Of a DNA stretch of 64,000 nucleotides, positions 1 to 64,000 are shown in pieces. The DNA is taken from assembly GCF_000152905.1 (NCBI RefSeq), contig NZ_AAMY01000013.1, positions 1 to 64,000 on the forward strand, in the 5' to 3' direction. Position numbers and translations under genes: made by a program. The stretch comes from Nitrobacter sp. Nb-311A (GTDB lineage: Bacteria > Pseudomonadota > Alphaproteobacteria > Rhizobiales > Xanthobacteraceae). The notes under the pieces are model-generated. The model was given only the letters and a program-made list of their open reading frames with translations, searched no databases and was not told the origin of the DNA. Each line of letters begins with the position of its first letter. The stretch's first letter is position 1.

Positions 1-120
1 CCTTCTTTGTCATTCGGCATGCAAAATTGACCCCGTAAGCCGGGGGATCGGCGTCCAAAATTGACCCCCTACAGGTTGGCTGTTGCGCTGCCTGCTTTGT
101 CATGAAGCAGGTGGTCGGGG

Positions 121-1620
121 ATGCTGATCGTGGAGACGATTGCGCGGATACGGCGCGAACACTTCATCAAGGGCAAGACGATCAAGGAGATCGCCCGTGA
201 CCTGAAGGTGTCGCGGAACACGGTCCGGAAGGTGCTGAGGTCGGGCAAGACCTTGTTCGAGTATGAGCGTTCGATCCAGCCGCGCCCCAAACTCGGGCGT
301 TGGGCGGCGGAGCTTGATGAACTGCTGGCGGCGAACGCGGCCAAATCGGCTCGCGAACAGCTGACGCTGATCCGGATCTTCGAAGAGTTGCGCGGACGCG
401 GCTATGACGGCGGCTACGATGCCGTACGGCGTTACGCCAGGCGTTGGAGCAAGGAGCGCGGGCAATCGACCGCGGCGGCCTATGTTCCGTTGAGCTTTGC
501 GGCGGGCGAAGCCTACCAGTTCGACTGGAGCCATGAGATCGTTCTCCTCAACGGCGTGACGGCGATCGTGAAGGTCGCTCATGTCCGGCTGTGCCACAGC
601 CGCATGCTGTTCGTGCGGGCCTATCCGCGGGAGACGCAGGAGATGGTATTCGACGCCCACGACCGGGCGTTCGCACTGTTCAAGGGTACCTGCAGCCGCG
701 GCATCTACGACAACATGAAGACGGCGGTAGAGACGATCTTCGTCGGCAAGGATCGCCGCTACAATCGCCGCTTCCTGCAGATGTGCAGCCACTATCTGAT
801 CGATCCGGTCGCCTGCACGCCGGCGTCGGGCTGGGAGAAGGGTCAGGTCGAGAACCAGGTCGGGCTGGTCCGGGAACGGTTCTTCACGCCACGGCTGCGG
901 TTCAAAACCCTGGACGAGTTGAACGCGTGGCTTCTGGATAAGTGCATCGCCTACGCCAAGGCGCACCGACATCCAGAACTGGCCGAACAGACGGTCTGGG
1001 AGGTGTTCGAAGCCGAGCGGCCCAAGCTCGTTCCCTATGCTGGCCGGTTCGACGGATTCCACGCGGTGCCGGCATCGGTCTCGAAGACCTGCCTGGTGCG
1101 CTTCGACAACAACAAATACTCGGTCGCTGCCAGCGCCGTCGGGCGCCCGGTCGAAGTTCAAGCCTATGCCGATCGCATCGTGATCCGTCAGGACGGGCGC
1201 ATCGTTGCGGAGCATCCGCGATCGTTCGGACGCGGCGAGACGACCTACAATCCCTGGCACTACGTGCCGGTGCTCGCGCGCAAACCCGGGGCCTTACGTA
1301 ACGGCGCACCCTTCAAGGACTGGGTGTTGCCGGCCGCGATCGAACGGATCCGGCGCAGGCTCGCCAGCACCGACGACGGCAATCGACAGATGGTCGACAT
1401 CCTCAATGCGGTGCTGACGGACGGTTTGTCGGCGGTCGAAGCCGCCTGCGCCGAGGCGATCGCTCATGGCGTTCATTCCGCTGACGTCGTTCTCAACATC
1501 CTGGCTCGCCAACGCGAACCCGCTGCACCGGCCAACATTATGACGCCGGCGGCACTGACGCTCCGCCATGCGCCGATCGCCGATTGCGCCCGTTACGACA
1601 ACCTCCGGAGGACCATCTGA
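121..1620 (+). CDS. istA: IS21 transposase IstA
   Basis: DDE transposase of the IS21 family, which cuts and joins the element's ends. The 499-residue length is normal for IstA. The N-terminus (about residues 15-40, [20 protein letters not shown]) is a helix-turn-helix. The catalytic rve core has the first Asp in FDWSHE (about 138), the second Asp in IYDNMKTA (about 199) and the Glu in KGQVENQVG (about 242). The last codon overlaps istB by one base (TGATG), so the two genes are translationally coupled, as usual for this family. It looks intact. Confidence 0.95.
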
Positions 1621-2483
1621 TGGAACGAACCCAAATCTTCGACCTCATGGGTGAGCTCAAACTCTACGGAATGAGGGCTGCCTTCGACGAGATCATGGCG
1701 ACGGCCGTCAAGCGCCAGCACGAACCTCAGCACATCGTCGGCGACCTGCTCAGCGCCGAGATCAACGAGAAGCAGGCGCGGTCGATCAAGTACCAGCTCA
1801 CCATCGCCAAGCTGCCATTGGCCAAGGATCTCGATGACTTCCAGTTCGAAGGCACGCCGATCAATCAGACGCTCGTCAATGATCTCGCCGGCGGCGGCTT
1901 CATCGCCCAGCAGCGCAACGTCGTGCTCGTCGGCGGCACCGGCACAGGCAAAACCCACCTGGCCATCGCAATCGCCAGAAGCTGCATCCGATCCGGCGCC
2001 CGCGGTCGCTTCTACAACGTGGTCGACCTCGTCAATCGCCTCGAGATCGAGACCCGTAACGGACGTCAGGGCCGGCTTGCCGAACATCTGACCCGGATGG
2101 ACTTCATCGTGCTCGACGAACTCGGATATCTGCCCTTTGCCCAATCCGGCGGCCAGTTGCTGTTCCATCTCGTCAGCCGGCTCTACGAGCGTGCTTCCGT
2201 CATCGTCACCACCAATCTCGCCTTCGGCGAATGGCCCAGCGTGTTCGGCGACGCCAAGATGACCACCGCGCTGCTCGACCGGTTGACCCACCACTGCGAC
2301 ATCGTCGAAACCGGTAACGACAGCTGGCGCTTCAAAAGCCGCGACGACGATCACGCCACCCGCGCTCGTCTCGTCTCCGCAATCCCGGCCAGCTCCGACG
2401 AGTCGAGCGCTACCCTCAAACCACGCCGCGCGAAGGGGTCAAAATTGAACGCCGATACGGGGTCAAATTTGCGAGCCGATTGA
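1620..2483 (+). CDS. istB: IS21 helper ATPase IstB
   Basis: AAA+ ATPase that works with IstA in target selection. Walker A is [11 protein letters not shown] and Walker B is [12 protein letters not shown]. The start at 1620 is chosen because it overlaps the istA stop (TGATG) and follows a strong ribosome site (CTCCGGAGG at about 1602-1610); the reading frame is open upstream but that part lies within istA. The C-terminus runs into the right inverted repeat: the stop codon at 2481-2483 is part of the IS end, so the last residues (about 25) are encoded by terminal repeat sequence. It looks intact. Confidence 0.93.
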
Positions 2484-2485
2484 CA

Positions 2486-3317
2486 GGGAACGGTGACGAT
2501 CTCGCTGACCGGCTTCAATTCCTCGGTCTTGGAACGCTTGTTGAACTCGTGCTCGCCCATATAGGTGCGGCGGGTCAGGATGCGGTGAACCTGGCCGATG
2601 CCCCCAGCGCCCGCCGTCGCGGGTGAAGATGCGGCGGCTGTTGAGGTAGGAGACGATGTTCTTGATCTGGCCGGTCGTGCCGTCGCCTTCCAGCGCCAGC
2701 CGGTAGATCAGCCGCACGGTGTCGGCGTGGAGCGGGTCGATCTCCAGCTTCTTCTTGGTCTTGGCTCCGCGCTGCTCGGCCGCGACGACGCGGTAGCCGA
2801 TAGGGGGAAGCGAGCCGTTCCAGAAGCCTTGGCGGGCGTTCTCCTTCAAAGCCCGTATGACGTGCTTGGCGTTTTCCTTGGACTGGTATTCGTCGAACAG
2901 CGCCATGATTTGCCGCATCATGACGTGCATGGGGTCATCCCCCATTTCCTGCATGATCGAGACCAGTTTGACGCCGTTCTTCGCCAGCTTGCGGACGTAG
3001 AACTCAAGCTCGAAATGATCGCGGAAGAAACGGCTGAACGAGTGAACCACTACCACGTCGAACGGCGCGGGTTTAGACGTGCCCGCCTCGATCATCCGCT
3101 GGAACTCCGGGCGGCGGTCGTTGGTGGCGGATGCGCCAGGTTCGATGAAGGTTTCCACCAGTTGCAGGCCCCGCGCCTCGCAATAGGCTTCGCCCTGCCG
3201 CTTCTGGTCGGGAATGGAAACGTCATGCTCGGCCTGCCGCGCCGTCGAAACGCGCAGATAAAGGGCGGCGCGCTGCATCACCCGATGCTGAGATTTGTCG
3301 GCGGCGGAAGTTGTCAT
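2486..3317 (-). pseudogene. Serine recombinase, frameshifted and cut by IS21
   Basis: N-terminal part of a large-type serine recombinase (site-specific recombinase/resolvase). The catalytic Ser motif is YLRVSTARQ near residue 22, followed by the resolvase core (FSRFFRD, and MALFDEYQSKENAKHV on the long helix) and the start of the recombinase domain. About 240 residues in, at a run of five C at 2601-2605 (plus strand), the frame is lost; removing one base restores a family-like reading (GIGQVHRILTRRTYMGEHEF). The gene then ends at the IS21 right end at 2485, so the C-terminal zinc-ribbon and coiled-coil regions are missing. It was probably the island's integrase. It overlaps the downstream end of the GNAT gene by 4 bases (ATGA), suggesting co-transcription with the toxin-antitoxin pair. 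Confidence 0.85.
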
Positions 3318-3829
3318 GGGGTTTCTCCCGACAAAAGGCGCTGTGCAGTCGCAACAGGCAGATACAGAGTATTGGGCCGGTCAGTCAGCGGCGCGAATCC
3401 GAAGGCCGCGTAGAAGGCCGCAGCCTTTGCGTCGATGGCGTCGGCGAATATGGCGTGAGCGCCTATCGGCGCTTCGGCGACGGTCCTGATCGCGTCGAAC
3501 AGCAGCGCCTCGCCGAGTCCTAGCCCGGCATAGGACTGGTCGCGGCCAAGCCAACCGATCAACACGGCCGGGACAGTTGGATAGCGCGGCAACCGGCTCG
3601 CCAGCGGCTCGGGCACGGCCGTCAGCGGCACGTTGCTCGAGGATAGCGTGTAGAACCCCGCGATCCGGTCGGTTTCAAGGTCTCGGGCGACAAAGCAGGT
3701 CGCGTATCGGCGCGTTATGTCCTGCGTGACCGTCTCGCGGAAATAGCGGTCTATCCGCTCGTTGCCGCACGAGAACGTCTTGCGCTGGTGGGCCTTGGTC
3801 AGCGCCTCTATCGCGAACCTTGCACTCAC
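3314..3829 (-). CDS. GNAT acetyltransferase, TacT-like toxin
   Basis: GNAT-fold protein of 171 residues, of the type paired with DUF1778 antitoxins (TacT/AtaT group, which acetylate the amino group of aminoacyl-tRNA). Visible family marks are the N-terminal CGNERIDRYF stretch, the GFYTLSSSNV strand, the acetyl-CoA loop near WLGRDQSYAGLGLGEALL and the C-terminal AAFYAAFGFAPL. The ATG overlaps the antitoxin stop by 4 bases (ATGA), the classical arrangement for a translationally coupled toxin. Tied to TacT by operon layout and length; the actual substrate cannot be seen from sequence. Confidence 0.88.
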   Translation of the reverse strand: MSARFAIEALTKAHQRKTFSCGNERIDRYFRETVTQDITRRYATCFVARDLETDRIAGFYTLSSSNVPLTAVPEPLASRLPRYPTVPAVLIGWLGRDQSYAGLGLGEALLFDAIRTVAEAPIGAHAIFADAIDAKAAAFYAAFGFAPLTDRPNTLYLPVATAQRLLSGETP

Positions 3830-4116
3830 CGGGGCGCGATCAGGTCGGCATGGCGCCTGGCGGCACGGGCGAGACGCGCGTTCGGCGCGGGCGGATCAAT
3901 CAGCGCCTTGGCAAAGCGCATCTGGTCTTCGGCAGCCAGACGCAGCACGTCGGCCTCCTCGACCGTGCGGCGGGCATCCTCGCCTGCTGTCGCAATGAGA
4001 TAGCCGGTAAGCGTCATGCCGCGCAGCTTGGCCGCGCGTTGCATCTGTTCATAGACGTTGACAGGAACGCGCGCCTCAAGGCGGGCGGTTTCCACTTCGC
4101 TTGCGGGTCTGGGCAT
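3826..4116 (-). CDS. DUF1778 antitoxin (TacA-like)
   Basis: Ribbon-helix-helix antitoxin of 96 residues (DUF1778) that would bind and block the GNAT protein encoded next and repress its own promoter. The N-terminal half (ARLEARVPVNVYEQMQRAAK, about residues 11-30, then MTLTGYLI) is the DNA-binding ribbon-helix-helix; the C-terminal LAAEDQMRFAKALIDPP is the toxin-wrapping part. I start at 4116 because a good ribosome site (AAAGGAG) lies 8-9 bases upstream and the MPRP start fits the family; the open frame extends 46 codons further without support. Confidence 0.9.
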   Translation of the reverse strand: MPRPASEVETARLEARVPVNVYEQMQRAAKLRGMTLTGYLIATAGEDARRTVEEADVLRLAAEDQMRFAKALIDPPAPNARLARAARRHADLIAPR

Positions 4117-4143
4117 GGCTGAACTCCTTTCTTTCGTTATATA

Positions 4144-4156
4144 CGGCATATTGCCG
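4144..4156. promoter_or_regulatory. Probable operator of the toxin-antitoxin pair
   Basis: A perfect inverted repeat, CGGCA-TAT-TGCCG, lies 28 bases upstream of the DUF1778 antitoxin start. Ribbon-helix-helix antitoxins bind short palindromes at their own promoters, so this is the natural candidate operator. Inferred from position and symmetry only. Confidence 0.5.
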
Positions 4157-4225
4157 GATTTATCAAGGATCGGATGAGCCAAAGAGTTCATCGAACAGGT
4201 TCGTTTAACGAATTTGACTTCCTCG

Positions 4226-4478
4226 ATGACTTCTGACCGCAGGGACGACGACAAGCCGGAGGCGGCATCTCGTCCCCGGCACGCTAAACGACCGCCTACG
4301 GCGTCGGAGCAGCTTGAGGAATTGCTGGGCTATCCGTGGCCGTTCCCCGGTAGGCCGCCCAAGCACGACCTCAGCACATGGACCGTGACCGATGACTGGC
4401 CCGACCCCGTTCCGGTCACACAAGCCGAGATCGAGGTGTTCGAGCGATGGTTCGGCGACCTGTTCAACGGCAGCATCA
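4226..4478 (+). pseudogene. Small hypothetical protein, 3' end lost
   Basis: A plus-strand reading frame beginning ATG at 4226 (MTSDRRDDDKPEAASRP) whose first roughly 85 residues look like a real, acidic, Trp-rich small protein (LLGYPWPFPGRPPKHDLS, then VTDDWPDP and FERWFGDLF). After about 4475 the frame simply runs through the antisense of traA, so the apparent 460-residue product is not real. The join coincides with the point where traA, on the other strand, loses its family-like C-terminus. I therefore read it as a convergent gene whose 3' end was deleted together with the 3' end of traA. No function is recognised. Confidence 0.5.
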
Positions 4479-6714
4479 TGGGCGTGGGCGGTGATGCCGC
4501 GCCTCTCGGCGTAGCTCTGCGCAGGTTCGTAATCCGTCGCCATATCCTTTGCCCGGTCGCGCGACAGGGTGTTGATGAGTTTGTCCTGGCTGCTGAAGTC
4601 GTCGCGGCCATAGTGCAGGTCCATGCCGTCGCGGTGACGGGACAAGGCGACATAGCTGCCGTGAGCGTCCATGCCCGGCGTTGCCAGAACATGGGTGCGG
4701 TCCACGGTCATGCCTTGCGCCTTGTGGATGGTCGCAGCATAGCCGTGGTCGATGCGGTCGTAGTCTTTCAGGTCGAAACTGATGCTGCGCCCGTCATCGG
4801 TGCGAACCGACATGGATTGTTCGCTGACCTGCTCGATGGTGCCGAGCGTGCCGTTCTTGACGCCAAGGCCACGCTCGTTTTGCAGGAACATGACGCGATC
4901 CCCGGCGGCGAAGTTCCGTTCGCCCCGCTCGACGGTGACGCGCACGTCCTCGCCCAGATCGCCAGCCGCGCGCATCCGGTCGCGTGCTGCCTCGTTGAGT
5001 TCGCGCACCTCGGCATTGGTGTGGGTGAGGATGATGCGGCTGCTGTCGGGGGATGCCTGACGCTGACGGTCCCAGCGGTCGATCAGATCGCCACGCGCCT
5101 GTTCGCGTGTTTCGGCGGAATGCACCATGCCGTGACGGTCATAGGCATGGATCGCATCGCGGGTCTTGGCCGTAGCCAGATCGCGGGTAGCGTCACGCTG
5201 CCAGTCCTCGCGCTGGCGGCGCACCTCGCCGATTTCCGCGCCGCCATGTCGCTCATGGATCGAGCGGAACGCCGCACCTGCTTCGATGGATTGCAACTGC
5301 TGCGGGTCGCCGACCAGCACGACCTTTGCGCCTGCGTCGGCGGCATGGGACAAGACACGCTCCAACTGCCGCGTGCCGACCATGCCCGCCTCGTCGATGA
5401 CAAGCACATCGCGCGTCGTGAGCATGTCGCGCCCGTTCTTCCAGCCATGCTCCATGCTGGCGATGGTGCGCGATGCATACCCGCTCCGCTTTCGAGATTT
5501 TCCGCCGCGATACCGGAGAGGGCAACGCCGCGCACCTCAAAGCCTGCCGCTTCCCATACCTCGCGCGCAACGCCAAGCATGGCGCTCTTTCCCGTTCCGG
5601 CATAGCCGACGACAATCCCGAGATCGCGCCCATCCGTGACATGCGTTAGCGCGTCGGCCTGCTCGCCGAACATGACAAGGCCGCGCTGTTCCACTCGGGC
5701 CAGCGCGGCTTCGCGGTTCCTGTCGCTGACCTCGTGCAATTCCTTCTCGGCCATGAGTTCCGCCGCACGATGCAAGCGTTGTTCGGCCTCGATCATGTCG
5801 CGGGTGGTGAAGCGATCTTCGCTGCGTCCGTCCTTACCCAATTCGACCAGACCGGGCGCATTGCGCATCGCGCCCATGACCTCGTTGAACTGGTCGACGC
5901 CGTCGCTGTGCCGATGCGCGAACATCGCCATGTCCCGGCGCGTGAAGGTCGATTGCTGGTGTGTGATCGCGTCCAGCGCAACGGACGGGTCGGCTATGAT
6001 CCGCGCGCCGTTGTTACGGGCGATCTCGCGGTGAAGGTCCGCCCGGTCGGCAGCTTCAATGCCGTCGCCCTCGATGCGCTGTGCGGGTGCGCCGATCTGG
6101 CTTTGCGGCTCAAGCCCGATGCCCTGAGCTTCAAGGCTGCGATGGTCGATCCGGGCGTCGATGTCGAGTTCGGCCAGCCGCTCGTTGACGTGTTCGGCCC
6201 AGCGTTCCCGCCAGCGCTCGACCATCTCCGTGCGGTTCCATTCCCGCACCTTCGGGCCGAAACCGTTCTCGGCCATGCTGCGCATGGTGAGCATGACATG
6301 GGCATGGGGCTTCGGCATCCCGTCCTCGCCAATGTCCCAATGCAGATTGAGATCAGCGATCATGCCCCGATCGACGAATTCGGCTTGCGCGAAGTCGCGG
6401 GCAAGCATGATGCTCTGCGCCTGCGTCATCTCGCGCGGAATGGCGAACTCGACTTCGCGGGCAAGCTGTGCGTCTTTACGCACCTCGAATGCTTCCACAT
6501 CGTTCCAAAGCCGTTCGCGGTCGCTCCACGCCTCGGGGGCGTTCTCGGGCAACAGCACCTCGGAATGGCCGACGCCGCGCTTGTTGGAAAAATCCTGAAC
6601 GCGGTCGATACGCTCATCGCGCGTCCGCGACGCCGAGCGGTAGGCGGCGGAGGCCACCGCGCTCGACCCGGCCTTGCGGCCAATGACCTTGACGTGAAGA
6701 TGATAGATCGCCAT
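4479..6714 (-). pseudogene. traA: Conjugative relaxase TraA, frameshifted and truncated
   Basis: Ti-plasmid-type TraA, which nicks oriT and unwinds DNA for transfer. The N-terminal MOBQ relaxase domain is clear: the typical MAIYHLHVKVIGRK start, then the metal-binding His motif KPHAHVMLTM about 140 residues in. The helicase part has Walker A GYAGTGKSAM. At about 5476 one base is missing (between ggtat and gcatcgcgc on the coding strand), and the frame moves; the second frame carries VLIDEAG-like Walker B, VGDPQQLQ and the helicase motifs to YAERRGIT, after which family similarity stops at about 4480. The usual long C-terminus is absent. Start 6714 is chosen over 6723 to give the family N-terminus. 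Not expected to be functional as encoded. Confidence 0.9.
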
Positions 6715-6740
6715 CGCGATCAAGCATTGCCACGGTCAAG

Positions 6741-6775
6741 CGCACGTCGGAACGACGTATAAGCGCGCCCTCCCT
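6741..6775. other. Origin of transfer (oriT), Ti/IncQ type
   Basis: Between the divergent traA and traC genes lies a perfect 6-bp-arm hairpin (ACGTCG at 6744-6749, CGACGT at 6753-6758) followed directly by ATAAGCGCGCCCT. On the minus strand this reads AGGGCGCGCTTATACGTCG, which closely resembles the nic region of Agrobacterium Ti plasmids and IncQ plasmids (the GGGCGCaaTTATACGTCG core, from memory). Position next to traA is also the usual one. Nicking would be expected within the GCGCCC part. The site appears intact even though the cis-encoded relaxase gene is broken. Confidence 0.8.
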
Positions 6776-6895
6776 CGAAAAAATCTCGGGATGGACCGGG
6801 CCGTGCCACACCGTCCCGGCAACAATACTGCGTTCCGCCGTCTGCGCAACTATCCTTACCGCATCAACCACTTGCGACCGAGAAAGGACACGGCA

Positions 6896-7222
6896 ATGCG
6901 CAAACCACGGGACTATGACGCGGAACTCAAGGCGCTGGAGGACAAGGCGCGGGAACTGAAAACACGCAAGGTGCAGCAGTTGGGTGAACTGGTGATCGCC
7001 ACCGGGGCGGACGCGCTCGCCACCGACGAACTGGCCGGGGCGCTGGTCGTGCTGACCGAAACCAAAGATGCCGGAAAGAGGGAGGCATGGGCCAAGCGCG
7101 GCGCGGCGTTCTTTCGCGGAAAATCGCGGCGATCTGCACCAGCGCCTGACCGCGACAACGGCGGCGCTCCATCGCAACCGGGCGGCGCGCAACCGGAATC
7201 AGGCGGCGCGAGCGCGGCATGA
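6896..7222 (+). CDS. traC: Conjugal transfer protein TraC
   Basis: Small accessory transfer protein of the Ti-type DNA-processing set (108 residues). The N-terminus (MRKPRDYDAELKALEDKA, then KVQQLGELVIATGADAL) is the conserved TraC core; the C-terminus is low-complexity, Gly/Pro/Gln-rich (residues about 75-108). Start 6896 follows GAGAAAGGACACGGCA; the open frame extends upstream through the oriT region but without support. It lies just right of oriT, divergent from traA, and is followed one base later by traD. TraC binds near oriT or helps the relaxosome in related systems. Confidence 0.85.
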   Translation: MRKPRDYDAELKALEDKARELKTRKVQQLGELVIATGADALATDELAGALVVLTETKDAGKREAWAKRGAAFFRGKSRRSAPAPDRDNGGAPSQPGGAQPESGGASAA

Positions 7223-7223
7223 C

Positions 7224-7490
7224 ATGCCAAGCTGGCAGATCGAACGCCGCAAACGCACGCGGCATCTGATCGAACTCGGCGGCCTCGTCGTCAAGGCGGG
7301 CGTTGTGGACCTTACCGGCAATGATCGCGCCATGATCTACGGCGCGCTGCTCTGGATCGCCGAAAAGCTCAAAAGCGAGGACGGTGAACGGGCACGCAGC
7401 ATCTGGACGAAACTCGGAAAGATCGGATTCGAGATGGAACGTCCAGCAGGCTCGAACGACAGGGTGCAGCCGCAGCAGGATCGGGCGTGA
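7224..7490 (+). CDS. traD: Conjugal transfer protein TraD
   Basis: 88-residue TraD-like protein of the Ti-type tra region. The signature is WQIERRKRTRHLIELGGLVV near the N-terminus followed by KAGVVDL, the usual family core. It begins one base after the traC stop, so the pair is one operon; an alternative upstream start inside traC exists but gives a non-family N-terminus. In complete islands traG (coupling protein) follows; here traG is missing and the next genes are an antitoxin remnant and a restriction-like fragment, showing the transfer region was cut back. Confidence 0.82.
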   Translation: MPSWQIERRKRTRHLIELGGLVVKAGVVDLTGNDRAMIYGALLWIAEKLKSEDGERARSIWTKLGKIGFEMERPAGSNDRVQPQQDRA

Positions 7491-7645
7491 CCGATGGCGG
7501 GCAGCGCGGAGACCCAACATATCGCAGCGCCGACCGCCATCGCGCGGCAACGCCGCGCAGTTTCAGATTTTCTGTCCTCGCTGCCCTTGGCAAAAAGAGC
7601 TATTTCGCCCTAAGTGGCGCAAGTGAATGTCGCGGGATTCGGCCA

Positions 7646-7850
7646 TGAAAACCATGTCTGCACGCGAGGCCAAGAACGGTTTCGGCCTGATGATCGACAC
7701 CGCGCGCGCCGCGCCTGTGCTGATCGAAAACACGGGCGCGGCGTGGTGGTGGTTGTGTCCGTGGAAGAATATCAGCGGCTTTCCACGCGCGCCGCCAGCG
7801 CCGCGAAGGATGAAGGACGGTCCGGGAAGGCGCAGAAACGTGACCAATGA
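7646..7850 (+). pseudogene. Phd/YefM-type antitoxin, frameshifted
   Basis: Phd-family antitoxin. The first half reads MKTMSAREAKNGFGLMIDTA and continues to PVLIE in one frame; the second half (KHGRGVVVVVSVEEYQRL) is in the neighbouring frame and ends at 7850. Adding one A to the run at 7727-7730 joins them into a normal antitoxin of about 68 residues. No toxin gene of the Doc or RelE type follows. The stop codon overlaps the start of the downstream restriction-like fragment, so these two were once coupled. Confidence 0.75.
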
Positions 7851-7935
7851 AGCGTTCGCGCGCATCAAGATCGACCAGCTTCTGAAAGACGCTGATTGGC
7901 CGCTGACCGACAGTCGCAGCGTGCGCTTCGAGTAA
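7840..7935 (+). pseudogene. N-terminal remnant of a type I restriction/DEAD helicase protein
   Basis: A 31-codon fragment from a GTG at 7840: VTNEAFARIKIDQLLKDADW, then PLTDSRSVRFE and a stop. This matches my recollection of the first residues of HsdR/EcoEI-like restriction subunits and related DEAD-box helicases (which start NEAFARVKID.LL..AGW.LTDG.SVRFE). The stop falls exactly where the family sequence would continue, only 12 bases before the GmrSD-like gene. The rest of the roughly 800-1100-residue protein is gone, so this marks a recombination junction at about 7932. Confidence 0.6.
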
Positions 7936-7947
7936 GGGGGCAAAGGC

Positions 7948-10062
7948 ATGAAACCATACACACGTTCTATTATCGAGTTGTTCGACGGCAAGAAGCGCTA
8001 CCTGATCCCCCTTTATCAGAGGCAATATGCTTGGAAGGTGCAGCCACAACTCGAACTGCTATGGGAGGATATCGAGCGTGCGGCTGATCGCGTCAGGACT
8101 GACCGCGCATCGCTCACACCCCATTTTTTGGGTGCAATCGTGATCGCCCAGATCAAGACGTTCGGCAAAGAGGTGCAGGCTTTCGAGATCATCGACGGCC
8201 AGCAACGTCTCACCTCATTCCAGATTCTGCTCGCAGCGCTTCGAGATGTCGCCGCGACCCATTCGGCGAAATGGGCGTCCGAACTGCGCCCCTACCTGCT
8301 CAACGAAGGTGTGATGGCGCAGGAGGCGATCGAACGATTTAAGCTCTGGCCGTCGCGTACGGATCGCCGCGCCTTCATTGCAATGATCGATCCCTCGGCA
8401 GATATCGACGCCATCACGCCCCCGGCGGTTAACGAAGACGGATTCGTTCGGCGCGCGATCTCAGCTCATGCCCATTTCAAAGACGTCATTGAGCGTCATG
8501 TCGTGATGGACGGCGGCTTCGACGAATTTCGATTTGAGACCTTGTTCGAAGCGATGAAGGCTGGCCTCGCGGTCGTCTCGATCGAGTTGGAAGGAGGTGA
8601 TGATCCTCAAACCATCTTCGAAACACTCAACAGCCGTGGCGTTGACCTGACGCCAGGCGATCTCATGCGCAACTTTATCTTCCAACGCGCTAAAGGGCTC
8701 GGGCAGAACGGCAGTTCGCTCACCGTCGACAGCCTCTATGAAAAGCACTGGCTCCCTCTCGACCGTGCATTCTGGAATCAAAGCGCATCACGCGGTCGCC
8801 AAGCCCGCCAACGTCTCGATTGGATGCTCACCGATCACCTTTCGATGAAAATAGCAGATCTCGTGTCCGTCGATCAGCTCTTCGAGAGCTATCGTCGGTG
8901 GATTCTGAATGATCGCCCCTTCGAGTCGGTCGCCAACGAACTGGAAGCGATTACAGCGACCGCCTCTGTCGAGAAGAGGCTATTCGATCAGGAGCCCAAC
9001 GATCCAATTGGCGATTTCGGCTTGTTCGCAGATGCCTTCGACGTCTCGACGGCCATGCCCCTGGTAATCTATCTCGCTACCGAAGCAGACTTAGGCGCGG
9101 GTCTCTCCCGAGCCCTCGAAGCCTTGAAAAGCTATATTCTGCGGCGCGACATTTGCGGACTGCCGAACAAGAATTACAATCGTCTCTTTGTCGGTATGAT
9201 TGCTCATCTCCGGAAGGCGGAGAGAAACAGAGTTGACGCCCTGATCTCATATCTCTCCACCCGGATCGCCGAGACAGATCGCTGGCCGGATAATTCCGAA
9301 TGGCGTCGAGGTTGGATGGAGCGCGATCAGTACAAAGGACCGCGTCAATCACGACTTCGCTACATCTTCGAGGCAATCGAACGGGCCAAACGCTCGGTGC
9401 TGAGCGAGGACATCGAAATCAAATCGACCCTGACGATCGAACACATCATGCCGCAGGTGTGGTCCACCAACTGGCCAATCCCTGGCTTCGATCACCTGGA
9501 GCCTGGTGAGTTCGATCCCGAATTTGCCTCACGCCAGTCAGCTCGCTCGGCTGCGGTAAATAAGCTCGGAAACCTTACTTTGCTCACCCAGGCCCTCAAC
9601 TCCTCGGTATCCAACGGACCGTACTCGGTGAAGATGCCAGCAGTTCGTTCCAACTCCAGTCTCGCGCTTAACCGCGACCTGAATGGTTTTGACGCTTGGA
9701 ACGAGGAAACCATTGCTGAGCGCGGCGCAGCGCTCTTCAATGTGGCACAAAAGATATGGCTGGCTCCAGAGCGCGATCACGATATCACGAACGTAATGGA
9801 GCCTCTGACAAATGCGCTGCCTTCGGATGGTACTACTCGATGCCGCTTCACCTACTCCGGCGCACCCTATCATGCATTGGTGCAGAACGGCGCGTTGATT
9901 GTGGACGGTGTGGAGGGCTCGTTCGCGTCCTTCTCGGCTGCATCGAAGGCGATCACAAGTACCAGCAGGAACGGGTGGAACGATTGGTACATCGCTCGCA
10001 ATGATGGCGATTGGATATTGGCGGACGAATGGCGCCGGCTTCGAGCAACCGTCAACGTCTGA
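7948..10062 (+). CDS. GmrSD-like DUF262/DUF1524 defence nuclease with C-terminal RAMA-like domain
   Basis: 704-residue protein with the two halves of the GmrSD type IV restriction system in one chain. DUF262 (GmrS, ParB-like NTPase): YQRQYAW at residues 23-29 and the signature DGQQRLT at 83-89, plus FETLNSRGVDLTPGDLMRNF near 230. DUF1524 (GmrD, His-Me finger nuclease): LTIEHIMPQ near residue 495 and NKLGNLTLL near 537. A further C-terminal region (about 625-704) with VDGVEGSFASFSAASKAIT followed by NGWNDWY resembles DUF4357/RAMA domains linked to modified-DNA recognition. Such proteins cut phage DNA with modified bases or respond to phosphorothioate marks. It replaced the body of a restriction gene at 7932 and lies at the island's right end. 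Appears intact. Confidence 0.9.
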   Translation: MKPYTRSIIELFDGKKRYLIPLYQRQYAWKVQPQLELLWEDIERAADRVRTDRASLTPHFLGAIVIAQIKTFGKEVQAFEIIDGQQRLTSFQILLAALRDVAATHSAKWASELRPYLLNEGVMAQEAIERFKLWPSRTDRRAFIAMIDPSADIDAITPPAVNEDGFVRRAISAHAHFKDVIERHVVMDGGFDEFRFETLFEAMKAGLAVVSIELEGGDDPQTIFETLNSRGVDLTPGDLMRNFIFQRAKGLGQNGSSLTVDSLYEKHWLPLDRAFWNQSASRGRQARQRLDWMLTDHLSMKIADLVSVDQLFESYRRWILNDRPFESVANELEAITATASVEKRLFDQEPNDPIGDFGLFADAFDVSTAMPLVIYLATEADLGAGLSRALEALKSYILRRDICGLPNKNYNRLFVGMIAHLRKAERNRVDALISYLSTRIAETDRWPDNSEWRRGWMERDQYKGPRQSRLRYIFEAIERAKRSVLSEDIEIKSTLTIEHIMPQVWSTNWPIPGFDHLEPGEFDPEFASRQSARSAAVNKLGNLTLLTQALNSSVSNGPYSVKMPAVRSNSSLALNRDLNGFDAWNEETIAERGAALFNVAQKIWLAPERDHDITNVMEPLTNALPSDGTTRCRFTYSGAPYHALVQNGALIVDGVEGSFASFSAASKAITSTSRNGWNDWYIARNDGDWILADEWRRLRATVNV

Positions 10063-10515
10063 CCACCTTACGAGGTATCCAGACCGGCCCATGCGTAACT
10101 CGATTTAACCGAATTCGAGTAACAGGGAGGTTTCGTCATAGGGCTATGGCGTAAATGTAGTGATCATCACTATCGGTCGCGGCCCGCCAAATACCGCCGA
10201 CTGCCGCACAAATTGGTCGATTATCTCTTTAATCATCAACCAGATACATGCTTCACCTGGTTGGACTATACAGAATGGTTCTCACACACCATCCAGACGG
10301 CATACCTCCCCGTTTGCCGCCGATTGTTCTCTGCAATACGCTTCCGAGACGGTTGCGATTCAAGTTATTTCAGTTGATCGCCGCAGTTTCCGGCTACTTG
10401 GCTGCCTTACCCCGGTGCGCAACAAGGTGATCGGTGCTAACGCGCTGGGATGGCTTTCGGAACGAAATTCGTCAGAATGAGGATTCTGTTCCTTGGGCCG
10501 ATTCTCTATTGAACA
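10063..10515. other. Intergenic region without recognised gene
   Basis: About 450 bases between the GmrSD-like gene and the AraC-type regulator. Reading frames here are short and look like chance. The only structure I note is a small hairpin, CAGAAT-GAGG-ATTCTG, at 10473-10488, just upstream of the regulator gene; it could be an operator or mere chance. The region may include the right boundary of the mobile island, but no attachment repeat is visible. Confidence 0.6.
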
Positions 10516-11553
10516 ATGAACCCATCGACCAAAGACAAAATTTATTCTGTCGCCAAGATCGCCACGATCGTCGACCTGCTGCGCGATGAAGGCATTCCCG
10601 CTAAAGAAGCTTTGGCCGACATATCCCTTTCGCCCGAGCAATTGCGCTCGCCGGCGACGAAGGTTTCGGCGGCGCAGGTTCTTCAGTCCTATCGCAATGC
10701 GATCAAACTTTCGACGCATCCCCGATTCGCATACCATGCCGGCTTGAAATCTTGCGTCTCGACCTATGGGATTTATGGTCTTGCCATCCTGAGTTGCACC
10801 GATTTTCGTAATACGATGGCGTTCGCCGCGGCCTATCACCAACTGGCGACACCGATGATGGAGATCTGCTTCAAGGAGGAAGGGAGCACGGCTGTCTGGA
10901 TCGTCACGCCCACGCATGATTTGGACATCGACGACCGGCTTTACCGATTCATCGTCGAGTTTCAGATGGCGGTACACCTGTCGTTGCATCGCAATATAAT
11001 GGGGCCGGCCTTTAAGCCCGCGCTGATCGACTATGCCTTGAGGAGGCCGCATGACGACGGCAGCGGGACGGCCTTCTTCGATTGCCCGATTCTCTACGAC
11101 AAGCCCGAGAACAGGTTCACCTTCGATGCCGCCTGGCTCGACCGACGGCCGGATTACGGCAACGAGCTTACTTATGCGGAGCTGAGGCAACTTTGCGATG
11201 GGTTACTCAAGCAGCTTAAGTTGGGCGCAGGGGTCGCCGGTGAGGTGCGCGGGCTCATCCTCGCCAATCTGTCCATGCCGATCGAGTTCAAGCGGATCGC
11301 TAAATATCTTAACATGAGCGAGCGCAGCCTGAGGCGAAGGTTGCAGGAGGAAGGAACCTCGTTCAGGCAACTCGCCGATGAACTGAAGGCCCAAATCGCC
11401 ATCAAATATATCCGCGACACCGACCTCAGCGTCGAGGAGATCGCCTTTGCTCTGGGCTTCGGCGACGCCGCCTCGTTCCGCCACGCGTTCCGCCGCTGGA
11501 CCAACGCTACTCCACAAGACTATCGCAAGAGCGGCATCAGGCGCGAAACCTGA
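10516..11553 (+). CDS. AraC-family transcriptional regulator
   Basis: 345-residue regulator of the OruR/ArgR-like AraC group: an N-terminal arabinose-binding-like domain (about 20-200, PF12625 type) and a C-terminal double helix-turn-helix. In the latter, NMSERSLRRRLQEEGTSFRQ (about 260-280) is the first HTH and SVEEIAFALGFGDAASFRHA with RRWTNATPQDYR (about 310-340) is the second, as in typical AraC C-termini. No target gene sits immediately next to it except the histidine kinase downstream on the same strand, 250 bases away, so the regulated genes and ligand are unknown. Confidence 0.9.
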   Translation: MNPSTKDKIYSVAKIATIVDLLRDEGIPAKEALADISLSPEQLRSPATKVSAAQVLQSYRNAIKLSTHPRFAYHAGLKSCVSTYGIYGLAILSCTDFRNTMAFAAAYHQLATPMMEICFKEEGSTAVWIVTPTHDLDIDDRLYRFIVEFQMAVHLSLHRNIMGPAFKPALIDYALRRPHDDGSGTAFFDCPILYDKPENRFTFDAAWLDRRPDYGNELTYAELRQLCDGLLKQLKLGAGVAGEVRGLILANLSMPIEFKRIAKYLNMSERSLRRRLQEEGTSFRQLADELKAQIAIKYIRDTDLSVEEIAFALGFGDAASFRHAFRRWTNATPQDYRKSGIRRET

Positions 11554-11800
11554 AGCAATCGCGGCCGGTAACGTCGCTTCTGCAATGGCGTGAAGCCAAA
11601 CTTTGCAATTTCCATGATCGGCTTCCGAGATTGGCCGGATGTCTCCGATTTTTGGCCAATGCCGACCTTTTCTGTTGCCCCTGCCACGCCAATGATTCGC
11701 TTGATGGCATGGGTCGAAAAGGCGCCTCCCAGTTCTTCAAGCCGCCCGACACGGCAAATGCGGAGGAAGGATGGCCTGAGCTTTTGAAGGACGGCGCAAG

Positions 11801-12868
11801 ATGTCCAGCGAGCATGAGGTTGCGCAGAAAGATCATCCGTCAGTCGAGGTTGCCGCCCGCGACCTCCGACGGAACGGAAGTAATGGCGGTGGCACGCCTG
11901 ATCCGAGAGACTGGCTGGCTGCGCTCATCAAGGGATCGGATGATGCGATCGTCAGCAGAAATCTCGACGGCATCATACAGAGCTGGAACGGTGGCGCGAC
12001 CCGCCTGTTCGGATATTCGGCGGACGAGGCGATCGGCAAATCGATCGCGATCCTGATCCCGAACGACCGGCTGAAGGAAGAATCGATGATCTTGGCGCGA
12101 ATTGAATGCGGCACATATGCGGGGCGCCTTGAGACGAAACGACGCCGAAAGGACGGATCGCTGGTCGATATATCGCTGACGATCTCCGTTATTCGAAATG
12201 ATGACGGCGATGTTGTCGGCGCTTCCATGATCGCCCGCGACATCACCGAAAGGCTGATGGCGCTGGCGCAGCAAAGGCTCTTCATGGGTGAGATGCATCA
12301 TCGGGTGAAGAACCTGTTTGCGCTGGCGACCGCCATCGTGTCGATCAGCGCAAGGTCGTCCGGAAGCGGAACAGACGTGATCGACGATATCCGCGCGCGG
12401 CTGTCATCGCTGGCGCGCGCGCACGATATGACCATGGCGGACCAGTCACATCATGGGTGGAACAGGCAGATCTCGTCTCTCCTCACGCTCATCGGCAGAA
12501 TTCTCGATCCCTATATCGCGGCAGACGGCCGGGTTGCGATCGGAGGCGATGATTGCGATGTCGGCGCCAAGGCAATTCCCTATTTGTCGTTGCTGTTGCA
12601 TGAACTGGCCACCAATGCCGCCAAGTTCGGCTCGTTATCGGCTGGGAGCGGACGGCTTGACGTGAGCGTCGCCACCGGTGGGAGCCTGGTTCGCCTCACC
12701 TGGCGGGAAACCGGCGGGCCGGCGCCTTCAACCGCCGGACCTGAAGGGTTTGGCAGCCGCCTTGAACGAAGCGTGACACGCGCGTTGAACACGACGATCG
12801 AGCGCGATTGGCGCCCGACGGGCCTCGTGGCCACGATCGCCATACCCCAGGCGGTCCTCACTGCATGA
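11801..12868 (+). CDS. PAS domain HWE-family histidine kinase
   Basis: 355-residue soluble sensor kinase without membrane segments. PAS domain at about 40-155 (IVSRNLDGIIQSWNGGATRL, then GYSADEAIGKSI) with a PAC-like tail ending ARDITERL. The kinase core is the HWE type common in Rhizobiales: phosphorylated His in GEMHHRVKNLFALA (about 165), N-box LLHELATNAAKFG (about 265), and WRE instead of the usual G1 box near 302, then GFGSRL. No cognate response regulator is adjacent. The PAS domain has no Cys in the NCRFLQ position seen in LOV blue-light sensors, so light sensing is unlikely. Confidence 0.9.
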   Translation: MSSEHEVAQKDHPSVEVAARDLRRNGSNGGGTPDPRDWLAALIKGSDDAIVSRNLDGIIQSWNGGATRLFGYSADEAIGKSIAILIPNDRLKEESMILARIECGTYAGRLETKRRRKDGSLVDISLTISVIRNDDGDVVGASMIARDITERLMALAQQRLFMGEMHHRVKNLFALATAIVSISARSSGSGTDVIDDIRARLSSLARAHDMTMADQSHHGWNRQISSLLTLIGRILDPYIAADGRVAIGGDDCDVGAKAIPYLSLLLHELATNAAKFGSLSAGSGRLDVSVATGGSLVRLTWRETGGPAPSTAGPEGFGSRLERSVTRALNTTIERDWRPTGLVATIAIPQAVLTA

Positions 12869-13258
12869 CATGCGCCGAAATTCTGCCTCTAACAACGCGG
12901 GCCTTACAATGGCATGAGCGCTTGGCAATGCGCATGCCTAGGTCTTGACCTTGTCAATCAGTGCAGGATTCTCATTTCGGTGTATTGACCTGAGAGGGTA
13001 ACCAGGACAGGCAAATATGCATCGATGATGTTCAAGCGGACGGCCCTTCGGTAGCGCCGCCAGATGCTCGAAACGAAGGTCGATTGTCTCGGACACCTCG
13101 TACTGTCAGCGCTTCCGGGAAAAAAGAACTAGCAGGGATGACGCCACAGAAGAACTGAGCCTGGCTTCGACCGAAAGCGACGATTGTTATTGTTCGAATT
13201 TATGTAACCTCAATCAGGGCACCGCTAAGGGTCGAGCCGACTACAGGGGCACATTGTT
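12869..13258. other. Intergenic region without recognised gene
   Basis: About 390 bases between the HWE kinase and the cytochrome gene. I see no convincing open frame, RNA gene or repeat. It probably contains the promoter of the cytochrome gene; no specific sites can be assigned. Confidence 0.6.
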
Positions 13259-15290
13259 ATGAGCTTTTCATTTAAACGCTGGCCTGGTTTTCTTAAAACT
13301 GTTCTTGTGATCATCACCGGTGCGCTAGCGGCCGCGGTGACTCTTTTTCTGGTGGCGGTCTTGGCGCCAGAGAAGGTCAGGGCTGTGCTCAAGGATATCG
13401 GCCGGGCCGGCGAAACAGTGTCCGCCATATTGCCTCCACCGCTGCCGGCCGCGCAGACACCTTCGAAGGCTTACTGGCTTAAGCAAAATTGGTCAGCGCG
13501 CGAGCGCTTCTGGTTCCATCACGCATCTCAAGGGACTGCAACCTTTCCAGTGCCCTATGACTGGTTCGTCTCGCTTGAGCGGGCGGAGCTCGCAGTCTTT
13601 TCCACACCAAAGTTGCTGAGCGATGGAGATTATCTGATCCGTTTCGGCTTCATTCCCAGTCCGCGCAAGCTTGACGGCAGCGCGTCCGATTTCGGTTACA
13701 GCAAGGACTCGTTTAATACCAATCCTGCGGCCGAACCCGAACAGTTCAAAAATTATCCCGAAAATCCTGATGGATTACCGGTGGGCTTTGCAAAGCTGGA
13801 AAGCGGCGTCGAGCCGGCTACCGGCGAGCCTTATCCCGCTCAACTTGGCTTCACCTGCGCCGCCTGTCATACAGGCCAAATCCGTTATCGGGACGTCGGC
13901 ATTCGCTTTGACGGCGGACCGGCGATGGTCAACCTCGGAAATCTCGAGTCGGCCATTGGGCTTTCGATTTTTTATACTGTTTACGTTCCCACGCGCTTCA
14001 ATCGTTTTGCCGATCGTGTCATTGAGCGCGCTGTCAAAGCTGGTTCGCCACCGGCCGATCGCTCCGCATTCAAAGAAGAACTCAAAAAGAAACTGCGACA
14101 GACCCTCGATAAGATCAAACACGAAAGGGATTGGAGCAAGGAAATTCTTGCGCGCGGGAATATGACATATATCGATGAAGGGTTTGGCCGGCTCGATGCC
14201 CTCAATCAAATCTTCTTCTCGAATTTGCTGCCACCGATCGCTAAGGAAGATAAAGCGTTTCCTGAGGTGCTTGCGCGGAACTATGCGCGGCCTGATGCGC
14301 CGGTCAGCTTTCCGCCTATCTGGGACGTGCCGTGGTTCCTATGGGCGCAATATGATGGCTCGGTCCAGAATGAACTTGTCCGCAATGCAGGACAGTCGCT
14401 GGGCGTAAAGACAAAACTCAACCTGACAGAGCATTCGAATCCAAATCGGCCACTGTTCAGGTCGTCGATGAAGATGAAGAACATCTTCTGGATTGAGGAA
14501 ATGCTTCGCGGACCTGATCCGTTTGCCGATAACGCGCCTGGTCAGACGCCAAAATTCAAGGGGCTGGTCGCGCCCAGATGGAAGGAGGTCGCGGATATAT
14601 TTGAGAACGATCCGGCCTGGCAAGTCGACGATGAGAAAGTGAGAAACGGTCGACAGCTTTATGCTGAGCTTTGCGTCGAGTGTCATCGCGGTCCCGTGCG
14701 CGATCCCGAGTTCGATAAGGAACGGCCCGATCGACGAGGCGCTGAACGCTTCATTCACGTTGGCGCTGATGGCGGTGGTCGATAAGTCGATCGACCAATG
14801 GTTCAAGGACAACCCGCTACCGGCGGATCAGGAGAAGATCATGCGTGGAGAGCGGCGGAACTGCCAAAACAAGAAGGCCTTTAAGCCGATTGCGCCTGTT
14901 GACGGCAAGCCCGCCAATCCGCCGATCGTTCTGGTGCCGCACTATCGCGCACGACCGCTCGACGGCGTCTGGGCCACGGCGCCTTATCTTCATAACGGAT
15001 CGGTGCCCACCCTGTACGACCTGCTCACCCCACAGCACCTAAGGCCCCAGGTTTTCTGCGTCGGAAGCCGGGAGTTCGATCCTGTCAAAGTCGGCCTTTC
15101 GGTGAAACCTGGTGAAACGTGCGCTGTCGGAATCACCCGTTTTGACGTAACCGGACTTGGAAACAGCAATCTTGGACATTCATTCGAAGGCGCCGAGACC
15201 GACAAGACCAAGCTGCCGAATGGCGTCATTGGACGCGGTCTGACCGACACCGAACGGGATGCACTGGTGCAATATTTGAAAACGCTTTGA
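13259..15290 (+). pseudogene. Di-haem cytochrome c peroxidase-like protein (RoxA-like), frameshifted
   Basis: Membrane-anchored periplasmic c-type cytochrome of about 675 residues once the frame is repaired. An N-terminal membrane anchor (LKTVLVIITGALAAAVTLFL, about 12-31) is followed by two haem-binding motifs, CAACH (about residue 199) and CVECH (about 470), and the C-terminal PYLHNGSVPTLYDLL typical of the di-haem peroxidase/RoxA group. The first frame ends as missense after about 14720, and the second frame (NGPIDEALNASFTLALMAV) continues to 15290; dropping one G at 14719-14720 joins them. Function is unknown; relatives include rubber oxygenase RoxA and uncharacterised di-haem proteins. 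The frameshift could be real or a sequencing error. Confidence 0.82.
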
Positions 15291-15404
15291 ATGGTCTTTG
15301 CCCCCGTCAGAGCATCGAGACTTCGATGTATTGCGGCTGGTCCAATGAATCTCCGGAGACTGGCAACGCGATTTGGGGAGTGGTCGCCAGCCTGACCAGC
15401 AATC

Positions 15405-15809
15405 TCAACCCGACCGACGGAGCCGTACGAAATTCGCGGCTCCACCCACGGTGCTTTCGCTTTCTGAGCGGAGGCTGGGTCTCGTCATGTTCAGTAAGAC
15501 CTGCTCAGGATCGCCGGCGTTGAACATGGCCTCGAGGCTGCGAACGCAAAGCGCCACTGACTCATCAGCCAGGCTGTAATAGATCTGCTTCGCTTGGCGC
15601 CGCGTCGTGACCAGTTCTGCTTTGCGGAGTTCTGCGAGTTGCTGGCTGAGCGCGGGCTGTCCGATCCCGGTCGCCACATCGATTTCCGTCACGGACTTTT
15701 CGCCTTCCCGCAATAGCGAAAGGATCATCAGGCGCTGAGGCTGGGCGAACTTGCGTAATTTATCGGCTGCAAGATCGGCTTGCTCGCGCGATCGCCATAT
15801 CGCGTTCAT
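15405..15809 (-). CDS. ArsR-family regulator, BigR/SqrR-like
   Basis: 134-residue winged-helix repressor. The HTH is visible as EGEKSVTEIDVATGIGQPAL followed by SQQLAELRKAELV and the wing RRQAKQIYYSL. It sits beside sulfide genes exactly as BigR/SqrR does in Agrobacterium, Xylella and Rhodobacter, where it senses persulfide by a disulfide or tetrasulfide between two Cys. Here only one Cys is visible in the conserved region (ALCVRSLEAM), so the sensing chemistry would have to differ, or use Cys between subunits. Its start overlaps the peroxiredoxin stop by 4 bases, so both are made from one message. Probable control of the divergent persulfide genes. Confidence 0.85.
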   Translation of the reverse strand: MNAIWRSREQADLAADKLRKFAQPQRLMILSLLREGEKSVTEIDVATGIGQPALSQQLAELRKAELVTTRRQAKQIYYSLADESVALCVRSLEAMFNAGDPEQVLLNMTRPSLRSESESTVGGAANFVRLRRSG

Positions 15810-16441
15810 GCCGCGCTCCGGCAGAACCAGTTAGTGTCCTTCTGCGTTTTCTCATCGGCAGGCAGCAGCAACGGTTCTCCGGGCTGCCAGTTGGCCGGCG
15901 CCAACTTCTGGCCCGACACGGTTGCCTGCAGCGCCGCCACCATCCGCACCATTTCGTCGATCGAGCGGCCGATCGTTAGCGGATAGTGAGTAATCGCGCG
16001 AATGACGCCTTCGGGATCTATGAAATAGGTCGCCCGCACACTCGCGCTGTTTTCGGCGGTTTCGTCGATCATGCCATAGGCGCGGCCCACCATCATCGAT
16101 GGGTCCTCGATCACCGGAAATGGAATCTCCACCGCGAACAGCTCCGTTATCGTTCGGGTCCAGGCGAGGTGTGAATAGAGGCTGTCGACCGAAAGACCCA
16201 ACAGCGCGCAGTCCAGCGCGGCGAAGCGGTCTTGCGCTTTGGCCAGCGCGACGAACTCCGTGGTGCATACCGGCGTAAAATCCGCCGGGTGCGAGAAGAA
16301 CACCAGCCATCGGCCTCTGTAGTCCGAAAGCCGGATCGGGCCCTTCGTGGATCGGGCTTCGAAGTCGGGAGCGGCGTCCCCCATCCGCAAGGGAAAAGAC
16401 GCAGTCGGGCGAGGCGTTACGTCGTTCATCAAAGTGGCCAT
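15806..16441 (-). CDS. 1-Cys-type peroxiredoxin (AhpC/TSA family)
   Basis: Thiol peroxidase of the Prx6 group, about 211 residues. Peroxidatic Cys is in PADFTPVCTTEFVALA, the strict PxxxTxxC motif. The Prx6-like C-terminal extension (HYPLTIGRSIDEMVR, then ATVSGQKLAPANW) is present. A start at 16441 (MATLMND) is preferred; 18 more codons are open upstream. In this setting it would remove peroxides or per/polysulfide oxidants formed during sulfide oxidation. It is co-transcribed with the ArsR-type regulator and divergent from the persulfide dioxygenase gene. Confidence 0.88.
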   Translation of the reverse strand: MATLMNDVTPRPTASFPLRMGDAAPDFEARSTKGPIRLSDYRGRWLVFFSHPADFTPVCTTEFVALAKAQDRFAALDCALLGLSVDSLYSHLAWTRTITELFAVEIPFPVIEDPSMMVGRAYGMIDETAENSASVRATYFIDPEGVIRAITHYPLTIGRSIDEMVRMVAALQATVSGQKLAPANWQPGEPLLLPADEKTQKDTNWFCRSAA

Positions 16442-16494
16442 CGTTGCGTTACCTGCAGACTTTCCTATGGCATGACGGTTCGATGCTCGCAACA

Positions 16495-16625
16495 TAATTA
16501 CATACTTATATAACTATCTAAATTGCTAAGTGTAGTGTTTTCAGCACATTGCGAGAAATGCTCTTATTTCGGTTGACCCCTATTAATTTCATACATAGTA
16601 ATATATGTATATGAATATATGTAAG
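16495..16625. promoter_or_regulatory. AT-rich divergent control region of the sulfide genes
   Basis: This region between the peroxiredoxin and persulfide dioxygenase genes is strikingly AT-rich against the surrounding DNA. It contains an inverted repeat ATACATA (16591-16597) / TATGTAT (16604-16610), followed by a related ATATATGTA, and on the other side TTATATAACTATCT at 16506-16519. The arrangement suggests one or two operators for the BigR-like repressor controlling both directions. I do not find the exact ATTC-N8-GAAT motif reported for BigR, so the site is a positional inference. Confidence 0.45.
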
Positions 16626-16854
16626 TGATGCCAGATCCTGACACTGCGACCGGCCTGGTCGGCGATGGATGGAGGCAGGGAACACGCCGGAGGATTTTAC
16701 GGAGCCCGATAAGGGGATCGCTCGGGAAGCCCATAATTCTTCCTGCTTCCGTTTGAGTTCTTGCTGTCTTTATCCGCCAGTCTCCAGGAGGGTTGGAACA
16801 GTGAAAGTCTTGACAGCATGTACTGCATGTACTGCCGACCCAGGGAGTTTCACA

Positions 16855-17742
16855 ATGAACTATCCGATCGATATCTCGATTAAGCCCGAGGTCACTCCGT
16901 TCTTCGACCCCGAGACCAACACCATCAGCTATGTGGTCAAGGATCCGTCCTCCCCGGCCTGCGCAATTGTCGATTCCGTCATGGACATCGACTATGCCGC
17001 TGGCCGTATCAGCTACAAATCAGCGGATCGGATCGTTGAGTATATCCGTAGCAATGGCTTGCAAGTCGATTGGCTCATCGAGACCCACGCGCATGCCGAT
17101 CACCTCTCGGCTGCGCCATATATCCAGCAACAGCTTGGCGGCAAACTCGGAATCGGTGAGCACATCGTGACCGTGCAGGAGACCTTCGGAAAGATCTTCA
17201 ACGAAGGCACGGACTTCAAGCGCGACGGCAGTCAGTTCGATCGACTGTTCAAGGATGGCGATACCTATTCGATCGGCAAGATGACCGCGTTCGTCATCCA
17301 TACCCCGGGACATACGCCGGCTTGCACGACCCACGTCATCGGAGACTCGGCCTTCACCGGCGACACGTTGTTCATGCCTGACGGAGGCACGGCGCGAGCG
17401 GATTTTCCGGGAGGCGACGCCCGCACGCTCTATCGCTCGGTCAGGAAGCTCCTGGAAACATTGCCGCCGGAAACACGGCTGTTTCTATGCCACGATTACG
17501 GCCCCGATGGCCGCGAGATCCGATGGGAAACGACCGTGCGCGAGGAGCGCATGCACAATATTCATGTGCGCGACGGCGTGAGCGAGGATTCTTTCGTGAA
17601 GATGCGCGAAGCCCGCGACAAGACCCTTTCGATGCCGCGCCTCATCGTGCCGTCGCTTCAGGTCAACACGCGCGCGGGACACCTGCCTGAACCGGACGAA
17701 AGCGGAAAGACCTTTCTGAAGGTCCCGATCAACACACTCTAA
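16855..17742 (+). CDS. blh: Persulfide dioxygenase-like MBL-fold hydrolase (Blh/ETHE1 group)
   Basis: 295-residue metallo-beta-lactamase-fold protein that oxidises glutathione persulfide to sulfite. Metal ligands are seen in ETHAHADHLSAA (about residue 79), HTPGHTPAC (about 150) and FLCHDYGPDG (about 214), in the ETHE1/Blh pattern with a mononuclear iron site. Start 16855 follows CAGGGAGTTTCACA; a longer open frame upstream has no support. In Agrobacterium and Xylella Blh the DUF442 domain is fused to this protein; here DUF442 is instead fused to the next gene. First gene of the sulfide operon. Confidence 0.9.
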   Translation: MNYPIDISIKPEVTPFFDPETNTISYVVKDPSSPACAIVDSVMDIDYAAGRISYKSADRIVEYIRSNGLQVDWLIETHAHADHLSAAPYIQQQLGGKLGIGEHIVTVQETFGKIFNEGTDFKRDGSQFDRLFKDGDTYSIGKMTAFVIHTPGHTPACTTHVIGDSAFTGDTLFMPDGGTARADFPGGDARTLYRSVRKLLETLPPETRLFLCHDYGPDGREIRWETTVREERMHNIHVRDGVSEDSFVKMREARDKTLSMPRLIVPSLQVNTRAGHLPEPDESGKTFLKVPINTL

Positions 17743-17784
17743 GAACCGAGCGACAAGTCGCCTATCAGCGCGAAGGACGAACCC

Positions 17785-19446
17785 ATGGACGCCAAGAAAC
17801 TAACCGATGAACTAAGCGTGTCGGCGCAGATTATGCCGCAGGATATGGTTGCGCTGAAGCAGGCCGGCTTCCGTTCGGTCATCTGCAATCGGCCAGACGG
17901 TGAGGGCACCGATCAACCATCGGCTGTGGAACTGGAAGCGGCAGCATCCGCCCGCGGAATAGAGTTCATCCATCTGCCCGTCGTTCCCGGAATGTCCGAT
18001 GACGACGCCGTGCAATTCGGGCGGCTGTTGAAGAGCCTGCCAAAGCCGACATTGGCCTTCTGCCGTACCGGAACGCGATCCGTTTCGCTTTGGTGTTTGG
18101 CGAATGCATCCACGCAACCTCTACCGGTGCTGCTCGATGCCGCCAAGGCAGCCGGCTATGATATGTCCGGAATCGTGCGCAGGATCGCTAACGGCGGCAA
18201 GACCCCGTTGCATCTGGCGGACGCAAGCTACGATGTCGTCATCGTCGGCGGCGGCGCCGCTGGCATCGCCTGCGCATCGAGCCTGCTGGCGCGTGCGCCC
18301 AATCTCGGCATTGCGGCCATCGATCCTGCCGACATTCATTACTATCAGCCCGGATGGACCATGGTCGGCGCCGGCGTCTTCGACGCGGCGTCAACCGTTC
18401 ATACGATGGCAGCGGTCGTGCCTTCTGGCGTCACCTGGATCAAGGCTGCCGTCACCGCATTCGAGCCGACCGAGAACGCTGTGATTCTGGAAGGATGTCG
18501 GGTCGTAAAATATAACCGTCTCGTCGTCTGTCCGGGTCTGAAGCTCGATTGGGCGAAGGTCGCCGGGTTGACCGAAACGCTCGGTCGCAACGGGGTGACC
18601 TCCAACTACCGCTTCGATCTTGCGCCTTATACGTGGGAGCTTGTTCGCTCGTTGAAATCCGGAAATGCGATCTTCACGCAGCCGCCGATGCCCATCAAGT
18701 GCGCCGGCGCGCCGCAAAAGGCGATGTATCTGTCGGCGGATCATTGGTACCGTCAGGGCCTCCTCCGCGATATCGATGTCGGATTCTATAATGCGGGTGG
18801 CGTGCTGTTTGGCGTCGCCGATTACGTGCCTGCCTTGATGGAGTACGTAAAGAAGTATGATGCGAAGCTGAAGTTCCAGCACAATCTCGTCGCCATCGAT
18901 GGACCGGGCAAGAAAGCGTATTTCACCAAGACATCTTCCGATCGCCCGGCGGAGACCGTCGAGGTGCAATTCGACATGATCCATGTGACGCCGCCGCAGT
19001 GTGCGCCGGATTTCGTGCGAGTCAGCCCACTGGCGGATGCCGCCGGATGGGTCAGCGTCGATCAGGGGACCCTGCGTCACAACACATACGAAAACATCTG
19101 GTCTCTGGGCGACGTATGTTCGGCTCCGAATGCAAAGACCGCCGCGGCGGCCCGCAAGCAGGCTCCGATTGTTGCCGAAAATATCTGCGTCGATTTGGGT
19201 CTTCGCACGAAGCAGGCTGTCTATGATGGTTATGGATCGTGTCCGTTAACCGTCGAGCGCGGAAAAATTGTTCTGGCCGAATTCGGCTATGGCGGAAAGC
19301 TTCTGCCGAGCTTCCCCGCCTTCGTCCTGGACGGCAGGAAGCCGACCCGGGCAGCCTGGTGGCTGAAGGAGAGAATCCTGCCGCCGATCTATTGGCACGC
19401 GATGCTCAAGGGTAAGGAGTGGATGGCCGCTCCAAACGTGCGCTGA
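17785..19446 (+). CDS. sqr: DUF442 phosphatase-like domain fused to sulfide:quinone oxidoreductase
   Basis: 553-residue fusion. Residues 1-115 are a DUF442 (TIGR01244, beta-lactamase hydrolase-like phosphatase/rhodanese-like) domain with LSVSAQIMPQDMVALKQAGF and the CRTGTRS loop carrying the Cys nucleophile. Residues about 150-553 are a flavoprotein of the SQR family: FAD-binding VVIVGGGAAGIACAS, the YYQPGWTMVGAGVF motif of type II/eukaryote-like SQRs, and APNAKTAAAARKQAP near the C-terminus. SQR oxidises hydrogen sulfide at the membrane and passes electrons to quinone, making the persulfide that the preceding dioxygenase uses. It starts 42 bases after blh, in the same operon. Confidence 0.9.
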   Translation: MDAKKLTDELSVSAQIMPQDMVALKQAGFRSVICNRPDGEGTDQPSAVELEAAASARGIEFIHLPVVPGMSDDDAVQFGRLLKSLPKPTLAFCRTGTRSVSLWCLANASTQPLPVLLDAAKAAGYDMSGIVRRIANGGKTPLHLADASYDVVIVGGGAAGIACASSLLARAPNLGIAAIDPADIHYYQPGWTMVGAGVFDAASTVHTMAAVVPSGVTWIKAAVTAFEPTENAVILEGCRVVKYNRLVVCPGLKLDWAKVAGLTETLGRNGVTSNYRFDLAPYTWELVRSLKSGNAIFTQPPMPIKCAGAPQKAMYLSADHWYRQGLLRDIDVGFYNAGGVLFGVADYVPALMEYVKKYDAKLKFQHNLVAIDGPGKKAYFTKTSSDRPAETVEVQFDMIHVTPPQCAPDFVRVSPLADAAGWVSVDQGTLRHNTYENIWSLGDVCSAPNAKTAAAARKQAPIVAENICVDLGLRTKQAVYDGYGSCPLTVERGKIVLAEFGYGGKLLPSFPAFVLDGRKPTRAAWWLKERILPPIYWHAMLKGKEWMAAPNVR

Positions 19447-19461
19447 CAAGCGAGTACGCTC

Positions 19462-20241
19462 ATGGTCCAAGACATGCTCTCGGTCTTATCGGGGACATTG
19501 GTGGGAGTGGTTCTTGGACTGATCGGCGGGGGAGGGTCGATCCTCGCCGTTCCGCTCCTTGTTTACGTGGTAGGCGTACCATCAACGCATGTGGCCATCG
19601 GGACCAGCGCGGTGGCTGTCGCGTTGAGTGCATTATCGAGCCTTATCACCCATGCTCGTGCCGGCAATGTACGCTGGCCTTGCGCGCTCGTGTTCGCGGC
19701 TTGCGGGATGGTCGGCGCAGGTCTGGGTTCGACGATCGGCAAGTCGTTCGACGGTCAATGGCTGCTCTTCCTGTTCGGGCTGCTCATGATCGTCATCGCG
19801 CTCCTCATGCTTAGAGAGCCGCATGACCAGATCAAGAAGTTCGTTCCATTGACGAAGGATAGCATGACGGCAGTTGCTCCGCGCCTGGCGGTTTTCGGGA
19901 GCGGGGCAGGGCTGCTTGCGGGATTCTTCGGCATCGGCGGCGGCTTTCTCGTCGTTCCGGGCCTCGTCGCTGGGGCCCGATTACCATTGCTGGCGGCGAT
20001 CGGATCGTCCCTGGTATCGGTTTTCGCCTTCGGACTTACGACGGCCGCAAGCTATGCCCTATCCGGATTGATCGACTGGCGATTGGTCGTCATGTTTGTG
20101 TCGGGCGGCATTGCCGGCAGTTTTTTTGGTGGCCGGATTGCGGTGCGGTTGGCGAAGCAAAAGCGGGCTTTGTCAGTTGTATTCGCCGTGACAGTCGCCG
20201 GCGTTGGGGTCTACGTCGTCGTTCGCAGCCTCGTCGGCTGA
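19462..20241 (+). CDS. tauE: TauE/SafE-family sulfite exporter
   Basis: 259-residue membrane protein with about eight hydrophobic segments. The family hallmark glycine-rich turn occurs twice, GLIGGGGSILAVPLLVYVVG near the N-terminus and GFFGIGGGFLVVPGLV in the middle, matching the two-repeat TauE fold. It follows the SQR fusion by 15 bases, so it is the third gene of the sulfide operon. In this setting it would export sulfite or thiosulfate produced by persulfide oxidation. Confidence 0.9.
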   Translation: MVQDMLSVLSGTLVGVVLGLIGGGGSILAVPLLVYVVGVPSTHVAIGTSAVAVALSALSSLITHARAGNVRWPCALVFAACGMVGAGLGSTIGKSFDGQWLLFLFGLLMIVIALLMLREPHDQIKKFVPLTKDSMTAVAPRLAVFGSGAGLLAGFFGIGGGFLVVPGLVAGARLPLLAAIGSSLVSVFAFGLTTAASYALSGLIDWRLVVMFVSGGIAGSFFGGRIAVRLAKQKRALSVVFAVTVAGVGVYVVVRSLVG

Positions 20242-20341
20242 AGATCTGATCAGAGCGTGGCAATTTCGATCTCGTACAATGACGGTTGAGGCCGTTGATA
20301 CCTGCTCCGAGGTTGAGTTCCGGTGATGCAGCCGAGATCGA

Positions 20342-20365
20342 CGTTATGTTTATATTGTGATAACG
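20342..20365. promoter_or_regulatory. Mo-box-like palindrome upstream of the FecCD permease gene
   Basis: 24-bp palindrome CGTTATGT-N8-TGATAACG. The outer CGTTAT/ATAACG is perfectly symmetrical and is followed by AT, as in ModE operators. It ends 70 bases before the permease start. It is the weakest inner match of the five Mo-box-like sites in this window, but keeps the same total length and outer CG bases. Confidence 0.65.
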
Positions 20366-20434
20366 ATCGCTGCGGTACGTCGCGGCGGTCCCGCGAACTG
20401 TTCCGTCCTTCCGATCAGGGGAAGAGCAACACGC

Positions 20435-21436
20435 ATGGCGCGTCTCATGTTTATGCCCGTGTTACTGATCGGCGTGGTCCTGTTTGCCCTCACCATCGGC
20501 CGCTACCCGCTCGAGATTAGCGACATCATTGCGTTCTTTCAGGCCATGGCCGGGTTAAAGCCAATGACGCCGGAACGTTATGAACTGCTTCACAATATCA
20601 TCGTGGAAATCCGCTTGCCGCGGATTCTTGGCGCTGGGCTGGTTGGGGCCGCTCTTGCGTCATCCGGCGCGGCGTTTCAAGCGGTTTTTCGCAATCCGCT
20701 GGTCTCGCCAGGAATTCTCGGTGTTCTCGGCGGCGCCAGCTTTGGTGCGGCGCTGGGGATCTTGCTGTTCGGCAACTGGGCGTTGATCCAGCTTTCGGCG
20801 TTCGGTATGGGGCTGGTGGCGGTCGGCGTCGGACTTCTGATCGCCAATATGTTCGGTCATGCCTCGATGGTCATGCTCGTGCTTGGCGGCATGATTTCGG
20901 CCGCGCTGTTCACGTCAGCGGTGTCAATCGTGAAATACACCGCAGACCCCTACGAGCAATTACCGGCCATCGTGTACTGGCTCATGGGCAGTCTTGGCGG
21001 CGTGGATATGATGCAGATTCGCTGGGCGACGATTCCGATCGTCGGCGGGCTCATGGTGCTTGCGTTGTTTGGTCGTGCTCTCGATGCGCTGTCGATGGGC
21101 GACGACGAGGCGCGCGCGCTCGGCGTGCCGGCGCAGCAGGTGCGTTACGGTGTGATAGGCGCCGCCACGCTGGTCTCCGCTTTGTCGGTGTCACTCGCCG
21201 GCATGATCGGATGGGTCGGTCTCGTGGTGCCGCATGTGGTGCGTCTTGCGCTCGGACCAGGTAATGCGCGGCTGCTTCCGGCGAGTGCATTCTCCGGTGC
21301 GATTTTTCTGATCATCGCTGATTGTCTTTCGCGCAGCATCACCAGGTCCGAAATTCCGATCGGAATTCTCACCGAGCTTTTAGGGATTCCTGCCTTCATC
21401 ATCGTGTTGCGCCGGGCTCGGCAAGGCTGGACATGA
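20435..21436 (+). CDS. FecCD-family ABC transporter permease
   Basis: 333-residue inner-membrane permease of the B12/iron-siderophore (type II importer) family, with about nine to ten membrane spans. Family marks: RLPRILGAGLVGAALASSG near residue 68, FRNPLVSPGILGVLGGASFG near 95, and GMIGWVGLVVPHVVRL near 250, all standard for FecCD/BtuC. Start 20435 is chosen by the AGGGGAAG ribosome site; the frame is open 26 codons upstream. The stop overlaps the ATPase start by 4 bases. A Mo-box-like site lies upstream, which fits molybdate/tungstate importers of the MolBC type rather than iron. Confidence 0.92.
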   Translation: MARLMFMPVLLIGVVLFALTIGRYPLEISDIIAFFQAMAGLKPMTPERYELLHNIIVEIRLPRILGAGLVGAALASSGAAFQAVFRNPLVSPGILGVLGGASFGAALGILLFGNWALIQLSAFGMGLVAVGVGLLIANMFGHASMVMLVLGGMISAALFTSAVSIVKYTADPYEQLPAIVYWLMGSLGGVDMMQIRWATIPIVGGLMVLALFGRALDALSMGDDEARALGVPAQQVRYGVIGAATLVSALSVSLAGMIGWVGLVVPHVVRLALGPGNARLLPASAFSGAIFLIIADCLSRSITRSEIPIGILTELLGIPAFIIVLRRARQGWT

Positions 21437-22263
21437 CGGCAGCTGCGACCGCCACCGAATATCTCGAGGCACGCGCGGTCCATTTCCGGCGCGGCATGCG
21501 TGTTATTCTTGACGATATCACGATCCGTCTCCATTCCGGTGAGATCGTTGCGCTGCTAGGCGCCAACGGCGCCGGGAAAAGCACGCTATTTCGTATCATG
21601 CTTGGCTTTTTCAAACCCGAGAGAGGGGAAGTCCGGCTGAACGGCAAACCGCTTGCAGACTTTTCGCGCCGCGCCCTGGCGCAACGCATCGCCTATGTGC
21701 CGCAGGCACATGTCGCACCGTTTCCCTATAAGGTGCGTGACGTGGTGCTGCTCGGCCGTCTTGCCGAGACCGGCATCTTCCGCGCGCCGCAAGCCGCCGA
21801 TCGCCGGGCCGTGGATGAAGTGCTGGAGCGACTGGCAATCACACATCTCGCCGCGCGCCGCTATACCGAGATTTCAGGCGGCGAGCGGCAACTGACCCTG
21901 ATCGCCCGTGCGCTTGCGCAGGGCGCCAGCATTCTTGTCTTGGATGAGCCGATGACGGGACTCGACTATGGCTATCAGGTCCGGCTGTTGCAGCATTTGG
22001 TCGATCTGGCCGGCGGCGGCCGTACAGTTTTGTTGAGCACACACAATCCGGAACATGCGGTGCAGGCTGCGACGCGCATTGCCGTGTTGCGCGACGGCGT
22101 GATTATGGCGGATGGTCCACCAGAGCAAATTATCACGCCATCGCTCATTCGCGTGCTTTACGGCGTTGCGGTCTCGACCCTGACAAACATTGAGGGCCGG
22201 ATGGTGATCGTGCCGACAATGGAGCGAGTGTTGGATACGCGCCGTGAGCCAACTCGCCCATGA
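21433..22263 (+). CDS. ABC transporter ATP-binding protein (FecE/MolC-like)
   Basis: 276-residue ATPase for the preceding permease. Walker A GANGAGKST (about residues 40-48), signature ISGGERQ (about 148), Walker B ILVLDEPM (about 168) and the switch His in LLSTHNPEHA. The ATG overlaps the permease stop (ATGA). It ends against the convergent binding-protein gene; the stop codons of both genes are in the two arms of one hairpin at 22255-22278. Together with the permease and the binding protein it makes a complete type II importer. Confidence 0.92.
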   Translation: MTAAATATEYLEARAVHFRRGMRVILDDITIRLHSGEIVALLGANGAGKSTLFRIMLGFFKPERGEVRLNGKPLADFSRRALAQRIAYVPQAHVAPFPYKVRDVVLLGRLAETGIFRAPQAADRRAVDEVLERLAITHLAARRYTEISGGERQLTLIARALAQGASILVLDEPMTGLDYGYQVRLLQHLVDLAGGGRTVLLSTHNPEHAVQAATRIAVLRDGVIMADGPPEQIITPSLIRVLYGVAVSTLTNIEGRMVIVPTMERVLDTRREPTRP

Positions 22264-22278
22264 GTGTATTCATGGGCG
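22255..22278. terminator. Bidirectional hairpin spanning two stop codons
   Basis: Inverted repeat with nine-base arms (CGCCCATGA and TCATGGGCG) and loop GTGTAT. The left arm holds the TGA stop of the ATPase gene and the right arm holds the stop of the convergent binding-protein gene, which are just 6 bases apart. There is no clear U-run on either side, so termination would be weak or protein-dependent. Confidence 0.55.
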
Positions 22279-23301
22279 GCCATTCAGTATTTCCTCAACC
22301 TGCGGTTTTGTCAGCATTGTCTTGAAAAATGTCGCGTAGAACGCGACGACTTCATCCCGGATGTCCCAATCCTTGAACAGATCGGGGTGGATGAACTGCG
22401 CCGCCCACAGCACGGTCAGAGGCTCTTCGACGGTGCGGTTGCCCCACAGGTGCACGCCTGTCGGAATAGCGACGACGCGGCGATTGCGAATGGCCGAGAC
22501 GGTGCCGAGGCGCGGATCGGCATAGGCTTCGGCAACCTCGGCCGCGTTGCTGAGTATCATGACTTCCGGATCCCATGCCAGAAGCTGCTCACGAGAGAAG
22601 GTCAGCGCCTCGGTCAGGCGATCGCCGCCCGTGACGCTTCGGCCGCCGGCCTGAGCGATCCACCACTCGGCAATCAGGTGCGGTTGAGTCATGCGCTTGA
22701 GATTGGCATAGAGTACCCGCGGCCGTTGCGCCGACCGCTGTGCCAGCCGCGCGCTGATGTTGCCAAGCGTAACATCGAAGTAGCTGCAATAGGCTTCCGC
22801 CGCTTCGGTCCTGTCATAGATTTGGCCGAGCAAACGCATCACCGCTTTTACGTCCTCGGGCTGCCGCCATGCGAGAAATACCGCGGGTGTGTGGGCGCGA
22901 GCCACCAGATCGACGGTTTTCCGGTCCATCGTGAGAACGATATCCGGCTTCGTTTCGACGAGGCCCTCGACGAGCGGCGCGCCGCCGCCGCCCTGCAGCA
23001 CAGGGCGCCGGGCGATATCGGGATCGACCAGATACTGCATGCGCCAGCGTGGACCGGATAGGTTCGGTGGCAGACCGTTGACGAGCGATTTTGCTTCGCC
23101 AAGCGCGAACACGAAGCTGTTGAGAACCGGGACGGGACCAATGGTTGCCACGCGCGCTACACGATCCGCAATGATCACGCTACGACCAGCCATGTCCGTG
23201 ATCGTGCGGTCGGCCCACGCATGTGTCGCCCACGACATAAGCGTTACGACGCACGCGAAAAGTGTAATGACTCGCGGTTGAGCTATTTTGCGTTGAATCA
23301 A
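22270..23301 (-). CDS. Periplasmic binding protein of a FecBCD/MolABC-type importer
   Basis: About 343-residue secreted protein of the FecB/BtuF/TroA-like class. A signal peptide (VITLFACVVTLMSWATHAWA, cut before DRTITD) precedes a TITDMAGRSVIIADRVARVA start typical of iron-complex/cobalamin/molybdate type binding proteins; other marks are ETKPDIVLTM and HPDLF near the end. The start is taken as TTG at 23301, seven bases after AGGAGAAC; the long open frame upstream is rejected as unsupported. It is divergent from the TonB receptor, with a shared Mo-box-like site between them at 23392-23415, and convergent with its permease and ATPase genes. Confidence 0.88.
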   Translation of the reverse strand: MIQRKIAQPRVITLFACVVTLMSWATHAWADRTITDMAGRSVIIADRVARVATIGPVPVLNSFVFALGEAKSLVNGLPPNLSGPRWRMQYLVDPDIARRPVLQGGGGAPLVEGLVETKPDIVLTMDRKTVDLVARAHTPAVFLAWRQPEDVKAVMRLLGQIYDRTEAAEAYCSYFDVTLGNISARLAQRSAQRPRVLYANLKRMTQPHLIAEWWIAQAGGRSVTGGDRLTEALTFSREQLLAWDPEVMILSNAAEVAEAYADPRLGTVSAIRNRRVVAIPTGVHLWGNRTVEEPLTVLWAAQFIHPDLFKDWDIRDEVVAFYATFFKTMLTKPQVEEILNGRP

Positions 23302-23391
23302 ATTCAGTTCTCCTGATCGCAAGCGCGAAAATTGCGTTGCTTCTGCGTGAGAGAGTACCGCGATGCTTGACGGTACGGGTTTCATTCTATA

Positions 23392-23415
23392 CGTGATATC
23401 AGTCTGTATATAACG
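23392..23415. promoter_or_regulatory. Mo-box-like palindrome between binding protein and TonB receptor
   Basis: 24-bp element CGTGATAT-N8-ATATAACG in the divergent promoter region. One base in the left half departs from perfect symmetry; the right half is the exact ModE-type half-site. It lies 91 bases from the binding-protein start and 228 bases from the receptor start, so it could control both directions. Confidence 0.75.
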
Positions 23416-23642
23416 ATTTGAAGTATTCGCGTCACGATGCTTCGAACCGCTGCCGTTTTCTGATCGAAGCGCATGCGTCTGACATGCAGGAACGATCGAA
23501 AGCGATCCGCGTCGGATTTGAGAACCCGCGGATCGCATCGGCGACAGAAGACCGTGCCGGAGGGTACGGCGATTTTTCATGGACATCGCGAGCGAAGCGG
23601 CGCGCTGTGCGTCGTTGCGTGGAAAATATTGGGGGCTGGATT

Positions 23643-26000
23643 GTGAAGAGAATATTGTTCATCGGTGCTCTGCTCGGCGGCGAGTCATATGGCGCGTTAG
23701 CCATGGCGCAGGATTCAACAAATCTTCCGCCGGTGACTGTTACCAGCGACGGTCAACCGAGAAATGTGCGGCAGAATGGCGTAACAAATGCGCGAGGCCG
23801 GACCGCGCGACGTTCGCGGCAGGCATCGCAGCGAAATCAGGCGCCGGCTCCGCAGCAACTACAATCGGCCGGTGTGTTGGCGGCGCAAAACCAGGTTCTC
23901 AGCACCGGTCCCACGCTGCCCGGCGCCAGCAGCGTCTCGCCGCAAGGCATCGCTATTCTTGGCGGCCCGGCGCAGACAAGCTTCTATCAGGCGCTGACCA
24001 TGGTGCCGTCGGTGACGTATGGGAGCCCCGATCCGTACGGTCTCAGCCCGACCCGCAACATCAACATCCGTGGCAAGGGCGACTTCCATCTCTCGAGAAA
24101 CATCGAGGGAGTACCGCTGATGGGCATCGTCGGCGGCACAGATCTTTTTGATCTCGAGAACATCCGTCGGATCGACATTTACCGTGGCGCGGTGCCATCC
24201 GACCAGGGGCTGGGCATTTCAAATGCCACCGGCGTCATCAATCAACTCATCCTTGGTCCGCAAGATAAAGCAGGAATCACCGGCCGGCAGGCATTCGGTT
24301 CCTACGACTTCTACAAGACGTTCGTGCGTATCGATACGGGTCTGTTGAACGATGCCGGGACACAAGCCTTTATCTCCGGATCGAATATCGGCGCGGACAA
24401 GTGGACCGGCGCCGGTGACCAGAGACGCCAGAATGTAACGTTCGGGTTGAACCAGAATTTCGGCGACCGTGTCACCCTCAACGTCAACGCGGTCTACAAC
24501 AAATATAACGGGAACAACTTCCGCGCGCTGACGTATGCTCAGGCTTCGGATCTCAAAAACAACTATCGGTTTGACTACAACACGGTGCTGACCGGGGTCT
24601 CCGCTACTGACGTCAACTATTACAAGTTCAACCAGATCAGTTCCGAGGTGTTCGCGACCATCGCAAAACTGGACTATAATTTCGCCGAAGGACAGCATCT
24701 GTTGTTCAAACCCTACTACTGGAACAACAACACCACGAGATCCAACGCGGCTGGAAACAACGTCCAGATCTGGCGTCAGCAAAACGACAACGTCGGTAGC
24801 GTTTTCGAGTACACCGGTCAGTTTCCGTGGGGTACTGACGTTGTTGCCGGATACTGGTGGCAATCGATGAAACCGCCTCCGCCTCCGACGGATCAGCGGC
24901 GTTTCACCGTCAATGCAGACGGCGGGCTTGATTTCTCGCACTGGCAGAGCCTTGCGAAGATCGACAACTTTAGCGTCAACAGTCCATACTTCCAGATATC
25001 GCAGAAGTTCGGAGCAACCTTCCTCACCGGCGGCCTGCGTTATATGGTTCTCGGCGCACCGCAGATGTCATACTACAACACTGCGGGAATCCCCGACGGC
25101 ACTTATGATCAGGCGCTCGCATTGAACCCCGCCGTCTATCCTGATGCCGTTTTGTCGGCGCGCGACTACGTCGCCTGGCTTCCTAACGTCGCTATCCGTC
25201 ACGATCTGAACTCGGCGCTCAGCGTGAGCTTCAGCTATGGACGCAGATTCGGCCGTCCGGATTGGGGGCCGCAAGCAAGCAACTACATCAACAACCGTGC
25301 GGCTTTTCTCGCCAAGGGCTTCACGCTGCAAACGGTAGTCGACAAGGTGCGGGCGGAATTGGCTGATCACTTTGATGCCTCGCTTCGCTTCAGCCAGTAC
25401 GGGCTGACTGTGATTCCCACCCTGTTCTATGCAAAACATCAGAACAAGCAGGTCAAGATCATCGACCCATCGATTGGTCCGAACGTCGCTTATTTTCAGG
25501 GCACCGGTTCGAGCACTGAATACGGTTTTGAGCTTGTATCAAGCTACAGCTTCGACGATCGGTTCACGGTTTTCGGATCGGCCACACTGGCGTCTGAAAC
25601 CTTCGATGCCGATACGCCGACCTTAGGCGGCGGCGCCTTGCTGGCGACGAAGGGAAAACAGATCCAAAACACGCCGCAAGTCATGCTGAATAGCGGCATA
25701 ACCTATCAGGCAGATGGTCTGGCCATCACGCCGATCGTCCGCTACATTGGCCCACGTTTCGGTGATGCCGCCAACCTTCAGTGCGTGCCCGGATACGCCG
25801 TAGCCGATGTGACGGTATCTTATAATCTCGGCTCCCTCATTAACATCGAATCGCTGACAGCCAGTCTCTCGATTCAGAACATTTTCGATCGCCAGTATAT
25901 CGCGCAGATATCTCCCAGCGACATCGACCTGAGTTCGGGTGGAACCTACTACCCTGGCGCTCCGCGAACGGTCATCGGATCGCTATCGGCGAAGTTTTGA
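23643..26000 (+). CDS. TonB-dependent outer membrane receptor
   Basis: 785-residue receptor. Start GTG 23643 (VKRILFIGALLGG) is chosen because it gives a signal peptide ending at ALAMAQ and follows GGGGGCTGG; the open frame reaches 75 codons upstream. The mature N-terminus has a likely TonB box (NLPPVTVTS). The plug domain shows NINIRGKGDFHLSRNIEGVP and LFDLENIRRIDIYRGAVP. The barrel ends in the usual aromatic residue (SLSAKF). No signalling extension is present, so control is not through an ECF sigma factor. Its ligand is inferred from context: with the adjacent FecBCD-like importer and Mo-box-like operator, a metal-chelate of molybdenum or a similar oxyanion is possible. Confidence 0.9.
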   Translation: MKRILFIGALLGGESYGALAMAQDSTNLPPVTVTSDGQPRNVRQNGVTNARGRTARRSRQASQRNQAPAPQQLQSAGVLAAQNQVLSTGPTLPGASSVSPQGIAILGGPAQTSFYQALTMVPSVTYGSPDPYGLSPTRNINIRGKGDFHLSRNIEGVPLMGIVGGTDLFDLENIRRIDIYRGAVPSDQGLGISNATGVINQLILGPQDKAGITGRQAFGSYDFYKTFVRIDTGLLNDAGTQAFISGSNIGADKWTGAGDQRRQNVTFGLNQNFGDRVTLNVNAVYNKYNGNNFRALTYAQASDLKNNYRFDYNTVLTGVSATDVNYYKFNQISSEVFATIAKLDYNFAEGQHLLFKPYYWNNNTTRSNAAGNNVQIWRQQNDNVGSVFEYTGQFPWGTDVVAGYWWQSMKPPPPPTDQRRFTVNADGGLDFSHWQSLAKIDNFSVNSPYFQISQKFGATFLTGGLRYMVLGAPQMSYYNTAGIPDGTYDQALALNPAVYPDAVLSARDYVAWLPNVAIRHDLNSALSVSFSYGRRFGRPDWGPQASNYINNRAAFLAKGFTLQTVVDKVRAELADHFDASLRFSQYGLTVIPTLFYAKHQNKQVKIIDPSIGPNVAYFQGTGSSTEYGFELVSSYSFDDRFTVFGSATLASETFDADTPTLGGGALLATKGKQIQNTPQVMLNSGITYQADGLAITPIVRYIGPRFGDAANLQCVPGYAVADVTVSYNLGSLINIESLTASLSIQNIFDRQYIAQISPSDIDLSSGGTYYPGAPRTVIGSLSAKF

Positions 26001-26012
26001 CAGTATGAAACA

Positions 26013-26038
26013 GCGCGCCGCGGGAGTGTGCGGCGCGC
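26013..26038. terminator. GC-rich hairpin between convergent genes
   Basis: Perfect inverted repeat with nine-base arms (GCGCGCCGC / GCGGCGCGC) and an eight-base loop, 12 bases after the TonB receptor stop and before the end of the convergent flavin monooxygenase gene. No U-run, but the position suggests a bidirectional transcription barrier. Confidence 0.6.
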
Positions 26039-26059
26039 CACTCTTGACCCGTTATCGGA

Positions 26060-27142
26060 TCAGGCAACCGCCAGCGTCTTTTCGAGATTTGGCCGCAGCA
26101 CGTTCCCCATCAGGTCAAGGGAGCGTTCGAGCAGTGGAAGCGGCAAGAAGCCGAAGAATGCGGACAATGCGTTGAGGTAAGTCACGCCGAGTTCATCGTG
26201 CAGCGTCATGAACTTCTCCGCGCAAGTTTCGGGTGATCCCGCAATCACCATGTCGCGATAAAAGTTTTCCGGCTCCAGGCCCGCTTCGTCGATAACGCCT
26301 TCGCGCTTGAACAGACCGAAGCCCTTCAGCCGCGTGGTCAACTTCTCGATTGTCGGCCACAACTCCTTGCGTGCTGACGCATCCGATTCGCTGACATAGA
26401 CAAAGCGTCCGAACGGCACTTTTGCGGGATCACCGCCGGCGTCGACATATGCGCGCATCAGCCGGCGCTGGTTTGGCATGCTGATGATGCCGTGACAGAT
26501 GATCTTGTGACCGTTCTTCGTTGCCCACGCGGCGGTCTCGTTGGTGTTGGTGCCGACATAGATCGGCGGGTGTGGCGACTGGATCGGCTTCGGTTCGATC
26601 GAGTGAGCGGTATCGCCGAATGGGATCTTGCCGGCCGCCCAGGCGCGGGGCAGGAATGTCAGCATATCCTTGAAATGATCAGCGGTGCCTTCCGGATCGA
26701 CGCCGTAGGCATTGAGATAACGGGGGTTGTTGCCGCGGGAAATGCCGACGTCGACGCGCCCATCGGATAGAACGTCCAGTGTCGCGATTTCCTCGGCAAG
26801 ACGGATCGGGTTGTGCAGCGCCGCCAGCAATACAGAAAAGCCGACGCGCAGACGCCTGGTGCGCGCCAGAATGGCGGACGCCAGAATCAGAGGTGAGTGG
26901 CATCGCCGGCCCTCAACTTCCACGATGCTGCCCTGGAAGTGTTCCTCATTGAGCCAGATCCCGGTAAAGCCCAGCGCTTCGACTTTCTCGACCAAATCGA
27001 GGATTTGAGAGGTCGAAATCGATTCGAGGCCGCCGCCGCAGCCAGACAAGCCGAGCTTGAAGCATCGTGCTGCCTCGCCCGTGCCGGGCACTTGACGTCC
27101 GATTCCCGGATCCATGGTTGACGCGTATACGCTATTGGTCAT
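26060..27142 (-). CDS. LLM-class flavin-dependent monooxygenase
   Basis: About 360-residue luciferase-like (bacterial luciferase alpha-type) flavin-dependent oxidoreductase with TIM-barrel marks: LGFTGIWLNEEHFQG, RLRVGFSVLLAALHNPIRLAEE, TLDVLSDGRVDVGISRGNNP and PHPPIYVGTNTNETAAWA. The start at 27142 (MTNSVYAS) gives the family N-terminus; the extra 40 codons upstream would be encoded by the control region. A Mo-box-like palindrome ends 63 bases upstream. Its place inside the putative molybdenum regulon suggests a role in metal-chelate processing or as a Mo-independent substitute enzyme; the substrate cannot be told from sequence. Confidence 0.88.
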   Translation of the reverse strand: MTNSVYASTMDPGIGRQVPGTGEAARCFKLGLSGCGGGLESISTSQILDLVEKVEALGFTGIWLNEEHFQGSIVEVEGRRCHSPLILASAILARTRRLRVGFSVLLAALHNPIRLAEEIATLDVLSDGRVDVGISRGNNPRYLNAYGVDPEGTADHFKDMLTFLPRAWAAGKIPFGDTAHSIEPKPIQSPHPPIYVGTNTNETAAWATKNGHKIICHGIISMPNQRRLMRAYVDAGGDPAKVPFGRFVYVSESDASARKELWPTIEKLTTRLKGFGLFKREGVIDEAGLEPENFYRDMVIAGSPETCAEKFMTLHDELGVTYLNALSAFFGFLPLPLLERSLDLMGNVLRPNLEKTLAVA

Positions 27143-27204
27143 CAGAAATGTCTCGTATGCGAAATCATGCGCGGAAAACGAGTGTCGCCGCCATTGATAT
27201 ATAT

Positions 27205-27228
27205 TGCTATATATTGATGTATATAGCG
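27205..27228. promoter_or_regulatory. Mo-box-like palindrome upstream of the flavin monooxygenase
   Basis: 24-bp element TGCTATAT-N8-ATATAGCG: the seven-base half-sites GCTATAT and ATATAGC are perfectly symmetrical. It is preceded by another TATATAT run at 27198-27204. It lies 63-86 bases upstream of the monooxygenase start on the minus strand. Confidence 0.75.
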
Positions 27229-27273
27229 TACGCTGAATCAGCGGCCGCAGGCCAAAGACCAAGTTACCGCGCG

Positions 27274-27534
27274 TCAGTAGCGATGGAAAATTTCAAGTTT
27301 GTGCCTGATCGAAAAATCGTCGAGGCGCTGACCTTGAGTAGGAAACTGCCGCTCATCCCAATCAATCCGCCACTCGAGATGTTTCTCATCGAAATAGGCT
27401 TCGGGAAACGCTTGTTGAAGCAGCTCGGCCATTTCTCCGTCTCGAGGCAAAACGAACGCATGAGATGGCGCTTTTGCGAACTTATGTGCGTCCTTGGCGT
27501 GATGCATCCTGGCCTCCAACTCTGTGAATTTCAT
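27274..27534 (-). CDS. Small protein of unknown function, paralogue of the next gene
   Basis: 86-residue soluble protein from MKFTELEARMHHAKD (start 27534; the frame is open 33 codons further up without support). No family is recognised. It clearly resembles the protein encoded at 27653-27931: both have HA-(3)-P-(2)-GE-(1)-AE, then Q-(1)-AFP-(1)-A-(2)-D, then EWR-(2)-W, and a late RL-(2)-F, about 20 identities over 51 positions aligned by eye. The two genes look like one operon (118 bases apart) headed by the Mo-box-like site at 27969, and the operon is followed by the Mo-box-headed monooxygenase gene on the same strand. Confidence 0.7.
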   Translation of the reverse strand: MKFTELEARMHHAKDAHKFAKAPSHAFVLPRDGEMAELLQQAFPEAYFDEKHLEWRIDWDERQFPTQGQRLDDFSIRHKLEIFHRY

Positions 27535-27652
27535 AGTCACGTCGTCGCGTCTGCGGTTGCGACTTATGCTGACGCCACGGTTGTGCGATACGATACTGCG
27601 ATTATGACAGATGCAGCGGTGAAGCATCAGCACTTGTCAACGTGGGAGAAAG

Positions 27653-27931
27653 CTACGCCTCTCTCCGAAAAAAAGCTTCCAGTCGTGCGTTGGATTCGGC
27701 GTAGGTTCCCTTCTTCCAGGCCATGCGCCACTCACCAGCCTCGTCATCATAGCTGGCCGATGGAAATGCGAGTTGGAAATGCTCCGCCAACTCTCCGTTG
27801 GGTGGCATGTCAATGGCGTGAAGCTCACACATTTTCGTAAGCGTAACTTGAAGCGGCTCTGAATCTTTCATTTCCACATCCGTCTCAACATATCGATTGA
27901 TATCGTCGCGATAGGGTAGCGTTTGAGGCAT
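27653..27931 (-). CDS. Small protein of unknown function, Mo-box-headed
   Basis: 92-residue acidic, soluble protein (MPQTLPYRDDINRYVETD, then MCELHAIDMPPNGELAEHF and EWRMAWKKGTYAESNARLEA). No family is recognised and there is no signal peptide. It is a tandem paralogue of the 27274-27534 product. A 24-bp Mo-box-like palindrome ends 38 bases upstream of the start, a position fitting repression. Its setting suggests a role in metal handling or a binding/chaperone role, but nothing in the sequence shows a function. Confidence 0.75.
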   Translation of the reverse strand: MPQTLPYRDDINRYVETDVEMKDSEPLQVTLTKMCELHAIDMPPNGELAEHFQLAFPSASYDDEAGEWRMAWKKGTYAESNARLEAFFRREA

Positions 27932-27968
27932 GTAAGCCGGCGACCGCCAGTCCTTGGCTGCTGCAATA

Positions 27969-27992
27969 CGTTATAGTCTATTAGATATAGCG
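27969..27992. promoter_or_regulatory. Mo-box-like palindrome upstream of the paralogous small genes
   Basis: 24-bp element CGTTATAG-N8-ATATAGCG. Outer CG bases and TAT cores are symmetrical; the spacing equals that of the other Mo-box-like sites in the window. It ends 38 bases upstream of the 27931 start. Confidence 0.75.
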
Positions 27993-28175
27993 AATTACTG
28001 TCAAGATGGATCGGCGTTGAGCCGCGCGGTCGCCATCGATCTGAAGTGCTCCGCGAAACCAGAGCCTGCCGAACTCGGCGTGACGGATCGAGAGCTATTC
28101 GTCGAGAGCTTCCCGCGCGGTACGGAATCCGCGACGTCGAAGACATCCTGCGCGTACGCAGGAATGATGACGCCT

Positions 28176-28290
28176 GGAGCCTTTCCGCTTCTGATTGAAT
28201 CGGAAGCAGGGCTCTCAGATTTTGATTTGGCGCGTTTTCTTTACGCGAACCGGTATCCACTTCACAAAAATGCTCTCGCCGTGGCAATGC
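28176..28290 (-). repeat. Dispersed palindromic repeat, copy 1
   Basis: Its minus strand closely matches the plus strand at 53085-53190 over about 100 bases, including the GGTTCGCGTAAAGAAAACGCG core and the GATTTTGATT / CTGAGAGCCC stretch. It is one of several related intergenic elements in this window. It fills much of the gap between the Mo-box-headed small genes and nhaA; the remainder (27993-28175, 28291-28404) holds no recognised gene. Confidence 0.75.
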
Positions 28291-28404
28291 CTGTTGCCTC
28301 GCGGACATGATCGCGTATAAAAACGGTCAGGGTGTTTTTGCTGCATCGGGCAGCGGAAACAGGTCGTGCGTTGGTCGGGCCGCCGCGCGGAATATGCATG
28401 ACCG

Positions 28405-29772
28405 ATGGATCGACAGACTTCTCCCCGTGACCTGCCGCGGGCCCAGTTACTTGCCCAGCGAGCCCTTGCGACACTGGAGCAATTTCTGCACGTCGAGGCT
28501 GTCAGCGGCGCCGTTCTGCTGGTCGCCGCAACCATCGCTCTGATCTGGGCCAACTCCCCTTTCGCCCAAAGCTATCATGACCTCTGGCATCTGACATTCT
28601 CGTTCGGGCTTGGTCGTTTCGTTTACGCCCAATCCTTGCACTTCTGGGTCAACGACGCGCTGATGACCGTCTTCTTCGTGGTTGTCGGCATGGAGATCCG
28701 ACGCGAGATTCATGAGGGGGCGCTGAGCAAATTCAATCAGGCGGTCCTGCCTGTCGTCGCGGCGGCCGGAGGAGTCGTGGTTCCGGCCTTGATCTATCTG
28801 GCGCTGAACACCGATGTGGTGCGGGCGCGCGGCTGGGCGGTGCCGACGGCGACCGACATCGCCTTCGCGATCGGCGTACTCGCCCTGCTGGGCCGGTCGA
28901 TCCCGAGCAACGTGCGGATCTTTCTGCTCGCGCTTGCGATCATCGACGATGTGATCGCGGTGCTGATTATCGCTTTGTTCTACTCGGGCGGGCTCGAGCC
29001 GAGCGGGTTTTTGATCGCTGGCGCCGGCATCCTGACGGTCGTTGGGTTTCAACGGATCGGTGTCGGTTCGGCGTATGCTTATGTCCTTCCGGGCGCCGTG
29101 ATCTGGGCCGGCTTGTTGGTGACGGGCGCCCATCCAACTCTCGCCGGTGTCGTCCTTGGACTGATGACGCCAGTGGTGTCCATCCCTATGCGCGAACAGC
29201 CGCTAGATGCATTGTCCCGTATTGCCGAAGAGCTTCGAAATCATGACGCGGTGCCTGCGAAGGACGCGCATCGTCTGGCGCAATCCCGGCGGCAGTTGCA
29301 TCTCGCCAGTCGCGAGATATTGCCGCCGGTGGTGCGCGTGCAGACAGCGCTGCATCCATGGGTCGCTTACGGCATCATGCCTCTCTTTGCGCTGGCGAAC
29401 GCGGGCGTAAGCATTGGGGATGCGGAGTTGTTTGCGGGGGGAGCGCATTTCGTCGGGCTTGGCGTCGGGCTTGCTCTCGTGGTGGGCAAGCCGCTCGGCG
29501 TGGTTACCGCGTCCTGGTTCATGGTGTGGATGGGTTGGTGCCGGCTGCCGCCTGGTGTGTCATGGGGCGGCATCCTGCTGATTGGCTTGCTTGCAGGGAT
29601 CGGCTTCACCATGTCCATCTTCATTGCCATGCTGGCCTTCGCCGACGAGAACCTGCTTGCCACAGCGAAACTCGGCGTGCTGATGGGGTCTTCGGTGGCC
29701 GCGCTGCTCGGGCTCGGTTGGGGCGCGTTATACGTCAGAAAACTGAGAGGCCGGACGGAAACTCGCACCTGA
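28405..29772 (+). CDS. nhaA: Na+/H+ antiporter NhaA
   Basis: 455-residue inner-membrane antiporter that exports sodium in exchange for protons. The paired aspartates of the ion site are in [20 protein letters not shown], the helix IV/XI assembly region is represented by [18 protein letters not shown], and the N-terminal half contains [20 protein letters not shown], the standard NhaA opening. The C-terminal [15 protein letters not shown] is also conserved. About 50 residues longer than E. coli NhaA at the two ends, as is common in Rhizobiales. It looks intact; an IS5-type element sits 80 bases downstream. Confidence 0.95.
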
Positions 29773-29851
29773 AATGGGGAGCGAGGATGCGTTTTTCCAT
29801 CCTGCGTTCGGCACGCGTGGCGACACCGCTATGTCCTGCTGTCGCGCGAGC

Positions 29852-30280
29852 CTAGGTCATCGACTCATTAAATCGCAACCAGATGCGGATTGAGGCGAGC
29901 TTGATGGCAGCGAGGAAGTTGTCGTCACGTTTGTCGTAGCGGGTGGCGACGGCTCGATAATGCTTGATTTTGTTGAAGAACCGTTCGACCAGGTTGCGCT
30001 TGCGATAGAGCTGCCTGTTGAAGCGCAGGGCGACGACGCGATTTGGCATCGGCTTCACATTGGCCGTCGCGCCGCGCGCGGCCAGGGTCTGGCGCAGGGC
30101 GTTGGAATCATAGGCTCGATCGGCCAGCAGCACGTCGCCGCGCTCGACGGTGTCGATCATGTCCTGCGCACTGCGCCCGTCATGGGCCTGGCCTTCGGTG
30201 ATCTTGAGGCAGATCGGCAGGCCGCAGGCATCCACCAGCGCGTGGATCTTGGTTGTCAGCCCGCCGCGCGAGCGACCCAT
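29852..30280 (-). CDS. IS5-type transposase, second frame (OrfB)
   Basis: 142-residue C-terminal part of the DDE transposase: SRGGLTTKIHALVDACGLP, the second Asp in VLLADRAYDSNALR, and the final catalytic Glu in RNLVERFFNKIKHYRAVATR. It is expected to be made as a fusion with OrfA by -1 slippage at the AAAAAAAC run (about 30297-30304 on the plus strand as GTTTTTTT). Nothing suggests decay, so the element may be active. Confidence 0.9.
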   Translation of the reverse strand: MGRSRGGLTTKIHALVDACGLPICLKITEGQAHDGRSAQDMIDTVERGDVLLADRAYDSNALRQTLAARGATANVKPMPNRVVALRFNRQLYRKRNLVERFFNKIKHYRAVATRYDKRDDNFLAAIKLASIRIWLRFNESMT

Positions 30281-30692
30281 GCAACGGGATCTGGTCTGTT
30301 TTTTTGACCGTTGGCCGCATGCTGATGCACGCGGATCGACGAGGAGTCGATCATCTGGATGTCGCCATCATAAGCCTTTGAAACCGCCGACAGAATACGA
30401 TCCCAAACGCCTGCCTTGCGCCACCGGTTGAAGCGGTTCACGCAGGTCGTATGCGGGCCGTAGCGCGCCGGAATATCCGCCCACGGCGCACCGGTACGCA
30501 GCCGCCAGAAGATCCCGTTCAGCACCCGCCGGTCATCCACCCGTGCAACGCCGCGCGATTTGTTCGGCAAAAGCGGCTGAATCACAGACCACTCGAAATC
30601 CGTCAGATCAAAACGAGCCATTCAATCCTCCTCCCTCCGGAGATTGAATCACGCCTCCCGTCCAAACGGAATCCCATTTATGGGTTCGTGAC
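29856..30692 (-). mobile_element. IS5-family (IS427-group) insertion sequence
   Basis: An 837-bp element flanked by a 4-bp target duplication CTAG at 29852-29855 and 30693-30696, typical of the IS427 group. Terminal repeats are GTCATCGACTCATTAAAT at the left and, on the minus strand from 30692, GTCACGAACCCATAAAT. It encodes two overlapping transposase frames on the minus strand joined by a slippery A-run. The stop codon of the second frame (TAG, 29852-29854 complement) is formed by the target-site duplication itself rather than by the element. Confidence 0.92.
30256..30621 (-). CDS. IS5-type transposase, first frame (OrfA)
   Basis: 121-residue N-terminal part (DUF4096-like) with WSVIQPLLPNKSRGVARVDD, the IFWRLRTGAPWADIPARYG motif and the first catalytic Asp in IQMIDSSSIRVHQHA. 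The A-run slippery site follows HAANGQK, after which the zero frame continues only about 15 residues to a stop. The full transposase requires -1 frameshifting into OrfB, as usual in this group. Confidence 0.9.
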   Translation of the reverse strand: MARFDLTDFEWSVIQPLLPNKSRGVARVDDRRVLNGIFWRLRTGAPWADIPARYGPHTTCVNRFNRWRKAGVWDRILSAVSKAYDGDIQMIDSSSIRVHQHAANGQKNRPDPVAWVARAAG

Positions 30693-30699
30693 CTAGACT

Positions 30700-30800
30700 C
30701 TGGTTCAACTGCGTTGAACCAGACTCGTCGCTTATCTTTTTGTTTGAGCATGCTCCTTTCCGAAAACCGATTTCCACGGATCATGCTCTGGAGTGGACAT
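30700..30800. repeat. Hairpin and dispersed repeat remnant beside the IS5 element
   Basis: A perfect 10-bp-arm inverted repeat (CTGGTTCAAC / GTTGAACCAG, loop TGC, 30700-30722), just outside the IS5 right end, followed by ATCTTTTTGTTTGAGCATG and CCGATTTCCACGGATCATG. The latter is of the same style as the dispersed intergenic repeats elsewhere in the window, in a more diverged form. The IS5 element inserted beside or into it. Confidence 0.55.
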
Positions 30801-30856
30801 GAAGCGTTGATCAGTTCATCCGGCTCGGCGGCGGAGCGCCGATAGGATCTCTTCAA

Positions 30857-31132
30857 TTATCGGTTCGTCCGCTCGATGACGGCCATCAACTCGGAGATCT
30901 TGCGCCGCTGATCAGTCTTGTTACCGCTTGCGATCGCGTGTTCGACGCAATGCGCCACGTGATCTTTCAGCACTTCCTCCTCGACGCGCCGGAGCGCGGC
31001 ACGCACGGCGGAAATCTGCGTCACGATGTCGATACAATAGCGGTCTTCGTCCACCATTCGGGACAACCCGCGGACCTGGCCTTCGATCCGGCTCAGGCGC
31101 TTTCGGCAGGATACCTTGATATTGTCGCGCAT
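30857..31132 (-). CDS. csoR: CsoR-family copper-responsive repressor
   Basis: 91-residue all-helical metal sensor of the CsoR/RcnR family (DUF156). The copper ligand pattern is present: Cys in [12 protein letters not shown], then His and Cys in [11 protein letters not shown] (H-x3-C), together with the [11 protein letters not shown]-terminal helix. The start at 31132 (MRDNIKVSC) matches the family; 44 additional open codons upstream cross the operator. It is divergent from the copper ATPase gene, with a clear operator between them, so it should repress both until Cu(I) binds. Confidence 0.92.
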
Positions 31133-31141
31133 GCAGGATAC

Positions 31142-31158
31142 ATACCCCCACAGGGTAT
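31142..31158. promoter_or_regulatory. CsoR operator
   Basis: Inverted repeat ATACCC-N5-GGGTAT between the divergent csoR and copper ATPase genes. This GC-tract palindrome (TACCC...GGGTA) is the usual CsoR binding-site type. It lies 10 bases from the csoR start and 30 bases before the ATPase start. Confidence 0.75.
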
Positions 31159-31188
31159 ATACTGCAAGGGGGGACTGCGGAGATTGGA

Positions 31189-33666
31189 ATGAATACAGCA
31201 GGGCAAGCAGGGTTCCAAAATGGAAATGGCTGCGGCTGCGCGGCGGAGAATCAGACTGCGTCATCCGCCTCCATATCCAGCGAGTCGAGCTGCTGCGGTG
31301 GGAAAGCTGTGACGGTACATGCCCATGACGCGCACGCGCCTCATCAACACCACGGTTACGCCGACCATGCGGCCGATGGAGAAGTCCTTGATCCGGTCTG
31401 TGGTATGACGGTCGATCCGCAGACCAGCAAGCATCGCTTCGAGCATCAAGGCACGACGCATCACTTCTGCTCTGCCGGCTGCCGGACCAAATTCGCGGCG
31501 GCCCCGCAGTCCTATCTCGACAAATCCAAGGCGCCGCCGGCGAATGTCCCCGAAGGCGTCATCTACACCTGCCCGATGCATCCGGAAGTCCGCCAGGTCG
31601 GCCCCGGCGCCTGTCCGATCTGCGGCATGGCGCTGGAGCCGGAACTTGTGTCCCTTGACGACACGCCCAATCCTGAACTTGCGGACATGTCGCGCCGGTT
31701 TTGGATCGGGCTGGTCCTCGCATTGCCTGTAATCGCGTTGGACATGGGTGCGCATATTGCCGGAACGCATGGCTGGATCGGACCAACGCTGTCGAACTGG
31801 ATTCAACTCGCGTTTGCGACGCCGGTGGTGATCTGGGCCGGCTGGCCGTTCTTCGTGCGCGGCTGGCAATCGCTGACGACACGCAATCTCAACATGTTCA
31901 CGCTGATTGCGATGGGTACCGGCGTTGCCTATGTCTATAGCCTTGCCGCGACCGTAGCGCCTGCGATTTTCCCGCCCGCCTTTCGCGGGCACGACGGCGC
32001 GGTCGCGGTCTATTTCGAGGCGGCGGCGGTTATCACGATCCTGGTGCTGCTCGGGCAGGTGCTTGAGTTGCGCGCGCGCGAGGCAACGTCCGGCGCCATC
32101 AAGGCGCTGCTCGATCTTGCACCGAAAACCGCGCGCCGCGTCGATGTGTCAGGCGCGGATCATGACGTTGCGCTCGATGAGGTGGCCGCCGGCGACAGGC
32201 TCCGGGTTCGCCCCGGGGAGAAAGTACCGGTGGACGGCCATATCGTGGAGGGTCGCTCGTCGCTCGATGAATCCATGGTGACTGGTGAATCCATGCCGGT
32301 CGCCCGGGAAACGGGCGCAAGGGTGATCGCCGGCGCCATCAACCGGTCCGGCAGTTTCGTCATGCGAGCCGAGAAGGTCGGGCACGACACGCTGTTGTCG
32401 CGGATCGTACAGATGGTGGCGCAGGCGCAGCGGTCCCGCGCTCCGATCCAGCGCCTTGCCGATCGGGTGGCGGGTTGGTTCGTGCCCACCGTCATCGCTG
32501 CGGCCGCGATTGCGTTCGCGGTCTGGGCCTTCGTCGGCCCCGAGCCGCGTCTGGCGTTCGGCCTGGTTGCTGCGGTGAGCGTGCTGATCATCGCCTGTCC
32601 ATGCGCGCTCGGGCTCGCCACGCCGATGTCGATCATGGTGGGCGTCGGACGCGGCGCGCAGGCCGGCGTCCTGATCAGGAATGCCGAAGCACTCGAGCGC
32701 ATGGAGAGGGTCGACACGCTGGTGGTCGACAAGACCGGCACCCTGACCGAGGGCAAGCCCAAGGTCGTTGCCATCGAGGCGGCGGAAGGGGTCGAGAAAG
32801 ACGACCTGCTGCGTCTTGCCGCGAGTGTCGAACGATCCAGCGAACATCCGCTGGCGGACGCCATCGTAGCTGCGGCAAAGGAGCGCGATCTGGCGTTGGG
32901 TGAGGTGCAGGAGTTCGATGCCCCGGCCGGAAAGGGCGTGATCGGTAAGGTCGCGGGGAGAGCCGTGCTGATCGGCTCGGCGGCTTTTCTCGAATCGCGG
33001 GATGTCGCCGTTCAGGACATGGCGGCATTAGCCGATGACCTGCGCAATGATGGCGTCACCGTCGTCAACGTCGCCATTGACGGCAAGCTGGCCGGCCTGC
33101 TCGCGATCGCCGATCCCGTGAAAGCATCAACGCCCGCGGCCCTGAAAGCGCTGGCGGGCGAAGGCATCAAGGTCATCATGCTGACCGGCGACAACCGCGC
33201 CACCGCCAACGCGATCGGCAGGCAGCTCGGCATCACCGATGTCGAGGCGGATGTCCTTCCCGAGCAGAAGAGCGCCGTCGTCGCCCGGCTTCAGAATGAG
33301 GGCCGCGTCGTCGCCATGGCCGGAGACGGCATCAACGATGCGCCGGCGCTGGCCACCGCCGATGTCGGCATTGCCATGGGGACCGGGACCGACGTCGCCA
33401 TGGAGAGCGCCGGCGTGACGCTCCTCGGAGGAGACCTTATGGGCATAGTTCGTGCTCGCCGTCTCTCCGAGGCGACCATGAGCAATATCCGACAGAACCT
33501 GTTCTTTGCCTTCATCTATAATGCCGCCGGCATCCCGATCGCGGCCGGAGTTCTCTATCCGCTTTTTGGCCTGCTGCTTTCCCCCATCGTGGCCGCTGCG
33601 GCCATGGCGCTGTCGTCGGTGAGCGTCGTCGGCAACGCGTTGCGGCTGCGCGCCGTGAAGCTTTGA
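31189..33666 (+). CDS. copA: Copper-transporting P1B-type ATPase
   Basis: 825-residue heavy-metal ATPase that exports Cu(I). The N-terminus has a Cys/His-rich stretch (residues 15-60), a YHS domain ([10 protein letters not shown], then [12 protein letters not shown], about 68-110) and a heavy-metal-binding motif (YTCPMHPEV... [12 protein letters not shown], about 125-150) rather than CXXC HMA domains. The core shows GESMPV, the membrane [10 protein letters not shown] ion site, [11 protein letters not shown] phosphorylation site, SSEHPLADA nucleotide site and [10 protein letters not shown] hinge. Start 31189 follows GGAGATTGGA. Divergent csoR and the operator indicate copper induction. Confidence 0.94.
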
Positions 33667-33690
33667 AGACGAGGGGAGGCGGCTTGTTCG

Positions 33691-34128
33691 TCAGCGGCGG
33701 GAGCGTGTCCAGACCTCTCCGCTGCACAAGGCGCCCAGGCAGCCTTCCACGCGCAACGCGCCCGGTCCTGCGACAGAGACGTTGCCGGCATAGGTGTTGC
33801 CGTCATCAGCATTGTAGATCGTGCCTGACCATTTGTTAGGGCCGGTTTGCGACATGCCGTGGAACAACGGCAATCCGATCATGGGTCGCCTGGACAGCGC
33901 GGGGTTGTGATTTTTGTCGTCGACGGCAGGTCTTCCCGTCGCGGGATCGATCGGGTCGCGCAACCAGACGATGACGCCGCAAAGCCCGCTGTGGCATCTG
34001 CTGACACGAACCTTGGCGTCACCCGCTTGTGTCAGCCAGATGCCGCTGGGGCCGGGCGATGTCTGTGCGCCGGCGACGGATAACATGGCGGCAAGAATTG
34101 CAACGGCAACGCCGGATCGCATGAGCAT
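33691..34128 (-). CDS. DUF2147 secreted protein
   Basis: About 145-residue exported protein. Signal peptide: RSGVAVAILAAMLSVAGAQ, cut near residue 22. The mature part is DUF2147-like: GIWLTQAGDAKVRVS, then CGVIVWLRDP, PMIGLPLFHGM and KWSGTIYNADDGNTYAGNVS. The family is of unknown function and is often linked to envelope processes. Four Cys (two in RCHSGLC, two in GCLGALC) could form disulfides. Start 34128 follows AAGGTGG; an in-frame ATG lies 6 bases later. Its gene converges on the copper ATPase gene. Confidence 0.88.
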   Translation of the reverse strand: MLMRSGVAVAILAAMLSVAGAQTSPGPSGIWLTQAGDAKVRVSRCHSGLCGVIVWLRDPIDPATGRPAVDDKNHNPALSRRPMIGLPLFHGMSQTGPNKWSGTIYNADDGNTYAGNVSVAGPGALRVEGCLGALCSGEVWTRSRR

Positions 34129-34345
34129 GACAACCACCTTCTGAGCCCCTTGGGGTGCATAACAAAAAAATCGAATTGTGCAACGTCGATATGTGCGGCG
34201 CGCCATATCCGGTCTTGGAGAAAGCAAAGGACGTGATGGCAAGCGAGCTGCGCGTCTCGTGAATACGAAGCCTGCATGAGCGGAATACCCGGCGTTGACC
34301 ACTCTCACGTTATGGTATGTAACGGCTCTTGTAGTGCTGGCGAAG

Positions 34346-34365
34346 GAAACACCTATTGGTGTTTC
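34346..34365. promoter_or_regulatory. Inverted repeat in the sodB leader
   Basis: Perfect palindrome GAAACACC-TATT-GGTGTTTC, 44 bases before the superoxide dismutase start. It could be a regulator's operator or an mRNA leader hairpin. It does not match the Irr, Fur, Zur or Mo-box patterns I know. Confidence 0.4.
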
Positions 34366-34409
34366 TCCAGGCTCCCTTTCAATCTCCCACCAATTCGGAC
34401 AAATAACCC

Positions 34410-35015
34410 ATGACCTTTACGCTTCCGAACCTGCCGTATGCCCATGACGCGCTTGCGCCCCATATGTCCAAAGAAACTTTGGAATATCATCACGATAAGC
34501 ACCATCAGGCTTACGTGACCAACGGCAATAACGCGATCAAGGGGACTGAATTCGAGGGCAAATCGCTCGAGGATATCGTGAAAAGCTCATACGGTAAGAG
34601 CGCGGCCGTGGCCGTCTTCAACAATGCCGGTCAGCATTATAACCACCTGCATTTCTGGAACTGGATGAAGCCCAACGGCGGCGGCAACAAACTGCCGGGT
34701 CGTCTGGAGAAGAAGATCATCGAAGATTTTGGCACTTTGGACAAATTCAAGGCCGATTTCGCCGCGGCCGGCGCCGGACAGTTCGGTTCGGGGTGGGCGT
34801 GGCTACAGGTCAAGAATGGCAAGCTCAGTGTGTCCAAGACGCCGAATGCCGAGAATCCGCTGATTCACAACGCGACTCCCATTCTCGGCTGCGATGTCTG
34901 GGAGCACTCCTATTACATCGATTATCGCAATCGCCGTCCGGATTATCTCAAGGCATTCCTCGATCATCTTGTGAACTGGGATTATGTCGATGAACTGTTC
35001 TCCAAGGCCGTCTGA
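34410..35015 (+). CDS. sodB: Iron/manganese superoxide dismutase
   Basis: 201-residue SOD that converts superoxide to peroxide and oxygen. Metal ligands: His27 (LEYHHDKHHQAYV), His about 79 (NHLHFWNWMKPNGGG), Asp about 161 and His about 165 (CDVWEHSYYIDYRNRR). Iron-type marks are AGAGQFGSGWAWL. No signal peptide, so cytoplasmic. A strong rho-independent terminator follows 25 bases after the stop. Start at 34410 (MTFTLPNLPYA) is standard. Confidence 0.95.
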   Translation: MTFTLPNLPYAHDALAPHMSKETLEYHHDKHHQAYVTNGNNAIKGTEFEGKSLEDIVKSSYGKSAAVAVFNNAGQHYNHLHFWNWMKPNGGGNKLPGRLEKKIIEDFGTLDKFKADFAAAGAGQFGSGWAWLQVKNGKLSVSKTPNAENPLIHNATPILGCDVWEHSYYIDYRNRRPDYLKAFLDHLVNWDYVDELFSKAV

Positions 35016-35039
35016 TCGGTAGCCTGGTAAAACGTCATG

Positions 35040-35068
35040 AAAGGCGGCACTGTGGCGCCGCCTTTTTT
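35040..35068 (+). terminator. Rho-independent terminator of sodB
   Basis: Stem GGCGGC / GCCGCC extended by flanking A and T bases (35040-35048 and 35057-35065), loop of eight, followed by six T at 35063-35068. Located 25 bases downstream of the sodB stop. Confidence 0.85.
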
Positions 35069-35361
35069 GCATGTCCCGTTCATTACATTTCTCATCGATA
35101 TTTCTGGTTCGATCTCAACGGGCCTGATCTTCCAGTTGTTTCCTATTCAGGTGCAATGTGGGGTGTGACCGCTGTTCGAATAACCGGTCGCGCGCGCTCT
35201 CATGATCGCTTGATGGGGCGTTGTACGAACGCGGCGGGATCGGTCTGGCCTGCCATCTTCGCGGTCGGTGATCATTCGAGCGCGCGGGCCTGTTTGCCTC
35301 CTCGCGCCGGTCCGCCCGCTCATTGAAAGCTGCGGCGGCTTGTCTGCTGGACATCTGTGAT
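35069..35361. other. Intergenic region upstream of the zinc operon
   Basis: About 290 bases between the sodB terminator and the Zur box. Open frames here are antisense-like, arginine-rich and not convincing. No regulator gene (zur) or RNA is visible. Confidence 0.5.
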
Positions 35362-35374
35362 GTTATAATATAAC
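35362..35374. promoter_or_regulatory. Zur box of the zinc-uptake operon
   Basis: Perfect palindrome GTTATA-A-TATAAC, the core of the known proteobacterial Zur box (GTTATAnTATAAC). It lies 19 bases upstream of the ATG of the His-rich small protein that opens the znu operon, so zinc-bound Zur would block transcription. A zur gene is not in this window. Confidence 0.85.
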
Positions 35375-35393
35375 GGTTGTGAATATCGACAAT

Positions 35394-35642
35394 ATGGCTC
35401 TGTTGTCTGGTCCCCGGAGCCGGAAAGCGTATCAGGTGCTCCAGTCTCGCTCTCGCATCCATGGTCAAGCGTACGGGCATGGACACCCAGACGAACACGG
35501 CCATGGACCGTCCTCGCCGCATCCGGCCCAGGCAGTGCCATGGTCGATCCTGCGGATGGCGCTGGTTGCACGGTTGGGAACGGCGCTTGCGGCCATCGTC
35601 GTACTTTGGGCCACCGTATTGCTGACGACCGTGCGATGGTAG
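35394..35642 (+). CDS. Small His-rich membrane protein opening the znu operon
   Basis: 82 residues from ATG 35394 (a GTG at 35379, in frame, is an alternative). The middle is His-rich (YGHGHPDEHGHGPSSPHP) and is followed by one hydrophobic segment near the C-terminus (TALAAIVVLWATVLLTTV). The layout suggests a membrane protein with a metal-binding His loop. It overlaps the znuC start by 7 bases and lies directly behind the Zur box, so it is very likely a real gene of the zinc regulon. No known family recognised. The reading frame does not match a shadow of any larger gene. Confidence 0.65.
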   Translation: MALLSGPRSRKAYQVLQSRSRIHGQAYGHGHPDEHGHGPSSPHPAQAVPWSILRMALVARLGTALAAIVVLWATVLLTTVRW

Positions 35643-36391
35643 CGCAACTTCAGTTCCGTGACGTCACGCTGGGCTATGAGCGGCATCCGGCTGTGCATCA
35701 TCTAACCGGTGAGATCGCGTCCGGCGCGATGCTGGCGGTGGTTGGTCCGAACGGCGCGGGCAAATCGACGCTGTTTCGCGGCATCGTGGGCATTCTGAAA
35801 CCACTGGCCGGCTCGATCGTCTTTGGAGGTCTCGACGTCCGCGACATCGCCTATTTGCCACAGAGCGCCGAGATCGATCGCAGCTTTCCGATTTCAGTGT
35901 TCGATTTCACCAGTTCCGGGTTGTGGCGAGCCACCGGTGCGTTCGGCCGGCTCGGCAGTCGCGAATGTCGGCGGATCGTCGAAGCGCTTGCGGCCGTCGG
36001 CCTGAACGGATTTGAAAATCGTCCCATCGGAACGCTGTCGGGCGGACAGATGCAGCGCATGCTGTTCGCTCGGGTGCTGTTGCAAGATGCCGGCGTGATC
36101 ATCCTGGACGAGCCGTTCAACGCCATTGACGCCAAGACCGCGGCCGATTTGCTCGCTCTGGTGCGGCGTTGGCATGAGGAGAAGCGCACAGTACTCGCGG
36201 CGCTGCACGACATGGACCTGGTGCGCGCGAATTTCCCGGAGACGCTGCTGCTTGCGCGCGGCGCGGTGGCATGGGGGCCGACGGCGCAGGCGCTGACGGC
36301 CGACAATCTGTCGCGAGCCCGGCAAATGTGCGAGGCTTTCGACGACGGCGCTGCCGCCTGCGCGGCGCAGGTTTCACCGCGCGCGGCCTGA
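35636..36391 (+). CDS. znuC: Zinc ABC transporter ATP-binding protein ZnuC
   Basis: 251-residue ATPase of the ZnuABC high-affinity zinc importer. Walker A VVGPNGAGKSTLFR (about 33-46), signature LSGGQMQRMLFARVL (about 140), Walker B VIILDEPFNAID (about 160) and the switch His in AALHDMDLV. The C-terminal VAWGPTAQALTADNLSRAR matches cluster 9 metal importers. Start 35636 overlaps the small His-rich gene; znuB starts 6 bases after its stop. Under the Zur box at 35362. Confidence 0.9.
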   Translation: MVAQLQFRDVTLGYERHPAVHHLTGEIASGAMLAVVGPNGAGKSTLFRGIVGILKPLAGSIVFGGLDVRDIAYLPQSAEIDRSFPISVFDFTSSGLWRATGAFGRLGSRECRRIVEALAAVGLNGFENRPIGTLSGGQMQRMLFARVLLQDAGVIILDEPFNAIDAKTAADLLALVRRWHEEKRTVLAALHDMDLVRANFPETLLLARGAVAWGPTAQALTADNLSRARQMCEAFDDGAAACAAQVSPRAA

Positions 36392-36397
36392 GGCATC

Positions 36398-37267
36398 ATG
36401 GTTTACGACGCGCTGGTCGCTCCCTTCGCCGACTTCGAATTCATGCGCCGTGCGCTGGCGGCGGCTATTGCGCTCGCGCTTGGGGCGGCGCCGATCGGCG
36501 TGTTCCTGATGTTGAGGGGGATGAGTCTTGTCGGCGACGCGATGGCGCACGCGATCCTGCCCGGAGCGGCTATCGGTTTCCTGCTGTCAGGTCTCAATTT
36601 GTTCGCGATGACCGTCGGCGGATTGATCGCGGGATTCGCAGTGGCGATTCTGTCGGGGGTGGTGTCGCGCCTCACCGAATTAAAAGAGGATTCGTCGCTG
36701 GCAACCTTTTATCTCGCGTCGCTGGCGTTGGGCGTCACCATCGTGTCGGTCAAGGGCACCAACATCGATCTGCTTCATGTGCTCTTCGGCAATATCCTTG
36801 CGATGGACAACCAGACGCTCATGGTCATCGCGATCAATGCCACCGTGACGCTTGTGGTGCTTGCGGTGATCTACCGCCCGTTGGTGATCGAATGCGTTGA
36901 TCCCGTGTTTCTGCGCACGGTGAGCCGCGCCGGCGCGCCGGCGCACCTGGCGTTTCTCGGATTGGTCGTCGTCAACCTCGTCAATGGCTTCCATGCGATG
37001 GGTACCCTGATGGCAGTCGGATTGATGATCCTGCCGGCGGGCATCGCGCGATTCTGGTCGCGCGACATCACTGGCATGATCATGATCGCTGTCGTCAGCG
37101 CGCTGCTGTCCGGCTATACCGGACTGATACTGTCGTTCCACAGCAAGGTGCCCGCGGGGCCAGCAGTCATTCTGGTGGCGTCGGCGATCTATGCGCTGTC
37201 CGTGCTGTTCGGACGCGTTCGCGGGATTCTTCGACCGCTTTTTCCCGCGCCCCATCTCGAAGCGTGA
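36398..37267 (+). CDS. znuB: Zinc ABC transporter permease ZnuB
   Basis: 289-residue inner-membrane permease of the ABC-3 family with about eight to nine spans. Marks: PIGVFLMLRGMSLVGDAMAHAILPG (about 30-55), the typical metal ABC-3 opening, and GTLMAVGLMILPAGIARFW (about 205). The stop overlaps the znuA start (TGATG). It forms the zinc channel with ZnuC and receives zinc from ZnuA. Confidence 0.92.
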   Translation: MVYDALVAPFADFEFMRRALAAAIALALGAAPIGVFLMLRGMSLVGDAMAHAILPGAAIGFLLSGLNLFAMTVGGLIAGFAVAILSGVVSRLTELKEDSSLATFYLASLALGVTIVSVKGTNIDLLHVLFGNILAMDNQTLMVIAINATVTLVVLAVIYRPLVIECVDPVFLRTVSRAGAPAHLAFLGLVVVNLVNGFHAMGTLMAVGLMILPAGIARFWSRDITGMIMIAVVSALLSGYTGLILSFHSKVPAGPAVILVASAIYALSVLFGRVRGILRPLFPAPHLEA

Positions 37268-38205
37268 TGGTGAAGGTCATGGCGCGGCGCCGTCTCGGAA
37301 TATGGGTGATGGCGATTGCTTTGGCAGCGCTCGCGCCCGCCCGCGCCCAGGATGCCGGAGATGACCGCAGCGATCAACGGATCCCCGTGGTCGCAAGTTT
37401 TTCGATTCTCGGCGATTTCGCGCGGGCTGTCGGAGGCGCGCGAACCGGTGTCACCACGCTGGTGGGAACGAACGGCGACGTGCATGTGTTTACCCCGACA
37501 CCGGCAGACGCCAGGAAGGTCGCGGCCGCGAGGCTGGTCATTGTCAACGGGCTCGGACTCGAAGGCTGGCTGCCGCGGCTGGTGCAGGCCTCCGGCGGCA
37601 ACGCGGCGATCGTCGTTGCGGCAACGGGCGTTTCGTTGCGCGGGTCCGACGTCAATAAAATGCTCCACGGTAAAGATTCATCGGATCCTCATGCGTGGCA
37701 GTCCGTTGCCAATGCCAAAATATATGTCGCTAACATTCGGGATGCACTGATCGCGGCCGATCCCGCGGGCGAATCGGTCTATCGGGACAACGCCGCTAAC
37801 TATCTCGTGAAGCTGGACGCGCTGGATCGAGAGGTTCGCCAAGCGGTGGCCCGTATTCCACCCGAGCGCCGCAAGGTGATCTCGGCCCACAATGCCTTCA
37901 CCTATTTCGAGGCGGCCTATGGCATTGCTTTCATTGCTCCGCAGGGCGTGTCGACCGATAGCGAGGCGAGCGCGCGCGATATCGCTGCCACGATCACGCA
38001 GATCAGGACGGCAAAAATCCCGGCCGTGTTTCTTGAGGATCTCAGCGATCCGCGGCTGACCCGCCAGATCGCCGCCGAAGCCGGAGCCCGGGTCGGGGGG
38101 ACGCTCTATTCCGACAGTTTGAGCGATGAAAAGGGCGAAGCCCCCACTTACATTGCCATGGTCCGGCATAATATAAAGACGTTAATCAGCGCGCTGGCGG
38201 ACTAG
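37267..38205 (+). CDS. znuA: Zinc-binding periplasmic protein ZnuA
   Basis: About 312-residue cluster A-I binding protein. Signal peptide near the N-terminus (LGIWVMAIALAALAPARAQ). Metal ligand regions: His in NGDVHVFTPTPADAR (family GDPHxYxPTP), His in DPHAWQSVANAKIY, His in ISAHNAFTYFEAAYGI and Asp in TLYSDSLSDEKGEAP. The His-rich acidic loop of some ZnuA is absent. It is preceded by an in-frame GTG at 37264. The Zur box and the His-rich first gene favour zinc; manganese importers of the same family look similar. Confidence 0.9.
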   Translation: MVKVMARRRLGIWVMAIALAALAPARAQDAGDDRSDQRIPVVASFSILGDFARAVGGARTGVTTLVGTNGDVHVFTPTPADARKVAAARLVIVNGLGLEGWLPRLVQASGGNAAIVVAATGVSLRGSDVNKMLHGKDSSDPHAWQSVANAKIYVANIRDALIAADPAGESVYRDNAANYLVKLDALDREVRQAVARIPPERRKVISAHNAFTYFEAAYGIAFIAPQGVSTDSEASARDIAATITQIRTAKIPAVFLEDLSDPRLTRQIAAEAGARVGGTLYSDSLSDEKGEAPTYIAMVRHNIKTLISALAD

Positions 38206-38322
38206 CCGCGGCCTTCCTCGCGGGAAGGATCGCAAGACGGCTCGCATGGTCGCTGAACGCTGCGCGTGCTATTGAACCCTACCTCTCTCCGCAAGGAGAG
38301 CAAAACAGCCCCGAGTTTATTG

Positions 38323-39393
38323 ATGTCTGATGTAAACGCCTCCGCCTCGACGAAAATTCCCGTAACCGTGCTGACAGGCTATCTCGGTGCCGGCAAAACC
38401 ACGCTTTTGAACCGTATCCTGTCTGAAAATCATGGCAAGAAATATGCCGTGATCGTCAACGAATTCGGCGAAGTCGGGATCGACAACGACCTGATCATCG
38501 GCGCCGACGAGGAAGTGTTCGAAATGAACAACGGCTGCGTCTGCTGCACGGTGCGCGGCGACCTGGTGCGTATTCTCGAAGGACTGATGAAGCGCAAGGG
38601 CAAGTTCGACGCCATCATCGTGGAGACCACGGGCCTCGCCGATCCGGCGCCGGTGGCGCAGACTTTCTTCGTCGACGAGGACGTGCAGAACCATGCGCGC
38701 CTTGATGCCGTGGTGACGGTTGCCGACGCCAAGTGGCTGAGCGAGCGATTGAAGGACGCGCCCGAGGCGAAGAACCAGATCGCCTTCGCCGATGTCATCG
38801 TCTTGAACAAGACCGATCTGGTGTCGGCGCCGGCGTTGGCCGATGTGGAGGCGCGGATTCGCGGCATCAATCCCTACGCGAAACTGCACCGCACCGAGCG
38901 CTGCCAGGTGGCGCTATCGGATGTTCTGGAGCGCGGCGCGTTCGATCTCGACCGCATTCTCGAACTGGAGCCGGATTTCCTCGCGAATGACGGTCACGAC
39001 CATCACCACCACGATCATGACCACCACGATCACGACCACGGCCATGATCATCATGACCATGATCACGGCCATGGCCCGAAGCATTATCACGACGAGGAGA
39101 TGCAGTCGCTGTCACTGCGTTCGGACAAGCCGCTTGAGCAGGACAAGTTCATGCCGTGGCTACAGGAACTGTTGGCGGCGGAGGGGCAGAAGATTCTGCG
39201 CTCGAAAGGTATCATGGCGTTCAGCGGCGACGACGACCGCTACGTCTTCCAGGGCGTCCACATGATGCTGGAAGGCAGCCGCCAGCGCCCATGGAAGCCT
39301 GACGAGAAACGGGAAAGCCGTCTCGTCTTCATTGGCCGCGAATTGCCGGAAGCCTTGATCCGCGAAGGCTTCCAGAACTGCATCGCCGCGTGA
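38323..39393 (+). CDS. CobW/COG0523 GTPase with a His-rich metal loop
   Basis: 356-residue G3E-family GTPase (zinc-chaperone type, ZigA/YeiR/ZNG1 relatives). Walker A GYLGAGKTTLLNR (about residues 19-31), the metal-binding CXCC motif NNGCVCCTVRGDL (about 68-80), Walker B-like VETTGLADPAP and the NKTD guanine motif. A long His/Asp-rich loop (about 226-256, HDHHHHDHDHHDHDHGHD and on) is a metal buffer, and the C-terminal CobW_C domain follows. Probably delivers zinc under starvation, given the znu operon 120 bases upstream. Start 38323 (MSDVNA) is chosen; an in-frame GTG at 38266 is less likely. The next gene overlaps it by one base. Confidence 0.92.
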   Translation: MSDVNASASTKIPVTVLTGYLGAGKTTLLNRILSENHGKKYAVIVNEFGEVGIDNDLIIGADEEVFEMNNGCVCCTVRGDLVRILEGLMKRKGKFDAIIVETTGLADPAPVAQTFFVDEDVQNHARLDAVVTVADAKWLSERLKDAPEAKNQIAFADVIVLNKTDLVSAPALADVEARIRGINPYAKLHRTERCQVALSDVLERGAFDLDRILELEPDFLANDGHDHHHHDHDHHDHDHGHDHHDHDHGHGPKHYHDEEMQSLSLRSDKPLEQDKFMPWLQELLAAEGQKILRSKGIMAFSGDDDRYVFQGVHMMLEGSRQRPWKPDEKRESRLVFIGRELPEALIREGFQNCIAA

Positions 39394-40406
39394 TGAAAGA
39401 CACCGCTCCGCAGCAGCACGCGATGGCCTCGATCGGCGAGCGCGTGCGTCCCGTCGTCATCGGCTCGCCGGTGGCAGCCCTTTACTTCATCGGCGATCAT
39501 GCCGCGTTCGTCGGCGACGAGGAAACAATCACGCTCGTTTCCGCCGATGGTGAGAAGGCCGCGGTGGCCGTTCATGGTGGCGCGATCCTGTCGTCGGTTT
39601 CCGACGGCAAGCGGATCATCACCGGCGGCGACGACGGCAAGGTCGTCGCCCTCGACATCAAGGGTGAGAGTTCGGTTCTTGCGACCGACGCGAAGCGTCG
39701 CTGGATCGATAACGTTGCGGTCCATCCTGATGGCACGCTCGCATGGTCCGCCGGCAAGACCGCTTTCGTGCGCGGGATCAAGGGTGAAGAAAAGGCGATC
39801 GACGCTCCTTCGAGCGTCGGAGGACTTTCGTTCGCCCCGAAGGGCATGCGGCTCGCGCTCGCGCACTATAACGGCGTGTCGCTGTGGTTTCCGAACATGA
39901 CGGCCGCGCCGGAGCGGCTGGAATGGGCCGGTTCGCATCTCGGCGTCACGTTCAGCCCTGACGGCAGGTTCATCATCACGACCATGCACGAACCGGCGCT
40001 GCATGGTTGGCGGCTGGCCGATGCGCAGCATATGCAAATGACCGGCTATCCCAGCCGCGTGAAATCGATGTCATGGGGCATGGGTGGAAAATTGCTGGCG
40101 ACGTCCGGCGCAGACCGGGTGGTGGTATGGCCGTTCGCCAGCAAGGACGGCCCGATGGACAAGGAGCCGGTGATGCTGGCTCCATTGCAGGCTCGCGTCA
40201 CAGCGGTCGCTTGCCATCCGACCCAGGACTTCCTTGCTGCCGGTTATGAGAATGGCACTATCTTGATGGTAAGGCTCACCAACGGCGCCAAGGTTGTGGT
40301 TCGCCGTGACGGCGAAGCGCCTGTCGCAGGGCTGGCGTGGAACGCCAAAGGCTCGATGATGGCTTTTGCTCTGCAGAACGGCGAAGCGGGGCTGGTCGAC
40401 CTCTAG
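39393..40406 (+). CDS. WD40-repeat protein paired with the CobW GTPase
   Basis: About 337-residue beta-propeller protein with several WD40-like blades, for example GKRIITGGDDGKVVALD, HPDGTLAWSAGKTAFV, SPDGRFIITTMHEPALHGWRL, GKLLATSGADRVVVW and HPTQDFLAAGYENGTI. No signal peptide and no membrane segment, so cytoplasmic. The start overlaps the CobW stop (TGATG), so the two are one unit; the pair CobW-WD40 recurs in Rhizobiales as I recall. Probably a scaffold or target of the GTPase, but the role is not known. Confidence 0.85.
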   Translation: MKDTAPQQHAMASIGERVRPVVIGSPVAALYFIGDHAAFVGDEETITLVSADGEKAAVAVHGGAILSSVSDGKRIITGGDDGKVVALDIKGESSVLATDAKRRWIDNVAVHPDGTLAWSAGKTAFVRGIKGEEKAIDAPSSVGGLSFAPKGMRLALAHYNGVSLWFPNMTAAPERLEWAGSHLGVTFSPDGRFIITTMHEPALHGWRLADAQHMQMTGYPSRVKSMSWGMGGKLLATSGADRVVVWPFASKDGPMDKEPVMLAPLQARVTAVACHPTQDFLAAGYENGTILMVRLTNGAKVVVRRDGEAPVAGLAWNAKGSMMAFALQNGEAGLVDL

Positions 40407-40482
40407 ATGGAGCCTTTCCGCTTCTGACATGATCAGAAGCGGAACTCCGAGTTGAGCTGACGCGTTATCTTCACGCGAGCCG
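40407..40482 (-). repeat. Dispersed palindromic repeat, copy 2
   Basis: Starts GGAGCCTTTCCGCTTCTGA like the copy at 28176, and contains a perfect hairpin CCGCTTCTGA-N5-TCAGAAGCGG (40418-40442), then CGCGTTATCTTCACGCGAGCC. It lies one base after the WD40 gene stop, so it may also serve as its terminator. Diverged from the other copies in the second half. Confidence 0.65.
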
Positions 40483-40614
40483 GACGCTATCCTCGGGTCA
40501 AGCCTGAGGACATGCTTCTTTCGCTGGAAAGCCGAGCCGGTCCTCGGGGGTCTTGAGAAGGAACTTTGCTGGCGGCGAGTTGTTGGTCTTTTGAGATTGG
40601 CGACGGGGCCCCTC

Positions 40615-40956
40615 ATGGCGAACAAACGCGACGGCGGTGCGAGAAGAGGAAACGATGCAAGAACGGTCCTGGCGATCGTGGCGGTCGTTGCTATCGGTAC
40701 CGTCGTGTCCGGTATCTCCCTGTCATTTGCACATAGAGAAGTTGTGATCGCGCAGGCGTCCTCGCCGCAAACCTTCCCGGTGCCCGCTGGCAAAAAGAAC
40801 GGGCCAGCCGACTCAAAGCCGGGCGGTACCCGTCCGACTACGCCTGCGCCGGAGCCTGCGCGGCCGGATGCCGATGATGCGGGGCACGCAAACCCTCAGC
40901 CGGCTCTGCCGCCCGCGCCGGCAGAGAAGGTTGCACCGCCGATCAAGGAAAATTAA
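40615..40956 (+). CDS. Small membrane protein with Pro-rich tail, unknown function
   Basis: 113 residues from MANKRDGGARRGNDARTV. One hydrophobic segment (LAIVAVVAIGTVVSGISLSF, about 18-37) works as a membrane anchor, with a short basic part inside. The rest is proline/alanine-rich and disordered (TRPTTPAPEPARPDADD). No domain recognised. It stands alone between the WD40 gene and the convergent homospermidine synthase gene, and the coding bias fits a real gene. Confidence 0.6.
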   Translation: MANKRDGGARRGNDARTVLAIVAVVAIGTVVSGISLSFAHREVVIAQASSPQTFPVPAGKKNGPADSKPGGTRPTTPAPEPARPDADDAGHANPQPALPPAPAEKVAPPIKEN

Positions 40957-41023
40957 GAGCCGCGGGGCGAATCGTCTCCATGCTTGCGCATGGGAGTGCT
41001 TATTCTCCCGTCTCTCGCTTGGT

Positions 41024-42460
41024 TCACCGAACCAGAATGTTCCTGAACTGCCACGGATCCGATGTATCGATGTCCTCCGGAAAGAGCCCGGGGCGATCGC
41101 TCAGCGGTGTCCAGTCGGTGTAGAAACCCTTTACTGGACCGAGATAGGGACGCTGGATTTCGAGGCAGCGGCGGAAGTCCATCTCATCGGCCTCGACGAT
41201 GCCTGCTTCCGGATTTTCCAGCGCCCATACCATGCCGGCCAGCACGGCGGACGATACCTGCATGCCGGTGGCGTTCTGATACGGCGCAACGCGGCGGGTC
41301 TCTTCGATCGACAGTTGCGAGCCGAACCAGTAGGCGTTCTTGCTGTGGCCGTACACCAGCACGCCAAGCTCGTCTACGCCGTCGACGATCTCGGTTTCAT
41401 CGAGGATATGCCACTTCGGCTGCATTCTGCCTTCCGCACCGAACATCTCGTGTAGCGACAGCACGGCGTCATTGGCGGGATGGTAAGCGTAGTGGCATGT
41501 CGGACGATAAATCACGTTCTGGCCGTCGCGAACGGTAAGGTAGTCGGCGATCGAAATCGATTCGTTGTGCGTGACGAGAAAGCCATACTGTGCGCCAGGC
41601 GTCGGGCACCACGTGCGAACGCGGGTATTGGCGCCGGGCTGCAGCAGATAGATCGCTGCTTGACATCCGGTATCGTGTTTGCGGCCGTTGTCAGGCATCC
41701 ACTTCTCATGGGTGCCCCAGCCGAGTTCGGCGGGCTGCAAACCTTCTGAGACGAATCCTTCCACCGACCAGGTATTGACGAACACGTTCATCGGCTTCGG
41801 CGTCTTTGCCCGCTGGGTGTCGCGCTCGGCGATGTGGATGCCTTTGACGCCGAGCTTGTGCGCGAGTTGGCCCCAGCCTTCGCGGCTCTTCGGTTCGTTG
41901 AACGCGGTATTGGTATCGCGCGCGATGTCGAGCAGCGCTTGCTTGACGAACCAGGACACCATGCCGGGGTTGGCGCCGCAGGTGGAAACTGCGGTGGTGC
42001 CGCCTTCGCTCCTTCGCTTGGCCGCGAGCAGCGTTTCGCGCAACGCGTAATTGGAACGCTTTTCGGGGCCGGCGCCCTTGTCGAAATAGAACCCGAGCCA
42101 GGGCTCCACCACGGTGTCGATGTAAAGCGATCCGATCTCGCGGCACATGGTCATGAGATCGACCGAGCCGGTGTCGACCGACAGGTTGACGCAGAAGCCC
42201 TGGCCTCCGCCTTCCGTCAGGAGCGGAACGAGGACATCATGATAGTTGTCGCGGGTGATGGCTTGTCTGATGAATCTGACGCCATGCTTTTGTGCCAGTG
42301 TGTCGTCTGCCTGGGGATCGATGATGACGAAGCGCGCTTTGTCGAACTCGAAATGCTTTTCGATCAGCGGCAAGGTGCCTTTTCCGATCGAACCGAATCC
42401 GATCATGACGATCGGCCCGGTGATGCGTGCGTGCACGGACGAAGCATTCGACGACATCAT
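41024..42460 (-). CDS. hss: Homospermidine synthase
   Basis: 478-residue NAD-dependent enzyme that makes sym-homospermidine from putrescine (two molecules, releasing ammonia), a main polyamine of Rhizobiales. The dinucleotide fold is GPIVMIGFGSIGKGTLPLIEK (about 14-34); other family marks are DTVVEPWLGFYFD, STCGANPGMVSWFVKQAL, EGWGQLAHKLGVKGIHIAERDTQ and YGHSKNAYWFGSQLS. Length and ends match the bacterial enzyme. The nearby ornithine decarboxylase (45.6 kb) would supply putrescine. The start is ATG at 42460; a second ATG lies one codon later. Confidence 0.95.
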   Translation of the reverse strand: MMSSNASSVHARITGPIVMIGFGSIGKGTLPLIEKHFEFDKARFVIIDPQADDTLAQKHGVRFIRQAITRDNYHDVLVPLLTEGGGQGFCVNLSVDTGSVDLMTMCREIGSLYIDTVVEPWLGFYFDKGAGPEKRSNYALRETLLAAKRRSEGGTTAVSTCGANPGMVSWFVKQALLDIARDTNTAFNEPKSREGWGQLAHKLGVKGIHIAERDTQRAKTPKPMNVFVNTWSVEGFVSEGLQPAELGWGTHEKWMPDNGRKHDTGCQAAIYLLQPGANTRVRTWCPTPGAQYGFLVTHNESISIADYLTVRDGQNVIYRPTCHYAYHPANDAVLSLHEMFGAEGRMQPKWHILDETEIVDGVDELGVLVYGHSKNAYWFGSQLSIEETRRVAPYQNATGMQVSSAVLAGMVWALENPEAGIVEADEMDFRRCLEIQRPYLGPVKGFYTDWTPLSDRPGLFPEDIDTSDPWQFRNILVR

Positions 42461-42913
42461 GTATCTCCAATTTGTCGGGAATTACAGGTCGGACAAGCGG
42501 TCGCTGCGTATCCCTGAACGATAAATCGTCGATGAAATCAAGACCCGGAACGCTTGTTCTGAAAGAATAAAAAGGGAGGGCTTTGTATTGGCGTTTTTTG
42601 TTGAGCCGAATCGGGATTTACGTCGCGTGAAAATGCCGTGAGCTGTTTACGTGTTTCATTCTTCTGTCATGTCGTCACGCCACTTGATCAGGCGCGAGCA
42701 CGCAATCGGCGTCGGCGGACGTTTTGATTTGCGGAATGGCCAATTCCGATCGCGAAAGTCCGGCCGGAGTTCGCGATTTGACTGTGGACGCCATGCGGCC
42801 ATCGAAAGCCGGAAATAACACGAGCTGCCGCTGAGGGCCGCATATGGTCATCGTGCCTGCTCTTCACAATGTAATGCGCCCGTCTCCCTGGCGCGGAGAT
42901 AGGCGCATGTCTG
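42461..42913. other. Intergenic region without recognised gene
   Basis: About 450 bases upstream of hss and downstream of the Rnk-like gene. I see no credible gene. Not obviously structured. It holds the hss promoter, which cannot be placed by eye. Confidence 0.6.
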
Positions 42914-43366
42914 CTATTTGCGGTCCGGCGTCGGCCAGTGCGACGAGACGGCCATCACGGTCAGCGAACGCCATCCGCCGGAGGGAGTTTGGAACTCGAT
43001 GCTCTGTCCCGTAGACAGGCCGATAAGGGCCGCGCCGATGGGTGAGAGAATCGAGATCTTGCCGGCATCGACGTCGGCGTCTTCCGGATAAACAAGGACG
43101 ACCTTGCGCTTTTCGCCGCTGATGTCGTCGACGAACGTCACTTCGGACTGCATCGTCACGAGATTGATTTTGCGCCTCAGGCCGCTGATGTCGTCGATGA
43201 TGGAGCGATCGGCGGGAATGATTTCGGCGCGGTCGATTTCCCGGGCAAGAAATTCTGCCGTCGTGGGATATTTCTCCATCGCAGCTTCGGCAAGGTGCCG
43301 CAAGCGATCGATATCGTGTGCGCTGATGGCAATGGCGGGGAGGCGCGTCTGTGGATTGTCGAACAT
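42914..43366 (-). CDS. Rnk/GreA-like nucleoside diphosphate kinase regulator
   Basis: About 150 residues. The C-terminal half has the GreA/GreB C-terminal domain fold: SEVTFVDDISGEKRKVVLVYPEDADVDAGKISILSPIGAALIGL, with the ILSPIGAALIG motif shared by GreA, Rnk and related RNA-polymerase binding factors; the N-terminus (ISAHDIDRLRHLAEAAMEK) is the Rnk-like short coiled part. It probably binds the RNA polymerase secondary channel. The start at 43366 follows GGTGAAAAAC; an upstream TTG at 43438 is possible. A strong hairpin lies upstream in its leader. Confidence 0.85.
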   Translation of the reverse strand: MFDNPQTRLPAIAISAHDIDRLRHLAEAAMEKYPTTAEFLAREIDRAEIIPADRSIIDDISGLRRKINLVTMQSEVTFVDDISGEKRKVVLVYPEDADVDAGKISILSPIGAALIGLSTGQSIEFQTPSGGWRSLTVMAVSSHWPTPDRK

Positions 43367-43494
43367 GTTTTTCACCGCGAGTGGGTCGTTGCGGGCGATC
43401 GTCTGTTGATGGGGTCGATCACCGACGAGGCGAGACAATGATCAGCGGGGAATGCGGTCGAACTTGATATCCCGGGCGGACACGCGCCCACCCG

Positions 43495-43520
43495 GGTCAC
43501 CTTCCTGCGTGAAGGTGACC
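43495..43520. promoter_or_regulatory. Strong inverted repeat upstream of the Rnk-like gene
   Basis: Perfect 10-bp-arm palindrome GGTCACCTTC-CTGCGT-GAAGGTGACC in the 350-base gap between the GNAT and Rnk-like genes (43367-43718). It may be a terminator stem for the GNAT gene (no U-run) or an operator/leader structure for the Rnk-like gene. The rest of this gap holds no gene. Confidence 0.5.
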
Positions 43521-43718
43521 GGCGCGTAGCAACAAACGGTTATTGCAAACGTTCGACATGATAATGCCAAGGTAGGGCGATCCGAGCGGAAGTCAATGCT
43601 CCGGTCGGAGCGGGGCGTTGCATCCCTCCGTCGGAGGATGGCGTTTGTTGAATTTTGTCCTCGGCCCAGGCGTTTCGCGCGCCCGCTCTCGAAACGAGCA
43701 TCGCCGGTCCGGGTGCGT

Positions 43719-44318
43719 TCACGCTGCGCACGGCATCGGCCGCGCAATTTCCCGGGCGTGACATCGCCGCATTCTCGATACCCGAGCGCCGGTCGGCACG
43801 ATCCGGCCAGCGGCGGCTTCAAGCGCATTTTTTCGCAGTTCGACCGCCAACAGACGGTCACGGTCGAAAGGACCAGGCAGGAGAAGGTTGCCGGTTTTGA
43901 CCGTCGAGAAACCGAAGCGCGCGTAATATGGCGCATCGCCGAGCAGGATGACTGCGCCATGACCATGCGCCTGCGCGAGATCGAGCGCGCGTTTCGTCAA
44001 TGCGGCGCCGACGCCAAGGCTGCGATGGACCGCAGCAACCGCGAGGGGACCGAGCGCCAGTGCGGGGATGCCCCCGGCGCTGACGTGCCACAGCCGCACG
44101 GTTCCGATCAACTCGCCGTTGCTAACCGCCGCTAAAGCGAGGCCCTCGACCGGCTTCCGTCCGTCACGCAGGCGCTGGCAGGTCCGCGCATGGCGGTCCG
44201 CGCCGAAGCTTGCATCAAGCAATGCTTCGCGCGCGGCGACGTCGGAAGGGCGCTCGGCACGGATCGCGAAGGAAGAAACCTCGCACCGGGCGGCGTTTTT
44301 CTTGAGAACAGCATTCAT
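43719..44318 (-). CDS. GNAT-family N-acetyltransferase
   Basis: 199-residue acetyltransferase of the COG3153 type. Seen: RAERPSDVAAREALLDASFG at the start, LIGTVRLWHVSAGG, LGPLAVAAVHRSLGVGAALTKRALD (the acetyl-CoA binding motif A, R-x-x-G-x-G/A) and VILLGDAPYYARFGF. Related proteins acetylate small amines or protein N-termini; substrate unknown. Upstream of it the group IV decarboxylase gene ends at 44451 on the same strand, 132 bases away, so co-transcription is possible. Confidence 0.88.
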   Translation of the reverse strand: MNAVLKKNAARCEVSSFAIRAERPSDVAAREALLDASFGADRHARTCQRLRDGRKPVEGLALAAVSNGELIGTVRLWHVSAGGIPALALGPLAVAAVHRSLGVGAALTKRALDLAQAHGHGAVILLGDAPYYARFGFSTVKTGNLLLPGPFDRDRLLAVELRKNALEAAAGRIVPTGARVSRMRRCHAREIARPMPCAA

Positions 44319-44450
44319 GGCGCGTCACCCCCTCCGACGGGCTCGAACAGCCGCGGAGTGTTGTCAGCAAGAGTTGTGACAGGGAGGAAGCCGGCGAACC
44401 GGATTCTGGCTCTCTTTGAGCTCTCCGCGACCGGGACGGAGAGCTGACGC

Positions 44451-45593
44451 TCAGATGTGATAAGTCTTCAGCGGCGGAAAGCCGTTGAAGGCCACTGACG
44501 AATAGGTCGAGGTATAAGCGCCGGTGCCTTCGATCAGCAGCTTGTCGCCGATCTCAAGCGTCACCGGTAGTGGATACGGCTGCTTCTCGTAGAGCACATC
44601 GGCCGAATCGCAGGTCGGACCTGCCAGCACGCATGGCGTCATCTCGGCGCCGTCGTGCGGCGTCCTGATTGCGTAGCGGATCGATTCGTCCATGGTCTCC
44701 GCGAGGCCGCCGAACTTGCCGATGTCGAGATAGACCCATCGGTTCTCGTCGTCGTCGCTCTTCTTTGAGATCAGAACGACCTCCGTCTCGATCACGCCGG
44801 CGTTGCCGACCATGCCTCGGCCCGGCTCGATGATGGTCTCCGGGATCTGGTTGCCGAAGTGCTTGCGCAACGCGCGGAAGATCGACCGGCCATACTGCAC
44901 GACCGGCGGAACGTCCTTCAGGTACCTCGTCGGGAAGCCTCCGCCCATGTTGACCATGGTCAGGTTGATTCCGCGTTCGCCGCAGTCGCGAAACACTTGC
45001 GAGACCATCGCGAGAGCGCGATCCCAGGCTTTCAGCTTGCGCTGCTGCGAACCGACATGGAACGAAATGCCGACCGGCTCAAGGCCCAGACGCTTGGCGA
45101 CATCGAGCACCTCGACCGCCATCTCCGGCTCGCAGCCGAACTTGCGCGACAGCGGCCACTCGGCGCCCGCGCAATCGTAGAGGATGCGGCAGAACACCTT
45201 CGCCCCTGGAGCGGCGCGGGCGATCTTCTCGACCTCCGCATTGCAATCCACGGCGAACAGGCGAATGCCGAGTGCGTAGGCGCGCGCGATATCGCGCTCC
45301 TTCTTGATGGTGTTGCCGAAGGAAATGCGGTCCGGCGTCGCGCCGGCAGCAAGCGCCATTTCGATCTCGGCGACGGTTGCCGTGTCGAAGCACGAACCGA
45401 GCGAGGCAAGCAGGCTCAACACCTCGGGGGCAGGGTTCGCCTTCACGGCGTAGAACACGCGCGAGTCCGGCAATGCCTTCGCGAAGGTCTGATAGTTGTC
45501 GCGCACGATGTCGAGATCGACCACGAGGCAGGGCTCGGTATCGTTGCCTTTGCTGCGACGGTCGCGCAGGAATTCCCGAATGCGTTCGGTCAT
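44451..45593 (-). CDS. odc: Ornithine/lysine decarboxylase, group IV PLP fold
   Basis: About 380-residue pyridoxal-phosphate enzyme with the alanine-racemase-like fold that makes putrescine from ornithine. The PLP Lys is in FYAVKANPAPEVL (about residue 52), phosphate loop in MVNMGGGFP, substrate/PLP site in IEPGRGMVGNAG, and the active-site Cys of the other subunit in AGPTCDSADVLYE. Start 45593 (MTERIREFL) follows GGAGGGTGCT; an in-frame ATG four codons upstream is rejected because of that ribosome site. Putrescine feeds homospermidine synthase at 41.0-42.5 kb. Confidence 0.93.
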   Translation of the reverse strand: MTERIREFLRDRRSKGNDTEPCLVVDLDIVRDNYQTFAKALPDSRVFYAVKANPAPEVLSLLASLGSCFDTATVAEIEMALAAGATPDRISFGNTIKKERDIARAYALGIRLFAVDCNAEVEKIARAAPGAKVFCRILYDCAGAEWPLSRKFGCEPEMAVEVLDVAKRLGLEPVGISFHVGSQQRKLKAWDRALAMVSQVFRDCGERGINLTMVNMGGGFPTRYLKDVPPVVQYGRSIFRALRKHFGNQIPETIIEPGRGMVGNAGVIETEVVLISKKSDDDENRWVYLDIGKFGGLAETMDESIRYAIRTPHDGAEMTPCVLAGPTCDSADVLYEKQPYPLPVTLEIGDKLLIEGTGAYTSTYSSVAFNGFPPLKTYHI

Positions 45594-46258
45594 AGCACCC
45601 TCCAAACGGTCCAGCGACGGACTCGTTCAAAATGACGTCGGCCTGAACGTTCCGGAGTCGTCGCATGATGGAGACGCGACAACGCCTTGAGCTCAGATCA
45701 ACTGTGCTGCCGTGGATTGGTTGGGATGATCCCGCCCGCACACCTGGCAATGAAGGACAAGCCTTTTCAGTAGCCCGCGCCGGCGGTGGAAGGCCGGTAG
45801 AGACCAAAAAAGCCCGATCCGTCGTTGCTTTAAGTCGCGTCCCCCGTTGAGAGCGGGGTGCGCCGGTTCGCCTCCGGCTGCCAGTCACGGTTGCAAGGAA
45901 TGAAGCGCCTTCAACGGCATCCCTGGAGAGAGATGCTGGTCTCTCAGTCTCAATCGATTCAAGTCTCGATCGATCTGAGTGACCCTCGGCTACTTCACCC
46001 TTGGCGGCTGTCCGGCCTCTTGTCCGGATACCCACCGACTGACACACGACCACAGGCACGTGCGAAATTGGGCAGTAGCGGAGATAAGTCTTTTGCTCGG
46101 GCTTCGCAATAGTTTTCTTGGAGCGAAGCGTGGTTTCCCCACGTCGTCGATAGGACGCGATCGTGCGCCGATGATCGATAGAGTTAAGAGTTGTTTAATG
46201 AAGCGGCGGATGAGACGTAGGAAGGATGCAGGTTAGCCCTGCGCCGCAGCGGTTTTTC
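45594..46258 (-). ncRNA. Long structured leader/intergenic region of the decarboxylase gene
   Basis: A 665-base gene-free region upstream of the ornithine decarboxylase. Short hairpins are visible, for example CCCCG-TTGAGAG-CGGGG at 45842-45858, and CGGTTCGCCTCCGGCTGCC nearby. In alphaproteobacteria decarboxylase genes of this type are preceded by a conserved leader RNA called the speF motif; I consider this a candidate location on the minus strand (about 45600-45900), without being able to fit the full consensus by eye. The rest (about 45950-46258) shows nothing recognisable. Confidence 0.3.
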
Positions 46259-46519
46259 TCAGGCTCGCCGCACGAAGGGTTCGACGCGTCGGGCAGCGCG
46301 GATGAAATTGATCATGACGAAGACACCGATCACGAACAGCACCGCTTGCAGGATGTGGCCCTCCGTCGGGCTGAGACCGAACAGGATCGCGAGCGCCCAG
46401 CCGCCGGCGAACGCTGCGCCGAATACTTCCGCGCCGATCAGGATCGCAGCCGAAATGACGGTGATGACGCTGGGCCAGGCGATCTGGCGTGAAGCGGAGG
46501 AAGCAGGTTGAGAACTCAT
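46259..46519 (-). CDS. Small membrane protein of unknown function
   Basis: About 86 residues (MSSQPASSASRQIAWPSVIT) with two hydrophobic segments: VISAAILIGAEVFGAAFAGGWALAIL (about 20-45) and ILQAVLFVIGVFVMINF (about 55-71), ending RAARRVEPFVRRA. Membrane protein in two passes, unknown function, of a type seen in Rhizobiales. The start at 46519 is uncertain; 46534 and 46573 are alternatives. Divergent from the M3 peptidase gene. Confidence 0.7.
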   Translation of the reverse strand: MSSQPASSASRQIAWPSVITVISAAILIGAEVFGAAFAGGWALAILFGLSPTEGHILQAVLFVIGVFVMINFIRAARRVEPFVRRA

Positions 46520-46669
46520 GTTTAGGAATCCCATTGCGGACGGCAATCTCTCTGAAAATGTCCGCGGCGGCAAGCGCCAAGGGCCACAAAATGCCCTGTC
46601 GCGTGTTATAGTTCCGATGCCTCCGGATCGCGGCAGACATGTGCAGCAACGGGCGAAAGCAGAATCCCT

Positions 46670-48775
46670 ATGTCAGACACGCCTCAATCGTCGCCTATCG
46701 TTTCCGTCTCCGACCCGGACAATCCGCTGCTGAAGGCGTGGCAGACGCCTTTCCAGACGCCGCCGTTCGGCGGGATCGCGCCTGAACACTTCCTGCCCGC
46801 TTTTGAGAAGGCGTTCGCCGATCACGCCGCCGAGGTTGCCGCCATCACCCACGATCCGTCGGCGCCGGACTTCGCCAACACCATCGTCGCGCTGGAACGC
46901 TCCGGCAGGCTGCTCGCGAAGGTCTCCGCCGTGTTTTACAATCTGGTGTCGGCGCATTCCAATCCGGCGCTGCTCGAGATCGACAAGGATGTCTCCTCGC
47001 GCATGGCGCGGCATTGGAACCCGATCCTGATGAATGCGGTGCTGTTCGGCCGCGTCGCGCAACTCCACGAGAATCGCGCGGCGCTCGGACTGACCGCGGA
47101 ACAGGTGCGGCTGCTGGAACGCACCTACACCCGCTTCCACCGGGCCGGCGCCGGTCTCGACGAGACCGCGAAGGAGCGGATGGCCGCGATCAACGAACGG
47201 CTGGCTCATCTCGGCACCACCTTCGGACATCATCTCCTCGGCGACGAGCAAGAGTGGTTCCTCGAACTCGGCGAGGACGACCGGGACGGCCTGCCCGACA
47301 GCTTCGTTGCGGCGGCGCGTGCCGCGGCGGAGGAACGCGCGCTGCCCGGCAAGGCCATCGTGACCACTTCGCGCTCGTCGGTGGAGACGTTTCTCAACAG
47401 CTCGCGCCGGCGCGATCTGCGTGAGAAAATCTACAAGGCATTCGTCGCCCGCGGCGACAACGGTAACGCCAACGACAACAACGCACTCATCGTGGAGATC
47501 CTCGCGCTTCGCGAGGAGGCCGCAAGACTCCTGGGCTACCCCAGCCTCGCTGCCTATCGGCTTGAGGATTCGATGGCCAAGACGCCGGAAGCCGCCCGCG
47601 GCCTGCTGGAGCGGGTCTGGAAACCGGCTCGTGAGCGGGTGCTTGCCGATCGCGACGCCTTGCAGGCCCTGATCGCGGAGGAGGGCGGCAACTTCTCCCT
47701 CGCGCCGTGGGACTGGCGCTACTACGCTGAAAAACTACGCCAGATCCGCGCCGATTTCGACGATGCCGCGATCAAACCGTATCTGACGCTGGATGGCATG
47801 ATCGCCGCGGCCTTCGACTGCGCGCATCGGCTGTTCGGGCTCACTTTCTCCGAGCGCAAGGACATTCCGGTCTGGCATCCGGACGTCCGGGTCTGGGAAG
47901 TGATGAACGCGTCCGGCAAGCATCAGGCGTTATTCTACGGCGACTACTTCGCGCGAGCTTCGAAACGGTCCGGGGCCTGGATGACGTCGCTGCGCGATCA
48001 GCAGACGCTCGACGGCGATGTCGCGCCGCTGGTCGTGAACGTCTGCAATTTCGCCAAGGGCGCGAACGGCCAGCCTGCGCTGCTGTCGCCGGACGATGCG
48101 CGCACACTGTTCCATGAGTTCGGACACGGCCTGCACGGCATGCTGTCGAACGTCACCTATCCCTCGCTGTCGGGCACCAACGTGTTTACCGATTTCGTCG
48201 AGCTGCCATCGCAGCTCTATGAGCATTGGCAGGAACAGCCGCTCGTGCTGCGGCGGTTCGCCAAGCACTACCGGACCGGCGAGCCGCTACCGGACCATTT
48301 GCTTGAGCGCTTCCTTGCGGCGCGGCAGTTCAACCAGGGTTTTGCCACCGTCGAATTCGTCGCTTCGGCGTTGATGGATCTGGAGTTCCACAGCCAGCCG
48401 GCCTCGACGATTCGCGATGTGGGAGCATTCGAGCGCGCCGGGCTGAACAAAATCGGAATGCCGGCGGAAATCGCGATGCGCCACCGGCCGACCCAGTTCG
48501 GCCACATCTTCTCCGGCGATCACTATGCGGCCGGCTATTACAGCTATATGTGGTCGGAAGTGATGGATGCCGATGCATTCGGAGCCTTCGAGGAGGCCGG
48601 CGACATTTTCGATCAGGAAACGGCCAAGCGGCTGCATGACGATATTTATTCGTCGGGTGGCTCGCGCGATCCGGAAGAAGCCTACATCGCCTTCCGCGGT
48701 CGCAAGCCGGAGCCGGAGGCGCTGTTGCGGCGGCGCGGATTGCTGGAAGCGCCGCAGGCGGCGCAGAGGAGTTGA
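46670..48775 (+). CDS. M3-family oligopeptidase (Dcp/PrlC type)
   Basis: 701-residue zinc metallopeptidase that degrades short peptides in the cytoplasm. The zinc motif HEFGHGLHGML (about residue 481) and the third ligand Glu region downstream (FVELPSQLYEHW) are intact; other M3A marks are ALFYGDYFARASKRSGAWM and HYAAGYYSYMWSEVMDADAF. The length fits peptidyl-dipeptidase Dcp and oligopeptidase A, about 680-700. The start at 46670 has no strong ribosome site but gives the usual N-terminus. Confidence 0.94.
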   Translation: MSDTPQSSPIVSVSDPDNPLLKAWQTPFQTPPFGGIAPEHFLPAFEKAFADHAAEVAAITHDPSAPDFANTIVALERSGRLLAKVSAVFYNLVSAHSNPALLEIDKDVSSRMARHWNPILMNAVLFGRVAQLHENRAALGLTAEQVRLLERTYTRFHRAGAGLDETAKERMAAINERLAHLGTTFGHHLLGDEQEWFLELGEDDRDGLPDSFVAAARAAAEERALPGKAIVTTSRSSVETFLNSSRRRDLREKIYKAFVARGDNGNANDNNALIVEILALREEAARLLGYPSLAAYRLEDSMAKTPEAARGLLERVWKPARERVLADRDALQALIAEEGGNFSLAPWDWRYYAEKLRQIRADFDDAAIKPYLTLDGMIAAAFDCAHRLFGLTFSERKDIPVWHPDVRVWEVMNASGKHQALFYGDYFARASKRSGAWMTSLRDQQTLDGDVAPLVVNVCNFAKGANGQPALLSPDDARTLFHEFGHGLHGMLSNVTYPSLSGTNVFTDFVELPSQLYEHWQEQPLVLRRFAKHYRTGEPLPDHLLERFLAARQFNQGFATVEFVASALMDLEFHSQPASTIRDVGAFERAGLNKIGMPAEIAMRHRPTQFGHIFSGDHYAAGYYSYMWSEVMDADAFGAFEEAGDIFDQETAKRLHDDIYSSGGSRDPEEAYIAFRGRKPEPEALLRRRGLLEAPQAAQRS

Positions 48776-48796
48776 CCGGCTCCATATCCGCGCCTG

Positions 48797-49195
48797 TCAG
48801 GAAGGCAGCCAGTGCCGGATTGCTGGCAGGAAGAAAATCGCCGTGTTGATGGCGAAGCCGATGCCCCAGAGGATAGACCGCAGCGTCGGACGGTCGCCGA
48901 TATAGGTCACGACGTAGGCGGCGCGGACGATCAGGAACAGGATCGCCAGCTCGTCGATCAGACGCTGGGGCGCATCGCGAAACTCCGCAAGCAGAACGGC
49001 GGCGGCAAAAAACGGAAAAGCTTCGATGCCGTTCAGGTGCGCTCCGAGCGCGCGCGCACGCAGCGGATGGTCGTAGAATCCGGGATCGCGCGGCCGGGCG
49101 TTGTCGAAGCGGGGAGACCCCAGCGCCTTGAACGGGACGATCGTCAGCAGATACAGAATGACCGCCCCGAAGACACACCATTCCGCGACCGTCAT
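48797..49195 (-). CDS. MAPEG-family membrane protein
   Basis: 132 residues with four hydrophobic segments and the MAPEG signature RALGAHLNGIEAFPFFAAAVLLAE (about 48-71), plus RAAYVVTYIGDRPTLRSILW. MAPEG proteins include glutathione-linked and eicosanoid enzymes; in bacteria the function is mostly unknown. It ends 21 bases from the convergent peptidase gene and is divergent from ferrochelatase. Confidence 0.9.
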   Translation of the reverse strand: MTVAEWCVFGAVILYLLTIVPFKALGSPRFDNARPRDPGFYDHPLRARALGAHLNGIEAFPFFAAAVLLAEFRDAPQRLIDELAILFLIVRAAYVVTYIGDRPTLRSILWGIGFAINTAIFFLPAIRHWLPS

Positions 49196-49282
49196 GCCAA
49201 ATCCCTTCGCGGTCGGTATTGCGGCGGCATCGGCAGATGCGCGGGCTTGACAAGAACGGGCCGGCGCGCGAATCCAGGTGGC

Positions 49283-50320
49283 ATGACGGTCGTTATTCCT
49301 ATCGGCAAGGCCGGGACCGCCGCCGGTGCTCCGCGCGAGCGCGTTGGTGTTTTGCTCGTCAATCTAGGCACCCCTGATACCGCCGATGCCCGCGGTGTGC
49401 GGGCGTATCTGAAGGAATTTCTGTCGGATCCACGCGTCATCGAGAAGCAGGGCCTGGGTTGGAAGCTGGTGCTGAACGGCATCATCCTGAATACTCGCCC
49501 GCGCCGCAAGGCGCTCGACTACCTCAAGATCTGGAACACCGAGCGCAACGAGTCGCCAATCAAGACCATTACGCGCGCGCAGTCCGACAAGCTCGCAGCC
49601 ACAGTCGCCGACCACGAGCATATCGTCGTCGACTGGGCAATGCGTTATGGCAATCCGTCGATGCGCTCGCGCATCGCGGCGCTGGCGGCCCAGGGCTGCG
49701 ACAGGCTCCTGGTGGTGCCGCTCTATCCGCAATATTCAGCGACGACATCCGCCACCGTATGTGACGAGGCATTCCGCATTCTCAGCGAGATGCGCGCCCA
49801 GCCGACGCTGCGAGTGACGCCGCCATATTATGACGATCCCGCCTATATCGAGGCGCTGGCAGTTTCAATCGAGACGCATCTCGCCTCGCTCTCCTTCACG
49901 CCTGAAGTGATCATGGCGTCTTTCCACGGCATGCCGCAGGCCTATATCGAAAAGGGCGATCCCTATCAGGCGCAATGCGTCGCCACTACTCAAGCCCTGC
50001 GCAAGCGGATGGGGCTTGATGCGTCGAAATTGATGCTGACGTTTCAGTCGCGCTTCGGTTTCGATGAGTGGCTGCAGCCCTACACCGATAAGACCGTCGA
50101 AAAACTGGCAAAGGAGGGCGTGAAGCGGCTGGCCATCGTCACGCCGGGCTTTTCGGCCGATTGTCTGGAGACGCTGGAGGAAATCGCGCAGGAGAATGCG
50201 GAGATCTTTCGCCACAACGGCGGCCAGGAGTTCAGCGCGATTCCCTGCCTGAACGACAGCGATCCGGGTATGGAAGTGATCCGGACGCTGGTGCTGCGCG
50301 AGCTTAAGGGCTGGATATAG
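49283..50320 (+). CDS. hemH: Ferrochelatase
   Basis: 345-residue enzyme that inserts iron into protoporphyrin IX in the last haem step. Marks: VGVLLVNLGTPDTADARGVRAYL at the start, the catalytic His in MASFHGMPQAYIEKGDPY (about 213), FQSRFGFDEWLQPYT and VTPGFSADCLETLEEI with the conserved Glu. Start 49283 (MTVVIPIG) is chosen from the family N-terminus; a longer frame upstream is antisense to the MAPEG gene. A dispersed repeat follows directly. Confidence 0.95.
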   Translation: MTVVIPIGKAGTAAGAPRERVGVLLVNLGTPDTADARGVRAYLKEFLSDPRVIEKQGLGWKLVLNGIILNTRPRRKALDYLKIWNTERNESPIKTITRAQSDKLAATVADHEHIVVDWAMRYGNPSMRSRIAALAAQGCDRLLVVPLYPQYSATTSATVCDEAFRILSEMRAQPTLRVTPPYYDDPAYIEALAVSIETHLASLSFTPEVIMASFHGMPQAYIEKGDPYQAQCVATTQALRKRMGLDASKLMLTFQSRFGFDEWLQPYTDKTVEKLAKEGVKRLAIVTPGFSADCLETLEEIAQENAEIFRHNGGQEFSAIPCLNDSDPGMEVIRTLVLRELKGWI

Positions 50321-50385
50321 AGCGTTTCCGAGCGAAGTGGAATCTGGTTCGCGCAAGGAAAACGCGTCGAATTGAAAAGATATTC
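50321..50385 (+). repeat. Dispersed palindromic repeat, copy 3 (short)
   Basis: Begins AGCGTTTCCGAGCGAAGTGG directly after the hemH stop and includes GGTTCGCGCAAGGAAAACGCG, the same core as in the copies at 28176 and 53085. Only the first half of the longer copies is present. Confidence 0.7.
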
Positions 50386-50522
50386 TAGGTGTCTCGCTTC
50401 CGGTCGATCGAACCTTACCTCTTCCGGTGGCGACTAACCGGCGGTTCACAATCTTGTATTATACGGAAGGCGGCGAACGCATCGCGTTCCTGAAGGGGAC
50501 GGTGCCTCGCAGGGAGAGTTTT

Positions 50523-51521
50523 ATGACCGGGTTCGATATTTTTGCGATTGCTTTTGTGGGACTCGTGATCCTGACGCTGCTAGCCGGCGTCAAGACCGTG
50601 CCGCAAGGCCACGACTGGACCATCGAGCGGTTCGGCAAGTACACACGGACGCTCGACCCCGGCCTCAATCTCATCATTCCCTATATCGACCGCGTTGGCC
50701 GCAAGGTCAACATGATGGAGCAGGTGATCGAAATTCCGCAGCAGGAGGTCATCACCAAGGACAACGCGACGGTCACGGTGGACGGCGTCGCCTTCTATCA
50801 GGTGTTTGATGCGGCCAAGGCGAGCTACGAGGTGGCGAATCTCAACCAGTCCATCGTGACGCTGACAATGACCAATATCCGCTCGGTCATGGGCGCGATG
50901 GATCTCGACCAGGTGCTGTCGCATCGTGACGAGATCAACGAGCGGCTGCTTCGTGTTGTGGATGCCGCGGTGACTCCGTGGGGTCTGAAGGTCAACCGCA
51001 TCGAGATCAAGGACATCGTACCGCCTGCCGACCTCGTGCAGGCGATGGGCCGGCAGATGAAGGCCGAGCGCGACAAACGCGCCGACATCCTTCAGGCCGA
51101 AGGCCAGCGACAGTCGGCGATTCTCAAGGCCGAGGGTCAGAAACAGTCGCAGATTCTCGAAGCCGAAGGCCGAAAGGAGGCCGCCTTCCGTGATGCCGAG
51201 GCCCGCGAACGGTCCGCGGAGGCCGAGGCCAAGGCGACGCGCATGGTGAGCGAGGCGATCGCGAAAGGCGATGTGGCGTCACTCAACTACTTCATCGCTG
51301 ATAAATACATCAAGGCGTTCGGTCAGCTTGCGAACTCGCCAAACCAGAAGGTCGTGCTGCTGCCGATGGAAGCCACCAGCATGCTGGCGTCGCTGGCCGG
51401 CATTGGCGAGATCGCCAAGGCCACCTTCGGCGACAATGCGGCGCCTGCTGCAGCCGCGCGACGGGGAGCAGTGCCGAATGTCGGCACTCCTGTGCCGCCG
51501 CCGATGCCGCCGCAAGGATAG
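50523..51521 (+). CDS. qmcA: SPFH-domain (stomatin/QmcA-like) membrane protein
   Basis: 332-residue band-7 protein anchored by an N-terminal membrane segment ([18 protein letters not shown], about 5-22). SPFH domain: [31 protein letters not shown] and the [26 protein letters not shown] core; then a heptad-rich coiled coil ([20 protein letters not shown] and on, about 175-235) with repeated AEG-x-Q/R-x units. Start 50523 follows GGGAGAG. NfeD follows 24 bases later, the usual partner. The pair is involved in membrane protein quality control or microdomain formation. Confidence 0.92.
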
Positions 51522-51544
51522 ATCGTCGGGCGAGGGAGGGTTTT

Positions 51545-51991
51545 ATGGCGGACCTGTTCGCGTCGCTCGGAAACTGGAACTGGCTGATCCTTGGCCTCGT
51601 TCTGGTGGGTCTTGAACTGCTGACGCCGGGTGTGTTCCTGTTCTGGCTCGGACTGGCCGCGTTCCTGGTCGGCGGGCTGTCGTTCGTGGTGGATTCAACG
51701 TGGCAAACGCAGCTCCTGATGTTTGCCGTGTTCGCCGCTGCCGCTGTGCCGTTCTGGCGTCGGATGGCGCGCTCGAAGGCGAGCGCCGGCGACAGTCCGT
51801 TTCTTAACAAGCGCGCTCACGCGCTGGTCGGGCGCGTGTTCACGCTAGAGAAGCCGATCGTGGATGGAGCGGGCACGGTGCGGATCGACGATACGATCTG
51901 GCGGATCGAAGGACCGGATGCGCCGGCCGGCAGCCGGGTGAAAATTGTGAAGGCGGACGGCGCGAGCCTGACCGTGGCTGCGGCGCCGTAG
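51545..51991 (+). CDS. NfeD-family membrane protein
   Basis: 148-residue short-type NfeD. Two or three hydrophobic segments in the first half (WLILGLVLVGLELLTPGVFLFWLG, about 13-36; FLVGGLSFVV; LLMFAVFAAAAVPFW), then an OB-fold C-terminus (GRVFTLEKPIVDGAGTVRIDDTIWRIEGPDAPAGSRVKIV, about 90-135). It is in an operon with the SPFH protein, and NfeD/SPFH pairs act together at the membrane. Confidence 0.9.
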   Translation: MADLFASLGNWNWLILGLVLVGLELLTPGVFLFWLGLAAFLVGGLSFVVDSTWQTQLLMFAVFAAAAVPFWRRMARSKASAGDSPFLNKRAHALVGRVFTLEKPIVDGAGTVRIDDTIWRIEGPDAPAGSRVKIVKADGASLTVAAAP

Positions 51992-52054
51992 CGCGCATCG
52001 GATCTCGCGGGATGCTCGACGCGACCCGCGAGGGTCTCTCCTTCGTTTGAACGA

Positions 52055-53068
52055 TCAGGCCACGCCCGCGCGCAGCAGATCGTGAAAATGAATGACGCCG
52101 ACGAGCTTGTTATTGTCGGCGACCAGAAGCTGCGTTTTCTTCGTGGTGTTGAGCAAGTCCAGGACCTCGCCGACGAGTTGATCCGGCCGCACAGTGATCG
52201 GGGTGCGCGTCATGACATCCTCGACCTTCAACGAGAGCAAATCGGGACTCATGCGGCGGCGCAGGTCGCCGTCCGTGATGATGCCCGCGAGCGTGCCATT
52301 GTCATCAACGATGGCAACGCAACCAAAAGTCTTCGCCGTCATCTCGGCAATGGCCTGTGACATCAGCGTCCCCAACAGCGCCACGGGCAATGCATCGCCC
52401 TTGTGCATGATGTCGCGCGTTTGTTTAAGCATCGCGCCGAGCTTGCCGCCGGGATGAAGCATGCTGAAATCGGTCGAGGTGAAGCCGCGGCCTTCAAGAA
52501 GCGCGACGGCTAATGCATCGCCGAGCGCGAGGAGCATGAGCGTCGAGGTTGTCGGCGCGAGGTTGTGCGGACAGGCCTCGCGCGCCTTCGGCAGCGTTAG
52601 CACAAGATCGGCGGCGCTGCCGAGCGTGGAATCGCGTTCGGCGGTCATGGCGATCAGGGGGATACGAAAGCGTTTGGCATAGGTGATGAGGTTCTTCATC
52701 TCCGGCTGCTCGCCCGACCAGGACAGCGCCATGATGACGTCATCGGGAGTGATCATGCCCAGATCGCCGTGACTGGCTTCCGCCGCATGGACGAAGAAGG
52801 CAGGCGTTCCGGTCGAGGCGAAAGTCGCGGCGATCTTGCGACCAATGTGGCCGGACTTGCCGAGGCCGGTAACGATCAGCCGCCCTTTGGCGTTGCGGAT
52901 CAGGTCCGTTGCAACAGCGAATGCGGAACCGAGATCGGATTTGAGCGCTGCGGCAAGCGCCGACACCCCGCCAGCCTCCGCCTCGAAGGTCCGCAATGCG
53001 GACTCGATCGCGGCATTGGCCTGATCGGTCATGGCGGATGTCACTGTGGGTGATTCAAATGAAGTCAT
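52055..53068 (-). CDS. kdsD: Arabinose-5-phosphate isomerase (KpsF/GutQ/KdsD family)
   Basis: 337-residue isomerase that makes arabinose 5-phosphate from ribulose 5-phosphate for Kdo synthesis. SIS domain at about 30-180 with RLIVTGLGKSGHIGRKIAATF and the SWSGEQPEMKNLI stretch and catalytic His in AEASHGDLGMI; then FSMLHPGGKLGAMLKQT and two CBS domains (VALLGTLMSQAIAEM... and VEDVMTRTPITVRPDQL). The start at 53068 has an alternative ATG 12 codons on. It is divergent from the outer membrane protein gene. Confidence 0.93.
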   Translation of the reverse strand: MTSFESPTVTSAMTDQANAAIESALRTFEAEAGGVSALAAALKSDLGSAFAVATDLIRNAKGRLIVTGLGKSGHIGRKIAATFASTGTPAFFVHAAEASHGDLGMITPDDVIMALSWSGEQPEMKNLITYAKRFRIPLIAMTAERDSTLGSAADLVLTLPKAREACPHNLAPTTSTLMLLALGDALAVALLEGRGFTSTDFSMLHPGGKLGAMLKQTRDIMHKGDALPVALLGTLMSQAIAEMTAKTFGCVAIVDDNGTLAGIITDGDLRRRMSPDLLSLKVEDVMTRTPITVRPDQLVGEVLDLLNTTKKTQLLVADNNKLVGVIHFHDLLRAGVA

Positions 53069-53084
53069 GCTGGTTCCACGCTAT

Positions 53085-53190
53085 AGCGTTTTCGAGCGAT
53101 GTGGATAGCGGTTCGCGTAAAGAAAACGCGTCAAATCAAGATCTGAGAGCCCCGCTTCTGGTTCCGTCAGAAGCGAAAAGGCTTTGAGAC
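53085..53190 (+). repeat. Dispersed palindromic repeat, copy 4 (full length)
   Basis: Begins AGCGTTTTCGAGCGATGTGG and runs through GGTTCGCGTAAAGAAAACGCG, TCAAATCAAGATCTGAGAGC and CTTCTGGTTCCGTCAGAAGCG. The rear part forms a hairpin (CGCTTCTG / CAGAAGCG). It matches the reverse complement of 28176-28290 closely, and copies at 50321 and 63105 in part. Intergenic, in the divergent kdsD/outer membrane protein region. Confidence 0.75.
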
Positions 53191-53355
53191 GCGACGCCAC
53201 GTTCGGATGGTTGTGCTTAGCACGCCTGCTTGCGCGATGCGATGCAGGTTCGCGTTCTCAACGGCCCGTTAACCATAATTGTTTTACCTCCATTAACGAT
53301 AGCCCGCCCCTTCGGGCGAGCTTTGCAGTATGTTTTGCTTGGAGTTTTCGGGATC

Positions 53356-55047
53356 GTGTCTTCCGGTCCAGCGACGGGCTTTTGCCAGCGCGCACCGACG
53401 TGGCGCGCGGCTTTGGTCTGCCTCGCCCTCATCGTTCCCGGATGCGCGACTGCTGAGGCCCAGACGCTTACCGGGGATGCCGTCACTCCGCTTCGGGGCG
53501 GATTTTTTCAGGCGCGGGAGTCCTCCTTGCGCCGGACCGATGATGCCGGCGGCGATTTAGCATCGGCATTCTCAACAACGGCTCCCTCCCGCATCGGCAG
53601 AATTCCCGCCTACGACATCCCCGCCGCGACGGGTGCGGGCGATACCGGCTATGATTCGCTCAATCGCCGGCGCAAGAAGCCGAAGCTTTATCCCGGCGCG
53701 CCGAAACCGAAGCAGCCGCCGGGGCCGGGCAACTTCGTCGCCGTTCCGCCGCCACCGCCGTTATCGATTCCGCCGTCGTCGACCGCCAATACGACTCCGA
53801 TTGCCCCGGCTATGGCCGGGAGGGTCGAGGGGCAGCCACCGCGCCGCCGTCTCAAGCGCGATGACGATCCGTTCGGCGCCGTGGGCAATTACGTCGGCAG
53901 CTTTCTCGTCAGGTCGGCGGTCGAACTCTGGGGTGGCTACAACACCAATCCCGGTCGCTTCAATAGCCCGAAGGGCTCCGCGTTCTACATGGTGTCGCCC
54001 GAATTCGTGGCTGCGTCGGATTGGGAGCGGCACTCTCTTCTGGTTGATTTCCGCGGATCATTCACCGGCTTTGGCAGAACTTTCCCGCCGGGGGTCAATA
54101 ATCCGGCTCAGTCGGTGGTGTCGGTCCCGACGAACGTGGATCGACCGGATTTCATCGGCAGGGCCGTGGGACGTCTCGACGTCAGGCGTGATACCCGCAT
54201 AAATTCGGAGGTGCGGCTGCGGATCGGCACGGACAATCCCGGCAGCCCCAACGTCCAGGCCGGTCTGGCAAGGTATCCGATCTTCGCGACGACCGGTGGA
54301 ACGGCCGGTATCGAACACGACATCAACCGGCTGCAGCTCTCGCTGCACGGATTCGCCGACCGCACCATGTATCAGGACTCGCAATTGACGGACGGCACAT
54401 CGGCGACCAATGCGGACCGCAACTTCAACCAATACGGCGCCGTGACGCGCGCGAGCTATGATCTGATGCCGGGCCTCAAGCCCTTCGGCGAGGTCGAGGC
54501 TGACGCACGAGCGCGCGACACGCCGGTTGATCGCTTTGGCTTCCAGCGCGACTCCCGCGGCGGCTACGCCAAGGTCGGGACCAGCTTTGAATTGACGCGT
54601 TTGCTGATTGGCGAAGCCTCTATCGGCTATACCGCCCGGAACTATGCGGACCCGCGCCTGAACCAGTTGACCGGCTTGCTCACCAGCGGGTCGCTGGTTT
54701 GGTCCGCGACCGCGCTGACCACGGCAAAGTTCATCTCGGTGACTTTTGTCGATGAATCCTATGTACCCGGTGTCTCCGGCGTGCTGACACGTTCCCACAC
54801 CATCGAGATCGATCACGATTTTCGCCGCTGGCTGACCGGGATCGGCAGGTTCACCTATGCGACGCAGGAGTATCGGGATTCGATCCGCTCCGACGAGATA
54901 TACTCGATCTCCGGCGATCTCATTTACAGGCTGAACCGCGAATTCCAGATCAAGGCGCAGGTGCGCCACGACGTGCTGAGTACGAACATTCCCGGCGCAA
55001 GTTCGGCGGCGACCGTGGTGATGCTAGGCGTCCGGTTGCAGCGCTAG
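53356..55047 (+). CDS. Outer membrane beta-barrel protein
   Basis: About 563-residue secreted protein. Signal peptide from GTG 53356: RAALVCLALIVPGCATAEAQ, cut before TLTGDAV. A ribosome site (GGAG at 53341) supports this start; the frame is open 42 codons further. Residues about 110-180 are proline- and lysine-rich and disordered (KPKLYPGAPKPKQPPGPG, then VPPPPPLSIPP). The rest is a beta-barrel with alternating strands (VRSAVELWGGYNTNPGRF, YMVSPEFVAASDWERHSLLV, LSLHGFADRTMYQDSQL and a final VVMLGVRLQR). Of the outer membrane beta-barrel 2 type, common in Rhizobiales and sometimes linked with polysaccharide export; exact role unknown. Confidence 0.82.
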   Translation: MSSGPATGFCQRAPTWRAALVCLALIVPGCATAEAQTLTGDAVTPLRGGFFQARESSLRRTDDAGGDLASAFSTTAPSRIGRIPAYDIPAATGAGDTGYDSLNRRRKKPKLYPGAPKPKQPPGPGNFVAVPPPPPLSIPPSSTANTTPIAPAMAGRVEGQPPRRRLKRDDDPFGAVGNYVGSFLVRSAVELWGGYNTNPGRFNSPKGSAFYMVSPEFVAASDWERHSLLVDFRGSFTGFGRTFPPGVNNPAQSVVSVPTNVDRPDFIGRAVGRLDVRRDTRINSEVRLRIGTDNPGSPNVQAGLARYPIFATTGGTAGIEHDINRLQLSLHGFADRTMYQDSQLTDGTSATNADRNFNQYGAVTRASYDLMPGLKPFGEVEADARARDTPVDRFGFQRDSRGGYAKVGTSFELTRLLIGEASIGYTARNYADPRLNQLTGLLTSGSLVWSATALTTAKFISVTFVDESYVPGVSGVLTRSHTIEIDHDFRRWLTGIGRFTYATQEYRDSIRSDEIYSISGDLIYRLNREFQIKAQVRHDVLSTNIPGASSAATVVMLGVRLQR

Positions 55048-55200
55048 AGAGCATGATCCCCTGTGCCCGGCATGGTCGGTTTCGGGGTGGGGGGTCGCAA
55101 ACGGGACTTCGGCGCGCGCCAGCAGTCGACCGCCCGCGTCGAACACTCCTGCGCGCGCGCTGCTCGATCCGACATCCACCGCGATCACAAGATCTGCCAT
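55024..55200 (-). pseudogene. N-terminal fragment of a FGGY-family carbohydrate kinase
   Basis: A 58-codon minus-strand frame: MADLVIAVDVGSSSARAGVF, then DAGGRLLARAEVPF and TPHPETDH. The VDVGSSSARAGVFD loop is the phosphate-1 motif of FGGY kinases (ribulokinase/xylulokinase type), and the ATPHPETDHAEH-type follow-on is also family-like. After about 55060 the similarity stops and the frame runs into the end of the outer membrane protein gene. The remaining roughly 450 residues are missing. It is a remnant showing a deletion between 55047 and about 55065. Confidence 0.65.
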
Positions 55201-55337
55201 CAGGATCTAACGATGAAGCGTAGCTGTCGTTGGCGGATTGATGATCGGGATCTGCGCCTTCCTCAAGGTTGCGGCAGTCAGAGTTGCAGGTCGGGTCGGC
55301 GTCGAGGTGAGTTGAAGAATGCCGAGTCGCGGCCGGG

Positions 55338-55748
55338 TCACCGAGTCTTGGCGTCCCTGTCCCGTTCCGCGCTTTTTTTCGGGTGCCGGATGTCGTTTCG
55401 TAGCGCCTCGAGCTCCTTGTGGACCGCGCTGGCGGCATCGCGTTCTATCTTGCGGTAACGAGCCACGAGGGAAACCCCGAACGGGGTCAAAACCGCGCCG
55501 CCGCCGTTCTTGCCGCCGGTCTGCCGCGCGACCGCTGCCTGCCGGCAGATGCGGTTTATTTCATCGACAAGATCCCACGCGCGCTTATAGGACATGTCCA
55601 TGGCACGTCCGGCGGCCGAAATCGAGCCGCAAGTCTGTATGCTCTCGAGCAGTTGAATTTTTCCCGGCCCGATGCGGCCCTTGGGATCGAGATCGATACG
55701 TAGACTCAGCGAGGGCACTGATCTGTTGGATGAAGCCTGCATTCTCAT
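55338..55748 (-). CDS. ModE-type molybdenum-responsive HTH regulator (DNA-binding domain only)
   Basis: About 136 residues with the N-terminal DNA-binding domain of ModE: LLESIQTCGSISAAGRAMDMSYKRAWDLVDEIN, then VARQTGGKNGGGAVLTPFG. This strongly recalls E. coli ModE (GSISQAAK...SYKSAWDAINEMN...ATGGKGGGGAVLT). The C-terminal di-mop/TOBE molybdate-binding half is absent; the protein ends in a charged tail (IRHPKKSAERDRDAKTR). Such short proteins exist in many alphaproteobacteria. It may sense metal through another protein, or act constitutively. Five Mo-box-like operators lie in this window. Start 55748 is the best ATG; 55769 is an alternative. Confidence 0.88.
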   Translation of the reverse strand: MRMQASSNRSVPSLSLRIDLDPKGRIGPGKIQLLESIQTCGSISAAGRAMDMSYKRAWDLVDEINRICRQAAVARQTGGKNGGGAVLTPFGVSLVARYRKIERDAASAVHKELEALRNDIRHPKKSAERDRDAKTR

Positions 55749-55811
55749 GCTCGGTATTCCACGATCCAAGGCATATGGGAGACGGGACTATACATCATTC
55801 GATAATGAACG

Positions 55812-58343
55812 TCAGCTTTCCAATGATCTTATCCGCCGTCGTGATGCTCCGGGACGATCGCTGTCGGTCAGGTCGCGCACGAGAGCTTCGAGGCGGCCGA
55901 TATCCCGGATATGCAGGTCCCGTTGCGGATAGGGAATTTCGATTCCCTCTTTGCGGAAGCGTTTGAGAATTTCGAGCCTGACCTCGTTGGCGGCCCCCGC
56001 ATCGATGCCGATATGCGCGACGTGAAAGAACACCGTGAACTCCAGCGAGTCGGTGCCAAAATTGCCAAGAATGGCAAACGGTTCAGGCGACTTCAGCGCG
56101 CGCGGATGATGCGCGACGATATCGAGCAAGATTTTGATGACTTTGTCCGGGTCGGCATCATAGGAGGTGCCGACTGCCACTGACAAACGGGCCGAATAGC
56201 TGCCGTGCATCCAGTTGACGACCTGACCGCTGATCAGTTCCGCGTTCGGTACGATCACCGAGACGTTGTCATATGTGGCGATCTCGGTGGCGCGTACGTT
56301 GATGCGCTTCACGACGCCCATGCGGGTGCCGACCTCGATGCGGTCTCCGACCTTGATCGGCCGCTCCACAAGCAAAATCAGACCGGAAACGAAGTTGTTG
56401 ATGATGGATTGCAGTCCGAAGCCGATACCGACCGATAGCGCGCCGGCGACGATGGCGACGTTCTGCAAATTGAGTCCAATGTACGACAGTGCGATCAGCG
56501 TGGCGAGAATAACTCCCGCGTAGCCGGCGCCGGTCCCGATCGAACTGCGAACGCCGACATCGAGATTGGTTTCCGGCAGGAAACGCTCTTCCAGCCACCG
56601 CTTGAGCGCGCGCGTGGCTACGATGCCGACGGTGAGGACAGCGAGCGCGCCGAGAATCTGGGACGGCGAAAAGGTGATGCTGCCGATTTGAAAGCTGAAG
56701 AATGCCGACGACATCGACGTGACGACGTCGTCGGAACGAATTCCCCACGTTGTGAGGATAAAAAAGGCTGTCAGTCCGATCAGGGACAGTTGGACAAGAC
56801 CGCCGAGCAGTGCGGCGATCTGCCGTACCGCGCTGCTCCCGAGACCCGTGGTTTGCCGCAGGAAGCGGCCGATCGTGCCATTATAGGCGAACGTCGTACT
56901 GATGAGAACGGCCGCGAACCGGCTCAGCAGCACGAAGCTCATCAGCGCGGTGACCATCACGCCCATTTCTTTCGCAACGAACCGGCCGAACGCCACATAT
57001 CCCAAGAGCGGTCCAAGCACAGCGGCCGTGGCCAACACCCAGCCCACCGGGATCAGCAGGTGCCAGGCGGACTTCTGTGTGGAGGAAGCAGCGGGGGTCG
57101 TTTCGTCTTCGTCCTCGGTGCTGGCCGCAACCCGCAGGGCGCCCATGAAAAGCAGCGCCTTCGCCGTCGCAACGAGGCCCCAGCTTGCAATCTGAACGTC
57201 GAGGGGCGTCCCGATGGCAAGGTTTATTGCGTCCAGAACAATACCGGTCGCAATGACCATGGCGAGCAGGACGGAGAACGATACCATGCCGTCGGCCGCC
57301 GCATTATCCAGCTCGATAAGGCGCCACGATGGGCGCCCCGGCGCGAGGACCGCGGTGGTCAGGCGGATAAAAAAGAATCCGAAGGTGATGCCCAGGAACA
57401 GGGCCTGTACGATCGGTGTGACATCGCCGGGTAGAACCTCGAGCATCATGAGCGCCTGGTACAGCACAAACAACGCGACCGCCGTAAGCGTGGTGTCTGT
57501 GAATACGATCGCAGCCGCGGAACCCGTTTTCCGCAGTGCGCTGGGATTGGCGATCTCGGGATCGCGCGTCGTCCACCGCGACCACCAGCGCCTGCCCGGT
57601 GACAGGAAGAATCCGAGCACTACGATGGCGGCGATCACGAAGCCGGACGCGGCGCGAAGCGGCTGTGACGACAGTACGCGGCCCCACTTGGAGAGGAGAT
57701 CGACCAGGCGGCCGGCGGCAATCGGAGCAGCGTTCGCGACCGTGACCCAGAATGTTGGATTGACCAGGCTAGCGGAGCGTTGCAGCACGGATTCGTTGAA
57801 TACCGCGCGCCGCCGATCGGAGATCGCATCGATTGTTTGCTGGGCTCGCACATTGATGAGCTTGGCCTGTTGAATGACGCCCTGCCTTCCGGCGATTTCA
57901 GCCAACAGTTTGGCCCGTTCGAGCTTCACATCGTCAGGCTGTGGAGCGGTCGCTTCGGGGCTTGGCACGAGTTCTGCAGCCCGCGCGGTCGCCGCTTCGA
58001 GGCGAGGCGTGATTTTTGATATCAGCTCGCGTGCTTCGTGCTGCGTCGTTGCCGCCCGGTCCCGGAAATCGTTCAGTACGGTGTCGTGGATAACCTTGGC
58101 GCGCAGTGCCGTCTCGACCTGATCGAGCGTCCGTTTCCAGCCGTCGAGTTTCGCCTGTGCCCGCGGAAACTCCGGCGGCGGTACGGACGGCAGATCCGCG
58201 GGAGCGGGGGGTGCGGCAGGCGCGGCAGCCGGGCTCGCCGGTTTGCCATTTCCCGGTGCTTGCGCCGGCGCGGCCGTCACGACGTTCAGAGGCATCCACG
58301 ATAAAAAGATGATGAAGAAAATTGCCGCGCGGATTGTCTTCAT
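55812..58343 (-). CDS. Large MscS-type mechanosensitive channel (DUF3772)
   Basis: 843-residue membrane protein. Signal peptide (AAIFFIIFLSWMPLNVVTAAPAQA), then a Pro/Ala-rich periplasmic region and a DUF3772 coiled-coil domain (about 55-170), about ten further membrane spans, and a C-terminal MscS core with the pore helix (VAGALSVGIGFGLQSIINNFVSGLILLVERPIKVGDRIEVG, about 635-675) and cytoplasmic beta domain (ATEIATYDNVSVIVPNAELISGQVVNW). Related to the MscK/YbdG/YjeP group; protects from osmotic shock. The start 58343 gives the signal peptide. It is followed on the same strand by the ModE-like gene beyond 55.7 kb, 64 bases apart. Confidence 0.92.
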   Translation of the reverse strand: MKTIRAAIFFIIFLSWMPLNVVTAAPAQAPGNGKPASPAAAPAAPPAPADLPSVPPPEFPRAQAKLDGWKRTLDQVETALRAKVIHDTVLNDFRDRAATTQHEARELISKITPRLEAATARAAELVPSPEATAPQPDDVKLERAKLLAEIAGRQGVIQQAKLINVRAQQTIDAISDRRRAVFNESVLQRSASLVNPTFWVTVANAAPIAAGRLVDLLSKWGRVLSSQPLRAASGFVIAAIVVLGFFLSPGRRWWSRWTTRDPEIANPSALRKTGSAAAIVFTDTTLTAVALFVLYQALMMLEVLPGDVTPIVQALFLGITFGFFFIRLTTAVLAPGRPSWRLIELDNAAADGMVSFSVLLAMVIATGIVLDAINLAIGTPLDVQIASWGLVATAKALLFMGALRVAASTEDEDETTPAASSTQKSAWHLLIPVGWVLATAAVLGPLLGYVAFGRFVAKEMGVMVTALMSFVLLSRFAAVLISTTFAYNGTIGRFLRQTTGLGSSAVRQIAALLGGLVQLSLIGLTAFFILTTWGIRSDDVVTSMSSAFFSFQIGSITFSPSQILGALAVLTVGIVATRALKRWLEERFLPETNLDVGVRSSIGTGAGYAGVILATLIALSYIGLNLQNVAIVAGALSVGIGFGLQSIINNFVSGLILLVERPIKVGDRIEVGTRMGVVKRINVRATEIATYDNVSVIVPNAELISGQVVNWMHGSYSARLSVAVGTSYDADPDKVIKILLDIVAHHPRALKSPEPFAILGNFGTDSLEFTVFFHVAHIGIDAGAANEVRLEILKRFRKEGIEIPYPQRDLHIRDIGRLEALVRDLTDSDRPGASRRRIRSLES

Positions 58344-58802
58344 GCTCTTTGCCTATCGAAACTTGCAGGGGATGGATGATGCAGCATTCCAGAACGGAAT
58401 GGCGGAGCCGGCCGTAACGGTTTCCCGCTGCTGGCCGGCCGTGCAATGCGCGTGAAGCCGCGCAGTTGTTCGAGGTATGATAGGCAGAATTCCGCCCATT
58501 GTGTGTGCGGCGGTTCAGCCACGGCTCGCTTGAAATGACTCGGTCTTTAGCGCCCCGTCAATGCTTGATGGCGTCCGGTTGATCAGAAGCTCCAAGGAAC
58601 GCTTGGGCGAAGTTCACAGGCCGATTTGTCGCAGGGCTCTGACGGCGGCCACGGCCGGTTCGCGCGAGTCCGTTGGCTATATTCCATTGATATAACTTGC
58701 ATATTTCTTGAGTGACTCACCTCACGGTCTCTCCCGGGTCAATGGTCCAGGATGCGGCATCGACAACGGCCGCAGGTTCACGGCCAGCCTGAGGAGCTTC
58801 AG
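58344..58802. other. Intergenic region without recognised gene
   Basis: About 460 bases between the channel and the small Cys-rich protein gene. No credible gene. At 58676-58696 there is an imperfect palindrome GCTATAT-N7-ATATAAC that resembles a Mo-box half-site pair but is one base short in spacing and lacks the outer CG bases, so I do not call it. Confidence 0.55.
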
Positions 58803-59078
58803 ATGAGCGTCGTTCGCACCGAAACCGTCCGTCAAATCGCCGCGATCCTGGCTGTCGCGACCTCTTTGACCGCGCTTGCCAGCCCGAGCTTTGCCTTCAC
58901 CGCCGAAGCGCAACGGCAGTGTACCGGCGACGCATTCCGCCTTTGCAGTTCCGAAATTCCGGACATCGGCCGGATCACCGCCTGCATGGTCAAAAACCGC
59001 TCCAGCCTTAGCTCGGGCTGCCGTATCGAACTCGACAAGGGCCTATCTGCAAAAACTCGCAGGGTGGCCGCGCAGTAA
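58803..59078 (+). CDS. Small secreted Cys-rich repeat protein
   Basis: 91-residue exported protein. Signal peptide: IAAILAVATSLTALASPSFAF. The mature part has the CTGDAFRLCSSEIPDIGRITACMVKN-type Cys-rich repeat (Cys_rich_FGFR-like), with four Cys in C-x7-C-x12-C-x11-C spacing. Such proteins are frequent in Bradyrhizobiaceae; function unknown. Start 58803 follows GAGGAG at about 58793. Stands alone before a flavin monooxygenase operon. Confidence 0.85.
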   Translation: MSVVRTETVRQIAAILAVATSLTALASPSFAFTAEAQRQCTGDAFRLCSSEIPDIGRITACMVKNRSSLSSGCRIELDKGLSAKTRRVAAQ

Positions 59079-59196
59079 ACGGCTGGATTTGGCAGATGCC
59101 ATCTGCTGTTGATCCCCTTCATGCCCGCTTGTAGTTAGGAAAGGCGTGGCGAAGCTCACTGCATCGGCGGTCAGCCGAATTTCAGGGGATTGTCAA

Positions 59197-60426
59197 ATGG
59201 CAGGTAGCGATCCTGGCATGCCTGCAAGTCCGGCCGGGTCTGACGCGGACGATCATGCCTATGCGGCCGCGATGACGCGGGCGCGTGCGCTCGTGCCGGA
59301 TCTGCGTGACCGGGCTGCCAGGACGGAGGAATTGCGGCGCTTGCCGCCTGAAACCGAGAAGGAATTCCACGAGGCCGGATTGTTCAGAATTCTGCAGCCG
59401 AAGCGGGTCGGTGGTTTTGAATTCGACTATGTCGCGCTCGTCGACGTCGCCGAAGCGATTGCCATGGCCGACGCATCCGCGGCCTGGACGCTGGCCAACC
59501 TTGCGAGCCATAACTGGATGCTCGGCATGTTCGACAGCCGCGCCCAGGATGCCGTCTGGGGGAAGGATCCAAACGCGCTGATCGCGTCGTCCTTTGTGTT
59601 TCCTTCCGGTTGCGCCAGCAAGGTCGAGGGTGGGTACCGCCTGCAGGGCCACTGGCCTTTTTCTTCGGGAGTGGATTGCTGCGCCTGGAACATGCTCGCG
59701 GGGCACGTTTCGTCGGACGATGAAGCCGACGGCATCGAATACAGGATTTTCCTGGTTCCTCGCGAGCGCTACCGGATCATCGATATGTGGAACGCCGCGG
59801 GGCTGAAGGGAACGGGCTCGAACGACGTTGCTGTCGACGATGTCTTCGTCGAGGAATGGATGACCCTGTCGGTCGCGGACATCGCTGGAGGCCCGTCTCC
59901 CGGTAGCGCTGTCAATCCGAACCCGCTTTATGCCCTGCCGGTCTTCGCGCTATTTCCGTTCGTGCTGTCCGGCGTGGCGCTTGGCAATGCCCAGGGTTGT
60001 CTCAATGACTACATCGAGACCGCGCGGCACCGCGCCACCACTGTCAGCCGCGCCAGGCTCGGCGATCTTCAGTCCACGCAGATCAAGATTGCCGAAGCAT
60101 CCGCGAAGATCGACGCCGCTCGTCTGATCATGCGCTCGATCTGCATTCGGGCGATGTCCGATTCGCGGCGCGGGCTTGTCCCCGACATGGTGGTGAAAAC
60201 CGGATGGCGTCGCGATGGCGCGTACGCCGTGACTCTGTGCACCGAGGCGGTGTCGTTGCTGTTTGCGTCAAGCGGGGCGCGTGGCCTGTTTGCCGCCGCT
60301 CCACTACAGCGTCAGTTCCGCGATGCGAACGCGATCAACTCCCATATCGCATTCAGCTTCGATGCTGCGGGCACGGATTACGGTCGGGTCGCCCTCGGGC
60401 TGCCGTCGCAGAATCTGACGTTGTGA
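59197..60426 (+). CDS. Flavin-dependent monooxygenase, acyl-CoA dehydrogenase fold (HsaA/HpaH-like)
   Basis: About 409-residue group D flavin monooxygenase, the oxygenase half of a two-component system. Seen: RRLPPETEKEFHEAGLFRILQPKRVGGFE at the start, ASAAWTLANLASHNWM, HWPFSSGVDCCAWNMLAG, GLKGTGSNDVAVDDVFV (the acyl-CoA-dehydrogenase fold pattern) and the C-terminal SSGARGLFAAAPLQRQFRDANAINSH. Lacks the catalytic Glu motif of true dehydrogenases, as far as I can see. Start 59197 follows CAGGGGATTG. The next gene, its flavin reductase, starts 8 bases after the stop. Acts on a phenol-type or steroid-ring substrate in relatives. Confidence 0.85.
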   Translation: MAGSDPGMPASPAGSDADDHAYAAAMTRARALVPDLRDRAARTEELRRLPPETEKEFHEAGLFRILQPKRVGGFEFDYVALVDVAEAIAMADASAAWTLANLASHNWMLGMFDSRAQDAVWGKDPNALIASSFVFPSGCASKVEGGYRLQGHWPFSSGVDCCAWNMLAGHVSSDDEADGIEYRIFLVPRERYRIIDMWNAAGLKGTGSNDVAVDDVFVEEWMTLSVADIAGGPSPGSAVNPNPLYALPVFALFPFVLSGVALGNAQGCLNDYIETARHRATTVSRARLGDLQSTQIKIAEASAKIDAARLIMRSICIRAMSDSRRGLVPDMVVKTGWRRDGAYAVTLCTEAVSLLFASSGARGLFAAAPLQRQFRDANAINSHIAFSFDAAGTDYGRVALGLPSQNLTL

Positions 60427-60434
60427 GGCGTCTG

Positions 60435-60977
60435 ATGACTGACGGTCCTGAATGTTCCGATCCGCCGGACCCGGCCCGTGAGCTGGCGCGCGGGGAATCA
60501 GCTCTCGATCCGCGCGACTTCCGCAATGCGCTCGGGACCTATGCAACGGGAGTCACCATCATCACGGCCGCCGACGAGGAAGGAAGGCCACACGGGCTGA
60601 CGTGCAACTCGTTCGCGTCGGTTTCGCTGAATCCGCCGTTGGTGCTGTGGAGTCTCGTGGTCTATTCGCGGAACATGAGCGTCTTTCAGAACGCCAGTCA
60701 CTTCGCCGTCAATGTACTCGGCGCTTCACAGCAAGCGCTCGCGGCCAAATTCGCGCAGCCGTCGAGCCGCAAGTTCGAGGGGGCCGACTGGAAGCCGGGT
60801 CTCGGCGGCGCTCCGCTTCTGGCGGGCAGCGTTGCGAACTTTGAATGCCGGACCGTCGATCGTTATTACGGCGGAGATCACGTTATCTTCCTCGGCGCCG
60901 TGGAAGCCTATAGCTACAACCCCGACGAGGCGCTGTTGTTTTCCCGTGGTAAATATGGCCGCTTCGTTGGCGAATGA
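60435..60977 (+). CDS. Flavin reductase partner of the monooxygenase
   Basis: 180-residue FMN/FAD reductase of the HpaC/HsaB family: FRNALGTYATGVTIITAADEEGRPHGLTCNSFASVSLNPPLVLWS, then HFAVNVLGASQQALAAKFA and DRYYGGDHVIFLGAVEAY, all standard. It supplies reduced flavin to the monooxygenase encoded just upstream. Start 60435 is the first ATG after the preceding stop, with GAGGCG upstream. Confidence 0.9.
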   Translation: MTDGPECSDPPDPARELARGESALDPRDFRNALGTYATGVTIITAADEEGRPHGLTCNSFASVSLNPPLVLWSLVVYSRNMSVFQNASHFAVNVLGASQQALAAKFAQPSSRKFEGADWKPGLGGAPLLAGSVANFECRTVDRYYGGDHVIFLGAVEAYSYNPDEALLFSRGKYGRFVGE

Positions 60978-61017
60978 TGGTTTGATTTATCCATCGTAGG
61001 CTTGCGTCGCGATATCC

Positions 61018-61356
61018 GTGGTCAGGACTCGAACCATGCCACGGTGGAAAGTCGGCGTGCTTGTCTTCGGCGGGATCTTCCGGAGCATCCTGGGCCGGCT
61101 TGTCGGCTCGGCGACGACTGGCGTTCTTGCCGGCGTCGCGACCTGGATATTCGTCGGCTCGCTGATGGTTGCCGGGATCGCCGCGGTGCTGGCGTTCATT
61201 TTTACGGCGGTGGGCGACACCATTATCTCGAGCGCGGAGCGGGGCGGCGGCACCTGGATCGGCGGCGGCCGGGGAGGCGGGTCGTTTTCTGGCGGTGGCG
61301 AATTCAGCGGTGGCGGCGGCGGTTTCGGCGGCGGCGGCGCGTCTGGGAGTTGGTAG
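61018..61356 (+). pseudogene. C-terminal tail of a TPM/YgcG-type protein
   Basis: 112-codon frame that contains only the last part of a YgcG/TPM protein: membrane segments (GVLVFGGIFRSILGRLVGSA, then FVGSLMVAGIAAVLAFIFTAVG) and the Gly-rich tail (GGGEFSGGGGGFGGGG) ending ASGSW, the family end. An in-frame stop at 60997-60999 and the near end of the flavin reductase gene show that the signal peptide and the TPM domain are missing. Fragment of a lemA-ygcG-tpm type operon that has been cut from the left. Confidence 0.6.
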
Positions 61357-61359
61357 AGC

Positions 61360-61856
61360 ATGGGCATCGGGCGTATCGGCAGGCACCTGCTCGCGTATCG
61401 CTGGAGGGTGCGCAGCATTTTCCGCCGGAGGGGATGGCAGCCATCGAGCGGGCGATCTGCGCCGGAGAGGCGACCCATTCGGGTCAGGTGGTGTTCGCCG
61501 TTGAGGGCGCGCTCGACGGCATCCCCTTGTTCCGGGATCAGCCGGCGTCGGCGCGTGCGCTCGATGTATTCGCGCATCTGCGGATATGGGATACCGCGCA
61601 CAACAACGATATCCTGATCTATCTGTTGCTCGCCGACCGCGATGTCGAGATCGTTGCCGATCGCGGGATTCACGCCAGGGTCGGCGAAGCGGTGTGGAAG
61701 ACCATCTGCGCCGCGATGAAAGCTGAATTCAAGCAGGGTCGTTTCGAGGCCGGGGCCGTCACGGGCGTGGAAGCGGTCTCGCGACAACTTGCGAAACACT
61801 TTCCGAAGCGGGGAGCCGGTCCGAACGAACTGCCGGACGCGCCGGTGGTGATCTGA
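61360..61856 (+). pseudogene. TPM-domain protein, frameshifted
   Basis: Second TPM (DUF477) protein of the decayed pair. The N-terminus MGIGRIGRHLLAYRWRVRSIF lies in one frame, then PPEGMAAIERAICAGEATHSGQVVFAVE to the end lies in another frame that ends at 61856. Adding one T to the run at 61418-61421 joins them into a normal protein of about 165 residues with the domain core IYLLLADRDVEIVADRGIHARVGEAVW. Likely function is unknown (envelope or photosystem-like repair in other systems). Starts 3 bases after the preceding fragment's stop. Confidence 0.7.
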
Positions 61857-62027
61857 TCTGGCGCCGCTGTTGCTCTCGCGCCGATGGCGGCCGAGACTTC
61901 GTCGGCTCGGTCAAGCCGTTTTGTCGGTCGGAAAAAATCCTAAAATTTCCGCAATGGTCTTCAATGTAACGATTTTGCAAGTCATCAAAAGTTACCGAAT
62001 AGTTCAACCTTTATTGGAGTTCTTAAC

Positions 62028-63035
62028 GTGAGCGACCATTCGTCTGATCGGGCTGCCGGTGAGCGCGGTGACAAACCCTCCGAGACAGGGGACGAGTCGC
62101 CGCGCGTTGAATCTCCGAAATTCGCGTCAGAGCAGGAATCGTCGGCGCCGTCGTCCGACGCCGCCGATCCGGTTGCGTCTCACATCGACCCGACGATCGA
62201 AGCTGAAGCCGGAGCGCCGGCGGTCGGAACACCTCGGATCGAGCCCGCGATTGAGCCGCAGGCTCCGAGAGGCGACGTGCCGCGAGCGACCGGCAAGACC
62301 GTGATCGTGGCGCCGTTCCGCCGCGAGGCATGGGATGGTGCGGCGAACGATCGGAATTCAACGGCAGCCGGCGGCGCGCGGACGTCGGGCCGGTTCGGCA
62401 AAGGGCGTCTCGCCGCCATGGCAGCGATAGCGGCATTGGCCGTGATCGCCGGCGCGATCGGCGGTTCGCTTGTGACATCCGGACTTGGCCACGGCACTGC
62501 GGAGCAACCGCCGTCGGCGATTGCAGGCCGCACCCAGGCCCTGGAGGCTACGATCGAGCGGCTCGAATCCGAAATCGCCACGTTAAAAACAAGTATCGAT
62601 CGCTCGGCCAAGGGCGATGCTGGCCAGTTCGCCAAGGTCAACGATCGTTTGGGCAAGATCGAGAAGGCGCATGCTGACTCGGCGGCCAGAGTGACGAAGC
62701 TCCAGGAGGCGCTGGACAAGCAGCATGCGTCTGCGGCGCCGGCAGCACCCGCCGCGCCTGCAACGGCCGCCGCGACGAATGTCACAGGCTCGCTTCCAGT
62801 TGCCGAGCCGGTTCCGCTGCCGGCGCCCAAGCCCGGCATCGCACGTCTGCCCGCGGTCCACGGTTGGGTATTGCACGACGTCATGGACGGCAATGCTTTG
62901 ATAGAAGGCCGGAGTGGCGTCTATGAGGTTCAGGCCGGCGATCCGGTGCCGGGACTCGGGCGCGTCGATGCGATTCGGAGGCAGGACGGTCGCTGGGTTG
63001 TCGTCACCAGTCGCGGCCTGATCACAGAGCGCTGA
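62028..63035 (+). CDS. Alphaproteobacterial membrane protein of unknown function
   Basis: 335 residues from a GTG at 62028 that follows TTGGAGTTCTTAAC. Acidic, disordered first third (residues 1-120), one membrane segment (LAAMAAIAALAVIAGAIGGSLVTSG, about 127-151), a coiled-coil (ALEATIERLESEIATLKTS, then KIEKAHADSAARVTKLQEAL, about 165-230), an Ala/Pro-rich linker and a C-terminal globular part (HGWVLHDVMDGNALIEGRSG, then VQAGDPVPGLGRVDAIRRQDGRWVV). The layout is that of a single-pass inner membrane protein with a periplasmic domain. Found in Bradyrhizobiaceae as I recall; no known function. Confidence 0.78.
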   Translation: MSDHSSDRAAGERGDKPSETGDESPRVESPKFASEQESSAPSSDAADPVASHIDPTIEAEAGAPAVGTPRIEPAIEPQAPRGDVPRATGKTVIVAPFRREAWDGAANDRNSTAAGGARTSGRFGKGRLAAMAAIAALAVIAGAIGGSLVTSGLGHGTAEQPPSAIAGRTQALEATIERLESEIATLKTSIDRSAKGDAGQFAKVNDRLGKIEKAHADSAARVTKLQEALDKQHASAAPAAPAAPATAAATNVTGSLPVAEPVPLPAPKPGIARLPAVHGWVLHDVMDGNALIEGRSGVYEVQAGDPVPGLGRVDAIRRQDGRWVVVTSRGLITER

Positions 63036-63104
63036 CGCGTCTCCATGCCCTTTGAAGGGTTCGTCACCTCATGCCTGATGAACGGATAACGTTCTGATCG
63101 CGAG

Positions 63105-63190
63105 ATGGAGCTTTGCTTTTTGAGCGTTTGGAGCGGAGTGGACATCCGTTCGCGTGAAGAAAACATGCCAAATCATAAAGATAGGGAGCT
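63105..63190 (+). repeat. Dispersed palindromic repeat, copy 5
   Basis: GAGCGTTTGGAGCGGAGTGG followed by CGTTCGCGTGAAGAAAACATG and CCAAATCATAAAGATAGGGAG, matching the front two-thirds of the copy at 53085 with scattered changes. Lies in the 370-base gap before the second TonB receptor; the rest of the gap (63036-63104, 63191-63309) has nothing recognisable. Confidence 0.65.
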
Positions 63191-63361
63191 TCGCGCGCTG
63201 CGCTATCCGCGCGCTTTGATGTGTGCGGGTCGATACCGCGCCATTCTTTAAAAGCGGCTTTGCCACGCCCCATAGCTGAAATCCGGTGCAAGAGTCCCTC
63301 GACTCAATTCGTTGTATATGTGTCAATATGTCGCTTTGTCTCTCCCGTTAGTCTCCATTAG

Positions 63362-63385
63362 CGATATATGAGCATATATATAACG
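63362..63385. promoter_or_regulatory. Mo-box-like palindrome upstream of the second TonB receptor
   Basis: 24-bp element CGATATAT-N8-ATATAACG; one base in the left half departs from symmetry. It ends 19 bases before the receptor ATG, overlapping the likely promoter or ribosome site region, a position suited to repression. A weaker relative (CGTTGTAT-N8-ATATGTCG) lies at 63310-63333 with identical spacing. Confidence 0.72.
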
Positions 63386-63404
63386 AAATCTCTTGGGGGA
63401 GATT

Positions 63405-64000
63405 ATGATACTGGCAAGGGGGCTTTCGGGCAGGGGTGCGCTGCTGTCGTCGGTCGCGATTGTTGCGATGACGGTCGGCGCAGACGCGCAAGATCGGGAC
63501 AAGGATCGGGGCGAAGTTTATCAACTCGGCGAGATTTATGTTTCGGGCGGAGGACGCGGCGGTAGCGGGGGTGGAGGCGTCGGTGGTTCAACTGTGAACC
63601 GCGAGCAAATGTGGACCTTCGAAAAGCAGACGCTCGATCAGGCGGTGAATCTCGTGCCGGGCGTGAGCAGCACGCAGTCGTCCGCTGGCCAGCGTAACGA
63701 GACCGACATTTTCGTACGCGGCTTTGGCCGCTGGCAGGTTCCGTTGATGATCGACGGCGTGCGCGTCTATCTCCCAGCCGACAACCGGCTCGATTTCAGC
63801 CGTTTTCTCACCGGCGATATCGCCGAAATCCAGATTCAGAAGGGTTATGCTTCGGTGCTCGACGGGCCGGGCGGGATGGGTGGGGCCATCAACCTGGTGT
63901 CGCTAAAGCCAGTCAAGCCGTTCGAGTCTGAACTCCGCGGCGGCGCGACGTTCGACAATCGCGGAGCATTCCAGGGTTGGAACAGCTACGCGAGGATCGG
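63405..64000 (+). CDS. TonB-dependent receptor, partial at window edge
   Basis: First 198 residues of a second TonB-dependent receptor; it runs off the window. Signal peptide: GALLSSVAIVAMTVGADAQ. Putative TonB box EVYQLGEIYVSG, a Gly-rich stretch, then a plug domain with EKQTLDQAVNLVPGVSSTQS, NETDIFVRGFGRWQVPLMIDGVRVYLP and IAEIQIQKGYASVLDGPGGMGGAINLVSL. The plug shares the IRG/VRGF-type features of ferric- or metal-chelate receptors. Start ATG 63405 follows GGGGGAGATT, 19 bases after a Mo-box-like site, making it a likely member of the same regulon as the 20-28 kb genes. Confidence 0.88.
   Translation, partial: MILARGLSGRGALLSSVAIVAMTVGADAQDRDKDRGEVYQLGEIYVSGGGRGGSGGGGVGGSTVNREQMWTFEKQTLDQAVNLVPGVSSTQSSAGQRNETDIFVRGFGRWQVPLMIDGVRVYLPADNRLDFSRFLTGDIAEIQIQKGYASVLDGPGGMGGAINLVSLKPVKPFESELRGGATFDNRGAFQGWNSYARI

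Follow-up and report, generated by a model that had tools for sequence, protein, structure and literature searches.

The window analysed here comprises the first 64,000 nucleotides of contig NZ_AAMY01000013.1 of Nitrobacter sp. Nb-311A. Within it lies a block of predicted transport genes. The block opens with a FecCD-type permease (20436..21436, plus strand; putative ATG start at 20436; Pfam FecCD, 271 bits) and its ABC ATPase partner (21433..22263, plus strand; Pfam ABC_tran, 113.7 bits). These are followed on the minus strand by a periplasmic binding protein (Peripla_BP_2, 22270..23304; Pfam, 44 bits), whose predicted start near 23304 lies in a frame open to 23586. Divergent from it is the TonB-dependent receptor TonB1 (23643..26000, plus strand; predicted GTG start at 23643), which consists of Plug and beta-barrel domains (Pfam, 28.2 and 80.6 bits) and has a signal peptide and TonB-box-like N-terminus recognised by eye only. 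The TonB1 barrel shows only weak matches (31 bits) to metallophore receptors, including CntO, FoxA and pyochelin receptors.

The remaining genes of the block are on the minus strand: a luciferase-like flavin monooxygenase of the LLM class (26060..27142; predicted start near 27142; Pfam Bac_luciferase, 158.9 bits); and two small genes, smA (27274..27633, given as its longest open frame) and smB (27653..27931). The best 25 NCBIfam matches listed for the monooxygenase are other LLM subfamilies, each scoring under its own cut-off. The small genes are paralogues of one another (40% over 50 aa), neither was assigned a family by NCBIfam or Pfam searches, and smB has orthologues in N. winogradskyi NBRC 14297 and in genome G061.

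The transcription units of this block are preceded by palindromes of the form CGnTATAT-N8-ATATAnCG, which has 14 specified positions against which mismatches are counted here. The four sites reported in the initial annotation are present, as is the gene order given around them: a weak, three-mismatch site (20342..20365) ~70 bp upstream of the putative permease start; a one-mismatch site (23392..23415) in the intergenic region from which the binding-protein and TonB1 genes diverge; a one-mismatch site (27205..27228) ~60 bp upstream of the monooxygenase gene; and a one-mismatch site (27969..27992) ~37 bp upstream of smB. That list overlooked two sites in tandem, spaced by 52 bp, upstream of a further TonB receptor: a distal site with two mismatches (63310..63333) and a proximal one with none (63362..63385), the best in the window. 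None of the palindromes is assigned a strand. In total, the window holds seven sites with three mismatches or fewer, as compared to 0.76 expected from shuffled sequence. Four of these (23392, 27205, 27969 and 63362) have at most one mismatch, a quality reached by no site in any of 60 first-order Markov simulations of the window.

The identification of the palindromes as ModE-type boxes is upheld by comparison with the E. coli ModE consensus, printed as ATCGCTATATANNNNNNTATATAACGAT in the available text of PMC2700814. Three of the four best sites agree with it at 17-18 of 22 positions, 27205 at 18. Site 20342 reaches 14 of 22, no better than chance when judged by itself, since the best match per simulated window averages 14.2. 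Its credibility comes solely from the comparison of four Nitrobacter genomes, in which the arms are preserved but the flanks are not. Across the whole genome, 18 sites have two mismatches or fewer, versus seven for the reversed pattern; with seven genomes of the genus pooled, 46 sites have at most one mismatch, versus four. No clear target could be assigned to the one-mismatch boxes at C44:99785 and C38:45891, which may have arisen by chance.

A candidate binder of these boxes is encoded in the same window. The gene at 55338..55769 (minus strand) encodes a ModE-like regulator (TIGR00637, 90.7 bits, slightly under the cut-off of 98.5) which, when aligned to E. coli ModE, carries only the N-terminal winged-helix DNA-binding domain. 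The E. coli ModE stretch around SYK-AWD...TGGK-GGGAVLT is conserved; the protein ends shortly after the DNA-binding part, and the C-terminal TOBE/Mop domains are absent. Its best match among solved structures is 2ijl_A (112.4 bits, versus 59.9 bits for E. coli ModE), a 135-aa single-domain ModE from Agrobacterium, named 'Molybdenum-binding transcriptional repressor'. A second ModE-like gene lies elsewhere in the genome, outside the block, and the search for the molybdate-binding TOBE domain gave no match anywhere in this genome, while the control search was positive in 12 of 14 genomes. Molybdate sensing in the manner of E. coli ModE is thus impossible for this protein, and molybdenum as its signal is putative. 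From its sequence, the ModE-like protein is the probable binder of the boxes. Single-domain ModE proteins may follow cofactor status.

If the boxes are operators, they should be retained in front of orthologous genes, and the initial annotation made its case depend on this. A box was found upstream of TonB1 in all nine genomes in which the receptor was found (1, 1, 1, 3, 2, 0, 1, 1 and 3 mismatches). TonB1, the binding protein and the monooxygenase occur together in all nine, with the monooxygenase adjoining either TonB1 or its binding-protein gene; the tblastn mapping used the longest open frames of the binding protein and monooxygenase as queries, which are longer than the predicted genes. 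In three distant relatives (L034, L035 and L203), TonB1, binding protein, monooxygenase, permease and ATPase are collinear behind one box. At the permease and TonB3 boxes, the arms are kept while spacer and flanks differ. For the 23392 box, the flanks are also conserved between Nitrobacter species, so its conservation does not exceed that of its surroundings, which counts against the proposal.

The boxes are also associated with genes of molybdenum regulation and transport. Among 75 sites listed from genomes of the family, excluding Nitrobacter itself, at least 19, spread over 16 of 29 genomes, have a ModE-like gene no more than 5 kb away (0.18 expected), and at least four have modB at up to the same distance (0.16 expected). 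In genomes G074 and G096, one-mismatch boxes are found 90-100 bp upstream of a modA match.

The claim that the ABC permease of the block resembles the molybdate permease MolB is borne out by structure-database comparison. The closest solved relative of the permease is HI1471 (MolB; 2nq2_A, 196.6 bits, next 152.4), placing it nearer to MolB than to heme, iron or B12 permeases. A second boxed permease has the same preference (HI1471 258.3 bits, next 161.2), whereas a control paralogue with no box listed nearby prefers heme permeases (178.9 bits) and ranks HI1471 third (138.0 bits). HI1470 of 2nq2 is among the matches of the ATPase, though not the top one. The binding protein is by sequence a member of the metal-chelate class, and HI_1472 (MolA, 3psa) ranks only fourth of its 11 PDB matches (E 1.4e-8). 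This rank and the weak metallophore-receptor matches of the TonB1 barrel count against the preferred reading.

Further boxed receptors lie outside the block, and the suggestion that the block is one regulon is correct in part: the boxes mark a single regulon of which the block is only a portion, with additional TonB receptors, the second ModE gene and further boxed genes located elsewhere. The receptor behind the tandem boxes, TonB3 (63393..64000 in the window, plus strand), has a frame open from 63393 with a putative ATG start at 63405 and ends at contig position 65552. Beyond the window it is followed by a 213-aa protein, to which NCBIfam and Pfam give no family, and an MbnH/MauG-like diheme protein. 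The box pair aligns in six genomes. A box with at most one mismatch precedes TonB3 in 11 of 16 genomes; against the preferred reading, no box with three mismatches or fewer was found in the other five. TonB3 is often near a ModE-like gene in the loci searched, and in genome G089 a stretch of ~11 kb holds a receptor of the TonB3 type together with a MolB-like permease and a ModE with two TOBE domains. TonB2, another receptor, forms a pair with a ModA-like protein; four of the five Nitrobacter genomes having this pair carry a box of one mismatch or fewer upstream of it. TonB2 scores above the cut-off for siderophore receptors (254.6 against 223.5 bits). The ModA-like protein lacks the second serine motif of the organism's own ModA, which again argues against the preferred reading.

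Canonical modABC is present as a separate locus on contig C11, so ModABC is rejected as the system itself. An early idea that the organism lacks ModABC, based on the missing TOBE domain, is likewise rejected; ModC is short and without that domain, and its absence did not imply missing ModABC. In all seven Nitrobacter genomes examined, modABC has no good box, with a three-mismatch site ~130 bp upstream in two; similarly, in 28 of the 30 modB loci scoring highest in the family, no site with three mismatches or fewer occurs within ~1.5 kb. Both observations count against the preferred reading. The genome also contains NRPS genes (contigs C36 and C9) and IucA/IucC genes (C43). Chelator biosynthesis within the regulon is rejected, as no box with two mismatches or fewer was found around these genes, where the search gave one imperfect three-mismatch match only; this result is a further point against the preferred reading.

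Taken together, the operators and their repeated presence upstream of orthologues, the association of these sites with ModE and modA genes, the gene linkage and the closeness of the permease to MolB suggest, with somewhat better than even confidence, that the block is part of a ModE-type Nitrobacter regulon building energised uptake of molybdenum species over both membranes. The molybdenum species carried is probably a chelate. The pathway would likely involve: release of a single-domain ModE repressor from the CGnTATAT-N8-ATATAnCG operators at low cellular levels of molybdenum (or of the molybdenum cofactor); production of TonB1, the binding protein and the MolB-like permease/ATPase; TonB1-driven passage into the periplasm of a molybdenum complex that is most likely an organic chelate; and transfer of the complex by the binding protein to the permease. 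In the cytoplasm, the LLM flavin monooxygenase would then probably attack the organic ligand, freeing the metal. Repression, the molybdenum response, the substrate and the monooxygenase role are the parts of this model that we infer. The LLM class includes the NTA/EDTA-type flavin monooxygenases, which destroy metal chelators; the Nitrobacter enzyme shares this class and matches no specific family among its best 25 NCBIfam matches listed. A fuller molybdophore pathway can be proposed more tentatively. Here, TonB1 would import a chelate under single-domain ModE control, a MolBCA-type transporter would carry it whole into the cytoplasm, a dedicated monooxygenase would destroy the ligand by oxidation and so set the metal free, and the parallel boxed receptors (TonB1, TonB2 with its ModA-like protein, TonB3 and TonB4 of N. 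winogradskyi) would let nitrite oxidisers draw on different molybdenum compounds.

The constant company of the monooxygenase and TonB1, in nine of nine genomes, would also fit a different function of the same ModE operators, in which the cargo is an organic compound and the monooxygenase provides molybdenum-free oxidation when molybdoenzymes fail. In other genera, boxes are found upstream of aldehyde dehydrogenases (the three checked score 301, 517 and 608 bits in Pfam), which could replace molybdenum-containing aldehyde oxidoreductases. However, the permease is nearest to MolB and the binding protein is of the metal-chelate class; moreover, neither the boxed TonB2 with its ModA-like protein nor TonB3, often near a ModE-like gene, adjoins such a monooxygenase in the loci searched. 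This alternative is considered unlikely. More doubtful still is a ModE-controlled regulon that would import iron or some other metal in greater amounts when molybdenum metabolism changes. The weak TonB1 matches to CntO, FoxA and pyochelin receptors, the TonB2 score over the siderophore-receptor cut-off and the NRPS and IucA/IucC genes are consistent with it, as are TonB/ABC operons of A. vinelandii that, in the available text of PMC9542535, are on only without Mo and V; the MolB-like permeases and the siderophore clusters without a good box argue against it.

A palindrome alone does not name its binder, and the ModE-like proteins of this organism have no sensor domain. That another metal regulator sharing the A+T-rich palindrome form binds these sites is nevertheless very improbable given the match to the printed ModE consensus, the clustering of boxes at ModE genes and some modA promoters in many genomes, and the E. 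coli ModE stretch kept in the organism's own protein. Site 20342, taken singly, could be a chance palindrome in a region that is A+T-rich in places. With no site of one mismatch or fewer in the 60 simulations, and with arms kept at the permease and TonB3 boxes while spacer and flanks differ, chance is rejected as having a negligible probability.

The preferred reading, molybdenum uptake under ModE control, departs in several respects from known systems. Operator form, the ModE-type winged-helix domain and transport-gene targets are common to the Mo-box regulons of E. coli (ModE) and Rhodobacter capsulatus (MopA/MopB), as far as the latter are described in the available text of PMC6925177; in contrast, the Nitrobacter targets are TonB receptors and MolB-like importers, not its own modABC, and the regulator is without a molybdate-binding domain. 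The type II molybdate importer MolBC-A of H. influenzae (HI1470-1472) provides the closest solved relative of the permease, a binding protein of the same class and coexistence with ModABC. The available portion of PMC4031551 describes molybdenum-dependent repression of molB by an unknown factor and names no outer-membrane receptor for the importer; in Nitrobacter, the importer genes are instead accompanied by those for a TonB receptor and a flavin monooxygenase, with Mo-boxes upstream. In A. vinelandii, a nitrogen fixer, the VnfA1 class B operons combine TonB siderophore receptors with ABC components and are made only without Mo and V (PMC9542535, available text). They differ in being activated directly by VnfA1/sigma-54 rather than through boxes at the operons; their link to ModE is indirect, through a ModE site in the promoter of vnfA1.

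Descriptions of molybdate uptake in Gram-negative bacteria usually concern the inner membrane alone; the outer membrane is regarded as passive, with molybdate entering through its pores. If the preferred reading is correct, molybdenum, like iron, would be actively scavenged through the outer membrane by ModE-boxed TonB receptors. This would bear on nitrite oxidation in Nitrobacter, the key enzyme of which needs molybdenum; the literature search joining the genus with molybdenum returned nothing useful. With the Mo-box as a tag, substrates could be proposed for orphan TonB receptors of several genera, and an orphan flavin monooxygenase gains a conjectured role that can be tested. In L034, nirB and a gene for a molybdopterin enzyme of NasC/formate-dehydrogenase type, which scores below both family cut-offs, lie ~3 kb ahead of the collinear run.

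The genes around the TonB-dependent receptor TonB1 (23643-26000) most likely encode, under ModE control, a route that takes up a molybdenum species across the outer membrane; confidence in this reading is moderate. The block also contains: a permease (20436-21436); an ATPase (21433-22263); a binding protein (22270-23304); and a flavin monooxygenase (26060-27142). All four palindromes claimed in the initial annotation are present, at 20342, 23392, 27205 and 27969. Measured over the 14 specified letters of the putative ModE operator, CGnTATAT-N8-ATATAnCG (Mo-box), the first carries three mismatches and the others one each. Two further sites, 63310 and 63362, lie upstream of a receptor truncated by the window end (TonB3, starting near 63393); 63362 is the sole perfect box of the window. 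Together, the 64 kb hold seven sites with up to three mismatches, as compared to 0.76 expected, and four with at most one, of which 60 Markov simulations gave none.

Against the ModE consensus given in PMC2700814 (22 specified letters, better strand), the sites score: 18 at 27205 and 63362; 17 at 23392; 16 at 27969 and 63310; and 14 at 20342. The best one-strand scores of simulated windows against this consensus have a mean of 14.2 and a maximum of 16, so that the score alone does not support 20342 or, in part, 27969 and 63310.

TonB1 is rare: counting the present genome each time, just four of the 149 family genomes carry it at E up to 1e-30, and three of 397 genomes of the order do so at E up to 1e-100. 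Identity to its nearest named relatives is: 79% in Nitrobacter winogradskyi NBRC 14297 (G102); 72% in Nitrobacter sp. 62-13; 70% in Afipia sp. 64-13 (G106), where the match is split into two pieces; and 58% and 55% in two Hyphomicrobium MAGs. The expectation that orthologous loci share the site holds, with a box upstream of TonB1 in all nine genomes where the receptor was found. Mismatches number one in the present genome, G061 (same genus), NBRC 14297 and G456, two in Afipia, three in 62-13 and G320, and zero and one in the Hyphomicrobium MAGs. In these MAGs and in G320, one box is followed by a single collinear run of TonB1, binding protein, monooxygenase, permease and ATPase; G456 has the first three in such a run after its box, next to a different FecCD importer. 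At 23392, the flanks are conserved as well as the arms. The arms of the 20342 box, in the permease promoter, are kept in four Nitrobacter genomes and those of the 63310/63362 pair in six genomes, with varying spacer and flanks. At L034, one locus with the collinear run, nirB and a molybdopterin-enzyme gene lie upstream; the latter, of NasC/formate-dehydrogenase type but under both family cut-offs, ends ~3 kb before TonB1.

The window permease is a FecCD protein (271 bits) whose best solved match is HI1471 (MolB; 196.6 versus 152.4 for the next). A second permease, at C35:16245 with a two-mismatch box ~310 bp upstream, also matches HI1471 best (258.3 versus 161.2). A third FecCD gene was also detected, with no listed box in its vicinity; it matches heme permeases best (178.9 and 148.6; HI1471, 138.0). 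In Haemophilus influenzae, MolBC-A imports molybdate with low affinity, and molybdate represses it by way of an unknown factor (PMC4031551). The binding protein matches HI_1472 (MolA) at E 1.4e-8, fourth of 11 matches, and the PDB matches of TonB1 are metallophore receptors, weak and confined to its C-terminal part. The monooxygenase is of the LLM class, and none of its 25 best-listed subfamilies reaches its cut-off. All nine genomes with TonB1 have it alongside the receptor and the binding protein; from this strict linkage comes the tentative guess that the cargo could be an organic chelate whose ligand the monooxygenase breaks.

The candidate regulator (55341-55769) scores 90.7 bits against the ModE domain (cut-off 98.5), 112.4 bits against 2ijl, a 135-residue repressor of solved structure, and 59.9 bits against E. 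coli ModE over the conserved DNA-binding region. TOBE domains are absent from it and were not detected anywhere in the genome. Such short ModE proteins may follow cofactor status.

TonB2, behind a box at C44:54484, is of the siderophore class (254.6 bits, cut-off 223.5); its gene overlaps that of a ModA-like binding protein, ModA2 (235.9 bits, under the cut-off of 288), and an ExbB gene is divergent. The pair occurs in five Nitrobacter genomes, with a box in four; in the fifth, TonB2 is matched over its C-terminal part alone. Of the two serine motifs of the genome's own ModA, ModA2 retains just one, so that its ligand may differ from plain molybdate. Box 63362 precedes TonB3, a 213-aa protein and an MbnH-like diheme protein (273.7 bits, under the cut-off of 362.85). 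At E up to 1e-80, TonB3 occurs in 16 of the 149 family genomes, 11 with an upstream box of at most one mismatch; the remaining five have no box with up to three mismatches, and all carry a ModE-like gene within 8 kb of TonB3. In one of these (G089), that ModE has a pair of TOBE domains, and the stretch between the two genes holds a MolB-like importer (HI1471 222.8 bits, next 176.9). One TonB3 copy (L166, G104:C1:690343-692397) has a single in-frame TAG behind a perfect Mo-box. In NBRC 14297, the second MolB-like permease and a divergent receptor, TonB4 (244.2 bits, cut-off 223.5), have a three-mismatch site in common.

A genome-wide scan with the CGnTATAT-N8-ATATAnCG pattern gives 18 sites with up to two mismatches in the 4.1-Mb, 44-contig genome, versus seven for the reversed pattern. 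Seven genomes of the genus combined hold 46 sites with at most one mismatch, versus four, and 69 of 149 family genomes, this one included, have such a site. Among 75 listed sites in 29 genomes outside the genus, compared with the modB matches and the ModE-like matches scoring 60 bits or more that were listed for those genomes, 19 have a ModE-like gene no more than 5 kb away (0.18 expected) and four have modB within this distance (0.16 expected). One-mismatch boxes stand 90-100 bp upstream of a modA match in G074 and G096. Evidence against a ModE identity of the boxes is that none was found at 28 of the family's 30 top-scoring modB loci, nor a good one at the modA promoter of any of the seven Nitrobacter genomes, two of which have a three-mismatch site ~130 bp upstream.

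The main rival to molybdenum uptake is a Mo-sparing role, for which the Mo-boxed aldehyde dehydrogenase genes of other genera speak (L138, L139 and L153 by Pfam; L140 by eye). These are possibly Mo-free replacements of molybdenum aldehyde oxidases, and they suggest that box control extends to genes outside transport as well. For ModE-controlled TonB uptake itself, no report was found in the titles and opening abstracts covered, which include few subscription journals. The nearest printed case seen is Azotobacter vinelandii, in which VnfA1 activates TonB/ABC operons when Mo and V are absent (PMC9542535); a ModE site is present in the promoter of vnfA1 itself. As far as seen, the individual parts are of known kinds and their combination is new.

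Further boxed genes lie elsewhere in the genome. Five Mo-boxes (zero, zero, two, two and three mismatches) fall within 1.3 kb at C42:89477-90771 (L016:7478-8772), adjoining a second single-domain ModE-like gene that shares 89% identity with the first. An alginate-export-type porin gene has one of these boxes 146 bp upstream, and the two perfect ones are followed, after 14 and 1 bp, by the starts of open frames 56 and 87 codons long. A DUF2478 protein (L017:6897-7520; C42:19896) directly follows a one-mismatch box; in other genomes, boxes or MolB-like importers have a second DUF2478 protein (L176) and lookalikes by eye (L151, L181, L182) in their neighbourhood, so that DUF2478 may be part of Mo homeostasis.

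NRPS condensation domains and IucA/IucC siderophore genes occur at C36:95324-111130 (the window's contig), C9:997-6822 and C43:202113-207555, with no good Mo-box near them. TrmO_N-domain proteins adjoin FecCD-type importers near TonB genes (L180:10527-11030, L202:12402-12905), and N-termini at L138 and L181 resemble them by eye. At L022:6090 (C8:32089), a two-mismatch box lies 32 bp upstream of a double cold-shock-domain protein.
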